Below the pieces are notes generated by a model. The model saw only the letters and a list, made by a program, of their open reading frames with translations. It was not told where the DNA came from and made no database searches. A program made the translations under genes and the position numbers. Positions 1-64,000 of a stretch of DNA of 64,000 nt are shown in pieces. This DNA comes from Fragilaria crotonensis (taxonomy: Eukaryota; Bacillariophyta; Fragilariophyceae; Fragilariales; Fragilariaceae). The DNA lies in the NCBI GenBank assembly GCA_022925895.1, contig JAKSYS010000135.1:43980-107979 (forward strand), read 5' to 3'. The stretch's first letter is position 1. Each line of letters begins with the position of its first letter.

Positions 1-1013
1 AAAGGGACGCCGCAAGGTGGTGTTTTATCCCCTTTGTTAGCTAATATTGCTCTCGGATTGGATTGCACAAATTCCTGCTTTTAGCCCGGGAGGTCATAGA
101 ATTTCTAAACCAAATCGTCGTAAAAGGTTACTTTTTGTTAGGTATGCTGATGACTTTGTCGTTCTTCATCCTGACAAAGAAATTGTTGAATCTGCCAAAA
201 CACTCATTGAAGAATTTCTGAAAACAATGAGTTTAGAATTACATGAAGGCAAAACACGTATTACTCATACTTATCTTTCCGTGGATAATCAAAGACCTGG
301 ATTTAAATTCTTGGGATTTTGGATAAGAAATTATACAGTAGGTAAAACGAAACGGGGGAAAAGAAGTGCGGAATACAAGACTTTTATTAGACCTCATCAT
401 CAAAACATTTCTGATGTTTTACGAAAGGTTAAAGAAGTTTTGCGGCAAAATCGTGATGTAATTACGATTGTAAAACGACTTAATCCTATAATCCGTGGTT
501 GGGCAAATTATTTTAGTACAGTTGCAAGTAAAAGAACCTTCAGTGCAATGGATAGTAATTTAATGGTGCAGTTAATGAGATGGGGTAAGCGGAAGTATTA
601 TACTCGTTCTAAAGCGTGGATTTGTAATAGATATCTTATTAAAGACGTTAAGAACGAAAAATCACGACTTCGGTTTGGTTATACTAGTAAAAAAACAGGA
701 AGTTATTGGCGTTCATTATTTTGCTGAGACTCCTATTGTTAGACATACGAAAGTTGCTGGTGATAAGAGTATCTATGATAATGACCTTGTTTATTGGTCT
801 GATCGAGGTAGAGCGTTAGGAAATCGTGCTTTTAGTAAGTCGATTATTCGTATACTTCGTAGTCAAGACAACAAATGTAACCTTTGTGGTTTGAGATTTT
901 TACCTGGTGATGTTATCGAAATTGATCACATAGTGCCGAAAGTTTACGGAGGTGCAGATCACTATGGTAATCTTCAAGCTCTTCATGGTCATTGCCATGA
1001 TCAAAAACTTTAG
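1..1013 (+). pseudogene. Reverse transcriptase/maturase of rrl intron 1, frameshifted
   Basis: Partial intron-encoded protein that would help its intron splice and move. The first codons read TPQGGVLSPLLANI, the RT motif before the active site. YADD lies at about 142-153, then the maturase thumb region, then an HNH nuclease domain with CxxC at about 879, IDHIVPK, and HGHCHD near 990-1005. Three frames are needed: frame 1 at the start, frame 2 from about 56 to 700, and frame 3 to the stop at 1013. It is therefore interrupted at about 55-60 and about 690-720. Neither break is a long homopolymer, so real decay is plausible; sequencing error is the alternative. Confidence 0.8.
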
Positions 1014-1090
1014 GGAGAGAGGAGCCGTGTGAGGGGGAACCTTCACGCACGGTTTTGAATCAGGGGTGAGTTGAGAGATCACTTGCCTAC
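1..1090 (+). mobile_element. Group II intron in rrl (first in window, 3' part only)
   Basis: The window opens inside this intron, so its 5' end is not visible. Domain V is seen at about 1020-1056 as a GAGCCGTG...CACGG hairpin directly after the ORF, followed by a domain VI-like stem and an intron end at ...CCTAC (1090). The downstream exon then matches the LSU rRNA region that precedes the GTGGGAG helix. The 3' boundary was placed from the rRNA match and the AC end and may be off by a few bases. Confidence 0.8.
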
Positions 1091-1244
1091 TGTAATTATA
1101 ATTATGTATTGTAATAAAAAAATTTTTTTGTTTAGAATAAGTGGGAAGTTGCTATTAAATATTTGCTTAAGTGAATAGTTGAGACGATTCTGAAATACCA
1201 CTCTTTAAATCTTTTATTACTCATTTATTAAGACAGTGCATAAT

Positions 1245-1293
<49 letters not shown>

Positions 1294-1522
1294 ATTTAAG
1301 GTAAGTTCAAATTGTTAAAATAGCAATTGTAGAGCGTAATAGTATACTGCTTGCTTGACTGTAAGATTGACAGATCAAGCAGGGACGAAAGTCGGTTATA
1401 GTGATCCGATGATATTGTGTGGAAAAGTCATCGCTCAACGAATAAAACGGTACGCCGGGGATAACAGGCTAATAATTCCTTAGAGACCCTATCGACGGGA
1501 TTGTTTGGCACCTCGATGTTGG
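1091..1522 (+). rRNA. rrl: Large subunit rRNA, internal exon
   Basis: Part of the mitochondrial 23S-like rRNA, forming the region of domain V around the peptidyl-transferase centre. Recognisable conserved blocks include GGGTAGTTTGACTGGGGCGG near 1245, TAACGGAGGCGCAC near 1280, ATAGTGATCCG near 1400, GGGGATAACAGGCT near 1457 and TTTGGCACCTCGATGT near 1504. The exon lies between two group II introns. The sequence upstream of the first intron is outside the window. Confidence 0.93.
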
Positions 1523-3961
1523 GTGCGACTCGTTAGTTTAAAAATAGGAATTGATACCTATTGTAAAACTGGGATATTTACTTTTGTGATTTAATTAAGA
1601 AGTTATTCGAAAGTATAATATTTATAACTGATTTTTCAGATGGGAACCATACCCATGAATCCTGTCCCTATGGATTCTGATCATAGACACCATTAGTTAT
1701 CAAATGGACTCCCCTACGTAAAGTATATGCTAGGACCATATCTTTACGGAAGCAGGGCTAAAAGTATATGGCATGCGTACGTATCACGTATGTCATTTAT
1801 GAGAATAATATAAGCAAGTCTAGCGAAAGCGAATCCGTGTGTTAAAGTGCCGTTACGAGGAATTTTGGGTTATGATACGATGTCTAACGACGCCCAGGAC
1901 CCTAAATATAGGGAATAGATCAAATTCAAGCTGGACCGTACTACAGAGAAAGCTAGGGACTGAAGATCTCGGTGCATAGCGGGAGAGAGGCTTATATTTT
2001 AATGGAAAATCGGAACGAAGTAACTATGTAGACAGGCTCCAATGATCGAGATCATTGGTAGGATCCTACTACAAGCCACTACATAGAAGGATTCTACAAA
2101 AAGCGAATGACATTGGTAACGCGGTGTATATGCTGACGTGTAGAGCTGAAACAGAGTGATATATAAACTGTAGGGTCGTAATTTCCTCCGTTGTTCATGA
2201 AAAGTGCGATTAGATATAAAAATTGGAATGAAATCCCCTTGAAATCTATAGAAATTTTTGTATATGACTTGCAGAAAAAAATTTATTATCACGCTAAAAA
2301 GACTCAAATAGGATTAATGAGGCATTATCAACACAAACTTGTCAAATCGAAGGAATCTCGTTATCTATCGGTAAGGCAGGTAAGTCAAGATAATAGAGGC
2401 AAAGTCTCGGCGGGTATTGATGGAATCTCAAAATTAACACCAGAGCAACGTTTAATTCTAGCTCAGAAATTAGTACTGAATGGTAAAGCGTCGAAAATAA
2501 AAAGAGTGTTTATCACTAAATCTAATGGTAAAAAACGTCCATTAGGCATTCCAACTATGGAAGACCGTGCCAAACAGGCACTAATAAAACTCGCGCTAGA
2601 ACCTGAATGGGAAGCCAAGTTTGAAATCAACTCTTATTGTTTTAGACCAGGTTATAGCACAACTGATGCTAAATGGTGTGTAGCTAAACAACTCCAAGGT
2701 GTAGCGAAATTCTTTTTAGATGCTGACATTGAAAAGTGCCTTGATAAAATTGACCACGACTATTTGTTAGAAAAATTAAACACTAGTAGGATGTTTAGAA
2801 ATCAAATTGAAAGCTGGTTAAAAGCCGGTATTATGCACACATTAAACGAATTGTCAAGCGAGGTTAACCTGTCAGGTACACCTCAAGGAAGTATCATATC
2901 GCCTTTATTAATGAACGTTGTTCTACATGGTATGGAAACTCACGTTTTAAATGAATTTGGTCGAGATAAAATTAAAGTAATTCGTTATGCGGACGACTTT
3001 ATCGTTTTCGGAAAAACCTTAGCGGATGTACAAAAAGCCAAGCAACTTGTATGTGAATTTTTGAAACCGATCGGTTTAAACTTGTCGGCAGAAAAAACTT
3101 ACATTGGGCATTCGATGAGTCATGAATCTGGGACTTCGGGACCTATTGGTCTTGATTTTCTTTCGTATAATTTTAAAAACATAACATGTTCTAAACATAG
3201 AGGGGGTTAAGAGCACCAAAGGAATTAAACAAAATTTTAAATTAAGAACCAAACCTTCATCAGACGCGGTTATTAATCACAAAAAATCGATTAGTCAAAT
3301 CTTAATCGATTTTAAAGGAGCTCCCATCGGTCGTGTAATGGAACGTCTATCAAGTTGTATAAAAGGCTGGACGTGGTACCATTCTGTATCTCAAGCCACC
3401 CGGACGTTTTCAAAACTAGATGAATGGCTTTTCTGGGAATTGTGGAGGTGGGCAAAAAAGCGTTATAAAACAGCAAACAAAGCCAAGCAGAAATGCTTTA
3501 GTGTTAAAGGATGAAACTTCAGTTATGTTGAAGATAAGAAAACTTATATACTAGATCGTCACGATAAAACAAAAGTACGCAAATTTGTAAAAATTAAAGC
3601 CGGAGCATCCATTTATGATGGCAATCTTGTTTATTTTGCGCAACGTTTGTCTCAAGAAAATCCAAGAATAAAGACTCTCAGAAATTTATTTAAAAGACAA
3701 GGCTATTCATGCTCGCATTGTAATTTTTGTATGTTACCATCAGATATCATTGAACTACATCATCAATTAGATTTTGAAGGGAAACGTACAGGAACTATTA
3801 CCTTTGTACAGGTCATTGCCACGACCAAATACACTCTAAATCCAAAAGTAAGACATTTTAGTCACATCAGAGTGCTGTTCAGTAGGAGCCGTATAAGCGG
3901 AGACGCTTACGTACGGTTTTGGAGCAGAGGAGATTACGGTAACGTCATCTTCGACTGTAAC
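1523..3961 (+). mobile_element. Group II intron in rrl (second)
   Basis: The intron starts with GTGCGAC immediately after the conserved rRNA block CACCTCGATGTTGG and ends ...TGTAAC. Joining the flanks rebuilds the universal stretch GATGTTGG/ATTATCGCATCCTGG of LSU domain V. Domain V is a GAGCCGTAT...TACGG hairpin at about 3886-3920. The intron is about 2.44 kb and contains a decayed RT ORF. Confidence 0.9.
2191..3861 (+). pseudogene. Reverse transcriptase/maturase of rrl intron 2, decayed
   Basis: The first 339 codons (2191-3210) hold the RT domain: [43 protein letters not shown] and IRYADDF (active site at about residue 266). The frame then breaks in a G5 run at about 3201-3205. The thumb/maturase region continues in the next frame (KGWTWYHSVSQ, WRWAKKRY). 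An in-frame TGA lies at 3512-3514, where relatives usually carry Arg. The HNH zinc motif CSHC is at about 3709, and a second frameshift near 3790-3805 separates it from the closing GHCHD. Three lesions in one ORF make a pseudogene the simplest reading, so splicing would need another maturase. Confidence 0.82.
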
Positions 3962-4325
3962 ATTATCGCATCCTGGAGTTGTAAAAGGCTCCATGGGTTT
4001 GTCTGTTCGACAAGAAAGGCGGTACATGATCTGAGTTTAGAACGTCGTGAGACAGTTTGGTTCCTATCTACCGCAAGTGTGAAAAATTGAGAGGGGTAAA
4101 CCTCAGTACGAGAGGACCGGGAAAAGCGAATCTCTGGTAAATCGATTGTTATACCAATAGCATTGTCGAATAGCTATATTCGTAATAGATAATTGCTGAA
4201 AGCATCTAAGCAAGAAACTAGCCTCAAAACATGTTTTTTTAGTTGTAATAGATTATTACATAGATAGGCTTGATGTGTAAGAATTGTAAAATTTTTAGCT
4301 AACAAGTACTAATTCTAAAAGTATT
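3962..4325 (+). rRNA. rrl: Large subunit rRNA, 3' terminal exon
   Basis: Contains the 3' end of the 23S-like rRNA. GAGTTTAGAACGTCGTGAGACAGTT is recognisable near 4032 (position quoted for its core), the sarcin-ricin loop AGTACGAGAGGACCGG is near 4106, and the terminal helix region TAGGCTTGATGTGTAAG is near 4265. The gene appears to stop just after GTACTAATTC at about 4325, judged by similarity to the bacterial 3' end. The exact terminus is approximate. Confidence 0.93.
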
Positions 4326-4427
4326 TTTTAATTATACTATTAAATGATTTAAATAAAATTAAATTTATTTATTTAAGATAGATTTTAATCCAAAAAATTA
4401 TAGAGGATATAAATAATTTATAATTTA

Positions 4428-5166
4428 TACAATATGAGTTTGATCCTGGCTCAGAGTGAACGCTAGTAGTATGCTTTACACATGCGAGTTGAACGATTTT
4501 TTCGTGGCGAACGGGTGAGAAAATACAGAATTTTGCCTTTTAGTTTAAGGATAAAACGTATTCAGTTTTCTGAAATAAAATTAAAATAATTTACGTTAAT
4601 ACTAAATTTAAAGATTATATTTAATAATTGCTAAAAGATAAATCTGTAGAAGATTAGGTAGTTGGTAATTTAAAAGCTTACCAAGCCTGTGATCTTTAGT
4701 TGGTCTGAGAGGACGATCAACCACACTGGAACTGAGACAAGGTCCAGGCTAAATTTAACGGCCAGCAGTGGGGAATATTGTACAATGGACGAAAGTCTGA
4801 TACAGCAATACTATTTGAACGATGACGGCTGATTTGGTTGTAAAGTTCTTTCGTTAAAAATGATAATGACATTATTTAAAGAAGCTAACAGTCCCGGCTA
4901 ATCTCGTGCCAGCAGCCGCGGTAATACGGGAGGGGCAAGCGTTATTCAAAATAACTGGGCGTAAAGAGTTCGTAGACAGTGTTACAAGTTATTTGTTAAT
5001 TTTTAAAGCTTAACTTTAAGTCAGCAAATAATACTATTTCACTTGAGTTTTTTTCAGAAGAGTAGAATTTTATATCAAGGGGTGAAACCTGTAGACATAT
5101 AAAGGAATACCATCAATAGCGAAGGCGACTCTTTAGTAAAAACTGACGTTGAGGAACGAAAGTATA

Positions 5167-5198
<32 letters not shown>

Positions 5199-5932
5199 TA
5201 TACAGTAAATTCTGAGTGCTGTAATTTAATTAATTTATTTGATTGGATTCTTTTAAGCTAACGCTATAAGCACTCCGCCTGAGGAGTACGGTCGCAAGAT
5301 TGGAACTCAAAGGAATTGACGGGGGCCTACAACTAGTGGTGGAGCATGTGGTTTAATGCGATAATCCGCGCAAAACCTTACCAATTTTTGAATACAATAC
5401 ATTAAAAAAAAATAACACTAAGTGCTATTTTTTTTTGTAATTTTACAGGTGTTGCACGACTGTCGTCAGTTCGTGTCGTGAGATGTTTGGTTAATTCCTT
5501 TAACGGGTGCAACTCTTATCTTTAATATATTATAAATTTTAATTTAAATTATTATAAAAGATACTGCTTATGATAAATTTGAGGAAGGTAAGAATTAAGT
5601 CAAGTCAATGTGGCCCTTATAAATTGGGCTACACACGTGCTACAATGAAAATTACAAAGAGTAACAAGAATGCAAATTTAAGTTAATCTTTTAAAAATTT
5701 TCTCAGTTCGGATTGTAATCTGCAACTCGATTACATGAAGTTGGAATCACTAGTAATCGCAAATCAGCATGTTGCGGTGAATATGTTACTTGGCCTTGTA
5801 CACACCGCCCGTCACATGCAAAGAGTTAATTTTGCTTGAAGATTTAATATTTAGTTATTAAGTCAATTGAGGAATTGGTGATTTGGATGAAGTCGTAACA
5901 AGGTAGCTGTACGGGAACGTGTAGCTGGAAAT
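4428..5932 (+). rRNA. rrs: Small subunit rRNA
   Basis: 16S-like rRNA of the mitochondrial 30S subunit. Landmarks in order: GAGTTTGATCCTGGCTCAG at about 4436, CAGCAGTGGGGAATATTG near 4765, GTGCCAGCAGCCGCGGTAATAC near 4907 (only its core quoted), GGATTAGATACCCTGGTAGTC near 5180, AACTCAAAGGAATTGACGGG near 5306, GTCGTCAGTTCGTGTCGTGAG near 5462, GTACACACCGCCCGTCAC near 5798 and GTCGTAACAAGGTAGC near 5892. The ends are estimated from the bacterial model. It lies about 100 bases after rrl on the same strand and is followed at once by a tRNA-like element. Confidence 0.95.
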
Positions 5933-6008
5933 GATGGAATAGCTCAAACGATAGAGTAGCATTAAATTATTAATATTGCTGATGAGGGTTCACATCCTTC
6001 TTCCATTA
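5933..6008 (+). pseudogene. Degenerate tRNA (trnM-like) between rrs and nad6
   Basis: A 7-bp acceptor (GATGGAA/TTCCATT), a D-arm (GCTC...GAGT) and a T-arm (GAGGG TTCACAT CCTTC) fold well. The anticodon stem is imperfect and its loop would be 11 nt instead of 7. Acceptor and D-arm sequence match the intact trnM at 7268. It may be a decayed duplicate, or may serve only as a processing signal before nad6, which starts two bases later. Confidence 0.6.
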
Positions 6009-6009
6009 A

Positions 6010-6576
6010 ATGATGAAAATCTCTTTTGAATTTTTTTTTCCAATTATTGCTATAATTATTATGTCTTGCTCCCTCGCAGTTATTTTTACGAAAAGTACTA
6101 TTCATTCAATAATTTATTTAGTTTTAAGTTTTTTAACTTGCTCAGTCTTTTTATTTATGATAGAGTGCGAATTTTTTGCTTTATTATTTTTAATAATTTA
6201 TGTAGGTGCTATCGCTGTCTTATTTCTTTTTGTCATCATGATGCTAGATTTAAAAATTTTACCTCAAAACAATCCAACAAATCTAAAATATATTATATTT
6301 GGTATTTTTGTTAGTTTAAATTTTTTTTATTTTGTTGACTTGACTTTTAATAATTATTACGAATCAAATCCTTATAATAGTCTTGTTTTAATTCCGAATA
6401 TATATACAAATTTTTTTAATGAAGATGATATTTCAGAAGTTGTAGTTATTGGTCAAATATTATATACCCAATACGTTTTACAATTTTTAATAGCAGGGGT
6501 CCTTTTAACCTTAGCTGTTATTGGTGTATGTGTTTTAACATTAGACCCAAGAGGTTTAAGCAAAAAAAAACTATGA
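6010..6576 (+). CDS. nad6: NADH dehydrogenase subunit 6
   Basis: Membrane subunit of complex I (proton-pumping arm, inner membrane). The 188-residue product shows five hydrophobic segments. It carries the Nad6 signature around residues 50-80, where acidic CEFFALLFLIIYVGAIAVLFLF forms the conserved glycine-containing third helix (quoted here only as a region), followed by VIMMLDL. Length is normal for algal Nad6. The start is the ATG two bases after the tRNA-like element; a second ATG follows directly. The stop TGA overlaps the ATG of a 46-codon ORF. Confidence 0.95.
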   Translation: MMKISFEFFFPIIAIIIMSCSLAVIFTKSTIHSIIYLVLSFLTCSVFLFMIECEFFALLFLIIYVGAIAVLFLFVIMMLDLKILPQNNPTNLKYIIFGIFVSLNFFYFVDLTFNNYYESNPYNSLVLIPNIYTNFFNEDDISEVVVIGQILYTQYVLQFLIAGVLLTLAVIGVCVLTLDPRGLSKKKL

Positions 6577-6713
6577 TTGAAACTAAAAAAATTATAATTT
6601 ACGCCGTAGTTACTCTTAGAGCCAGTTGGGCGTTTAATGATTTACCTCTAATTGATTCAGACCTATTTGATATTTTTAAATCCGGCCCGAAATTTAAAAA
6701 AAAAATATATTAG
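6573..6713 (+). CDS. Hypothetical 46-residue protein overlapping nad6 stop
   Basis: Its ATG overlaps the nad6 stop codon (ATGA), an arrangement typical of translational coupling. The product starts MIETKKIIIYAVV, has no clear domain and ends in a lysine-rich tail. I do not recognise it. It is short and could be chance; support is limited to the overlap and an uninterrupted frame. Confidence 0.25.
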   Translation: MIETKKIIIYAVVTLRASWAFNDLPLIDSDLFDIFKSGPKFKKKIY

Positions 6714-7267
6714 ATTAGACTTTATAAAAAACATATGGGGATAGATTTTTGGAGAACTTTATGTCTAGTATGTTTTTAAAACACTTAAATCGAAAGAAGT
6801 TGCGTGTTTTGGAAGTATCTTATAAAATCAAAATTTTTGTGGTATCGGATAATTAGCTGATTTTATTTTTATAATGGAATAGCTCAAATGAGAGTACATC
6901 TCTTTTTTCTGTTAAATGTTAAAATTATTAGAATAAAGTTTTTTATTTTATTTTATTTTGTTGATTTGTGAATGCACAAGCTTTTTTATAAACTTTTTTT
7001 CATAATATCGATTCGTATGTATTTCTTTAATAATTAAATATACGAATCTATTGGTTATCAAATTTTCCTTTAGAAGAAGGTACACAAATTATTTGTGAAT
7101 TAAATTTAAAATTTCTGAAAAAAATGAGTAAATAATTGCAGACGGGGAAATATTATTTGTTAAATCCTAGAGATAAAATTTTAGAAACAGATATTAAAAT
7201 TTTTTAAAATAAAATTTGGAAGAGATGTATTTCTGAAAATGTTTATGCTGTTTATAAATATAAAGAA
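6714..7267 (+). other. Intergenic region with tRNA remnant and hairpin
   Basis: About 550 bases without a convincing gene. At about 6871-6935 there is a second trnM-like fragment: TGGAATAGCTCA plus a D-arm half, then a jump into sequence that resembles the 3' flank of the real trnM (TTAAATGTTAAAATT). At 7010-7048 GATTCGTATGTATTT and AAATATACGAATC form an inverted repeat with a 12-base loop, which could be a processing or termination hairpin. The rest is A+T-rich with no motif I recognise. Confidence 0.6.
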
Positions 7268-7340
7268 AGTGGAATAGCTCAGTTGGTAGAGCATTAGGGT
7301 CATAACCTAATTGTCGTGGGTTCGACACCCTCTTCCATTA
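7268..7340 (+). tRNA. trnM: tRNA-Met (CAU)
   Basis: Cloverleaf with acceptor AGTGGAA/TTCCATT, D-stem GCTC/GAGC, anticodon stem TTAGG/CCTAA around loop GTCATAA (anticodon CAT) and a T-arm with TTCGACA loop. It lies 17 bases before cox1. This is one of three CAU tRNAs in the window, so initiator, elongator or lysidine-modified Ile identity cannot be assigned by anticodon alone. Confidence 0.9.
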
Positions 7341-7357
7341 ATGTTAAAATTTTTTAA

Positions 7358-21952
<14,595 letters not shown>

Positions 21953-21983
21953 ATAAGATGAAAAATAATGCACGATTATTTTT

Positions 21984-22055
21984 TGGGGTATCGCCAAGTG
22001 GTAAGGCCCTCGTTTTTGGTACGAGTATGCAAAGGTTCGAATCCTTTTGTCCCAG
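21984..22055 (+). tRNA. trnQ: tRNA-Gln (UUG)
   Basis: Acceptor TGGGGTA/TGTCCCA, anticodon stem CTCGT/ACGAG with loop TTTTGGT (anticodon TTG), T-arm with TTCGAAT. It lies 31 bases after the cox1 stop, at the end of the plus-strand block. Confidence 0.93.
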
Positions 22056-22134
22056 ATTGATAATTAAAAGTGAAACCTTTTATTTGATAACTTTGTGGTA
22101 AACTTCTCATAAAAATTGTTTAGAATTATTAATT

Positions 22135-24411
22135 TTATCTTGACTTACTTAATGTATAACTATTTTCTCTTAAATCTATCGAACATAAAATCATAGTTTT
22201 TGATTCATAGCTATAATTATCGAATCCTCCTAAATAAAAATCCTCAAGCGTTTTTTTTAACTGGGTGCTTAAAATTTTTAGTTTTTTAACTTTCAGTATG
22301 GAAATAACTTTAAATGTTTGGCTAAATGTTCGTCTATGAAAAGAAAACTTTGATAAATTTTGTGTATTTATAAATAAGAAACTTATCAAATTTTTAAAAT
22401 TAAATATATTATTATTATTGTAATGAATTCTTGTATTATTTTTTATATCATACATAAATTCTATGGTTTCTAAAACGGAAATTAATTTTCTTAAAATTAT
22501 CCAATCATCTTTTGTGTTATGTTGTGTTGATATCAATTTTGTGCTACACTTAAGATTTCCTTCAGTATTTATATAACTACCAGCACTTTCAAAAAATGTA
22601 TTACTAGGTAAAAATGTATAGTCATTTATATTCAATTTATTTTGTGATGTTAAAAACATATTTTTATAATTTTGTTCTATTATACTTTTATTATTAATAT
22701 ATATAAGTGAGTGATTTAAAAGTGCTAACTCCAAAAACTTGTTTATGAGTAAAGAAGTTCTTAAACCATTATTAATAAAAAATATTCCACTACTTTTATT
22801 TAAATCCGTTCTAGAAAGACTTTTAAAAGAATGTAAGTTACTAATACCAACTGAATTTAAGGAAGTATTTAATAAATTGAAAATATTCCAACAAGTTTTT
22901 GAACAAAATGTGTTTAAAGCTGTAAATAAGTTGACTAATGCAACAGAATCCTGTCTGATAAGGATTTCTGTATTTAAAACCGCTAATAAGTTTTTACTTT
23001 GTTTAAAATTATAACCTGTATTATTATTCCCTTCGACAACGGATTCTAATTTTTGCAAATTAGAACCTATATTAATTGAAGGAAATGTTAAATTAGTTTG
23101 TGAACTTATAGAAAATGTTCTAAAATTCCCTGCGGAATAACGTTTTTTTAGTTTCAAATTTAAATACGGGCTTTCATACCTAGTATTTGTATTTAAAAGC
23201 AAACACATATTTGAAGAAGATAGCATATTAGAATGTCTAAGAGCATTTATTTGAAAACTAGATTGAAAATCGTTTGTAATTTTTAATTTAAGAGTTCTTT
23301 TTAACTGAAAAAAGGAGTATTTTTTTTCTAGTAATAGTAAAATACTTATGACCTCAACTGAACTACTTTCATCAAACATCACAATAAAATGGTTAACACG
23401 TAATACGTGCCTTTGTAAATGATCATATAAATATATTGTAATTACAAGTTTTGTAAAAATATTATACCAAAGTAAATCATCTGTTTCTTTCGAACTTGTA
23501 TTCGTAAGTATGTTAACATTATTATGTGAAGAAATACTATCAAATAAAAATCTAGTTTTATCTGAAATCCATATACTAGGATTATTTGTATCTAAATTAT
23601 CATAACCGGGCAATACTTTTACTATTACATTATTTTTTAAAAAGACTTGTATATTTAAACCGTAGCCGTCTGAAAGATCTATAGTTTTAATTCTTTTTAA
23701 TTCCCAATTTCTTCCAGCAAATGGATAAGGTTTGGATGTTAATGCACCTACGGGGCATAAATCAATAATATTACCTGATAACTCTGATTGAAATGTTTTG
23801 TTGATATACGTACCAATCTCACTATTGATACCTCGACCAAATACGCCAAGTTCTTCTACACCAGCAATTTCAGTAGCGAAACGAACACATCTCGTACAAT
23901 GAATGCATCTCGTCATTACAGTTTTTACAATAGGACCTAAATATTTATCAGTAACAACACGTTTGTAGTTATAGAATCTTTTTTTTGTTAGACCAAAAAA
24001 AAGAGACTGGTCTTGTAAATCACACTCACCTCCTTGATCACATATAGGACAATCAAGAGGATGATTTAACAAAAGAAATTCCATAATATTTTCTCGAGCT
24101 TTTTTAACTAAAGGGCTATTAGTAAATATTTCAGCATTCATTTTAAGAGTCGATTGTGCATTCATAGCGCATGAAACTATTGGTTTTGGGGATTTTTTGA
24201 GTTCAACAAGACACATTCTGCAGTTTCCGGCTATAGATAATTGTTTATGATAACAGTAGTGTGGTACATGAATGGTTGCATTTAAACAATACTCTAAAAG
24301 AGATATATATTGTTTACCTCGATTTTGAGGTAAATCTCCAGTAAACTCGTGTTGATAGTTGTACTGTATGTTATTTATTACGAAAAATCCTTTAAGGTTA
24401 TTAGAATTCAT
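22135..24411 (-). CDS. nad11: NADH dehydrogenase subunit 11 (75-kDa/NuoG-type)
   Basis: Iron-sulfur subunit of the complex I matrix arm. From the ATG at 24411 the product has 758 residues. The N-terminal part carries an HYCYH...CRMCLVE ferredoxin-type [2Fe-2S] set, the LDCPICDQGGECDLQDQ cluster and the MTRCIHCTRCVRF...CPVGAL 4Fe-4S sets, all with their cysteines. The C-terminal 450 residues are A+T-biased and only weakly like the molybdopterin-type domain of bacterial NuoG. The open frame extends 21 codons further upstream, but that stretch overlaps trnD on the other strand, so the internal ATG is preferred. It is one continuous frame, not split in two. Confidence 0.93.
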   Translation of the reverse strand: MNSNNLKGFFVINNIQYNYQHEFTGDLPQNRGKQYISLLEYCLNATIHVPHYCYHKQLSIAGNCRMCLVELKKSPKPIVSCAMNAQSTLKMNAEIFTNSPLVKKARENIMEFLLLNHPLDCPICDQGGECDLQDQSLFFGLTKKRFYNYKRVVTDKYLGPIVKTVMTRCIHCTRCVRFATEIAGVEELGVFGRGINSEIGTYINKTFQSELSGNIIDLCPVGALTSKPYPFAGRNWELKRIKTIDLSDGYGLNIQVFLKNNVIVKVLPGYDNLDTNNPSIWISDKTRFLFDSISSHNNVNILTNTSSKETDDLLWYNIFTKLVITIYLYDHLQRHVLRVNHFIVMFDESSSVEVISILLLLEKKYSFFQLKRTLKLKITNDFQSSFQINALRHSNMLSSSNMCLLLNTNTRYESPYLNLKLKKRYSAGNFRTFSISSQTNLTFPSINIGSNLQKLESVVEGNNNTGYNFKQSKNLLAVLNTEILIRQDSVALVNLFTALNTFCSKTCWNIFNLLNTSLNSVGISNLHSFKSLSRTDLNKSSGIFFINNGLRTSLLINKFLELALLNHSLIYINNKSIIEQNYKNMFLTSQNKLNINDYTFLPSNTFFESAGSYINTEGNLKCSTKLISTQHNTKDDWIILRKLISVLETIEFMYDIKNNTRIHYNNNNIFNFKNLISFLFINTQNLSKFSFHRRTFSQTFKVISILKVKKLKILSTQLKKTLEDFYLGGFDNYSYESKTMILCSIDLRENSYTLSKSR

Positions 24412-24435
24412 TCGAATCTTTAATATTACTTTGAA

Positions 24436-24509
24436 GAAAATGTAGCTTAATTGGTTAAAGCGTCGACCTGTCACGTCGAAGACTGCGGGTTCAAATCCCG
24501 TTTTTTTCG
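24436..24509 (+). tRNA. trnD: tRNA-Asp (GUC)
   Basis: Acceptor GAAAATG/TTTTTTC (one mismatch), D-arm GCTT...AGCG, anticodon stem TCGAC/GTCGA with loop CTGTCAC (anticodon GTC), T-arm GCGGG TTCAAAT CCCGT. It lies head-to-head with nad11. A copy of its 3' half recurs inside the nad4L units of the neighbouring array. Confidence 0.92.
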
Positions 24510-24584
24510 TATATTTAAATCTAAGTCCATAGTTTTTCAGGAGGAATAAGTCTTTTTACGGCAAGTTTCTGTGAATTTTTATAT

Positions 24585-25137
24585 TTGGAGAATACACCAA
24601 GTGTGTTTTTTATCTTATTTATTATTAGAGTGTTGACGGAATTTGTACCTCTGTGGCAGTTCGAATACATTCCTCCATCAGATATATAAATTTTAAAATA
24701 GGAATATATTCTAACACAGGCGTTTCGGATAATTTAATTAATATTAAAATATTATCTTTCGAAATTTTAATTAACCAGTTAAACGCAGTACTGTTGTAGA
24801 TAGGTGTTGTATAATCAAAATTTTTATCAGGAAGCTCAACGACACATATAAATATTTTGCGTATGGGTTGATAGAGGAGCTGCTTCCATCACCAGCTATA
24901 AAAGAAAAAAGGCTTTTATCTTTTTCCTTGCTCAGCCCTCTTTAGTTTTTTAAGAATTTCAGTAAGGGTTTCTTTAAGCTCACGATTTTTTTCAATTAAG
25001 GAATCCAACTCTGCAGTTAAACTCATTATCTGGTCGTGATACAAATAAAAATAAATATAAAAAATAACTAAAAAATTTATCAAAAAAAGAAAAATGATAA
25101 ATAAAGTTTGTGCTAAATTTTTTCTGTTATTTTTCAT
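24585..25137 (-). pseudogene. Degenerate copy of the orf220/orf226 family
   Basis: The first 73 codons (25137-24916) match the family: start MKNNRKNLAQTLF, one hydrophobic segment, then a charged coiled-coil stretch ending EQGKR. Beyond the stop, the remaining sequence still resembles the C-terminal half of the intact copies (GDG-S/S linker region near 24880, the C-terminal T-S-Q-like end near 24640) but with deletions and frame changes. It overlaps the end of nad4L copy 1 by 11 nt, as the intact copies do. This is the outermost, most diverged member of the array. Confidence 0.7.
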
Positions 25138-25519
25138 CGGGGGTTTTTTTTTTTTGAGAAGAGATTAAAGATGGATACTGCGGGTATAAATCCCGGCTTT
25201 TTCGTGTACTTAAATTAAAATTTTGATTTTTCACGACATCAAATGTTATAGTATTTTTTGTATTATGATATAATGTGAGTATTGATAAACCAATAGCAGA
25301 CTCGCTCGCTGCTATTGTTAAAATGAACAAAACAAAAATTTGACCAACAATATCATCAAATTGTTGTGAAAAAATTAAAAAATTTAAATTCACAGCTAAA
25401 AGCATTAATTCTATAGACATCATTGTTATAATAATATTTTTTCGATTTAATGCTACGCCAATCGTACCGGTAAAAAATAAAAAAGTTGTTAAACTTAAGA
25501 TTTCTATTAAAAGTATCAT
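25127..25519 (-). CDS. nad4L: NADH dehydrogenase subunit 4L, copy 1
   Basis: Small membrane subunit of complex I with three hydrophobic helices. It shows the family pattern [12 protein letters not shown] with its conserved glutamate and [16 protein letters not shown] with the second glutamate. Normal Nad4L ends near residue 100. Here the frame runs on to 130 residues through a tail (STRKSRDLYPQYPSL) whose DNA (about 25155-25200) copies the 3' half of trnD. The last 11 nt overlap the start of the downstream orf. Four copies exist; this one is identical in protein sequence to copies 2 and 4. Confidence 0.92.
   Translation of the reverse strand: MILLIEILSLTTFLFFTGTIGVALNRKNIIITMMSIELMLLAVNLNFLIFSQQFDDIVGQIFVLFILTIAASESAIGLSILTLYHNTKNTITFDVVKNQNFNLSTRKSRDLYPQYPSLISSQKKKTPDEK
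25150..25215 (-). repeat. trnD 3'-half-like fragment inside nad4L end
   Basis: Read on the plus strand, ACTGCGGGTATAAATCCCGG followed by CTTTTTCGTGTACTTAAATT matches the T-arm, acceptor and 3' flank of trnD (24482-24525). The same fragment is present in each nad4L copy (about 27530, 29925 and 31280). It forms the extra C-terminal codons of nad4L. Confidence 0.75.
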
Positions 25520-25528
25520 ATTTATTTA

Positions 25529-25601
25529 TGAGTACACTGGGATTTGAACCCAGGACCTGTGGATTAAAAGTCCAATGCTCTACCAATTGAGCTACGTACT
25601 C
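25529..25601 (-). tRNA. trnK: tRNA-Lys (UUU), copy 1
   Basis: Acceptor GAGTACG/TGTACTC, D-stem GCTC/GAGC, anticodon loop CTTTTAA (anticodon TTT), T-arm CTGGG TTCAAAT CCCAG. It is the first of six nearly identical copies, located between nad4L and an atp9 copy. Confidence 0.93.
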
Positions 25602-25631
25602 CAATGAATTGTGGTTGATTAAGAAAAAAAA

Positions 25632-25860
25632 TTATAATGCGAAAAGAATTAAAAACGCGATCATTAACGCAAATAATGCTATAGCTTCGGTTAATGCAAA
25701 ACCTAAAATCGCCATCTTAAATAATTCATCTTTTAATGATGGATTTCTAGAAGTGCCTAATACCAATGCGCCAAAAACAGTTCCAATATCAATTACCTGC
25801 ACCTGCTAAACCTATTGTAGCTAAACCTGCACCTATACATTTTGCTGCTTGTAATAACAT
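25632..25860 (-). pseudogene. atp9: atp9 pseudogene A, copy 1 (frameshift)
   Basis: Nearly identical to the intact atp9 at 31738-31971 but with one extra base in ...AATATCAATTACC... (25785-25797). Translation from ATG therefore runs through ILE-GLY-rich helix 1 and hits TGA right after GLAGAGN. The second helix with the essential glutamate is in another frame. The start region also lost the upstream MF codons. Confidence 0.85.
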
Positions 25861-25887
25861 ATACACAACATAAATCTGTTTTTATTA

Positions 25888-26550
25888 CTAAAGTATTGGT
25901 GGAACTTGTGACGCCACTGTGGCTGTGGTATCTACGATATTTATTAAAGTAGGCATATTAGCTGGAGCTGTTCGAATAGTTTTCTCCATTAGATGTATCA
26001 CCTCTATAACAGATGTGTAATGTGTATCAGGGTCGTCTGATAACTTAATAAATATCGCAACATTCTTTTTCGATATTGTAACTAACCAGTCATAATCAGT
26101 ACCGTCATAGGCGGTAGTTGCAAATTCACAGTATCTATCAGGAAACTCTTTAAAATTTTGAATATACGCAGATATGCCAGTTTTTATTGCTACAAAAGGA
26201 GCGGGCCACACTTTTGCGCAGACAATTATAACCACAACGGCACAAGCGCACACACATAAATATTTGACATATGGACTGATAGAGGAGCCGCTTCCATCAC
26301 CAGCTATAGAAGAAAAGAGGCTTTTATTTTTTCCTTGCTCTGCCACCTCTAATTTTTTAAGAGCCTCAACAATGGCTCCTTGAAGCTGCTGATTTTTTTC
26401 CTTTAAGGAATCCAACTCAGCAGCTAAACAGATTACCTGGTCGTGATACAAATAAAAATAAAAAAAAATAATAATTAAAAAATCTATCAAAAAAATAAAA
26501 ATGATAGGCAAAATCAGATTGGATGTATTAATATTCTTAAAGACTTTCAT
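25888..26550 (-). CDS. orf220, unrecognised two-segment membrane protein, copy 1
   Basis: I do not recognise this 220-residue protein. Visible parts: an N-terminal hydrophobic segment (about residues 12-33), a charged heptad-like stretch (about 40-72; ELDSLKEKNQQLQG) likely to form a coiled coil, a Gly/Ser linker GDGSGSSISPYVKYL, and a second hydrophobic segment with cysteines (about 98-116; CVCACAVVVIIVC) ending KVWPAPF. A polar domain of about 100 residues follows with YDWLVTISK and an aliphatic/acidic end. orf226 has the same layout. It sits directly after a trnK, where nad4L sits in other units. Copies keep open frames and a conserved C-terminal region, which suggests selection. Confidence 0.7.
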   Translation of the reverse strand: MKVFKNINTSNLILPIIFIFLIDFLIIIFFYFYLYHDQVICLAAELDSLKEKNQQLQGAIVEALKKLEVAEQGKNKSLFSSIAGDGSGSSISPYVKYLCVCACAVVVIIVCAKVWPAPFVAIKTGISAYIQNFKEFPDRYCEFATTAYDGTDYDWLVTISKKNVAIFIKLSDDPDTHYTSVIEVIHLMEKTIRTAPANMPTLINIVDTTATVASQVPPIL

Positions 26551-26559
26551 ATTTATTTA

Positions 26560-26632
26560 TGAGTACACTGGGATTTGAACCCAGGACCTGTGGATTAAAA
26601 GTCCAATGCTCTACCAATTGAGCTACGTACTC
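26560..26632 (-). tRNA. trnK: tRNA-Lys (UUU), copy 2
   Basis: Same cloverleaf and anticodon TTT as the other five copies. It sits upstream (in transcription) of orf220 rather than nad4L. Confidence 0.93.
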
Positions 26633-26661
26633 CAATGAATTGTGGTTGATTAAGAAAAAAA

Positions 26662-26810
26662 TTATAATGCGAAAAGAATTAAAAACGCGATCATTAATGC
26701 AAAATGTAAAATCATCATTTTAAAGATTTCATCTTTTAATGATAGATTTCTAGGAGTTCCAAGACCAACATCTATCCATTTTGCTGCTTGTATTAACATG
26801 AACACAACAT
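26662..26810 (-). pseudogene. atp9: atp9 pseudogene B, copy 1 (internal deletion)
   Basis: Keeps the first nine codons (MFMLIQAAK), then jumps past the glycine-rich first helix to the loop (RNLSLKDEIFK), and is deleted again near the end of helix 2. About 40% of atp9 is missing, including the proton-carrying helix, so it cannot make a c-ring subunit. The join is identical in three copies. Confidence 0.85.
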
Positions 26811-26836
26811 AAATGTGTCTTTTATCTTATTTATTC

Positions 26837-27517
26837 TTAGAATATTGGCAGAACTTGTGAGGTAGTTGCTGTGGCGTCTACAATATTCACAAGGTGAATC
26901 ATATGGTTAGATAAATAAGGATTCGAAGATAATGTACCTTCATCAGCACATTTTTGTAGCATATCTACAAATATATCTATAGGCAAGTACACTGCATCAG
27001 GTGCTGTGGTAAACTTAATGAATACATCTATTTGGTCTAAAGACGAAGTAATCAACCAGTCATACGAAGTACCCTCAGGAGAAACCGTCCTAAATCGAAG
27101 AGTTTCTGTACTAGAATCCCCAAAACAACTTAAAATATACGAAAAAGTGCAATTTTTTATTGCAATAAATGGAGCAGGCCAGACTTTTACGCAAACAATA
27201 ACAACTACAACGGCACAAGCACACCCACACAAATATTTTAGATATGGGTTGATAGAGGAGCTGCCTCCATCACCAACTAAGGAAGAAAAAAAAAACTCTT
27301 TTTTAATTTGCTCAGCCCCCTCTAGTTTCTTAAAGACCTCAATAAGAGTATCTTCAATCACTTTATTTTTTTCATGCAAAGAGACTATCTCTGCCTGAAT
27401 AGCCGTTACCGGGACGTAATACAAATAATAATAAACGCATAAAAGAAATATTAAATTTATCAAAAAAAGAAAAATGATAAATAAAGTTTGTGCTAAATTT
27501 TTTCTGTTATTTTTCAT
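26837..27517 (-). CDS. orf226, unrecognised two-segment membrane protein, copy 1
   Basis: 226-residue paralogue of orf220 with the same order: N-terminal hydrophobic segment (about residues 9-31), coiled-coil-like stretch (about 38-70), linker GDGGSSSINPYLKYL, cysteine-containing second hydrophobic segment (CGCACAVVVVIVC), KVWPAPF, then a polar domain with SYDWLIT and IVDATAT near the end. The two proteins differ mainly in the C-terminal domain. Its ATG lies inside the 3' end of nad4L (11-nt overlap), so it is probably co-transcribed with nad4L. No known family comes to mind. Confidence 0.7.
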   Translation of the reverse strand: MKNNRKNLAQTLFIIFLFLINLIFLLCVYYYLYYVPVTAIQAEIVSLHEKNKVIEDTLIEVFKKLEGAEQIKKEFFFSSLVGDGGSSSINPYLKYLCGCACAVVVVIVCVKVWPAPFIAIKNCTFSYILSCFGDSSTETLRFRTVSPEGTSYDWLITSSLDQIDVFIKFTTAPDAVYLPIDIFVDMLQKCADEGTLSSNPYLSNHMIHLVNIVDATATTSQVLPIF

Positions 27518-27899
27518 CGGGGGTTTTTTTTTTTTGAGAAGAGATTAAAGATGGATACTGCGGGTATAAATCCCGGCTTTTTCGTGTACTTAAATTAAAA
27601 TTTTGATTTTTCACGACATCAAATGTTATAGTATTTTTTGTATTATGATATAATGTGAGTATTGATAAACCAATAGCAGACTCGCTCGCTGCTATTGTTA
27701 AAATGAACAAAACAAAAATTTGACCAACAATATCATCAAATTGTTGTGAAAAAATTAAAAAATTTAAATTCACAGCTAAAAGCATTAATTCTATAGACAT
27801 CATTGTTATAATAATATTTTTTCGATTTAATGCTACGCCAATCGTACCGGTAAAAAATAAAAAAGTTGTTAAACTTAAGATTTCTATTAAAAGTATCAT
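27507..27899 (-). CDS. nad4L: NADH dehydrogenase subunit 4L, copy 2
   Basis: 130-residue product identical to copy 1, with the same trnD-derived C-terminal tail and 11-nt overlap with orf226. Intact. Confidence 0.92.
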   Translation of the reverse strand: MILLIEILSLTTFLFFTGTIGVALNRKNIIITMMSIELMLLAVNLNFLIFSQQFDDIVGQIFVLFILTIAASESAIGLSILTLYHNTKNTITFDVVKNQNFNLSTRKSRDLYPQYPSLISSQKKKTPDEK

Positions 27900-27908
27900 A
27901 TTTATTTA

Positions 27909-27981
27909 TGAGTACACTGGGATTTGAACCCAGGACCTGTGGATTAAAAGTCCAATGCTCTACCAATTGAGCTACGTACTC
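27909..27981 (-). tRNA. trnK: tRNA-Lys (UUU), copy 3
   Basis: Identical cloverleaf, anticodon TTT. It lies between nad4L copy 2 and atp9 pseudogene A copy 2. Confidence 0.93.
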
Positions 27982-28010
27982 CAATGAATTGTGGTTGATT
28001 AAGAAAAAAA

Positions 28011-28239
28011 TTATAATGCGAAAAGAATTAAAAACGCGATCATTAACGCAAATAATGCTATAGCTTCGGTTAATGCAAAACCTAAAATCGCCATCTTAAA
28101 TAATTCATCTTTTAATGATGGATTTCTAGAAGTGCCTAATACCAATGCGCCAAAAACAGTTCCAATATCAATTACCTGCACCTGCTAAACCTATTGTAGC
28201 TAAACCTGCACCTATACATTTTGCTGCTTGTAATAACAT
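28011..28239 (-). pseudogene. atp9: atp9 pseudogene A, copy 2 (frameshift)
   Basis: Same single-base insertion and premature TGA as copy 1, about 2,379 bp away. The shared lesion shows that it predates the last duplication. Confidence 0.85.
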
Positions 28240-28266
28240 ATACACAACATAAATCTGTTTTTATTA

Positions 28267-28929
28267 CTAAAGTATTGGTGGAACTTGTGACGCCACTGTG
28301 GCTGTGGTATCTACGATATTTATTAAAGTAGGCATATTAGCTGGAGCTGTTCGAATAGTTTTCTCCATTAGATGTATCACCTCTATAACAGATGTGTAAT
28401 GTGTATCAGGGTCGTCTGATAACTTAATAAATATCGCAACATTCTTTTTCGATATTGTAACTAACCAGTCATAATCAGTACCGTCATAGGCGGTAGTTGC
28501 AAATTCACAGTATCTATCAGGAAACTCTTTAAAATTTTGAATATACGCAGATATGCCAGTTTTTATTGCTACAAAAGGAGCGGGCCACACTTTTGCGCAG
28601 ACAATTATAACCACAACGGCACAAGCGCACACACATAAATATTTGACATATGGACTGATAGAGGAGCCGCTTCCATCACCAGCTATAGAAGAAAAGAGGC
28701 TTTTATTTTTTCCTTGCTCTGCCACCTCTAATTTTTTAAGAGCCTCAGCAATGGCTCCTTGAAGCTGCTGATTTTTTTCCTTTAAGGAATCCAACTCAGC
28801 AGCTAAACAGATTACCTGGTCGTGATACAAATAAAAATAAAAATAAAAAATAACTAAAAAATCTATCAAAAAAATAAAAATGATAGGCAAAATCAGATTG
28901 GATGTATTAATATTCTTAAAGACTTTCAT
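28267..28929 (-). CDS. orf220, copy 2
   Basis: 220 residues, differing from copy 1 by only a few residues (for example a few changes in the first hydrophobic segment and one Val/Ala). Same two hydrophobic segments, coiled-coil stretch and C-terminal domain. The substitutions are confined to tolerant positions and the frame is intact. Confidence 0.7.
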   Translation of the reverse strand: MKVFKNINTSNLILPIIFIFLIDFLVIFYFYFYLYHDQVICLAAELDSLKEKNQQLQGAIAEALKKLEVAEQGKNKSLFSSIAGDGSGSSISPYVKYLCVCACAVVVIIVCAKVWPAPFVAIKTGISAYIQNFKEFPDRYCEFATTAYDGTDYDWLVTISKKNVAIFIKLSDDPDTHYTSVIEVIHLMEKTIRTAPANMPTLINIVDTTATVASQVPPIL

Positions 28930-28938
28930 ATTTATTTA

Positions 28939-29011
28939 TGAGTACACTGGGATTTGAACCCAGGACCTGTGGATTAAAAGTCCAATGCTCTACCAATTGA
29001 GCTACGTACTC
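28939..29011 (-). tRNA. trnK: tRNA-Lys (UUU), copy 4
   Basis: Same tRNA, anticodon TTT. Its flank differs from the other copies by one base just outside the acceptor (CTAATG instead of CCAATG on the plus strand). Confidence 0.93.
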
Positions 29012-29040
29012 TAATGAATTGTGGTTGATTAAGAAAAAAA

Positions 29041-29189
29041 TTATAATGCGAAAAGAATTAAAAACGCGATCATTAATGCAAAATGTAAAATCATCATTTT
29101 AAAGATTTCATCTTTTAATGATAGATTTCTAGGAGTTCCAAGACCAACATCTATCCATTTTGCTGCTTGTATTAACATGAACACAACAT
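29041..29189 (-). pseudogene. atp9: atp9 pseudogene B, copy 2
   Basis: Same internally deleted atp9 as at 26662-26810. Confidence 0.85.
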
Positions 29190-29215
29190 AAATGTGTCTT
29201 TTATCTTATTTATTC

Positions 29216-29894
29216 TTAGAATATTGGCAGAACTTGTGAGGTAGTTGCTGTGGCGTCTACAATATTCACAAGGTGAATCATATGGTTAGATAAATAAGGA
29301 TTCGAAGATAATGTACCTTCATCAGCACATTTTTGTAGCATATCTACAAATATATCTATAGGCAAGTACACTGCATCAGGTGCTGTGGTAAACTTAATGA
29401 ATACATCTATTTGGTCTAAAGACGAAGTAATCAACCAGTCATACGAAGTACCCTCAGGAGAAACCGTCCTAAATCGAAGAGTTTCTGTACTAGAATCCCC
29501 AAAACAACTTAAAATATACGAAAAAGTGCAATTTTTTATTGCAATAAATGGAGCAGGCCAGACTTTTACGCAGACAATAACAACTACAACGGCACAAGCA
29601 CACCCACACAAATATTTTAGATATGGGTTGATAGAGGAGCTGCCTCCATCACCAACTAAGGAAGAAAAAAAAAACTCTTTTTTAATTTGCTCAGCCCCCT
29701 CTAGTTTCTTAAAGACCTCAATAAGAGTATCTTCAATCACTTTATTTTTTTCATGCAAAGAGACTATCTCTGCCTGAATAGCCGTTACCGGGACGTAATA
29801 CAAATAATAATAAACGCATAAAAGAAATATTAAATTTATCAAAAAAGAAAAATGATAAATAAAGTTTGTGCTAAATTTTTCTGTTATTTTTCAT
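29216..29894 (-). pseudogene. orf226, copy 2 (5' frame broken)
   Basis: From residue 20 onward (29842 down to 29216) it is identical to orf226 copy 1. The first 20 codons are out of frame because two homopolymers (A7 to A6 near 29842 and T6 to T5 near 29875) are one base shorter than in the sister copies. This is likely a consensus error confined to 29840-30240; if so the gene is intact. Confidence 0.65.
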
Positions 29895-30270
29895 CGGGGT
29901 TTTTTTTTGAGAAGAGATTAAAGATGGATACTGCGGGTATAAATCCCGGCTTTTCGTGTACTTAAATTAAAATTTTGATTTTTCACGACATCAAATGTTA
30001 TAGTATTTTTGTATTATGATATAATGTGAGTATTGATAAACCAATAGCAGACTCGCTCGCTGCTATTGTTAAAATGAACAAAACAAAAATTTGACCAACA
30101 ATATCATCAAATTGTTGTGAAAAAATTAAAAAATTTAAATTCACAGCTAAAAGCATTAATTCTATAGACATCATTGTTATAATAATATTTTTTCGATTTA
30201 ATGCTACGCCAATCGTACCGGTAAAAAATTAAAAAGTTGTTAAACTTAAGATTTCTATTAAAAGTATCAT
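29884..30270 (-). pseudogene. nad4L: nad4L, copy 3 (frameshifted)
   Basis: Same gene as copies 1, 2 and 4 but about six bases shorter overall. Several runs are shortened (the G5T12 run became G4T8 near 29895; T6 to T5 near 30008) and one is shifted (AAAAAATTAAAAAG near 30226). Every change is in a homopolymer, as expected from uncorrected long reads. A nonfunctional copy is the alternative. Confidence 0.7.
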
Positions 30271-30279
30271 ATTTATTTA

Positions 30280-30352
30280 TGAGTACACTGGGATTTGAAC
30301 CCAGGACCTGTGGATTAAAAGTCCAATGCTCTACCAATTGAGCTACGTACTC
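30280..30352 (-). tRNA. trnK: tRNA-Lys (UUU), copy 5
   Basis: Same cloverleaf, anticodon TTT. Here it is followed by the type B atp9 pseudogene, so the orf220 module is absent from this unit. Confidence 0.93.
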
Positions 30353-30381
30353 CAATGAATTGTGGTTGATTAAGAAAAAAA

Positions 30382-30537
30382 TTATAATGCGAAAAGAATT
30401 AAAAACGCGATCATTAATGCAAAATGCAAAATGTAAAATCATCATTTTAAAGATTTCATCTTTTAATGATAGATTTCTAGGAGTTCCAAGACCAACATCT
30501 ATCCATTTTGCTGCTTGTATTAACATGAACACAACAT
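30382..30537 (-). pseudogene. atp9: atp9 pseudogene B, copy 3
   Basis: Internally deleted atp9 with an extra 7-base duplication (AAAATGC) relative to the other type B copies near 30420. The open frame then runs on downstream by chance. Confidence 0.82.
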
Positions 30538-30563
30538 AAATGTGTCTTTTATCTTATTTATTC

Positions 30564-31244
30564 TTAGAATATTGGCAGAACTTGTGAGGTAGTTGCTGTG
30601 GCGTCTACAATATTCACAAGGTGAATCATATGGTTAGATAAATAAGGATTCGAAGATAATGTACCTTCATCAGCACATTTTTGTAGCATATCTACAAATA
30701 TATCTATAGGCAAGTACACTGCATCAGGTGCTGTGGTAAACTTAATGAATACATCTATTTGGTCTAAAGACGAAGTAATCAACCAGTCATACGAAGTACC
30801 CTCAGGAGAAACCGTCCTAAATCGAAGAGTTTCTGTACTAGAATCCCCAAAACAACTTAAAATATACGAAAAAGTGCAATTTTTTATTGCAATAAATGGA
30901 GCAGGCCAGACTTTTACGCAGACAATAACAACTACAACGGCACAAGCACACCCACACAAATATTTTAGATATGGGTTGATAGAGGAGCTGCCTCCATCAC
31001 CAACTAAGAAAGAAAAAAAAAACTCTTTTTTAATTTGCTCAGCCCCCTCTAGTTTCTTAAAGACCTCAATAAGAGTATCTTCAATCACTTTATTTTTTTC
31101 ATGCAAAGAGACTATCTCTGCCTGAATAGCCGTTACCGGGACGTAATACAAATAATAATAAACGCATAAAAGAAATATTAAATTTATCAAAAAAAGAAAA
31201 ATGATAAATAAAGTTTGTGCTAAATTTTTTCTGTTATTTTTCAT
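30564..31244 (-). CDS. orf226, copy 3
   Basis: 226 residues, one substitution from copy 1 (Ser to Phe before the linker). Intact frame overlapping nad4L copy 4 by 11 nt. It has the same two hydrophobic segments, coiled-coil stretch and polar C-terminal domain as copy 1. Confidence 0.7.
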   Translation of the reverse strand: MKNNRKNLAQTLFIIFLFLINLIFLLCVYYYLYYVPVTAIQAEIVSLHEKNKVIEDTLIEVFKKLEGAEQIKKEFFFSFLVGDGGSSSINPYLKYLCGCACAVVVVIVCVKVWPAPFIAIKNCTFSYILSCFGDSSTETLRFRTVSPEGTSYDWLITSSLDQIDVFIKFTTAPDAVYLPIDIFVDMLQKCADEGTLSSNPYLSNHMIHLVNIVDATATTSQVLPIF

Positions 31245-31626
31245 CGGGGGTTTTTTTTTTTTGAGAAGAGATTAAAGATGGATACTGCGGGTATAAATCC
31301 CGGCTTTTTCGTGTACTTAAATTAAAATTTTGATTTTTCACGACATCAAATGTTATAGTATTTTTTGTATTATGATATAATGTGAGTATTGATAAACCAA
31401 TAGCAGACTCGCTCGCTGCTATTGTTAAAATGAACAAAACAAAAATTTGACCAACAATATCATCAAATTGTTGTGAAAAAATTAAAAAATTTAAATTCAC
31501 AGCTAAAAGCATTAATTCTATAGACATCATTGTTATAATAATATTTTTTCGATTTAATGCTACGCCAATCGTACCGGTAAAAAATAAAAAAGTTGTTAAA
31601 CTTAAGATTTCTATTAAAAGTATCAT
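31234..31626 (-). CDS. nad4L: NADH dehydrogenase subunit 4L, copy 4
   Basis: Intact 130-residue copy nearest to the functional atp9, in the order atp9-trnK-nad4L. This is probably the ancestral locus from which the array grew. Identical protein to copies 1 and 2. Confidence 0.93.
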   Translation of the reverse strand: MILLIEILSLTTFLFFTGTIGVALNRKNIIITMMSIELMLLAVNLNFLIFSQQFDDIVGQIFVLFILTIAASESAIGLSILTLYHNTKNTITFDVVKNQNFNLSTRKSRDLYPQYPSLISSQKKKTPDEK

Positions 31627-31635
31627 ATTTATTTA

Positions 31636-31708
31636 TGAGTACACTGGGATTTGAACCCAGGACCTGTGGATTAAAAGTCCAATGCTCTACCAATTGAGCT
31701 ACGTACTC
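31636..31708 (-). tRNA. trnK: tRNA-Lys (UUU), copy 6
   Basis: Same tRNA between the intact atp9 and nad4L copy 4, likely the original copy. Confidence 0.93.
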
Positions 31709-31737
31709 CAATGAATTGTGGTTGATTAAGAAAAAAA

Positions 31738-32013
<276 letters not shown>

Positions 32014-32064
32014 CTATCTTTTATATACGCTTAAAAAGTCTAGAAATGCGTAATTAAAAGGCTT

Positions 32065-32466
32065 TTAATCGAAAATCTGGGTTTTTACGGGAAGTTTTGC
32101 ACTTCCTGTTTTAAAAGCTTTTATAGCATTTTTCCTGTTAATACCACAAACTTCAAATAACACAGATCCTCCTCTTATTTTTGCTACCCAGTGTGATACA
32201 TTACCTTTTCCTTTACCCATTCTTACTTCTGCAGGTTTCTTCGTTATAGGTAAATTTGGGAATATTTTTATCCACAGTTTTCCTTTTTTTTTTATTTTAC
32301 GTACCATAGCCTGTCTTGCTGATTCAAGTTGTCTAGCGGAAATAAAACCTGATTCTAAAGCTTTTAATCCTATTGTGCCAAAATTTAGATTATTTTTGTA
32401 ACTAAATTTAACTAATTTTCCTTTTTTAATCTTTTTATATTTTACTCTGTTTGGTTGTAAAAACAA
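32065..32466 (-). CDS. rpl16: Ribosomal protein L16
   Basis: Large-subunit protein near the A-site tRNA. 133 residues with the L16 signatures FGTIGLKALESGFISARQLES, RMGKGKGNVSHWVA and the closing region RKNAIKAFKTGSAKLPVKT. Normal length. It follows rps3 by 10 bases on the same strand, keeping the bacterial S10-operon order. Confidence 0.95.
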   Translation of the reverse strand: MFLQPNRVKYKKIKKGKLVKFSYKNNLNFGTIGLKALESGFISARQLESARQAMVRKIKKKGKLWIKIFPNLPITKKPAEVRMGKGKGNVSHWVAKIRGGSVLFEVCGINRKNAIKAFKTGSAKLPVKTQIFD

Positions 32467-32476
32467 ATTTTAATTT

Positions 32477-33745
32477 TTAATTATAATTTACCCAAAGCTT
32501 GATACCGAAAGTTCCATTTTTAGTATAACTTGTTGTTTCATGATAATCTATTTGTTTGTTTATTGTTTGAATCGGTATATCACCAATAATTATCAACCGA
32601 CTTTTTGCTCTGGGTGCGCCGTTAAATCTACCACTTATACAAATTTTAATACCTTTAACTTTTGACATTTTTGATAAAAGAAATATTTTTAATATTTGCC
32701 TTAAAAAAGTTAAAAAAAAATTGTGCCGTTTTAAAAACTTAAAGTGTTGAGCTATCAATTGAGCAAATATTTTTGCTGAGTTTCTAATTTTTATAACAAT
32801 CAAAATTACATTTAAGCTGTCTTTATAAAATTTCTCTTTTGAAAAACGTTTTAATGATAAAGCTTTTTTTTTTAAAGATTCTTTTTCCACCGGTGATAAA
32901 AGTAAAGACATACCTCGATTTAAGTTTTGGAAAGTAAGAAAAATATTATATTTTTTATTTGTAAATAAACTTAAACTTTCTAACAGTTGCTCCAAAAACA
33001 AATTTTTTTTTAAAATACTCTTGGTTTTATATTTTTTGTGTTGTAAAAAAGCTTTGTAGCGATTTAAAATACTTACCCGCTCAAGTTTAAACTCATTTTT
33101 TTCATTTAATGCTTTCTGATACCAGGGTGTCTTTTGATACCATGGTAAGTTATTTTGAAATTCCTTAATTTGCTTTTGAAATTGATAAGGAGGGAACTTT
33201 AAAAAATGTTTTACTTTTAAAATAGTTTTAGAAGCGGTAAGAAGTTCTATCCCGTTCAGAAAAAAGGGGTTTACTTTGTGTATCAACATATTTTTTTGAT
33301 GATTTCTTCTCACGAATCTAAACCACCATGGAGATTTAGTGTTCTTCATATATTTGAACGGTGTCGGAGTTTTTATTTTTTTGATACTTTTAGCTTTTCT
33401 AATACGTTTCGTTTTTTTTAAGAATGTATGAGGCCGTCGATTCGTAGTCAAGAGATTTTCTAGCACTATCTCTCGATTAGGTGTTTTTTTATTTATTAGA
33501 TATAGAGATTTTTTAGTGCTGAAGTACGATATATATATATATAAATTAGTATCATTAAAATGAAATTTAGTTTTTTGTAAGATTAAACCTTTTAAATAAA
33601 AGAATTGTTTTATATAAGATTCAATTTCAATATTTTGATAATTATATAGTGTAAATTCTTCTTTTTTTTTTTCAAAATACCTAGAATCCCATTGTGTTTT
33701 TTTTATACCGAGTCGGAAAATTTTTGGATTTACTTTTTGTCCCAT
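32477..33745 (-). CDS. rps3: Ribosomal protein S3
   Basis: Small-subunit protein at the mRNA entry. 422 residues: an N-terminal [14 protein letters not shown] motif and a C-terminal S3 domain (KGIKICISGRFNGAPRAKS), separated by a long lysine-rich insert of about 250 residues. Such inserts are usual in algal mitochondrial Rps3. It overlaps the last base of rps19. Many A/T runs are present, yet the frame is intact. Confidence 0.95.
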   Translation of the reverse strand: MGQKVNPKIFRLGIKKTQWDSRYFEKKKEEFTLYNYQNIEIESYIKQFFYLKGLILQKTKFHFNDTNLYIYISYFSTKKSLYLINKKTPNREIVLENLLTTNRRPHTFLKKTKRIRKAKSIKKIKTPTPFKYMKNTKSPWWFRFVRRNHQKNMLIHKVNPFFLNGIELLTASKTILKVKHFLKFPPYQFQKQIKEFQNNLPWYQKTPWYQKALNEKNEFKLERVSILNRYKAFLQHKKYKTKSILKKNLFLEQLLESLSLFTNKKYNIFLTFQNLNRGMSLLLSPVEKESLKKKALSLKRFSKEKFYKDSLNVILIVIKIRNSAKIFAQLIAQHFKFLKRHNFFLTFLRQILKIFLLSKMSKVKGIKICISGRFNGAPRAKSRLIIIGDIPIQTINKQIDYHETTSYTKNGTFGIKLWVNYN

Positions 33746-33987
33746 TATTTTTTTTTCTTTTTATACTTAAAAGTTTTTCGAGTCTTCACAAATTCACCTA
33801 ATTTGTGACCTATCATTTCTTTTACAATTATTATTTTTGTATAGTCTTTACCGTTATGTACCTGAACAGTTTTCCCAACAAAAGTAGGGAGAATAGTTGA
33901 ATTTCTTTTATTTGTTTTATTATTAGATGTCTCAGCCGCTAAAGCCTCGTTTATTATAAAAAATTTATTATTAAAAAATTTTTTCAT
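33745..33987 (-). CDS. rps19: Ribosomal protein S19
   Basis: 80 residues. The S19 core [20 protein letters not shown] and the [14 protein letters not shown] motif are clear. The N-terminal 20 residues are poorly conserved. Its start abuts the rpl2 stop, and its stop overlaps the rps3 start by one base, a compact operon layout. Confidence 0.94.
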
Positions 33988-34812
33988 TTATGATTTTGAA
34001 CTTAATCTATGTTTAGAAGTACTTGTTTTACCGCGTTTATTAGGTTTTCCCCAAGGAGTTACATCTTTTCCTGATTTACGGCCTTCACCACCACCATGCG
34101 GGTGATCTATAGGATTCATAGCAACTCCTCTAACAGTAGGTCTTTTATTTAACCACCTAGATCTTCCTGCTTTGTTAATAGATATGGACGAATGTAATTC
34201 ATTAGATACTATACCTATAGATGCATAACAATCTATAGATATTTTTCGTTGCTCACCTGAAGGTAATATGATTCTACAGTCTGTAGAATTTTTTTCAAGT
34301 AAATTTGTAAATGTACCTGCCGCTCGACTAATTTTAGATAACCCATTTTTTTTATAAGAAACATTATAAATAAAACAACCTTCTGGTATCTTGGATATCG
34401 GTAACGAATGTCCTAAACTGATCTCAGCATTAAGGCCAGATTTTATTATGTTACCTACTTCTAGATTTTTTGGTGATATTATATATGAGTATTTTTTTAA
34501 AGAAAAGTCGTAAACAGATGCTATATTTGCTGTTCTATTAGGATCGTACTCAATACTTGTAACAATTCCTACGGTATTTTTTTTTCTAGTAAAATCTATT
34601 TTTCGGTAATTTTGTTTATGTCCACCTCCTTTATGAAAAGAAGTTATTCTACCAGTATTGTTTCTTCCTGATGAATTTTTTAAACCTTTTACTTCTGATT
34701 TAAGTAAAGGAGTTTTCCTTAAATATACATAATTTATTCTTATTAAATGCCTTTGTGATGGCGTTGTTGGTTTTATTTTTTGTAACATTTTCAATTTTTT
34801 ATTCAATAACAA
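33988..34812 (-). CDS. rpl2: Ribosomal protein L2
   Basis: Large-subunit core protein needed for subunit joining and peptidyl transfer. 274 residues with GRNNTGRITSFHKGGGHKQ, the IEYDPNRTA motif, and the C-terminal VRGVAMNPIDHPHGGGEGR region containing the catalytic-centre histidine. It heads the rpl2-rps19-rps3-rpl16 cluster. Four bases separate it from the divergently read rps11. Confidence 0.96.
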   Translation of the reverse strand: MLLNKKLKMLQKIKPTTPSQRHLIRINYVYLRKTPLLKSEVKGLKNSSGRNNTGRITSFHKGGGHKQNYRKIDFTRKKNTVGIVTSIEYDPNRTANIASVYDFSLKKYSYIISPKNLEVGNIIKSGLNAEISLGHSLPISKIPEGCFIYNVSYKKNGLSKISRAAGTFTNLLEKNSTDCRIILPSGEQRKISIDCYASIGIVSNELHSSISINKAGRSRWLNKRPTVRGVAMNPIDHPHGGGEGRKSGKDVTPWGKPNKRGKTSTSKHRLSSKS

Positions 34813-34816
34813 ATTA

Positions 34817-35452
34817 ATGTTTTTACTACATATAGAAAAAAATAAAATTAAAAAAGATAGTTTATTGCAAATAAAACATATACAAAATTTAACGAAAGAA
34901 ATAAAAAATCAAATATTTTTTTTTAAAAAACTAAAAAAAGATAAAAATTTCAAGAATTTGAGATTTTTAATATCAAAAACGGACATTTTTGAAGTTTCTG
35001 AGGATGCATATGAGGATGTACACGATACTCTAATCAAATATGTTATAGGAATTTCCATGTTTAATACTAATACCATTCTATATTTATCAGACATTAAAGG
35101 TACTATTAAGTTTTTTTGTTCAGCAGGTACTTTAAAAATGAATAAAAAACAAAAAACCAAAAAAATTTCTGTATTAATAAAACTCATAAAATTTATGTTG
35201 CCAAAGATTAATTTCGTTTCTAATACTGATTTACTAGCTTTACACCTTAAAAATTTTAATAAACAATTAAGTCTTTTTGTTTTGAATTTCCTTTTCAAAT
35301 ATCGAAACATAGGTATGCTTAAAATTAATAACAATCAACCACATAATGGCTGTAGACCTAGAAAACTTAAACGTAAAAAAAGACAAAGAGTTAATTTTGA
35401 AACAAAACGTGATTTTGAAGAAATTAATTATTTTGATGTTTTGAAGGAATGA
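34817..35452 (+). CDS. rps11: Ribosomal protein S11
   Basis: Platform protein of the small subunit. 211 residues. The N-terminal half is divergent, with a long lysine-rich lead. An S11-like strand (TILYLSDIKGTIKFFCSAGT) lies at about residues 86-105, and the diagnostic C-terminal motif PHNGCRPRKLKRKKRQR at about 175-192. It is longer than bacterial S11 (about 130). Start ATG four bases from the rpl2 start on the other strand; stop TGA. Confidence 0.88.
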   Translation: MFLLHIEKNKIKKDSLLQIKHIQNLTKEIKNQIFFFKKLKKDKNFKNLRFLISKTDIFEVSEDAYEDVHDTLIKYVIGISMFNTNTILYLSDIKGTIKFFCSAGTLKMNKKQKTKKISVLIKLIKFMLPKINFVSNTDLLALHLKNFNKQLSLFVLNFLFKYRNIGMLKINNNQPHNGCRPRKLKRKKRQRVNFETKRDFEEINYFDVLKE

Positions 35453-35460
35453 CTTATTTT

Positions 35461-35542
35461 GAAGGAATGACTGAGCGGTTTAAAGTGGCAAATTGTAAAT
35501 TTGTTGGATTCTCCATCGTAGGTTCAAATCCTACTTCCTTCA
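35461..35542 (+). tRNA. trnY: tRNA-Tyr (GUA)
   Basis: Acceptor GAAGGAA/TTCCTTC, anticodon stem GCAAA/TTTGT with loop TTGTAAA (anticodon GTA), a long variable arm as expected for bacterial-type tRNA-Tyr, T-arm with TTCAAAT. Confidence 0.94.
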
Positions 35543-35547
35543 AAAAT

Positions 35548-35619
35548 CGAAATATAACGCAGCGGTAGCGTGTCTGTTTTGGGAACAGAAAGTCATGTGT
35601 TCGAATCACATTATTTCGA
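35548..35619 (+). tRNA. trnP: tRNA-Pro (UGG)
   Basis: Acceptor CGAAATA/TATTTCG, anticodon stem TCTGT/ACAGA with loop TTTGGGA (anticodon TGG), T-arm with TTCGAAT. Confidence 0.93.
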
Positions 35620-35620
35620 A

Positions 35621-36061
35621 TTAAATTAAATTCGAAAACTTAAGAACTCGTAAAGAGTGTTTAACTGTTTTTATTAAACATAAAGAATCTTTTAGATATT
35701 CAAATTTTATAATTAAGTTTATTTGTTTGCTTGAATATAATTTATTGTTTACTTTAATGGCTACCAAAGTTATAATATCATTAAATTGCACTAATGTATT
35801 TAAATTCATTGATGTTTTAGGTAATACTATCATTATAAGACCATTTATTAAAGATGTATAATTTCGATATATAGAATTTTGCATGATAAGTATTGTTAAA
35901 GTATTATACAATTTGCAATACTTTAACTCTTGTTTTTTTAATTCTTGTATTATTTTAAAATTATTTTTTTGTATAATCGTATTATATAAAAAGAAAAAAC
36001 GAAATTTTTTAAAATAAGTTTTTATTGTTAGATGTTTGTAAGTTTTTACTGTAAATTTCAC
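35621..36061 (-). CDS. Hypothetical 146-residue basic protein
   Basis: Open frame from ATG at 36061, lysine- and leucine-rich, with no predicted membrane span. Segments ELKKQELKYCKLYN and LTILIMQNSIYRNY, followed by INGLIMIVLP, recall the layout of ribosomal protein L10, but I cannot confirm this by eye. It ends one base from trnP on the other strand and starts eight bases from trnM, so it fills its slot exactly. A gene is likely; the identity is open. Confidence 0.5.
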   Translation of the reverse strand: MKFTVKTYKHLTIKTYFKKFRFFFLYNTIIQKNNFKIIQELKKQELKYCKLYNTLTILIMQNSIYRNYTSLINGLIMIVLPKTSMNLNTLVQFNDIITLVAIKVNNKLYSSKQINLIIKFEYLKDSLCLIKTVKHSLRVLKFSNLI

Positions 36062-36068
36062 TTTATTT

Positions 36069-36140
36069 TAGGCTTAGTAGGGATTGAACCTACGACAAAA
36101 CCGTTATGAGCAGCACGTTCTACCACTGAACTATAAGCCT
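36069..36140 (-). tRNA. trnM: tRNA with CAU anticodon (Met or Ile-lysidine)
   Basis: Acceptor AGGCTTA/TAAGCCT, D-stem GTTC/GAAC, anticodon loop CTCATAA (anticodon CAT), T-arm GTAGG TTCAATC CCTAC. Sequence differs strongly from the trnM at 7268, so it is a different CAU species. Confidence 0.9.
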
Positions 36141-36185
36141 AACTGTATTATATTAAATAGGATAAAAATAAAAGTTTACTCTTAT

Positions 36186-36332
36186 ATGAAAACAATAAGC
36201 ACAATTCAAATTATTATTTTAATTATTTTAACAGTTTTAATACTTAGTGATTTGGCTAAGATAAAAAAACGTGTAATTAATTTATTTTTTCCTACAAATT
36301 TAAAAACTAAAAACAGGAAAAAAGGGAGTTGA
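36186..36332 (+). CDS. tatA: TatA-like small membrane protein
   Basis: 48 residues: a short N-terminus, one hydrophobic helix (STIQIIILIILTVLILS), then LAKIKKRVINLFF as an amphipathic, basic stretch and a charged tail. This is the plan of TatA, the pore-forming component of twin-arginine translocation. It stands just before tatC on the same strand, with only a minus-strand trnW between. Its last 19 bases overlap trnW. The glycine usually found at the helix/amphipathic junction is not obvious (S-D instead), so the call rests on layout and context. Confidence 0.6.
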   Translation: MKTISTIQIIILIILTVLILSDLAKIKKRVINLFFPTNLKTKNRKKGS

Positions 36333-36385
36333 ACCCTTGACCTTTGGTTTTGGAAACCACTGTTCTGCCACTGAACTATTTTCCT
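36314..36385 (-). tRNA. trnW: tRNA-Trp (CCA)
   Basis: Acceptor AGGAAAA/TTTTCCT, anticodon stem GTGGT/ACCAA with loop TTCCAAA (anticodon CCA). CCA reads only UGG, agreeing with UGA as stop. It lies between tatA and tatC on the opposite strand. Confidence 0.94.
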
Positions 36386-36402
36386 TTTACATAAAATTTA
36401 CT

Positions 36403-37149
36403 ATGAATGCTACCTTTTTAGAAATTAAAAACAGAATTATTTTATTAATTATTACTTTACTAAGTGCTTTTTCAATAGTGTCTTATTACAAATTTTTTCT
36501 ATTAATTTTAATTGTAATTTCAAATCCCGTATTATCTAACGAGATATTAAACTATTTTATTTTCACATCTATTACAGATCTTTTCTTAATCTATATTGTA
36601 TTAAGCTTTTTTATAGCAAAACATACAACTTATTTCATTTTTTTTTACCATATTATATGCTTTTTATCTCCTGGGTTGTATCGAATAGAATACATTTATT
36701 TAAAATATCTTTTTTTTATTTGCTTGCTTTTAGCTATTTTATGTTGGAAATTTTTTAATAAAATACTAATTCCTACTATCTCACATTTTTTTTTAAGTTT
36801 TCATAATAATCCTCCTCAAAGCATTAATTTTTACTTTGAAGCAAAAATATACGATTATTTAAAATTGTACACAGAAATTTATTTTGATTGTTTTTTCAGT
36901 TTTCAATTCTGTATTTTTCTGATTATTTTCACAAAATATATAAGCAACAACCTAAAACTTTTAAAAAATATAAGAAAATTTTTTTATTTGTTAATTCTAT
37001 TACTTTCAACTTTAATGACTCCTCCTGACATTTTTAGTCAAATGCTTCTCTTTTTCGTATTTATTCTTGGGTTTGAGACACTTATTCTTACTAATATATT
37101 AAAAAAAAATTTAAATAATTTAACTAGGCAAATAGCTAAAGCAAATTAG
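36403..37149 (+). CDS. tatC: Twin-arginine translocase subunit TatC
   Basis: Integral membrane subunit of the Tat translocase (MttB). From ATG at 36403 the product has 248 residues with about six hydrophobic segments. Diagnostic motifs: FLEIKNRI at the N-terminus, [12 protein letters not shown], and the C-terminal [20 protein letters not shown], matching the TPPD..SQ motif of TatC. An upstream extension of the frame overlaps trnW and is not used. The last 30 bases overlap the 3' end of nad1 on the other strand. Confidence 0.93.
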
Positions 37150-38109
37150 AATACTAGCAGTAAAAACAGTAAACCCTAATGTTAAAGGTAAAAAGCATTT
37201 CCAACCTAAATGCATAAGTTGATCATATCTATACCTAGGTAATGCTGCTCTAGCATATATAAAAAAAATTACACCAAAAATAACTTTTAAACTAAACCAA
37301 AAACTACCTGGCAATAGATTAAATGGTAAAATATCAATTGGAGGCAGCCATCCTCCTAAAAAGAGTATCGTTGCGAACGTGCTCATTAATAGCATACTTG
37401 CATACTCTCCCAAAAAAAAAAGAGCGAAAGTCATAGCAGAATACTCAACATTGTACCCAGAAACTAACTCTGCTTCAGCTTCAGGTAAATCAAAGGGATG
37501 CCTATTTGTTTCTGCTAGCATCGAGACACAAAACAAAATAAACATAGGAAACAATGGGAAAATATACCAACCATTTTCTTGTGCAAGAACTATTTCACTT
37601 AAATTAAAAGAGCCTGCACACATACAAACAGTTATAATAATAAACCCTATAGAAATTTCATAAGAAATCATTTGCGAGGCAGAGCGTAATGCTCCTAAAA
37701 AAGGGTATTTGGAGTTACTTGCCCAACCAGCCATCAAAAGACCATAAACACCTAACGCTGATGTAGCTAGTAAGTATAAAACACCTACATTTATATCAGT
37801 AAGTACTATTTTTTCTGAAAAAGGTATAACAGCCCAACCTACTAAACTTAATATAAAAGTTACAGTAGGTGCTAATAAAAACATAATAATATTTGATGTG
37901 CCTGGTAAAGTAGTTTCTTTTACAAATAATTTCAAACCATCAGCTAAAGGTTGAAACAAACCTACAAATCCTATAACATTCGGACCTTTTCGTCTTTGAA
38001 TGATGCCCATTATTTTACGTTCCGCTATAGTAAAATACGCAACGGCTATCAACAAAGGAATAATAATTAATAATATTTTTAATAAAATAGCTAAAATTAA
38101 TTTAATCAT
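37120..38109 (-). CDS. nad1: NADH dehydrogenase subunit 1
   Basis: Complex I membrane subunit at the quinone-binding interface. 329 residues, eight hydrophobic helices. Conserved loops: [20 protein letters not shown] near the N-terminus, [23 protein letters not shown] in the middle, [23 protein letters not shown], and [22 protein letters not shown] near the end (each quoted by region). Intact and of normal length. Its 3' end overlaps tatC tail-to-tail. Confidence 0.96.
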
Positions 38110-38121
38110 TTTTTAATATAA

Positions 38122-38193
38122 AAGCTAAAATCGGACTCGAACCGATATTTAAAGATTTGCAATCTAACACATTACCGATTATGTTATTTAGCT
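38122..38193 (-). tRNA. trnC: tRNA-Cys (GCA)
   Basis: Acceptor AGCTAAA/TTTAGCT, D-stem ACAT/ATGT, anticodon stem TTAGA/TCTTT with loop TTGCAAA (anticodon GCA), T-arm ATCGG TTCGAGT CCGAT. Confidence 0.92.
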
Positions 38194-38209
38194 TAATGTA
38201 TTTATTTAG

Positions 38210-38293
38210 AGGATAAGGTAGGATTCGAACCCACGGTATTTTAAATACAATAGTTTTCAAAACTAACGCCTTAAACCACTCGACCACTTATCC
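38210..38293 (-). tRNA. trnS: tRNA-Ser (UGA)
   Basis: Acceptor GGATAAG/CTTATCC, anticodon loop TTTGAAA (anticodon TGA) and a long variable arm typical of serine tRNAs. Confidence 0.92.
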
Positions 38294-38304
38294 GATATGA
38301 TTTA

Positions 38305-38377
38305 AGCAAAAAAAGGGATTCGAACCCTTAACTTTAATCTTGGCAAGATTACACTCTACCAATTGAGTTACATTTGC
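38305..38377 (-). tRNA. trnG: tRNA-Gly (GCC)
   Basis: Acceptor GCAAATG/TTTTTGC, D-stem ACTC/GAGT, anticodon loop TTGCCAA (anticodon GCC), T-arm AAGGG TTCGAAT CCCTT. The rpl5 reading frame, as written, runs through this tRNA. Confidence 0.92.
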
Positions 38378-38917
38378 TAGACTTTTTGTAAGACCTGTTG
38401 GAAATTTAAACGAATTTAATAAAAAAAAAAGTTCTTCGTTTGTTATTGAATTCGTTATGAACGTCACTTGGAGATTTTTTAATAAATTAAATACAAGATA
38501 GTTTTTTTCTAACTCTTTAAAGATCATAATATTTTCAAAATTGTATGTTAAAGTATTATTATAGAACGTTTTTTTTAATAAAATTCTACTTTTTAGACGA
38601 GGCAATACTTCTAGAAGTAATTTAGATAAAAATTTATACATCGAAGTTTTTACAAGTATAACCTTACACCCAACAGGATTTCCTTTTCTAATTTTTAATA
38701 CTATATTTGATTGTTTCGATATGGTCAATTTACCCTTTTTGTTGTAATTAACTGTAAAAATAACAAAGATGTTGATAATTTTTTAATTCAGAAGTTTTAC
38801 ACCCAAAATTTAAAACAATTTTTTTAGTTTTGGGATCTCTTTTATATTTTTATAATTATATCTGTTAATTAAATCGTATTTTATAATATTATTGTAATAA
38901 TATTCTAGAAAACTCAT
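38378..38917 (-). CDS. rpl5: Ribosomal protein L5 (frame broken)
   Basis: Binds 5S rRNA/P-site region in the large subunit. The N-terminal part from ATG at 38917 (MSFLEYYYNN, IPKLKKIVLNFG) stops at a TAA after CYFYS. The rest lies in another frame from about 38728 (LKIRKGNPVGCKV, MYKFLSKLL, VTFITNSITNEELFFLL). Frames change near 38755-38775 and again at an A5 run near 38735-38740 where A6 would restore LITTKRGKLT. The visible frame then reads on through trnG to 38288; one base less in an A5 run at about 38380 would place a TAG at the trnG border. It is most likely a real gene with homopolymer errors. Confidence 0.8.
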
Positions 38918-38933
38918 TGCTTTATAGTTTTGG

Positions 38934-39310
38934 TTAGGCAAATCCTGCAGATATGCTTGCAAATTTCATATACTTTGTTTTTAGATTTTTCGATACTGGT
39001 CCAATTATACGTGTTGCTATAGGATTGTTTTGTTTATTAAGCAAACTTATGGCATTATCATTGAAAAAGTAAATGTTTCTTCTTTGTTTTTAACACGATT
39101 TTTTGTACGTAGTATTAATGCTTTATAAATCCCACCTTTTTTAACTTTAGATGTTTTTTTAGATTTATTTCGCAAATGACTAATAACTACTACAATAATG
39201 TCACCCGCACAAGCAAATCTTTTTTTAAAACCACCTAAAACTTTTATACATTTAGCTATTTTAGCCCCAGAATTATCTGAAACTTTTAAAATCGTTTGTT
39301 GTTGAATCAT
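38934..39310 (-). CDS. rpl14: Ribosomal protein L14 (one frameshift)
   Basis: Large-subunit protein. The first 82 codons read [24 protein letters not shown] and [12 protein letters not shown], then stop at codon 88. After adding one A near 39059 (TCAATG to TCAAATG), the frame continues [22 protein letters not shown] and [11 protein letters not shown] to TAA at 38934, giving the normal length of about 125 residues. Sixteen bases separate it from rpl5, the usual neighbour. Confidence 0.88.
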
Positions 39311-39337
39311 TTTTTATATTAAATATTGTTTATAAAA

Positions 39338-39411
39338 GCGTTTATAACTCAATTGGATAGAGTTTCGGATTTCGGTCCCGACGGTTATAGGTTCAAATCC
39401 TATTAGACGTA
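39338..39411 (+). tRNA. trnR: tRNA-Arg (UCG)
   Basis: Acceptor GCGTTTA/TAGACGT, D-stem ACTC/GAGT, anticodon stem TCGGA/CCCGA with loop TTTCGGT (anticodon TCG), T-arm ATAGG TTCAAAT CCTAT. Confidence 0.92.
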
Positions 39412-39414
39412 TCT

Positions 39415-39831
39415 TTAAAAAAACCATCTAAAAAAAATATATTTTTTTTTAGTTAGTGCTAGCTTATGCTTAGCTTCTTTGATCTTAAATAATTCGCTTT
39501 TTTTATTTGCAAACGCTACTATTTCGTCGAATAAATTTGTGCTTGGAATTTTAACAATAGATTTAATTCCCAAAGAGATTCTATTTTTTTGTTTTAACAC
39601 GTAAGGAAATTCTCTTATACTTTTCCGTTTTCTTTTTTTTATTTGTCTCAATTGAATTATAGGTGCGGAATTGACTACGGCCATCTTTATAATTTCTATG
39701 TTATTTTTCTTATTTTTTTTTTGCAAAATTTTTAAAGTTTTTAAAAATTTATTTTCACAAAGATGTTTATTCCCGCTAACCATTAAGTGATTATATATAT
39801 TTTTTTTTAAATTTACTTGTTTTTCTTTCAT
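39415..39831 (-). CDS. rps7: Ribosomal protein S7
   Basis: Small-subunit head protein. 138 residues, with NHLMVSGNKHLCENKFLKTL near the N-terminus and AVVNSAPIIQLRQIKKRKR and REFPYVLKQKNRISLGIK in the middle. The usual C-terminal tail is short and lysine-rich. It follows rps12 by 11 bases, keeping the bacterial str order. Confidence 0.92.
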   Translation of the reverse strand: MKEKQVNLKKNIYNHLMVSGNKHLCENKFLKTLKILQKKNKKNNIEIIKMAVVNSAPIIQLRQIKKRKRKSIREFPYVLKQKNRISLGIKSIVKIPSTNLFDEIVAFANKKSELFKIKEAKHKLALTKKKYIFFRWFF

Positions 39832-39842
39832 TTTTAACTAAC

Positions 39843-40226
39843 TTATATATATTTGCTTAAATTCTTAGTACCATACTTTGATCTAGACGTTTTTCTATTT
39901 TTCAACCCTAAAAGATCAAGCTTTCCTCTAATTAAATGATATTTTACTCCAGGTAAATCTTTTACTCTACCTCCTTTAATTAAAACAGCAGAATAATCTT
40001 GTAAATTGTGACCTTCTCCTGGGATATATGCAGTAACTATTTTTCTATTACTCATTAATCTTAATTTTACTAATTTACGTAGTGCAGAATTCGGTTTTTT
40101 AGGAGTTCTTAAAAAAACTTTTAAGCATATACCTTTTTTTTGGGGGCATTTTTGTAAAGCAGGCGTTTTATTTATTTTTGTTTTTGGTTTCCGTTTCATT
40201 CGGCATAATTGATTAATCGTTGGCAT
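39843..40226 (-). CDS. rps12: Ribosomal protein S12
   Basis: Decoding-site protein. 127 residues with [48 protein letters not shown] and [17 protein letters not shown], all diagnostic. Intact. Stop 11 bases before rps7. Confidence 0.96.
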
Positions 40227-40233
40227 TTTATTT

Positions 40234-41062
40234 TTAACTTATATAAACTAAAAAAAACAGAGTTTTAAAAAAAGCTTCTTTAAAAAAATTTTCATTATCG
40301 ATAATAGGAATATCAATATCAATATCAATGACAATTAGTCCTATGATGGCTAACGCTAACAAAAAACATATAAATAATTTTTTTACGACTAGTTTTATTA
40401 TCAATGCCAAATTTTTTGAAAAATTATAAAGCAGATAATTATAAATTAAGTAATTAGGTAAAAAAATGGAAAACACTATAATAAATAAAATTGTTATAGT
40501 AAAAAAGAGCCTAAAAAAAACAAAAAAATCAAGCCAAAGATAAGTTTTAAAAAAAACATATTTGAATAAAAAAAATAAAACACTAAAAACTATTTTATCG
40601 TTTAAAGGTAAATATATTATTTGAACCAATTTGACTTTTGCCCAACGAATTCCTATATGAATCCATTTTAAATAATTATTGGAGGAAATTCGTTTAACTA
40701 CTTTAAATTTTAGTGAGTAATGTTTAATAAAAATTAATAAATACACACAGAAAAGTATTAAAAAAGTTCCAAATTCTAAAATCGATAATATATGTATATT
40801 TGTAAAAAATATTTCAATATAAATATTATTTGTGTAAGAATGTTATATCTAAAATCGTGCTCTGAAATAAATTTTTAGCTCCAGTTAAATTATATTTAGG
40901 TTTTACATATTCTTGATATAGCCAACCGGCAATTGCTTCAGGATAAGTTAAATACCTAGCACTAGTTGTGATATTTCTATAATAACATTCATTTTTAAAT
41001 AATTTATAAAAACTTTCTTCAAAGTTAACGCTAAACAAATAACCTAATAAAAGTGTCCACAT
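40234..41062 (-). CDS. Unrecognised membrane protein, apparently one gene in two frames
   Basis: Two open frames follow each other on the minus strand. The first (41062-40826, 78 codons) starts [10 protein letters not shown] and contains [19 protein letters not shown]; it stops at codon 79. The frame of the second (to 40234) is open back to about 40835 ([13 protein letters not shown]) before its first ATG at 40746, and codes for two to four hydrophobic segments. Joining them by one base near 40838 would give about 276 residues. I do not recognise the product. It starts 14 bases from trnL and ends 7 bases before rps12, so it fills the gap exactly. Confidence 0.5.
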
Positions 41063-41076
41063 TTTCTTTTAATAAT

Positions 41077-41158
41077 TACCAAAAAAGGGACTTGAACCCT
41101 TACTCTGTAAAGAACTAGAACCTAAACCTAGCATGTCTACCAATTCCATCATTTTGGT
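41077..41158 (-). tRNA. trnL: tRNA-Leu (UAG)
   Basis: Acceptor ACCAAAA/TTTTGGT, anticodon stem CTAGG/TCTAG with loop TTTAGGT (anticodon TAG) and a long variable arm. Confidence 0.93.
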
Positions 41159-41162
41159 TTTT

Positions 41163-41244
41163 TACTCATTATCGGACTTGAACCGATACTCTATATAGAA
41201 TCAAATTTTAAGTCTGACGTGTCTACCAATTCCACCAAATGAGT
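41163..41244 (-). tRNA. trnL: tRNA-Leu (UAA)
   Basis: Acceptor ACTCATT/AATGAGT, anticodon stem TCAGA/TTTGA with loop CTTAAAA (anticodon TAA) and a long variable arm. Four bases from the other leucine tRNA. Confidence 0.93.
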
Positions 41245-41254
41245 CTAATTTGTA

Positions 41255-41482
41255 ATGCCGCAGTTTGATATACTAACATTAAGTTCTCAAATTTTTAGTT
41301 TATTAATAAGTTTATATTTGTTCTATTATTTTAATATCACGAATACGATCTTATATTACACTGAAATTAAAAAATATAGAACTAAGAAATTAGTGAAAAA
41401 TAATATAACCATTGAAAACACACATACAAGTTTAAGTAATAATTTTTGGTTGCTTAAAAGTAGTTATAAAACGTTTTTGTAG
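41255..41482 (+). CDS. atp8: ATP synthase subunit 8
   Basis: Small Fo membrane subunit. 75 residues: the family start MPQFDILTLSSQIFSLL, one hydrophobic helix to about residue 28, then a lysine-rich tail. The MPQFD start and length identify Atp8 (YMF19). Located between trnL and trnA. Confidence 0.9.
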   Translation: MPQFDILTLSSQIFSLLISLYLFYYFNITNTILYYTEIKKYRTKKLVKNNITIENTHTSLSNNFWLLKSSYKTFL

Positions 41483-41495
41483 TTATTACTTTAAA

Positions 41496-41568
41496 GGGGA
41501 TATAACTCAATTGGTAGAGTGTATGCTTTGCAAGCATAAAGTTATCGGTTCAAATCCGATTATCTCCA
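41496..41568 (+). tRNA. trnA: tRNA-Ala (UGC)
   Basis: Acceptor GGGGATA/TATCTCC, D-stem ACTC/GAGT, anticodon stem ATGCT/CATAA region with loop TTGCAAG (anticodon TGC), T-arm ATCGG TTCAAAT CCGAT. Confidence 0.93.
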
Positions 41569-41578
41569 TTCAATAAAA

Positions 41579-41650
41579 CTCTTCAGGCTGGATTTGAACC
41601 AACGACCTGGTGGTTAACAGCCACACGCTCTACCTCTGAGCTACTGAAGA
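41579..41650 (-). tRNA. trnN: tRNA-Asn (GUU)
   Basis: Acceptor TCTTCAG/CTGAAGA, D-stem GCTC/GAGC, anticodon loop TGTTAAC (anticodon GTT), T-arm with TTCAAAT. Confidence 0.93.
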
Positions 41651-41670
41651 ATGTTATTAACACAAGAACT

Positions 41671-42344
41671 TTACCGGCAATATCTTAATAAAAAGTAGAT
41701 ATTAGGGAAAAATGGAAATAAATTAGAGAGACTTTTAAGTTCTATTTTTCCATTAAGAATGATTTCAAAAGTTTTATAATTAATACTTAAATATTTCGGA
41801 GGTAAAGGCCATATGAACGCGATACGTGTATTGGCAATTATCAAAGGTATCACTTTATCATTAATTTCTATTAAATCTCCTTGTTTTAAAGTAAAAGATT
41901 TATTTGTAATTGTATTACCGTTGACTTTAATATGTTTATGTATTATTAATTGTTGAGCATTTCTAACACTCGGTACAAAATGTGATCTATATAAAATAAC
42001 ATCTAATCTTTTTCAATTAAACTTAAAAATGAAAGATTAAGATTTACATATTTGTTCAACATTTTTTTGTTTTGTACTATCAAATTTACCTGTTTTTTCA
42101 AGTAATTTTTAAGAAAATTACCGTAAAAAAACTGGTTCTTTTTATTATGTAATACTGATTTATATCGCCGTTTAAATGGGTTATGAAACTTAGGCAAATA
42201 GTATCTGTCTAAATCGTAAGCCCTAAAATTTTTTTCGAGTATTTCGTTGACGATCTATAAATGCAATTAATTTCTCCCATTTTTTTTTAAATTTTAAATA
42301 ATATAAACGCCTTCGAAATTGTACATTTGTTCTTAATGCTATAA
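41671..42344 (-). CDS. rps4: Ribosomal protein S4 (two frameshifts)
   Basis: Primary 16S-binding protein. Three frame segments give a complete S4: the N-terminal part (QFRRRLYYLKF, KWEKLIAFIDRQRNT), a middle part (YYLPKFHNPFKRRYKSVLH) and the S4 RNA-binding domain (RLDVILYRSHFV, SVRNAQQLIIHKHIKVNG). Frames change at an A7 run (42229-42235; A6 needed) and an A5 run (42009-42013; A6 needed). The start is unclear: no ATG follows the last in-frame stop, and the coding sequence seems to begin at or near an ATA that overlaps the rps2 stop. Confidence 0.82.
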
Positions 42345-42983
42345 ATTTTTATACAAGGGTTTATGCCTTCGATTTTTTACTTTATACATTTTTAACTTTT
42401 CGGTATTTAATCCTACGATTCTTTTTAATATTGGCGTTAAGAGTAATGAAAAAAAATTTCTCTTTAATTTCGCAAAATTTGTTAACTCACCAGGTATATG
42501 ATAAAAACTACTTTCAGTCATCTTCATTTCATCTGTTGTTAAAATTACCATAGGGATTTTCCATTTTAATGATTCTTTTTTTAATAAGGGTAAAAGTAAT
42601 TTTGAATTGACTACTACAATTAAATTGAACTCTTTTTTTAGTAAAATTTGATTTTTAGCCAGTTCTAAATACCCATAAGTTCTAAATTTATTTGTAAACA
42701 AATTTCTAGTATGATAAGAGTCAGGTAAGAATGAATGTTTAGTTTTTTTTAATTTATGTTTATATTGATTTTGAATTTTTTGAGGAATACCTATAAAAAG
42801 TATTTTTTTTTTTATTTTGTTGATATAACTAATAATATATAAAGCTTTTTTAAAAAAAATACTGAGTTGATCAATTTTTCTTTTTAAATTAAATTGCTCT
42901 GAATATTTTTGAAGTATTTTTAATTTAATTAATTCAAATTTTAGGAATTTTGAGCTTAAATTATATGATTTTTTTAATTTCAT
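42339..42983 (-). CDS. rps2: Ribosomal protein S2
   Basis: 214 residues. S2 signatures KILFIGIP, then GYLELAKNQILLKKEFNLIVVVN and the IPMVILTTDE motif. The PGxLTNF-like segment appears as PGELTNF late in the sequence (circularly displaced relative to bacterial S2, where it comes earlier), so part of the fold is divergent. Start overlaps the rpl6 stop by one base. Confidence 0.85.
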   Translation of the reverse strand: MKLKKSYNLSSKFLKFELIKLKILQKYSEQFNLKRKIDQLSIFFKKALYIISYINKIKKKILFIGIPQKIQNQYKHKLKKTKHSFLPDSYHTRNLFTNKFRTYGYLELAKNQILLKKEFNLIVVVNSKLLLPLLKKESLKWKIPMVILTTDEMKMTESSFYHIPGELTNFAKLKRNFFSLLLTPILKRIVGLNTEKLKMYKVKNRRHKPLYKNL

Positions 42984-43555
42984 TAGACTTTTTTTCCTTC
43001 TTTCAACCTAATTTTTTCGTTTTCATATAAAATACCTTTCCCTTTATAAGGCTCTGGAAATTTATATAAACGAATAGTTGCTGCTGCTTGAGTAACAAAA
43101 TAATAAGAAGTACCAAATATATAGATATATATATATTTAAAAGGAGTTACTTTTACTGTATTTGGTATTTTATAAAATATAGAATGGCTAAATCCTAATT
43201 TAAACTGTAAAAGTTGTCCTTCGTATTTAGCAACAGGAAAAACTTTATAACCTACGCCTATAAATCTTATTTTTTTATACAATACTACTGAAATCTCTAA
43301 TATAATCTGTTTTAAATATGCCACAGTAGTTCCACACAATGCTCGCAGTGTTTTTTTTCTATTATCCGAAAGATTTTCACTTTGTATTTTCGTTACGTAT
43401 ATATAATTACTTTTGTCTGTTAAAAAAAGTTTAAGTTTTAATTTTAGAATTTTTCGTCCTAAAGGACCTATTAATACTATGAAGTTTTGTTCTGTATAAT
43501 ATATTGTTTTAATATCTTTAGGTATTTTAACACTAAATTTTTTAGAAAATTTCAT
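42983..43555 (-). CDS. rpl6: Ribosomal protein L6
   Basis: 190 residues with two L6 repeats: IVLIGPLGRKILKL near the start, TLRALCGTTVAYL and the RFIGVGYKVFPVA loop in the middle, and the C-terminal IRLYKFPEPYKGKGILYENE with the conserved P-x-PYKGKGI-Y. Intact. Sits between rps8 and rps2 as in spc-derived clusters. Confidence 0.94.
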   Translation of the reverse strand: MKFSKKFSVKIPKDIKTIYYTEQNFIVLIGPLGRKILKLKLKLFLTDKSNYIYVTKIQSENLSDNRKKTLRALCGTTVAYLKQIILEISVVLYKKIRFIGVGYKVFPVAKYEGQLLQFKLGFSHSIFYKIPNTVKVTPFKYIYIYIFGTSYYFVTQAAATIRLYKFPEPYKGKGILYENEKIRLKEGKKV

Positions 43556-43566
43556 TTTAATCCTGT

Positions 43567-43949
43567 TTATTTTATAATAAGAAAAGGCTCTCCACCAAGT
43601 TTTAACTTTTTACAACTATTTAAAGTCTTTAATCCTTTATGCGTCGATATAACTAAAAATGTTTTACTCGAATCGATTTTCCAAATCTGTTTTAAAGAAT
43701 AATAAACTCTAAAACCTGGTTTTGATATTGGTTTTAGTGTTTGAATGACCGGCTTCTTATTATTGTATTTTAAAAAAATTCTTAATTTAGTAGTATCTTC
43801 ATTTTCTACTTTATAACCTAAAATAAAACCTTCATCCCATAAAACATTTAAAATATATTCGCAAATTTTTTTTTTTTGTGTCACAAAAGCTTTTTTGCTA
43901 ACTGTCCGTTTTGAATATTAGCAAACATATTCCATAATAGATTTTTCAT
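43567..43949 (-). CDS. rps8: Ribosomal protein S8 (one frameshift)
   Basis: Small-subunit platform protein. The N-terminus from ATG at 43949 (MKNLLWNMFANIQNGQLAKK) runs into TGA. One more A in the A6 run at about 43891-43896 joins it to the 105-codon frame beginning near 43884 (ILNVLWDEGFILGY, KPVIQTLKPISKPG, TFLVISTHKGL). The C-terminal S8 end GGEPFLIIK is normal. Corrected length about 127 residues. Confidence 0.88.
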
Positions 43950-43954
43950 ATTTG

Positions 43955-44027
43955 TGTCTAAAGACAGATTCGAACTACCGACACAAGGATTTTCAGTCCT
44001 TTGCTCTACCTGCTGAGCTATTTAGAC
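43955..44027 (-). tRNA. trnF: tRNA-Phe (GAA)
   Basis: Acceptor GTCTAAA/TTTAGAC, D-stem GCTC/GAGC, anticodon stem AAGGA/TCCTT with loop CTGAAAA (anticodon GAA). Confidence 0.94.
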
Positions 44028-44031
44028 TGTT

Positions 44032-44544
44032 TTAAAAACAGGATTTTCCATACAAACCTAGATATATTAAATATAATTTAATTTGTTCAACTCTACTAAA
44101 AGCACTATAAGTCTTCCTCTTTTTTTTTAATTTCAAACTTTTTCTCTTTTTTTTTTTAGAAACAATTCTAATTTTTTTTGATTTTAAATTATAACTAGAG
44201 ATATCTTTTTTTGATATAGAATTAATTATAAATTTTAATTTTATTTCTATGTCCGAAAAAGATATTGTTTTTATTTTTTTTAAAATAATTAAAATCTTTA
44301 ATATTTGCTGTGATTTTATATTCACATATTTTACAAATAAATTGTACTCGAATTGTTCTTGCGCACTTTTATTTACATGAGGTGATCTCAAAATCGTAAA
44401 TACTTTTTTAAACCTTTTATGCTGAAAAACTTTTAAAATTTTATTTAATTTTAACTCTTCAGTCTTGGTTAAAGTTTTGAAAATACGTAAAAAAGATTTT
44501 AAAGAATTATAATTTTTTGATCTTATCGCTATATTTAAATACAT
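44032..44544 (-). CDS. rps10: Ribosomal protein S10
   Basis: 170 residues. The N-terminal half carries the S10 pattern: IRSKNYNSLKSFL at the start and KVFTILRSPHVNKSAQEQFE, the conserved RSPH-x-(D/N)K motif, at about residues 48-67. The C-terminal half is a lysine-rich extension not found in bacterial S10 (about 103 residues). Located between trnF and atp6. Confidence 0.85.
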   Translation of the reverse strand: MYLNIAIRSKNYNSLKSFLRIFKTLTKTEELKLNKILKVFQHKRFKKVFTILRSPHVNKSAQEQFEYNLFVKYVNIKSQQILKILIILKKIKTISFSDIEIKLKFIINSISKKDISSYNLKSKKIRIVSKKKKRKSLKLKKKRKTYSAFSRVEQIKLYLIYLGLYGKSCF

Positions 44545-44565
44545 ACGTCTTTTAAATTACGATAA

Positions 44566-45336
44566 TTAATGTAAATGAACACTATCATTTAGATAGATAC
44601 ACGTTAAAATTGTAAAAACATATGCTTGTATTAATGCGACACAGAGCTCTAAACCCATTAAAATAACTAATAAAAATAGAGGAACTAAATGAATCATTGC
44701 TACTAGATCTTCCAGTAATAACATACTCCAAGCGAAACCTACAATAACTTTTAAAAGAGTGTGACCTGCCATTAAATTAATAAATAATCGAACCCCTAAA
44801 CTTACAGGTTTTGCTATATAAGAAACAAACTCTATTGGAACTAATACTAGTGCTAATGCTATTGTTGAATTTGCTGGAATTATAAGGGATAACATTTTTA
44901 AACTATGCTTTTTAAATCCAATAACATTTATACCAATAAAAATAGAAAAAGAAAGAGTAAAAGTAACAATAATATGGCTTGTAACCGTAAAACTATAAGG
45001 AATTAAACCGATTAGATTATTAAAAATAATAAAAATAAAGATCATAGATATATAAGGAAAATATTTTTCACCTTCAATATTAACATTATCAAACAATAAT
45101 TGAGAAACTACGTCATAAAGAGTTTCTACACAAACTTGCCAACTATTAGGTATTAAAAAAAAAGCTGTTTGATTTGTTATATTTTGTTTTATACTAAAAT
45201 AGTAAACAATACTAATAAAAAAACCTAATGTTAAAATATTAATAACTAAAAAATTGGTAACAGATAAGTCTAGCCCTAAAAAAACTAAAGGTAACAACTT
45301 GATAATTTGAAATTGCTCTAACGGTGTTAATAACAT
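44566..45336 (-). CDS. atp6: ATP synthase subunit a (subunit 6)
   Basis: Fo proton-channel subunit. 256 residues, about six helices. FPYISMIFIFIIFNNLIGLIP matches the family helix 2-3 region, and GVRLFINLMAGHTLLKV holds the essential arginine in helix 5. LELCVALIQAYVFTIL is the last helix. Intact with ATG start. Confidence 0.96.
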   Translation of the reverse strand: MLLTPLEQFQIIKLLPLVFLGLDLSVTNFLVINILTLGFFISIVYYFSIKQNITNQTAFFLIPNSWQVCVETLYDVVSQLLFDNVNIEGEKYFPYISMIFIFIIFNNLIGLIPYSFTVTSHIIVTFTLSFSIFIGINVIGFKKHSLKMLSLIIPANSTIALALVLVPIEFVSYIAKPVSLGVRLFINLMAGHTLLKVIVGFAWSMLLLEDLVAMIHLVPLFLLVILMGLELCVALIQAYVFTILTCIYLNDSVHLH

Positions 45337-45436
45337 ATAAAAGTATATTTACTTTTTCATTAAAAATTATTATATGTGAATGATAATCTCAAAAACAAAG
45401 TTGTTTTAAGAAGATTACCGTAAAAGTTTTAATTTT

Positions 45437-48400
45437 TTATTGTTTTTGTTTTTTTAGTAGACCAAATTCGAGCAATTTAGTCTCAATAAAACCTACAACA
45501 GGAATCAAAAAAATAAAGAATAAAAAATAATAGGCAGTTGCTAATTGACCAATAAGAATATAAGTATTTTTAATAGGTTTTTGGCCTACCCAAGTTAAAA
45601 TAATAAAATCAGTGACTAATAACCAATAACATATTTTAAAGATAGGTCTGTAATTAGTACTTTTTATTTTTGATGTGTTTGTAAATGGTATAATAAATAA
45701 TACTAACAAAGCCCCTACCATAGCAGATACACCACCTACTTTATCAGGAATTGACCTTAGAATCGCATAAAAGATAGGGTAAGAAACCAGAACCTTGCTT
45801 TCAATAATAAATAGTATTAAAAGAAGATAAGCAAGGCTACCCAATAACTCCCTCCGAACTCAGCGTGCAACTTTCACTGCACTGAGCTCTCCACCAAAAT
45901 CTATCTTGCTTTTCGTAGTGACTTATTTTTATCAAAAGTCCCACTATGTATATCTTTGTGACATTTTATACAGACAGGTACCTGTTTTCTCCCCAATTTC
46001 GACATGATTCTATGAATAGGAGTTTTAGTTTTAATGGTGTTAGACAATTTTTTCACATGATGTATTTCAAGATTATTTGTTGCACCACAGCCTACACAAG
46101 GTCCTTGCATCAAATTTTGAGTTCGTATTACCCACTTAAGAATTTTAAGAGGATCACTTTTAGTCGTAATTTTATAATTTTTAATATTACTTTTAAAGTT
46201 ATCCGGTATTGATAACTTTAACTTTGTCGTTGGCTCTTCAAGATTTTTGCCAAACTTTTTAAAAACTTTTTTACGACTGTCAAGTTTGAGCTTTCTTCCT
46301 AAGGTTATTGCACAAGAATGACGTAATACTAAACCTATAAGCTTATGGAATATGTTAAAATTATTTACATGTGAATAATAATTTAAGTAACCATTAATCA
46401 TCCAGTTATAACGATATAAAATTTCAGCATGGTTATAATTAAGCCAATGCGTTACTGCATTTATTAGCCACTTACCATTTTTTTCTACTAGAATGTTTTC
46501 TTCAATAAGTTGTTCTTTAAGTTTACGATAGGGAGCATCAATGTATATGCTCACATGCGAAACTCTTTTTTTAACATTACCTTTTGCGAAAAACGATTCT
46601 TTTGGTGTTGGTGAATAAATGTCATAACCTAAAAACTGCACTTTTTCTTTACCCGCGTGTTTGATTCTTGTCTTTTCGGGCGATAGTTCTAGATCTAGTT
46701 TTTCTTTTAAAAAGATTTCGATTTCGTCTCGAATTCTTTGTGTATCTTTTTTTGAACCCCAAATACCAAGTAACCAGTCATCAGCATAGCGTACGTAATA
46801 CAGCTTTAGGCCTGTTCTTATTGTTGATTTAATATTCTGGAGCTCTTTATAACCCTTTTTTTTATCAATTCCTCTTTTAGAACGCAACCTAGACTTCACA
46901 CTAATATATTCGGGATTTGGCTCACTAGTTTTTTCAGTATCAAGTTCTTTTTTTAGTTTATCTATATACATATCAAAGCAATGTAAATAAATGTTACTTA
47001 AAATAGGACTAATTATACTACCTTGTGGTATACCAATTGTCGTTTTTTGATACTGATTATCTATCACTACTCCTGCTCTAAGGAACTTCCACAATAAATC
47101 AATAATTTGTTGATCTTTAATCTGCCGATTTATTATTTCCATCAGTTTATTATGGTTAATTGTATCAAAGTAATTTACAATATCTCCTTCTATAAACCAA
47201 CTGACACCTTTCCACTTTCTAATATTTTTGCATGTAGTGTGTGCCCCTCTTTTTGGTCGATATCCATGACTTCGATCACTAAACGTTTTTTCAAAGACTG
47301 CTTCTAATAAATATAACAAAGCATATTGGACTATCCGATCCTCAATTACAGGTATGCCTAAAGGACGCGTCTTTCCATTAGTTTTAGGTATAAAAACCTT
47401 TTTTGTTGGTTTTGGCTTATAGATTTCTTGCTTTAATTTATTCGCTAAATCCATAAAATATTGATCGTTAATTCGCAAGTCATTTAAATTCTTTTCATCT
47501 ACTCCAGGAGTCATAGATGCTGGATTTGACTTAAGTTTTACATAACCTGCTTTTAATACTTGGGGATCACATATAATGCGATATACATCTTTTGATGGGT
47601 TAAGTTGCCCATCCGCAATATCTTTAAGAAGATCAAAACCACTTTTCATAGCTAAGTTCTTTTTATCAGACGATTTTAGCTGTTTTCCTTCACTAGCAAA
47701 ATTTCTAGTTACTATGAAAACTCTGTTACCATAGGAATTGCTTCCCTTAGGCAATCTCAAATTCTTTAACTCACTGCCGCCTAAAAGTTTCATAGAGAAA
47801 ACTTTCGTAAACTTAGCATATTGATTTCTGCCACTATTTGTGGAAAGCATCACAGCAACTCTATTACAAGATCTCTTACCAGTATCTCGCAACGCTGTGA
47901 ACCAAGGTTTATTCCAACCCTTGATGGACGGTACAATTTCCTGCTTCTCAAAACTTAAATATACATATTTACAATAACTCGATACACGTCTTAGACTATG
48001 TTGGATAAGTCCGGGTATACCTTTACCGACATGCTGCACTCCCCTATTCTTTCGAACTAATGATCTATTACTAGACTCGGATAAGTCGGTTGTTTTAATG
48101 GTTATTAGAGTAAACCATGTTGAACGGCTAATTCAACTAGCAATGAGTAAATTAGATGACGCACGTAAAAAATACCATTCAGGCACTATATGCGCTGGTG
48201 TGTGCATTGGGTCAGCAGGAATATAATTGTCTGGATGACCCAATGTATTGGGGAAAAAGTAAACAAAAACAGCAAAAATGAAGACGAATACAAAAAAAGC
48301 GTATAAATCTTTAACGAAAAAATAAGGATAAAATGAAATTTTATCGCCACCGCTTTCAGCACCCAACGGATTTGTTGAACCATCTTTGTGTAATAAAGCT

Positions 48401-49089
48401 AAGTGAATGATTGTTAAACCAGCTATTACAAAAGGTAAAAAAAAATGTATACTAAAAAATCTATTTAAAGTAGCATTATTTACCGTAAATCCTCCCCATA
48501 GCCAATCGACAATAGTTTGTCCTATTACAGGGAGAGCTGTAACTAAACTTGTAATAACAGTAGCGCCCCAAAAACTCATTTGACCCCAGGGTAACACATA
48601 ACCCATAAAAGCTGTCGCCATCATTAAAATAAAGATTAAAACACCACTGCACCATAATAATTGTCTAGGGTGCATGTAAGAACCATAATATAAGCCGCGG
48701 AAAATGTGGCAATACACTACAATAAAAAACATAGATGCACCATTAGCATGAATATAACGAATTAACCAACCATGATTAACATCTCTCATAATATGCTCTA
48801 CACTGCTAAATGCTAAGTCTATATGGGGTGTGTAATGCATTGCTAAAAAAATACCTGATATCATTTGAATAATTAAACATATACCTGCTGATGAACCAAA
48901 ACTCCAAGCATAAGTTAAATTTATGGGAGTCGGATAGTGAATAATATGATTGTCTAAAAAAGCTAGTATAAAATTTTTACACCATCGAAAGGTTTGTAAA
49001 AAAGAAATACCAAGACTGTATAAATTTAGAAAAATATTTGGAGCAGAGACTTTTGTAAATTTACTATAAATATTTGAATGTATTGTCAC
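45437..49089 (-). CDS. cob: Cytochrome b, two exons
   Basis: Core of complex III with haems bL and bH. Exon 1 is 48165 to about 49089 and exon 2 is 45437-45777. Exon 1 has [20 protein letters not shown], the [17 protein letters not shown] and [13 protein letters not shown] motifs with haem histidines; exon 2 continues [16 protein letters not shown]. The start is uncertain: the frame is open to 49113 but no ATG precedes the conserved region. GTG at 49089 or an ATA or other codon nearer to RWCKNF could serve. Upstream sequence overlaps a tRNA-like element. The frame closes 100 bases before atp6. Confidence 0.92.
45778..48164 (-). mobile_element. Group II intron of cob
   Basis: Starts GTGCGTC after PEWYFL and ends near ...TTTCTTAC/C. 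Donor and acceptor share TTAC, so the cut can be placed one base apart without changing the protein. Domain V is the GAGCTCAGTGCAGTG...GCACGCTGAGTTC hairpin at about 45848-45893. The long domain VI stem CCTTGCTT/AAGCAAGG lies between it and exon 2. Carries an intact RT ORF. Confidence 0.9.
45901..48039 (-). CDS. cob intron reverse transcriptase/maturase/HNH protein
   Basis: Intact 712-residue intron-encoded protein. RT motifs: [48 protein letters not shown] (N in place of the usual K/S), [14 protein letters not shown] and YADD at residues 418-421. Thumb: [42 protein letters not shown]. No frame break. The first 130 residues translate intron domain I and may not be conserved. Confidence 0.92.
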   Translation of the reverse strand: MQHVGKGIPGLIQHSLRRVSSYCKYVYLSFEKQEIVPSIKGWNKPWFTALRDTGKRSCNRVAVMLSTNSGRNQYAKFTKVFSMKLLGGSELKNLRLPKGSNSYGNRVFIVTRNFASEGKQLKSSDKKNLAMKSGFDLLKDIADGQLNPSKDVYRIICDPQVLKAGYVKLKSNPASMTPGVDEKNLNDLRINDQYFMDLANKLKQEIYKPKPTKKVFIPKTNGKTRPLGIPVIEDRIVQYALLYLLEAVFEKTFSDRSHGYRPKRGAHTTCKNIRKWKGVSWFIEGDIVNYFDTINHNKLMEIINRQIKDQQIIDLLWKFLRAGVVIDNQYQKTTIGIPQGSIISPILSNIYLHCFDMYIDKLKKELDTEKTSEPNPEYISVKSRLRSKRGIDKKKGYKELQNIKSTIRTGLKLYYVRYADDWLLGIWGSKKDTQRIRDEIEIFLKEKLDLELSPEKTRIKHAGKEKVQFLGYDIYSPTPKESFFAKGNVKKRVSHVSIYIDAPYRKLKEQLIEENILVEKNGKWLINAVTHWLNYNHAEILYRYNWMINGYLNYYSHVNNFNIFHKLIGLVLRHSCAITLGRKLKLDSRKKVFKKFGKNLEEPTTKLKLSIPDNFKSNIKNYKITTKSDPLKILKWVIRTQNLMQGPCVGCGATNNLEIHHVKKLSNTIKTKTPIHRIMSKLGRKQVPVCIKCHKDIHSGTFDKNKSLRKAR

Positions 49090-49152
49090 AAAGTAATCTT
49101 GGAATTGAACCAAGAAATCTAAATATTATTTGCAAGAAATAGCCTTTTACTT
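49090..49152 (-). pseudogene. tRNA-like element lacking a D-arm, upstream of cob
   Basis: A convincing T-arm (CTTGG TTCAATT CCAAG) and a 6-of-7 acceptor match (AAGTAAA/ATTACTT) enclose only 29 nt where about 39 are expected. TATTT/AAATA forms a hairpin around CTTGC, but no regular D-arm or 7-nt anticodon loop is visible, so no identity is assigned. It could be a truncated tRNA, a tRNA with sequence errors, or a t-element that cuts the rps13-cob transcript. Confidence 0.45.
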
Positions 49153-49166
49153 CTAAACTTCAAAAG

Positions 49167-49514
49167 TTAATTTTTAATTTTACGTGCCGTTCTTCCATTT
49201 GTATGCGTTCTTTGTCCTCTTACAGGTAAACCTTTAATTTTTCTGAGTCCTCTGTAAGATTTTATAAAAACTAAATTTTTTATGATTAAGTTTTTTGCCT
49301 TTTTTAAATCACTAGTAATTAATATTTCTGAATTTTCTACCAAAATTAATAGTTTTTTAATCTGCTCTTCAGACAGATTCTTAACTTTTAAATTTTCTGA
49401 AAACCCAAGGGTTTTACATATATTAAAGGCACGACTTTTACCTATACCATATATTTTTTAAAGCAAAAAAATTGATTTATTTTCGTGTAAGTTAGTTTCT
49501 AATAAGTAAACCAT
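49167..49514 (-). CDS. rps13: Ribosomal protein S13 (frame broken near codon 19)
   Basis: Small-subunit head protein. From ATG at 49514: MVYLLETNLHENKSIF, then TAA at codon 19. The same frame goes on KIYGIGKSRAFNICK, NLSEEQIKKL, SYRGLRKIKGLPVRGQRTHTN and GRTARKIKN to TAA at 49167. The interruption lies within a T7 run followed by an A6 run (about 49455-49472). Small length changes in both would restore the conserved FFALKxIYGIG motif. Corrected length about 116 residues, normal for the family. Confidence 0.88.
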
Positions 49515-49515
49515 T

Positions 49516-50984
49516 TTAAAAATAAAGCAATTCTGTTAATAAATTTACACTCATATGAATTGAATTTAAGAAAATATCAGGTATTAAACCCATAATAAAT
49601 GTACCTAATATTAGAGGAACAAATACTACAAACTCTCTTTTATTTAAATCTAAAAAACTATTAAAATATTGAGTTTTAGATTACCATAAGCTATACGATT
49701 AAACAACCATAAAGAGTAACAACCCCTATAATCATACTGCTGGCACCTATAAAACTAACACTTGTATTGGTTTTAAAAGACCCTGCTAAAATTAAAAATT
49801 CACCTACAAAGCTGCTTGTGCCAGGAAGCCCTATGTTTGCCAAAGTAAAAAAAAGAAATATGATAACATATAGAGGCATAACATGTACTAAACCACCATA
49901 ATATTTAACCATTCTGGTACCATGCCTATCATACACAACACCTATTATTAAAAATAAAGCACTAGCAACGAATCCGTGACTTAAGCTTTGTAAAATAGCA
50001 CCTTCAAGACCTATAGTATTAAAACTAAAAATACCTAACATAACTAAATTCATGTGAGCAATTGACGTATAAGCAATAATTCGTTTAAAATCCGTTTGAC
50101 GAATTGCAGTAAATGACGGATAAACAATTCCTATTACAGCCATGGTATAAACTAGAGGAGAAAAATAAAAAGATGCTTCAGGAAATAATGGTAATGAGAA
50201 TCTTAAAAAACCATAAGTACCAAGTTTAAGTAAAACACCTGCTAATATTACAGAACCTGCAGTAGGAGCTTCTACATGGGCTTCAGGTAACCATAAGTGT
50301 ACAGGAACCATAGGTACTTTAGCCGCAAATGAAAGGAAAAACGTGAACCAAAGTAACTGTTGTTCAAACAATGAAAAAGTAAATGTTAACAATATTTCGT
50401 AATCCGTGGTGCCTGATTGAAGATATATATACAAAATTGATAGCAACATTAGAATAGAACCGGTTAACGTGTATAGAAAAAAAAAGTAAGCTGCACGAAT
50501 TTTTCGTTCTCTTGAACCCCATACACCTATTATTAAAAACATTGGAATTAAAACGCTTTCAAAAAGATATAAAACATTAATAAATCTAATACGCAGAACA
50601 CTCCTATTAAAAAAAATTCCATTACTAGAAAAGAAATTAAATACTCTTTTAAATTAAGTTTAACGGTTTCCCAACTAATTAACAAGCATAAAGCAATTAA
50701 TAATGTAGTTAACAAAACAAAAAATAAAGAAATACCATCTATTCCTAAATTTAAATTAACATTTAATAAATGTAACCAAGAGTTTTTTGTTACAAATTGA
50801 AAAGTTCCTACTGTTGGTTTAAAAATTATTGTCATATAAAAGATAATAGAAAAGTAATGCATGAAGTTCTAAAACTTATTATTTTAAGTGAATTTAAATC
50901 AGAAGACAGGGTATTTAATAACTGGAAAACGCCAAATAAAGGCAACATAAGTAAATAAATCAATAAATTTTTTAAGCTAAACAT
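49516..50984 (-). CDS. nad4: NADH dehydrogenase subunit 4 (four frameshifts)
   Basis: Antiporter-like proton-pumping subunit of complex I. From ATG at 50984 (MFSLKNLLIYLLMLPLFG) the conserved parts appear in successive frames: NLNLGIDGISLFFVLLTT, then WGSRERKIRAAYFFFLYTL, LPEAHVEAPTAGSVILAGVLLKLGTYG, IAYTSIAHMNLVMLG, LPGTSSFVGEFLILAG, SLWLFNRIAYGN and a normal C-terminus ending at 49516. Frame changes fall near 50835-50860, at a T5 run near 50563 (T6 needed), a G4 run near 49723 (G5 needed) and an A4 run near 49672 (A5 needed). Apart from these the protein is complete. Confidence 0.88.
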
Positions 50985-50995
50985 TTTTATATAAA

Positions 50996-51069
50996 CACAT
51001 TTTATAGGATTTGAACCTATGACCGTCAACTTAGAAGGCTGTTGCTCTATCCAACTGAGCTAAAAATGT
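50996..51069 (-). tRNA. trnR: tRNA-Arg (UCU)
   Basis: Acceptor ACATTTT/AAAATGT, D-stem GCTC/GAGC, anticodon loop CTTCTAA (anticodon TCT), T-arm ATAGG TTCAAAT CCTAT. Twelve bases upstream of nad4. Confidence 0.92.
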
Positions 51070-51288
51070 TTTATATTATGAATAGCAAACTCATTTTATA
51101 CGTTACCAAGTAAAGCATTGTAGGATTTACAAAAGAAAATAAAAAAGTAAAACAAAAGAACAACAATAACAACTTTTCTGGAAGTTATTGGGAAGTACAA
51201 TTACCCACTATGCAAGGTTCAAAAATAAAATTTTCACAATTCTTAAATAAAAAACGTAGATACTATACTGAACATTAAAATAAAAATG
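51070..51288. other. Intergenic region between trnR and nad2
   Basis: About 220 bases, A-rich on the plus strand with one less biased patch near 51180-51220. No ORF, tRNA or repeat that I can recognise. Confidence 0.5.
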
Positions 51289-52626
51289 CTATAAAATACA
51301 TACTTTTTTAACAATAGCAAGTAATATGTTTAATTTTGCTAAAAACCTACCATTGGCGGTACACCTGCTATTGAAAAAGTGCTGTCATTAAAATAATTGC
51401 TAATATTTTATTTGATTTAGCTAACAAAACAAAATCAGCTAAATCTCTATTTTGTTTTTTCGTTAGTTTTTTAGACGTAAAAACATAAAAACAGACCAAA
51501 TACATAATCCTGAACTTATATACACAATTAAATAACAAAATAACATATGAAAACCATCGAAAGATTCGGAAATATACGAAATTAATAAATACCCCATGTG
51601 ACTAATAGAACTATATGCCAACAAACTTTTGAATTTTCGTTGTTCTAATCCACCTAAAGAACCTACAACGATACTTAATACAGCAACTAATGAAACTACA
51701 CCTTTTGACCAAGATAAATCTGAAATAAGAACAGAAGAAGAAAAACGTAAAATCACAATAAAAATACTAATTTTGGGAACTATAGCAAAAAAAAAAGCTG
51801 AACTTGTGGGAGAATTTTCATAAATATCTGGCGACCACATATGGAAAGGGGCTAGCGCTAATTTGAAAAATAAACTTACAAAAATAAATAGTAACCCTAT
51901 TATTAAAAAATTTCCTGTCTCTAAAATAATTTTATAATTAAAAGATGATAGACTATTAAAATAGAGTAAACTAATACCGTTTGAATCTATTATTGACATT
52001 AAAGAATTATTATTAGCATAGAAAATGTTTAAATCGCGCAGTTCGGAAAAATTAACAGTACCTAATGCACCGTAAATTAATGAAGAACCGAACAAAAACA
52101 ATCCTGAAGAAAAGATCCTAAAATAAAATATTTTAAACCGCTCTCTACAGAATAAGATGAGTTTTTTTAAAAGCTGTTAACAAATAAAACGACAAACTTT
52201 GCAATTCTATAGCTAAATAAGTAGTCATTAAATCATTGGAAGAACACAGTAAAAATAATCCTAAAACCGCAAACAGTAAAATAATAACATATTCAAAAGA
52301 GTTAATTTTTTGAGCAATTAAATACTGTTTAATTAACAATAAACAAATTAAAGAAGAAATGCCTATGATAAATCTAGAACTAAAACTTAAATAGTCATTA
52401 ATAATTGTATTAGAAAAACTTACGTATCGTAAACTTCCTAAACAATCATTCCATAAAAGGCAACAAGACATAAAAATAGTTAAAACAGATAGATTTATTA
52501 AAGAAGACTGTATTAATGGAAACCCATGTTGGCTATTAATAGAGATGAAAAGACAATGAATAATTAAATACATAATAGAAATACCTAAAAAAATTCTGTA
52601 AACACACTCATTTCACTTAATTTCAT
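51289..52626 (-). CDS. nad2: NADH dehydrogenase subunit 2 (five frameshifts)
   Basis: Antiporter-like subunit of complex I. From ATG at 52626 (MKLSEMSVFTEFF) conserved Nad2 parts follow: SSNDLMTTYLAIELQSLSFYLL, LALAPFHMWSPDIYENSPTS, AYSSISHMGYLL, SIAGVPPMVGF and a normal end at 51289. Each join needs one extra base in an A/T run: A7 at about 52585-52592, T7 at 52162-52168, T6 at 51467-51472, A5 at 51374-51378 and A5 at 51341-51345 (plus-strand bases). All five are one base short, so systematic homopolymer loss is more likely than decay. Confidence 0.88.
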
Positions 52627-52782
52627 AGTTTCAATTATCATTTTAAAATTAAAATAGTTAACTTCTTTTATATTAAAACTGAATTTTGGCAGATCTTTTC
52701 CATAAAAACGTTATAAAACTTAAAGTAATTTTGTTTTATGTAAATATATTATATTTAAAACTTTATACCATCTTAGTGTTTT

Positions 52783-52871
52783 TGGAAAGAAAAGGATTCG
52801 AACCTTCGATATAGTTTCTGCTATATAAAGATTTAGCAGATCTTCACTTTAAACCGCTCAGTCATCTTTCC
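52783..52871 (-). tRNA. trnS: tRNA-Ser (GCU)
   Basis: Acceptor GGAAAGA/TCTTTCC, anticodon stem AAGAT/ATCTT with loop CTGCTAA (anticodon GCT), long variable arm as in class II tRNAs. Confidence 0.93.
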
Positions 52872-52988
52872 TTTTAGTATACACAGATACACATCGAAAG
52901 ATTAAGTATTATTAAAAAATAGCTGATTCAAAATAATAGAATACATTCACTATTTTACAACGAATAATCAAAGAAAACATTTTAAAAG

Positions 52989-53061
52989 TATCCTTAACGG
53001 GATTTGAACCCGTGTTACTACCGTGAAAGGGTAAGGTCCTAAACCACTAGACGATAAGGAC
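52989..53061 (-). tRNA. trnE: tRNA-Glu (UUC)
   Basis: Acceptor GTCCTTA/TAAGGAT, anticodon stem TTACC/GGTAG with loop CTTTCAC (anticodon TTC), T-arm ACGGG TTCAAAT CCCGT. Confidence 0.93.
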
Positions 53062-53078
53062 TGAAAGAATATTTATTT

Positions 53079-53378
53079 TTACCAGCTTGATTTTTTTAAA
53101 GAACAAAGATATCCAAATCTAGCAAGTCTTAAAAACATTATACGTGAAAAACTGTAAAATTTATTAATTCTTTTTCGTCTACCTGTTATAATACACCTGT
53201 TACAATAAACAGTAGAAGAGCCTCCCTTAGGCATTTTTGCTATTGTTAACTCAGCTTTCCATCGTATATAAATTGAAAGATTGTTATTTTTTACTATATT
53301 TTTTAAAAGAAACCTTTTTATTTCATTTAAAAATAAAAGGTTTCTATTTATTTTATCTTTTCGTACTTGTTTTTTCAT
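53079..53378 (-). CDS. rps14: Ribosomal protein S14
   Basis: 99 residues. The C-terminal half has the S14 signature RCIITGRRKRINKFYSFSRIMFLRLA, and KMPKGGSSTVYCNRC lies before it; the full bacterial zinc-site pair is not retained. Five bases after nad9 and not fused to it. Intact, normal length. Confidence 0.94.
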   Translation of the reverse strand: MKKQVRKDKINRNLLFLNEIKRFLLKNIVKNNNLSIYIRWKAELTIAKMPKGGSSTVYCNRCIITGRRKRINKFYSFSRIMFLRLARFGYLCSLKKSSW

Positions 53379-53383
53379 AAAAA

Positions 53384-53948
53384 TTAATTAGCCCAAGGTG
53401 ATATAAAGTTGAAAGTCCTATACTCTTGACTTAATTCGATCGACTCATTAATAACTCGTTTTTGAGTTTCACTATAACGCATTTCTATAAAACCACTTAA
53501 AGGAAAGTCTTTTCGTAACGGATACCCATTAAAACCATAATCAGTTAAAATTCTTTTAAGATTTGAATGGTTCTTAAAAAAACCCCAAACATATCCCAAA
53601 CCTCTGATTCAAACCACCCTGCAGCAGAAAAAACGGACGTAACAGAAAAATACTACCTAATTCATAAGTAAAAATTTTTAGCTTAAGTCTTGTATTATAT
53701 CGAATACTTAACAAATCATATACAACAACAAACCTATAAAGACTCTTTGGATAATCCACTCCTGATATACTTGTTAATATTTTAAATTGACATAAAAAAT
53801 GATTTTTAAAAAATAATAGAATCTCTAATATATCATTAGTTTGAACAATTAAAATAATTTCTGAATTATAGTATTGAATTTTTTTAATTGGACAAATTTG
53901 AGATATATTCTTAAAATTTTCTGTAACAATTATATTATTAGACATCAC
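53384..53948 (-). CDS. nad9: NADH dehydrogenase subunit 9 (one frameshift)
   Basis: 30-kDa-type matrix-arm subunit of complex I (NuoC). From ATG at 53948 the first part has [37 protein letters not shown] and TYELGSIF. The second part, in another frame, has the motif [17 protein letters not shown] followed by [23 protein letters not shown]. One extra T in the T5 run at about 53646-53650 joins them. Length about 188 residues, as expected. Seven bases after nad7. Confidence 0.9.
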
Positions 53949-53955
53949 TTAAAAT

Positions 53956-55152
53956 TTATCTATCAACTTCACCAAATACAATATCTTGAGTACCTATTAT
54001 AGTCACAACGTCAGCAATCATGTGTCCTTTGGACATATGATTTAATGCTTGCAAATGACTAAACCCTGGAGCTTTAATTTTACACCTATAAGGCCTATTA
54101 CTTCCGTCAGACACTAAATACACACCGAATTCACCTTTAGGGGCCTCAGTCCCTACATAAGTTTCGCTTGCAGGTATGGTAAAACTTTGTGTATACATTT
54201 CAAAATGATGTATTAAAGATTCCATTGATTGTTTAATTTTATACCTAGATGGTGGTATTAACTTATTATCTGTCGATTTTATAGGCCCGTGAGGTATTTG
54301 AATTAAGCATTGCTTAATAATTTTAATAGATTCTCGCATCTCAAACACTCTTACCAAATACCGATCATAACAATCTCCATTTTTACCTACAGGTATTTTA
54401 AAATCCACTTCTCTATAAATTTCATAAGGTTGACTTTTTCTTAAATCCCAACTAATACCAGAACCTCTTAACATAACACCACTAAAACCCCAATCATATG
54501 CGTCTTTTACTGAAACCACCCCAATGTTTATTAATCGCTGTTTCCATATGCGATTTTCTGTTAGCATATCTTCCATTTCAACAAGCCTTAAATTAAATTG
54601 CTCAACAAATATATAAATATCTGTTAAAAGCCCTTTAGGTAAATCTAAATGAACTCCACCAGGTCTAAAATACGATGAGTGTAACCTTGCTCCTGATACA
54701 CGTTCATAAAATTCCATTAGTTTTTCTCTCTCCTCAAATGCCCATAAAAAAGGGGTCATAGCACCAACATCCATAGCATGACACCCTACGGCAAGTAAAT
54801 GATTTAAAATTCGTGTGATCTCAGCAAATAAAACCCTTATATATTGTGCTCTTTTTGGAATTTTTGCGTTGAATAATTTCTCAACAGCCAAACAATATGA
54901 GTGTTCTTGTGCCATCATAGACACATAATCTAATCGATCTAAATAAGGTAATGCTTGAATATAATTTTTATATTCTATTAATTTTTCAGTACCTCTGTGC
55001 AACAGACCTATATGAGGTTCTGCTCTCAAAATAACTTCCCCATCAAGTTCTAAGATTAAACGTAAAACTCCGTGAGCTGCAGGATGCTGTGGGCCAAAAT
55101 TAATAGTAAAATTTTTTATTTTTTTCAATAAAGATTTTTTTTTTAAAGTCAT
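53956..55152 (-). CDS. nad7: NADH dehydrogenase subunit 7
   Basis: 49-kDa-type subunit of complex I that forms the quinone pocket (NuoD). 398 residues, intact. Motifs: [22 protein letters not shown] at the N-terminus, [52 protein letters not shown] and the C-terminal [18 protein letters not shown]. Start ATG at 55152, 18 bases from trnI. Confidence 0.96.
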
Positions 55153-55169
55153 GGCGAATACTAAATTTT

Positions 55170-55242
55170 TAAGCTTAAGTAGATTTGAACTACTGGCTTT
55201 ACGCTTATCAGGCGTACGCTCTAACCCCTGAGCTACAAGCTT
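55170..55242 (-). tRNA. trnI: tRNA-Ile (GAU)
   Basis: Acceptor AAGCTTG/TAAGCTT, D-stem GCTC/GAGC, anticodon stem TACGC/GCGTA with loop CTGATAA (anticodon GAT), T-arm AGTAG TTCAAAT CTACT. Confidence 0.94.
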
Positions 55243-55265
55243 AACTGTTGAGATGACAATAACTT

Positions 55266-56036
55266 TTAATTATTGCTTAGTTCTAATTTAGTCATAATAT
55301 AATTATGAAATTGTAAAGTTGGTAGAGCCACAACCACTATAGGCATAAACCCGTGATTTACCCCACAAATTTCACTACATTGACCAAAAAATACACCAAT
55401 ACGTTTAATAAATAGATTAACTTGATTTAATCTACCAGGACAAGCGTCTATTTTTAAACCAAACGAAGGAATAGTCCAGCTGTGTAAAACATCAGCAGCA
55501 CTTATCAATACCCGTAAATGGGTATTAGTTGGTAATACTACACGTTTATTTGTTTCTAATAATCGGAAATATCCTTGTTTATTCTTTGGAAGCCCGTCTA
55601 GAACCATCATATAACAAACATATTTTAAATTTTGGTTTTTTTTTTGACAAGAGTTAAAATCTGAGATTTCGTAACTCCAAAACCATTGATGTCCTAAAAT
55701 TTTTAAAGATAATTCAGGATCAGAGATTTCATCCATAGAATATAAAAGAGTAAACGATGGGGTAGCTAGTAAAAGAAGTATTAAAGCCGGCACAGAAGTC
55801 CACACAATCTCTAATTCTTTTGAATGAACAAATTTAGAATTATACTTATTGTGAAATTCAACAAAATAATAGACGGTTAACACTAAAAACCAGCCTACAA
55901 ATAAAACGATTACGATTAACAAAAATGTCAGGTGCTTATTAAATATTAAGATACCTTCCATGGATATACTGGCAGGGTCTTGGAAACCCATCTGCCAGTA
56001 GGTTGGAGCGTCTGTATGAAAAATTTTAAACAACAT
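55266..56036 (-). CDS. cox2: Cytochrome c oxidase subunit 2
   Basis: Carries the CuA centre that takes electrons from cytochrome c. 256 residues: two N-terminal helices, then the intermembrane-space cupredoxin domain. [33 protein letters not shown] and the CuA loop [18 protein letters not shown] with both cysteines, His and Met are all present. It has an insert of about 20 residues after the YEISDF motif ([14 protein letters not shown]). Intact. Confidence 0.96.
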
Positions 56037-56210
56037 TTAATTTTAAATTTTTATTAAAATAGCACAAACAGACGCACCCACCTATATCACTTGTATTACT
56101 ACAAAAACCACCCACCTTTTTTTTAACGATACCACAGTTACTATTTTTATTTATATGTCAAATTAATCTTTTAAACTTATAAATAAAAATTAATAAAAAT
56201 AATATTTTTA

Positions 56211-56283
56211 TGTTAACAGTTGGAATCGAACCAACGACCTCCGGGGCATGAGCCCGATAAGCGAACCTCTGCTTCTTGCTAAC
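56211..56283 (-). tRNA. trnM: tRNA-Met (CAU), third CAU tRNA
   Basis: Acceptor GTTAGCA/TGTTAAC, D-stem AAGC/GCTT, anticodon stem TCGGG/CCCGG with loop CTCATGC (anticodon CAT), T-arm GTTGG TTCGATT CCAAC. The G:C-rich anticodon stem is the kind seen in initiator tRNAs, so this may be the fMet species (inference). Confidence 0.9.
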
Positions 56284-56399
56284 TTTTCAAATTTTAATGT
56301 TATTTTTTATTATAAATATAAGTTTATAATAAACACACATCTTTTGATCGTTATTTCCATAGAAACAAAAGTCTACTTTTATTAGATTAAGTCTGCAAA

Positions 56400-59300
56400 A
56401 AATCATAAAACAACATTTTTTGCTAAAACTTTGCCCTCTTTTTGGTAATTTTATGTGAAAAACACCGTTTTTAGTTACTTTGGTATAAAAATACCTAAAA
56501 GTCTGTAAACATTTTTATCGAAAAAAAAATAAGTGAACATTTTTACTTTTCTCTATATTAATGAAAAAATTTCCGTCGTACTTTTTTTTTGCAAATTGCA
56601 TTTAAAATTGTGTTATTTTTATTTAATACAACTTCGTTTTACTGTTTTTCGTCAAAACCTTTCCAATTGGAGTCGTTGGAAACTAAAAATGTACGCAGTT
56701 TGTTCGATTTTGTTGCTTTTTATGAAAACAATACAATTTCCATCGAATTTGAAACTCAAAATTACACTTTCCGTCAAACCTTTCGGATTTAATTGATTGC
56801 TAATTTAAAATCTCACTTTTCGTAAATGCTTCTAAAAAAACGATATTTTGATTTGTTTTAAGACAAATTGTGCTTTTTTAGGCAAAAGCACAGACTACTG
56901 TCTGTACTCGCAAAAATGGCTTCATTTTTCCCTTGGCCCATAAGGGAAAAATTTAGCCTGTTTTTTTATTTTTTTGCTTTTTTACCCTCTTTTGGTAATT
57001 TTATGTGAAAAACACCTTTTTTAGTTACTTTGGTATAAAAATACCTAAAAGTCTGTAAACATTTTTATCGAAAAAAAAATAAGTGAACATTTTTACTTTT
57101 CTCTATATTAATGAAAAAATTTCCGTCGTACTTTTTTTTGCAAATTGCATTTAAAATTGTGTTATTTTTATTTAATACAACTTCGTTTTACTGTTTTTTC
57201 GTCAAAACCTTTCCAATTGGAGTCGTTGGAAACTAAAAAATGTACGCAGTTTGTTCGATTTTGTTGCTTTTTATGAAAACAATACAATTTCTATCGAATT
57301 TGAAACTCAAAATTACACTTTTCGTCAAACCTTTCTGATTTTATCGATGGTTGTTGAAAAACGCAGAAAGATTTGTTACAGTTTTTTCCGTCAAACCTTT
57401 CTGATTTAATTGATTGCTAATTTAAAATCTCACTTTTCGTAAATGCTTCTAAAAAAACGATATTTTGATTTGTTTTAAGACAAATTGTGCTTTTTTAGGC
57501 AAAAGCACAGACTACTGTCTGTACTCGCAAAAATGGCTTCATTTTTCCCTTGGCCCATAAGGGAAAAATTTAGCCTGTTTTTTTATTTTTTTGCTTTTTT
57601 ACCCTCTTTTGGTAATTTTATGTGAAAAACACCTTTTTTAGTTACTTTGGTATAAAAATACCTAAAAGTCTGTAAACATTTTTATCGAAAAAAAAATAAG
57701 TGAACATTTTTACTTTTCTCTATATTAATGAAAAAATTTCCGTCGTACTTTTTTTTTGCAAATTGCATTTAAAATTGTGTTATTTTTATTTAATACAACT
57801 TCGTTTTACTGTTTTTCGTCAAAACCTTTCCAATTGGAGTCGTTGGAAACTAAAAATGTACGCAGTTTGTTCGATTTTGTTGCTTTTATGAAAACAATAC
57901 AATTTCTATCGAATTTGAAACTCAAAATTACACTTTTCGTCAAACCTTTCTGATTTTATCGATGGTTGTTGAAAAACGCAGAAAGATTTGTTACAGTTTT
58001 TTCCGTCAAACCTTTCGGATTTAATTGATTGCTAATTTAAAATCTCACTTTTCGTAAATGCTTCTAAAAAAACGATATTTTGATTTGTTTTAAGACAAAT
58101 TGTGCTTTTTTAGGCAAAAGCACAGACTACTGTCTGTACTCGCAAAAATGGCTTCATTTTTCCCTTGGCCCATAAGGGAAAAATTTAGCCTGTTTTTTTA
58201 TTTTTTTGCTTTTTTACCCTCTTTTGGTAATTTTATGTGAAAAACACCTTTTTAGTTACTTTGGTATAAAAATACCTAAAAGTCTGTAAACATTTTTATC
58301 GAAAAAAATAAGTGAACATTTTTACTTTTCTCTATATTAATGAAAAATTTCCGTCGTACTTTTTTTGCAAATTGCATTTAAAATTGTGTTATTTTTATTT
58401 AATACAACTTCGTTTTACTGTTTTTTCGTCAAAACCTTTCCTATTGGAGTCGTTGGAAACTAAAAAATGTACGCAGTTTGTTCGATTTTGTTGCTTTTTA
58501 TGAAAACAATACAATTTCTATCGAATTTGAAACTCAAAATTACACTTTTCGTCAAACCTTTCTGATTTTATCGATGGTTGTTGAAAAACGCAGAAAGATT
58601 TGTTACAGTTTTTTCCGTCAAACCTTTCGGATTTAATTGATTGCTAATTTAAAATCTCACTTTTCGTAAATGCTTCTAAAAAAACGATATTTTGATTTGT
58701 TTTAAGACAAATTGTGCTTTTTTAGGCAAAAGCACAGACTACTGTCTGTACTCGCAAAAATGGCTTCATTTTTCCCTTGGCCCATAAGGGAAAAATTTAG
58801 CCTGTTTTTTTATTTTTTTGCTTTTTTACCCTCTTTTGGTAATTTTATGTGAAAAACACCTTTTTTAGTTACTTTGGTATAAAAATACCTAAAAGTCTGT
58901 AAACATTTTTATCGAAAAAAAAATAAGTGAACATTTTTACTTTTCTCTATATTAATGAAAAAATTTCCGTCGTACTTTTTTTTGCAAATTGCATTTAAAA
59001 TTGTGTTATTTTTATTTAATACAACTTCGTTTTACTGTTTTTCGTCAAAACCTTTCCAATTGGAGTCGTTGGAAACTAAAAATGTACGCAGTTTGTTCGA
59101 TTTTGTTGCTTTTTATGAAAACAATACAATTTCTATCGAATTTGAAACTCAAAATTACACTTTTCGTCAAACCTTTCTGATTTTATCGATGGTTGTTGAA
59201 AAACGCAGAAAGATTTGTTACAGTTTTTTCCGTCAAACCTTTCGGATTTAATTGATTGCTAATTTAAAATCTCATTTTTCGTAAATGCTTCTAAAAAACG

Positions 59301-61310
59301 ATATTTTGATTTGTTTTAAGACAAATTGTGCTTTTTAGGCAAAAGCACAGACTACTGTCTGTACTCGCAAAAATGGCTAAATTTTTCCTTGGCCCATAAG
59401 GGAAAAATTTAGCCTGTTTTATTTTTTTTTTACCCTCTTTTGGTAATTTTATGTGAAAAACACCTTTTTAGTTACTTTGGTATAAAAATACCTAAAAGTC
59501 TGTAAACATTTTTATCGAAAAAAATAAGTGAACATTTTTACTTTTCTCTATATTAATGAAAAATTTCCGTCGTACTTTTTTTTGCAAATTGCATTTAAAA
59601 TTGTGTTATTTTTATTTAATACAACTTCGTTTTACTGTTTTTTCGTCAAAACCTTTCCAATTGGGGTCGTTGGAAACTAAAAAATGTACGCAGTTTGTTC
59701 GATTTTGTTGCTTTTTATGAAAACAATACAATTTCTATCGAATTTGAAACTCAAAATTACACTTTTCGTCAAACCTTTCTAATTTTATCGATGGTTGTTG
59801 AAAAACGCAGAAAGATTTGTTACAGTTTTTTCCGTCAAACCTTTCGGATTTAATTGATTGCTAATTTAAAATCTCACTTTTCGTAAATGCTTCTAAAAAA
59901 ACGATATTTTGATTTGTTTTAAGACAAATTGTGCTTTTTTAGGCAAAAGCACAGACTACTGTCTGTACTCGCAAAAATGGCTTCATTTTTCCCTTGGCCC
60001 ATAAGGGAAAAATTTAGCCTGTTTTTTTATTTTTTTGCTTTTTTACCCTCTTTTTGGTAATTTTATGTGAAAAACACCTTTTTTAGTTACTTTGGTATAA
60101 AAATACTTAAAAGTCTGTAAACATTTTTATCGAAAAAAAATAAGTGAACATTTTTACTTTCCTCTATATTAATGAAAAAATTTCCGTCATACTTTTTTTT
60201 TGCAAATTGCATTTAAAATTGTGTTATTTTTATCTAATGGATACCACTTCGTTGTACTGTTTTTTCGTCAAAACCTTTCCAATTGGAGTCGTTGGAAACT
60301 AAAAAATGTACGCAGTTTGTTCGATTTTGTTGCTTTTTATGAAAACAATACAATTTCCATCGAATTTGAAACTCAAAATTACACTTTTCGTCAAACCTTT
60401 CTGATTTTATCGATAGTTGTTGAAAAACACAGAAAGATTTGTTACTGTTTTTCCGTCAAACCTTTCGGATTTAATTGATTGCTAATTTAAAATCTCACTT
60501 TTCGTAAATGCTTCGAAAAAGCGATATTTTGATTTGTTTTAAGACAAATTGTGCTTTTTTAGGCAAAAGCACAGACTACTGTCTGTACTCGCAAAAATGG
60601 CTTCATTTTTCCCTTGGCCCATAAGGGAAAAATTTAGCCTGTTTTTTTATTTTTTTGCTTTTTTACCCTCTTTTTGGTAATTTTATGTGAAAAACACCTT
60701 TTTTAGTTACTTTGGTATAAAAATACTTAAAAGTCTGTAAACATTTTTATCGAAAAAAAATAAGTGAACATTTTTACTTTCCTCTATATTAATGAAAAAA
60801 TTTCCGTCGTACTTTTTTTTTGCAAATTGCATTTAAAATTGTGTTATTTTTATCTAATGGATACCACTTCGTTGTACTGTTTTTTCGTCAAAACCTTTCC
60901 AATTGAAGTCGTTGGAAACTAAAAAATGTACGAAGTTTGTTCGATTTTGTTGCCTTTTATGAAAACAATACAATTTCCATCGAATTTGAAACTCAAAATT
61001 ACACTTTTCGTCAAACCTTTCGGATTTAATTGATTGCTAATTTAAAATCTCACTTTTCGTAAATGCTTCGAAAAAAGCGATGTTTTGATTTGTTTTAAGA
61101 CAAATTCTGCTTTTTTAGGCAAAAGCACAGACTACTGTCTGTACTCGCAAAAATGGCTTCATTTTTCCCTTGGCCCATAAGGGAAAAATTTAGCCTGTTT
61201 TTTTAATTTTTTGCTTTTTTACCCTCCTTTTGATAATTTTATGTGAAAAACACCGTTTTTAGTTACTTTGGTATAAAAATACCTAAAAGTCTGTAAACAT
61301 TCTTACTTTT
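56400..61310. repeat. Eight direct tandem repeats of about 0.55-0.62 kb
   Basis: Non-coding. The anchor AAGTGAACATTTTTAC begins at about 56531, 57081, 57698, 58310, 58925, 59526, 60142 and 60762, giving spacings of 550, 617, 612, 615, 601, 616 and 620. The first and last units lack a block of about 65 bases (ATTTTATCGATGGTTGTTG... region). Short frames of 60-98 codons repeat with the DNA and show no coding sign. Such arrays are typical of large diatom-type mitochondrial genomes. Confidence 0.93.
56868..56968. repeat. Hairpin cluster inside each tandem unit (first example)
   Basis: Consecutive inverted repeats: GTGCTTTT/AAAAGCAC, ACAGAC/GTCTGT (loop TACT) and TCCCTT/AAGGGA (loop GGCCCAT). TTTGT/ACAAA lies just upstream, and another hairpin GGTAT/ATACC lies in the other half of the unit. 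The cluster recurs in every unit, including the inverted ones, with the stems conserved even where the rest varies. Confidence 0.8.
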
Positions 61311-62052
61311 CGTCAAACGTTTTTGATTTTATCGATGGTTGTTAAAAAACATAGAAAGATTTGTTACTTGTTTTTCCGTTTTGTTGTTTTTCCGTCAAAA
61401 CCTTTCCAATTGGAGTCATTACAAATTTAAAAATGTACGAAGTTTGTTAGATTTTGTCGATTTTAGTGAAAACAATACGATTTTCGTCTAATTTGGCACT
61501 TAAAACTCCATTTTCGTGGAAAGTTTTCCCTCCCCTAGGACCCCCTCCTATTAGAATCACTGAAGTCCTGTTCCGTGGCTTCCCTCCCGAGAGAAACCCC
61601 TCTTCCTCTATACCAGTTTTTCTCAATTTAGTTTTTTCCAAGAACCGGATACATTATTTCTCCTTTTTTCTCAATTGGTACTCCCATCAGGTAAATCCCA
61701 GTTCTTCTTTTAGTTCTATGTACTTTTACCTCACGATCGTTCTAAGTCCTACACACTGCTAATATATAGAGAATCTCCAGCCCCAGCCCCTTTCCAGCCC
61801 TTTATCGAAATATTTTTTTTCTCTTTTTTCACCTTTCCTCTATATTAATGAAAAAATTTCCGTCGTACTTTTTTTTTGCAAATTGCATTTAAAATTGTGT
61901 TATTTTTATCTAATGGATACCACTTCGTTGTACTGTTTTTTCGTCAAAACCTTTCCAATTGAAGTCGTTGGAAACTAAAAAATGTACGAAGTTTGTTCGA
62001 TTTTGTTGCTTTTTATGAAAACAATACAATTTCCATCGAATTTGAAACTCAA
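61310..62052. repeat. Composite repeat unit with C/T-rich insert
   Basis: A ninth, altered unit. After CTGTAAACATTCTTAC it takes up new sequence rich in C and T on this strand (CCTCCCCTAGGACCCCCTCC, then CCAGCCCCAGCCCC near 61780) and returns to the standard unit at TTTCCTCTATATTAATG (about 61838). The same insert appears reversed at 62680-63060 and at 63770-64000, so it belongs to a longer unit of about 1.1 kb. Confidence 0.85.
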
Positions 62053-64000
62053 AGTAAAAATGTTCACTTATTTTTTTTTTCGATAAGAATGTTTACAGAC
62101 TTTTAGGTATTTTTATACCAAAGTAACTAAAAACGGTGTTTTTCACATAAAATTATCAAAAAGAGGGTAAAAAAGCAAAAAAATAAAAAAACAGGCTAAA
62201 TTTTTCCCTTATGGGCCAAGGGAAAAATGAAGCCATTTTTGCGAGTACAGACAGTAGTCTGTGCTTTTGCCTAAAAAAGCAGAATTTGTCTTAAAACAAA
62301 TCAAAACATCGCTTTTTTCGAAGCATTTACGAAAAGTGAGATTTTAAATTAGCAATCAATTAAATCCGAAAGGTTTGACGGAAAAAACAGTAACAAATCT
62401 TTCTGCGTTTTTCAACAACTACCGATAAAATCAGAAAGGTTTGACGAAAAGTGTAATTTTGAGTTTCAAATTCGATGGAAATTGTATTGTTTTCATAAAA
62501 AGCAACAAAATCGAACAAACTTCGTACATTTTTAGTTTCCAACGACTTCAATTGGAAAGGTTTTGACGAAAAACAGTACAACGAAGTGGTATCCATTAGA
62601 TAAAAATAACACAATTTTAAATGCAATTTGCAAAAAAGTACGACGGAAATTTTTCATTAATATAGAGGAAAGGTGAAAAAGAGAAAAAAATATTTCGATA
62701 AAGGGCTGGAAAGGGGCTGGGGCTGGAGATTCTCTATATATATTAGCAGTGCGAAGTAGGACTTAGAACGATCGTGAGGTAAAAGTATATAGAACTAAAG
62801 AAGAACTGGGATTTACCTGATGGGAGTACCAATTGAGAAAAAGGAGAAATAATGTATCCGGTTCTTGGAAAAAACTAAATTGGAGAAAAACTGGTATAGA
62901 GGAAGAGGGGTTTCTCTCGGGAGAAGCCACGGAACAGGACTTCAGTGATTCTAATAGGGAGGGGGTCCTAGGGGAGGGAAAACTTTCCACGAAAAATGGA
63001 GTTTTAAGTGCCAAATTAGACGAAAATCGTATTGTTTTCACTAAAATCGACAAAATCTAACAAACTTCGTACATTTTTAAATTTGTAATGACTCCAATTG
63101 GAAAGGTTTTGACGGAAAAACAACAAAACGGAAAAACAAGTAACAAATCTTCCTATGTTTTTAACAACCATCGATAAAATCAAAAACGTTTGACGAAAAG
63201 TAAGAATGTTTACAGACTTTTAGGTATTTTTATACCAAAGTAACTAAAACGGTGTTTTTCACATAAAATTATCAAAAGAGGGTAAAAAGCAAAAAAATAA
63301 AAACAGGCTAAATTTTTCCCTTATGGGCCAAGAAAAATGAAGCCATTTTGAGTACAGACAGTAGTCTGTGCTTTTGCCTAAAAAGCAGAATTTGTCTTAA
63401 AACAAATCAAAACATCGCTTTTGAAGCATTTACGAAAAGTGAGATTTTAAATTAGCAATCAATTAAATCCAAAGGTTTGACGGAAAAACAGTAACAAATC
63501 TTTCTGCGTTTTCAACAACTACCGATAAAATCAGAAAGGTTTGACGAAAAGTGTAATTTGAGTTTCAAATTCGATGGAAATTGTATTGTTTTCATAAAAG
63601 CAACAAAATCGAACAATTCGTACATTTGTTTCCAACGACTTCAATTGAAGGTTTTGACGAAAACAGTACAACGAAGTGGTATCCATTAGATAAAAATAAC
63701 ACAATTTTAAATGCAATTTGCAAAAAAAAACCGAAATTTTCATTAATATAGAGGAAAGGTGAAAAAGAGAAAAAATATTTCGATAAAGAAAGGGCTGGAA
63801 AGGGAACTGGGAGGAGATTCTCTATATATATTAGCAGTGCAAGTAGGACTTAGAACGATCGTGAGGTAAAAGTATATAGAACTAAAAGAAGAACTGGGAT
63901 TTACCCGATGGGAGTACCAATTGAGAAAAAGGAGAAATAATGTATCCGGTTCTTGGGAAAAAACTAAATTGGAGAAAACTGGTATAGAGGAAGAGGTTTC
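62053..64000. repeat. Inverted part of the repeat region
   Basis: From 62053 the units run in the opposite direction: GTAAAAATGTTCACTTA is the reverse complement of the anchor, followed by the reversed hairpin cluster, the reversed C/T-rich insert (now G/A-rich) and a second reversed unit starting near 63190 that continues past the window end. The spacing of the marker TATAGAGGAAAGGTG is 1,086 bases (62661 and 63747). The second unit has many one-base-shorter homopolymers than the first. Confidence 0.9.

Follow-up and report, generated by a model that had tools for sequence, protein, structure and literature searches.

The minus-strand open reading frames (ORFs) at positions 25888-31244 of the window, the 64,000-nucleotide stretch of Fragilaria crotonensis DNA analyzed here, encode a genuine family of two-helix, coiled-coil membrane proteins in the mitochondrial genome. 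They are arranged as a tandem array of six copies, of which five are near-complete and one is ruined. Two subfamilies, orf220 and orf226, share 48% identity, and two intact copies of each are present (Table 1). Proteins of both subfamilies comprise, in order, a first helix, a coiled coil, a Gly/Ser linker (GDGxxSSSI), a Cys-rich second helix with the consensus YLCxCACAVVVxIVCxKVWPAPF, and a C-terminal domain that is divergent yet carries an (S/D)YDWL motif. The coiled coil spans four heptads with a conserved core Asn, and its core residues, L-L-L-N-L-I-A-L and I-I-L-N-I-L-V-L, keep an identical register across the two subfamilies. The ORFs and their alignment thus confirm the earlier note on this DNA, which had proposed a membrane protein family with a shared anatomy. 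AlphaFold prediction, run on the whole protein and on the C-terminal domain, gave mean pLDDT values of 44 and 42, too poor for a fold search.

The earlier note missed the setting of these genes, a six-unit atp9-trnK-(nad4L)-orf array between rpl16 and nad11. The sole intact atp9 stands at the head of the array; elsewhere on the mitochondrial contig the gene occurs only in broken or shortened form. In unit 1, orf226 begins before nad4L ends, the two sharing 11 nt. In unit 3, orf220 starts 9 nt past trnK, which is the nad4L start position in other units, behind the shared leader ATAAATAAAT-ATG. The orf226 of unit 2 is 98% identical over residues 12-226, and the homopolymer deletions that break its frame look like sequencing error. 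Also missed was the relic in unit 6, a third subfamily whose first ~21 residues are orf226-like and whose remainder is orf220-like, with helix 2 deleted, the frame broken and FNWL in place of YDWL. Frameshifts and copy number in the array should be read with the caveat of assembly error.

Table 1. Features of the array and of the trnD repeat, in window coordinates.
Feature	Position	Strand	Basis or remark
atp9, sole intact copy, array head	31738..31965	-	75-aa ORF, 100% open
trnK, unit 1	31636..31708	-	ARAGORN; Rfam tRNA
nad4L, unit 1, 130 aa	31234..31626	-	Pfam Oxidored_q2, residues 9-96 (identical copy)
trnD 3'-end + 3' flank copy within nad4L tail	31284..31325	+	alignment to 24482-24524
orf226, unit 1	30564..31244	-	226-aa ORF and alignment
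shortened atp9 pseudogene	30382..30526	-	deletions, essential Glu region lost (sequence reading)
trnK, unit 2	30280..30352	-	ARAGORN
nad4L, unit 2	29882..30270	-	frameshifted at homopolymers, probably assembly error
orf226, unit 2	29216..29894	-	N-terminal frame broken by two homopolymer deletions; open frame 29216-29842
shortened atp9 pseudogene	29041..29178	-	sequence reading
trnK, unit 3	28939..29011	-	ARAGORN
orf220, unit 3	28267..28929	-	ORF
atp9 copy with +1 frameshift	28011..28239	-	sequence and frame check
trnK, unit 4	27909..27981	-	ARAGORN
nad4L, unit 4, intact	27507..27899	-	100% identical copy
orf226, unit 4	26837..27517	-	ORF
shortened atp9 pseudogene	26662..26799	-	sequence reading
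trnK, unit 5	26560..26632	-	ARAGORN
orf220, unit 5	25888..26550	-	ORF
atp9 copy, same +1 frameshift as unit 4	25632..25860	-	sequence and frame check
trnK, unit 6	25529..25601	-	ARAGORN
nad4L, unit 6, intact	25127..25519	-	Pfam match and copy comparison
relic orf, third subfamily	24625..25137	-	degenerate, chimeric
trnD	24436..24509	+	ARAGORN; Rfam

The divergence of orf220 and orf226 is under purifying selection. Synonymous changes are favored over replacement changes, a hallmark of a functional protein-coding gene, with a dN/dS (omega) of 0.51 between the subfamilies over the whole protein and 0.22 in the linker and helix 2. None of 600 neutral simulations gave an omega as low as 0.51, so neutral drift is rejected; the ratio is not the value near one that the earlier note had named as telling against the family. 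The relic, compared with both subfamilies, does give an omega near 1 (about 0.8-1.6 by segment). The linker and helix 2 are conserved between the subfamilies, as had been claimed, with a pN of only 0.10. The further claim that the subfamilies differ mainly in the last 110 residues stands in part: pN is 0.42 in the C-terminal domain, but divergence reaches beyond the last 110 residues, with a pN of 0.30 in the N-terminal ~80. The implied argument that few, mild substitutions between copies show constraint was mistaken. Copies within a subfamily differ by 4 and 2 nucleotides, the orf220 copies being four in-register replacement substitutions apart, and the close similarity continues across nad4L, trnK and the spacers. 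Near-identity is therefore a mark of recent duplication or conversion and no proof of constraint, because the flanks are just as similar.

By sequence comparison, the family appears to be an orphan with respect to the profile, structure-sequence, viral, prokaryote, phage and plasmid collections and the host assembly, in agreement with the description of it as unrecognized. With a family match defined as a score above the curated cut-off or an E-value below 1e-3, searches of Pfam, PHROGs, NCBIfam, PADLOC and PDB sequences yielded no relative. The best matches, of coiled-coil or helix type, were all below cut-off (Chordopox_G3, E 0.019; SusR_regulator, E 0.003, 16.8 bits against a cut-off of 480), and we judged them to be chance similarities. 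Searches of viral contigs, prokaryote genomes, phages and plasmids likewise returned no relative; a lone match to a phage, 36 residues long with an E-value of 0.2, was also put down to chance. In the 62-Mb host assembly, all matches fell in the array on contig C880, with no homologue beyond it. No earlier description of the array was found in the literature.

Several features suggest that the array arose around an insertion. A 42-bp direct repeat of the trnD 3' end and its flank, at 84% identity, brackets the presumed insertion on both sides, a boundary mark expected of a plasmid-derived insertion. The repeat has an alignment score of 49, against a maximum of 37 in 1000 shuffles and 22 for the next best tRNA, and the C-terminal tail of nad4L in unit 1 is derived partly from the antisense trnD 3' end. 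Ordinary local duplication could alternatively have produced this repeat. The GC3 of orf220/orf226 is 0.29, higher than the 0.18 of resident genes (p about 1e-7, or p 2e-4 at 4-fold sites), and matches the 0.27 of mobile intron ORFs (p 0.43). Relaxed selection or a recent origin could alternatively account for this skew. A possible rpl16 3'-end remnant of 16 bp beside trnD was unconvincing, as its score was equalled or exceeded in 21 of 2000 shuffles. The repeat and the intron-ORF-like GC3 lend some weight to the suggestion that the family came from a plasmid or mobile element; against it, searches of the host assembly revealed no plasmid contig, no second phage-type RNA polymerase and no copy of the ORF on an extrachromosomal element. 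A search of the genome for the plasmid-type DNA polymerase (dpo, PF03175) gave no match, with the positive control equally silent, and the one genome match to an RNA polymerase profile (PF00940) lies on contig C327, outside the mitochondrial contig, and is read as the host polymerase.

We give about an even chance to an explanation in which an ancient insertion introduced orf220/orf226 as accessory inner-membrane proteins and recombination multiplied the copies. The proteins would be real, non-core components of the mitochondrial inner membrane, each anchored by its two helices and forming parallel dimers through the four-heptad coiled coil. The positive-inside rule predicts that the N-tail and C-terminal domain face the matrix, with the coiled coil and Gly/Ser linker in the intermembrane space. 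The ancestral orf was most likely carried in by plasmid- or retroelement-like mobile DNA, whose insertion point was the trnD 3' end, in the nad4L-nad11 interval, and which left on the far side a tRNA 3'-end copy that would now be read as part of the nad4L C-terminal tail. It may then have been expressed within the nad4L transcript, with orf226 translationally coupled to nad4L and orf220 replacing nad4L behind a duplicated trnK leader. Repeated duplication of atp9-trnK-nad4L-orf would have built the array, with joints at the short sequence ACACATTTATGTTGTGTTCATGTT, which recurs at the 3' ends of orf226 and in the rpl16-atp9 spacer. Within the array, atp9 and some nad4L copies would have decayed, and the exposed domains of the orf copies would have diverged while helix 2 was held under strong constraint. 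As to function, we infer that the proteins most likely serve the element or modulate the inner membrane and are not respiratory-chain subunits.

The least probable alternative is that the array is wholly or largely an assembly artefact, with sequencing errors in long reads and the collapse or expansion of repeats multiplying what is really a single orf220 and a single orf226. In its favor, a 26.3-kb overlap between the contig ends is 99% identical and contains 10 mismatches against 187 gap openings, indels between units 2 and 1 all lie in homopolymers (alignment ends excepted), and the orf226 copies are nearly identical. The family itself is not an artefact, because deep divergence separates orf220, orf226 and the relic; the in-register replacements between orf220 copies also speak against this reading, and the unit types differ (with or without nad4L, and with two kinds of atp9 remnant), making a single-unit origin impossible.

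We consider it unlikely, though less so than the other alternatives, that the family is a fast-evolving, vertically inherited ochrophyte gene between nad4L and nad11, for example one for an accessory component of the respiratory chain, ATP synthase or mitoribosome whose sequence has diverged, duplicated with its neighbors. Purifying selection, the operon-like overlap with nad4L and the location among standard genes all fit such a gene, and there is precedent in the unassigned ORFs of ochrophyte mitochondrial genomes, some possibly diverged past recognition (PMC11528492). Against it, the GC3 is unlike that of resident genes and a tRNA repeat brackets the insertion. We rejected atp8, tatC, rps10, rpl5 and cox3 as identities because these genes, like atp6, were identified elsewhere in the same genome, and we know of no standard missing mitochondrial gene with a helix-coiled coil-helix-domain layout. 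Somewhat more doubtful is a lineage-specific chimeric or de novo ORF, in which recombination put new frames behind duplicated atp9-trnK leaders and yielded a conflict-type inner-membrane protein. Plant cytoplasmic-male-sterility ORFs are likewise orphan membrane ORFs behind duplicated resident mitochondrial leaders, and the decayed leaders, orphan sequence and recombined relic seen here are in keeping with this. Those plant ORFs, however, are usually chimeras of resident gene pieces, whereas a six-frame search of the whole host genome matched no segment of orf220/orf226 to a resident mitochondrial gene. In addition, three deeply diverged paralogues, two of them constrained, imply an old gene, and we know of no sex-linked cytoplasmic conflict in such algae. 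More speculative again than either of these two is an extension of the insertion explanation: a new stramenopile mitochondrial mobile element that targets tRNA 3' ends, as bacterial tRNA-targeted islands do, and whose cargo, a dimeric two-helix protein, was later domesticated and amplified as part of the nad4L transcript.

The closest parallels come from other mitochondrial insertions. The ochrophyte Leucomyxa plasmidifera has a mitochondrial plasmid, pLPM, and a related cob-intron insert; the 23-kb plasmid carries an RNA polymerase and an MFS transporter, and its family of 14 orphan one-helix membrane proteins has variable C-termini and a ~40-residue N-terminal domain containing the helix, preceded by a near-invariant His and followed by a CM motif (PMC11528492). 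Both families consist of orphan, membrane-anchored paralogues with a conserved helix region and a variable C-terminal part, in an ochrophyte mitochondrion and tied to a mitochondrial-genome insertion. By its description, the pLPM family is set apart by its single helix, no described coiled coil and no YDWL, and on reading the sequences against that description, the CM motif is absent after helix 1 of both orf220 and orf226. In Marophrys, integrated linear plasmid genes (dpo and rpo) lie beside a ~7.6-kb duplication of resident genes, to which the authors tentatively link them (PMC6425028). As in the insertion explanation proposed here, foreign genes in a protist mitochondrial genome sit near duplicated resident genes, but the Marophrys insert consists of polymerases, none of which was found in the F. 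crotonensis mitochondrial contig by the profile searches described above. The mitochondrial ORFans of bivalves and polychaetes are described as similar extra ORFs without clear homologues, in animal lineages (PMC9727918, PMC10721130). If the insertion explanation is true, this would be the second orphan membrane-protein family linked to ochrophyte mitochondrial insertions, after Leucomyxa, suggesting that mobile cargo of this kind is recurrent in ochrophyte mitochondrial genomes. It would also mean that an insertion can lengthen the essential gene nad4L with tRNA-derived codons and can drive tandem atp9-trnK-nad4L amplification.

We recovered all five open reading frames that the earlier note had described on this stretch of the Fragilaria crotonensis mitochondrial genome, together with a degenerate sixth copy, the relic, that it had overlooked. 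They belong to two subfamilies of two-helix membrane proteins, orf220 and orf226, which share 48% identity. The two orf220 copies are four replacement substitutions apart, and the two uninterrupted orf226 copies differ at two positions. Indels separating the third orf226 unit from the first unit of the array all lie in homopolymers, alignment ends aside, so the loss of the N-terminal frame in this copy is likely a sequencing error. The relic opens with about 21 orf226-like residues followed by about 50 orf220-like ones, has a deleted second helix and a broken frame, and ends in a C-terminal part that forms a third lineage, with FNWL where the others have YDWL. Against both subfamilies its dN/dS lies close to one (segments range from about 0.8 to 1.6), as would be expected of a dead gene. 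A 130-amino-acid GTG-start ORF lies antisense to every orf226 copy (window 27006-27398, 29385-29777 and 30733-31125, plus strand) and is probably a mechanical by-product.

Copies of orf220 and orf226 and the degenerate relic (window coordinates)
Feature	Position	Strand	Remark
orf220	25888-26550	-	ORF
orf220	28267-28929	-	ORF
orf226	26837-27517	-	ORF
orf226	30564-31244	-	ORF
orf226, third copy	29216-29894	-	N-terminal frame lost via homopolymer shortening
relic, sixth copy	24625-25137	-	between last nad4L and trnD

These copies sit in a tandem array of six units. In transcription order after rpl16, the array reads intact atp9, trnK, nad4L and orf226 (unit 1); shortened atp9, trnK, frameshifted nad4L and orf226 (unit 2); shortened atp9, trnK and orf220 (units 3 and 5); and frameshifted atp9, trnK and nad4L with either orf226 (unit 4) or the relic (unit 6), beyond which lie trnD, on the opposite strand, and nad11. 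There are six copies of trnK, four of nad4L and a single intact atp9. Similarity among the copies is equal across genes and spacers; it reflects recent duplication or conversion rather than selection. The orf226 3' ends lead into ACACATTTATGTTGTGTTCATGTT, the stretch found ahead of the intact atp9, which we read as the mark of the duplication joint. The start of orf220 occupies the nad4L start position of other units, behind an identical trnK and ATAAATAAAT leader, and orf226 and the end of nad4L share 11 bases, an arrangement that would place both for expression from the nad4L transcript.

The evidence for constraint comes from the comparison between subfamilies that the earlier note had proposed. 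Here omega is 0.51 (pN 0.316, pS 0.492) rather than near one, and none of 600 neutral simulations, run under three transition biases and two base compositions, gave a value as low. By segment, the linker and helix 2 (0.22; 0 of 600 simulations as low) are clearly below neutrality, whereas helix 1 with the coiled coil (0.48; 0-14 of 100 per setting) and the C-terminal domain (0.60; 1-10 of 100), each taken alone, are only marginally so. Nearly all of the linker and second helix consists of invariant alignment columns, in keeping with the conservation originally described. The family is therefore protein under constraint, which is strongest in helix 2.

In orf220, the helices are predicted at about residues 12-30 and 97-115. 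Under the best heptad register for the stretch between them, the core residues read LLLNLIAL (orf220) and IILNILVL (orf226). Both subfamilies have Asn at one shared core position, and an Asn so placed is characteristic of coiled coils that form parallel dimers. The N-tail carries positive charge and no acidic residues, which would put it, and likewise the C-terminal domain, in the matrix. Both structure models, of low confidence along their entire length, put strands at YDWL and at the FIK segment after it, with a helix and one more strand beyond, so there may be a small alpha/beta domain here.

The family was also said to be unrecognised, and the searches bear this out. Pfam, PHROGs, NCBIfam, PADLOC and PDB sequences gave weak coiled-coil matches only, no relative was found in the viral contigs, prokaryote genomes, phages or plasmids searched, and matches in the host assembly all fall within this array; "orphan" is used here relative to these collections and the host genome.

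An origin from a plasmid or mobile element had been considered possible. Within the last third of nad4L, 42 bp match the trnD 3' end and 15 bases of its flank at 84% identity (alignment score 49; shuffles reached at most 37, and the next best tRNA scores 22). The Pfam model for nad4L covers the protein to about residue 96 of its 130, leaving a C-terminal tail of about 34 residues, which suggests that nad4L grew longer through the trnD-derived piece; part of the tail is encoded by the trnD 3' end in antisense (window 31234-31325, and likewise in the other nad4L copies). The orf-bearing DNA is flanked by the intact trnD and this second copy of its 3' end, the pattern that insertion at a tRNA 3' end would leave; a local duplication would give the same picture. 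In the orfs, third-position G+C is 0.29; resident genes have 0.18 (p about 1e-7) and intron-encoded ORFs 0.27 (p 0.43), and four-fold sites agree. Taken together, the trnD repeat and this composition make arrival with a mobile element the favoured reading, short of proof. Against a plasmid, no plasmid contig was found in the host assembly, nor was a second phage-type RNA polymerase. A DNA polymerase search gave no match, but its control was equally silent.

The nearest published parallel is in the ochrophyte Leucomyxa plasmidifera. Its mitochondrial plasmid of 23 kb and an insert related to it, located in a cob intron, carry genes for 14 orphan proteins in all, which share a conserved helix domain at the N-terminus and vary in their C-terminal extensions (PMC11528492). 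As a parallel in how the families work it is good, both being insertion-linked, membrane-anchored and paralogous, with variable C-termini. However, the His-helix-CM motif defining the Leucomyxa family is absent from orf220 and orf226 by reading, the sequences being compared by description only, and membership in that family is not supported. In the Marophrys mitochondrial genome, too, plasmid genes have been tentatively tied to resident-gene duplication (PMC6425028).

The contig (C880; 107,979 bases, of which the window is the final 64,000) is one of 881 in a 62-Mb assembly and is the mitochondrial genome, with bacterial-type rRNAs, a mitochondrial tRNA set, genes for complexes I, III, IV and V and ribosomal proteins, and numerous group II introns. 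The order rpl2-rps19-rps3-rpl16-atp9-nad4L-nad11 suggests a stramenopile-like arrangement. Its ends repeat 26.3 kb at 99% identity (1-26317 and 81641-107975, the latter window 37662-63996), so the molecule maps as a circle of about 81.7 kb. This overlap has 187 gap openings versus only 10 mismatches; residual single-base length errors remain in the assembly, and frameshifts are to be read against them. Such errors split several genes in one overlap copy only. At window ~56768-61034 and onward to 64000, direct repeats of about 612 bp occur in many copies and are followed by inverted and rearranged copies. Elsewhere lie a 540-residue ORF (C880 32682-34304; sole Pfam match marginal, DUF2573, E 7e-5), a 416-residue cox3 ORF (C880 36966-38216) with about 155 residues before the COX3 domain, and a 1170-codon ORF resembling a group II intron reverse transcriptase/maturase, continuous with cox1 exon sequence (window 17956-21468); similar ORFs occur in other introns of cox1, cob and the large rRNA.

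orf220 and orf226 thus form a genuine family of orphan membrane proteins under constraint, set in an array built by recombination and probably the cargo of an old insertion, their function and mobility being things we infer. Orphan mitochondrial ORF families are already known, and this one is a further variety of them.
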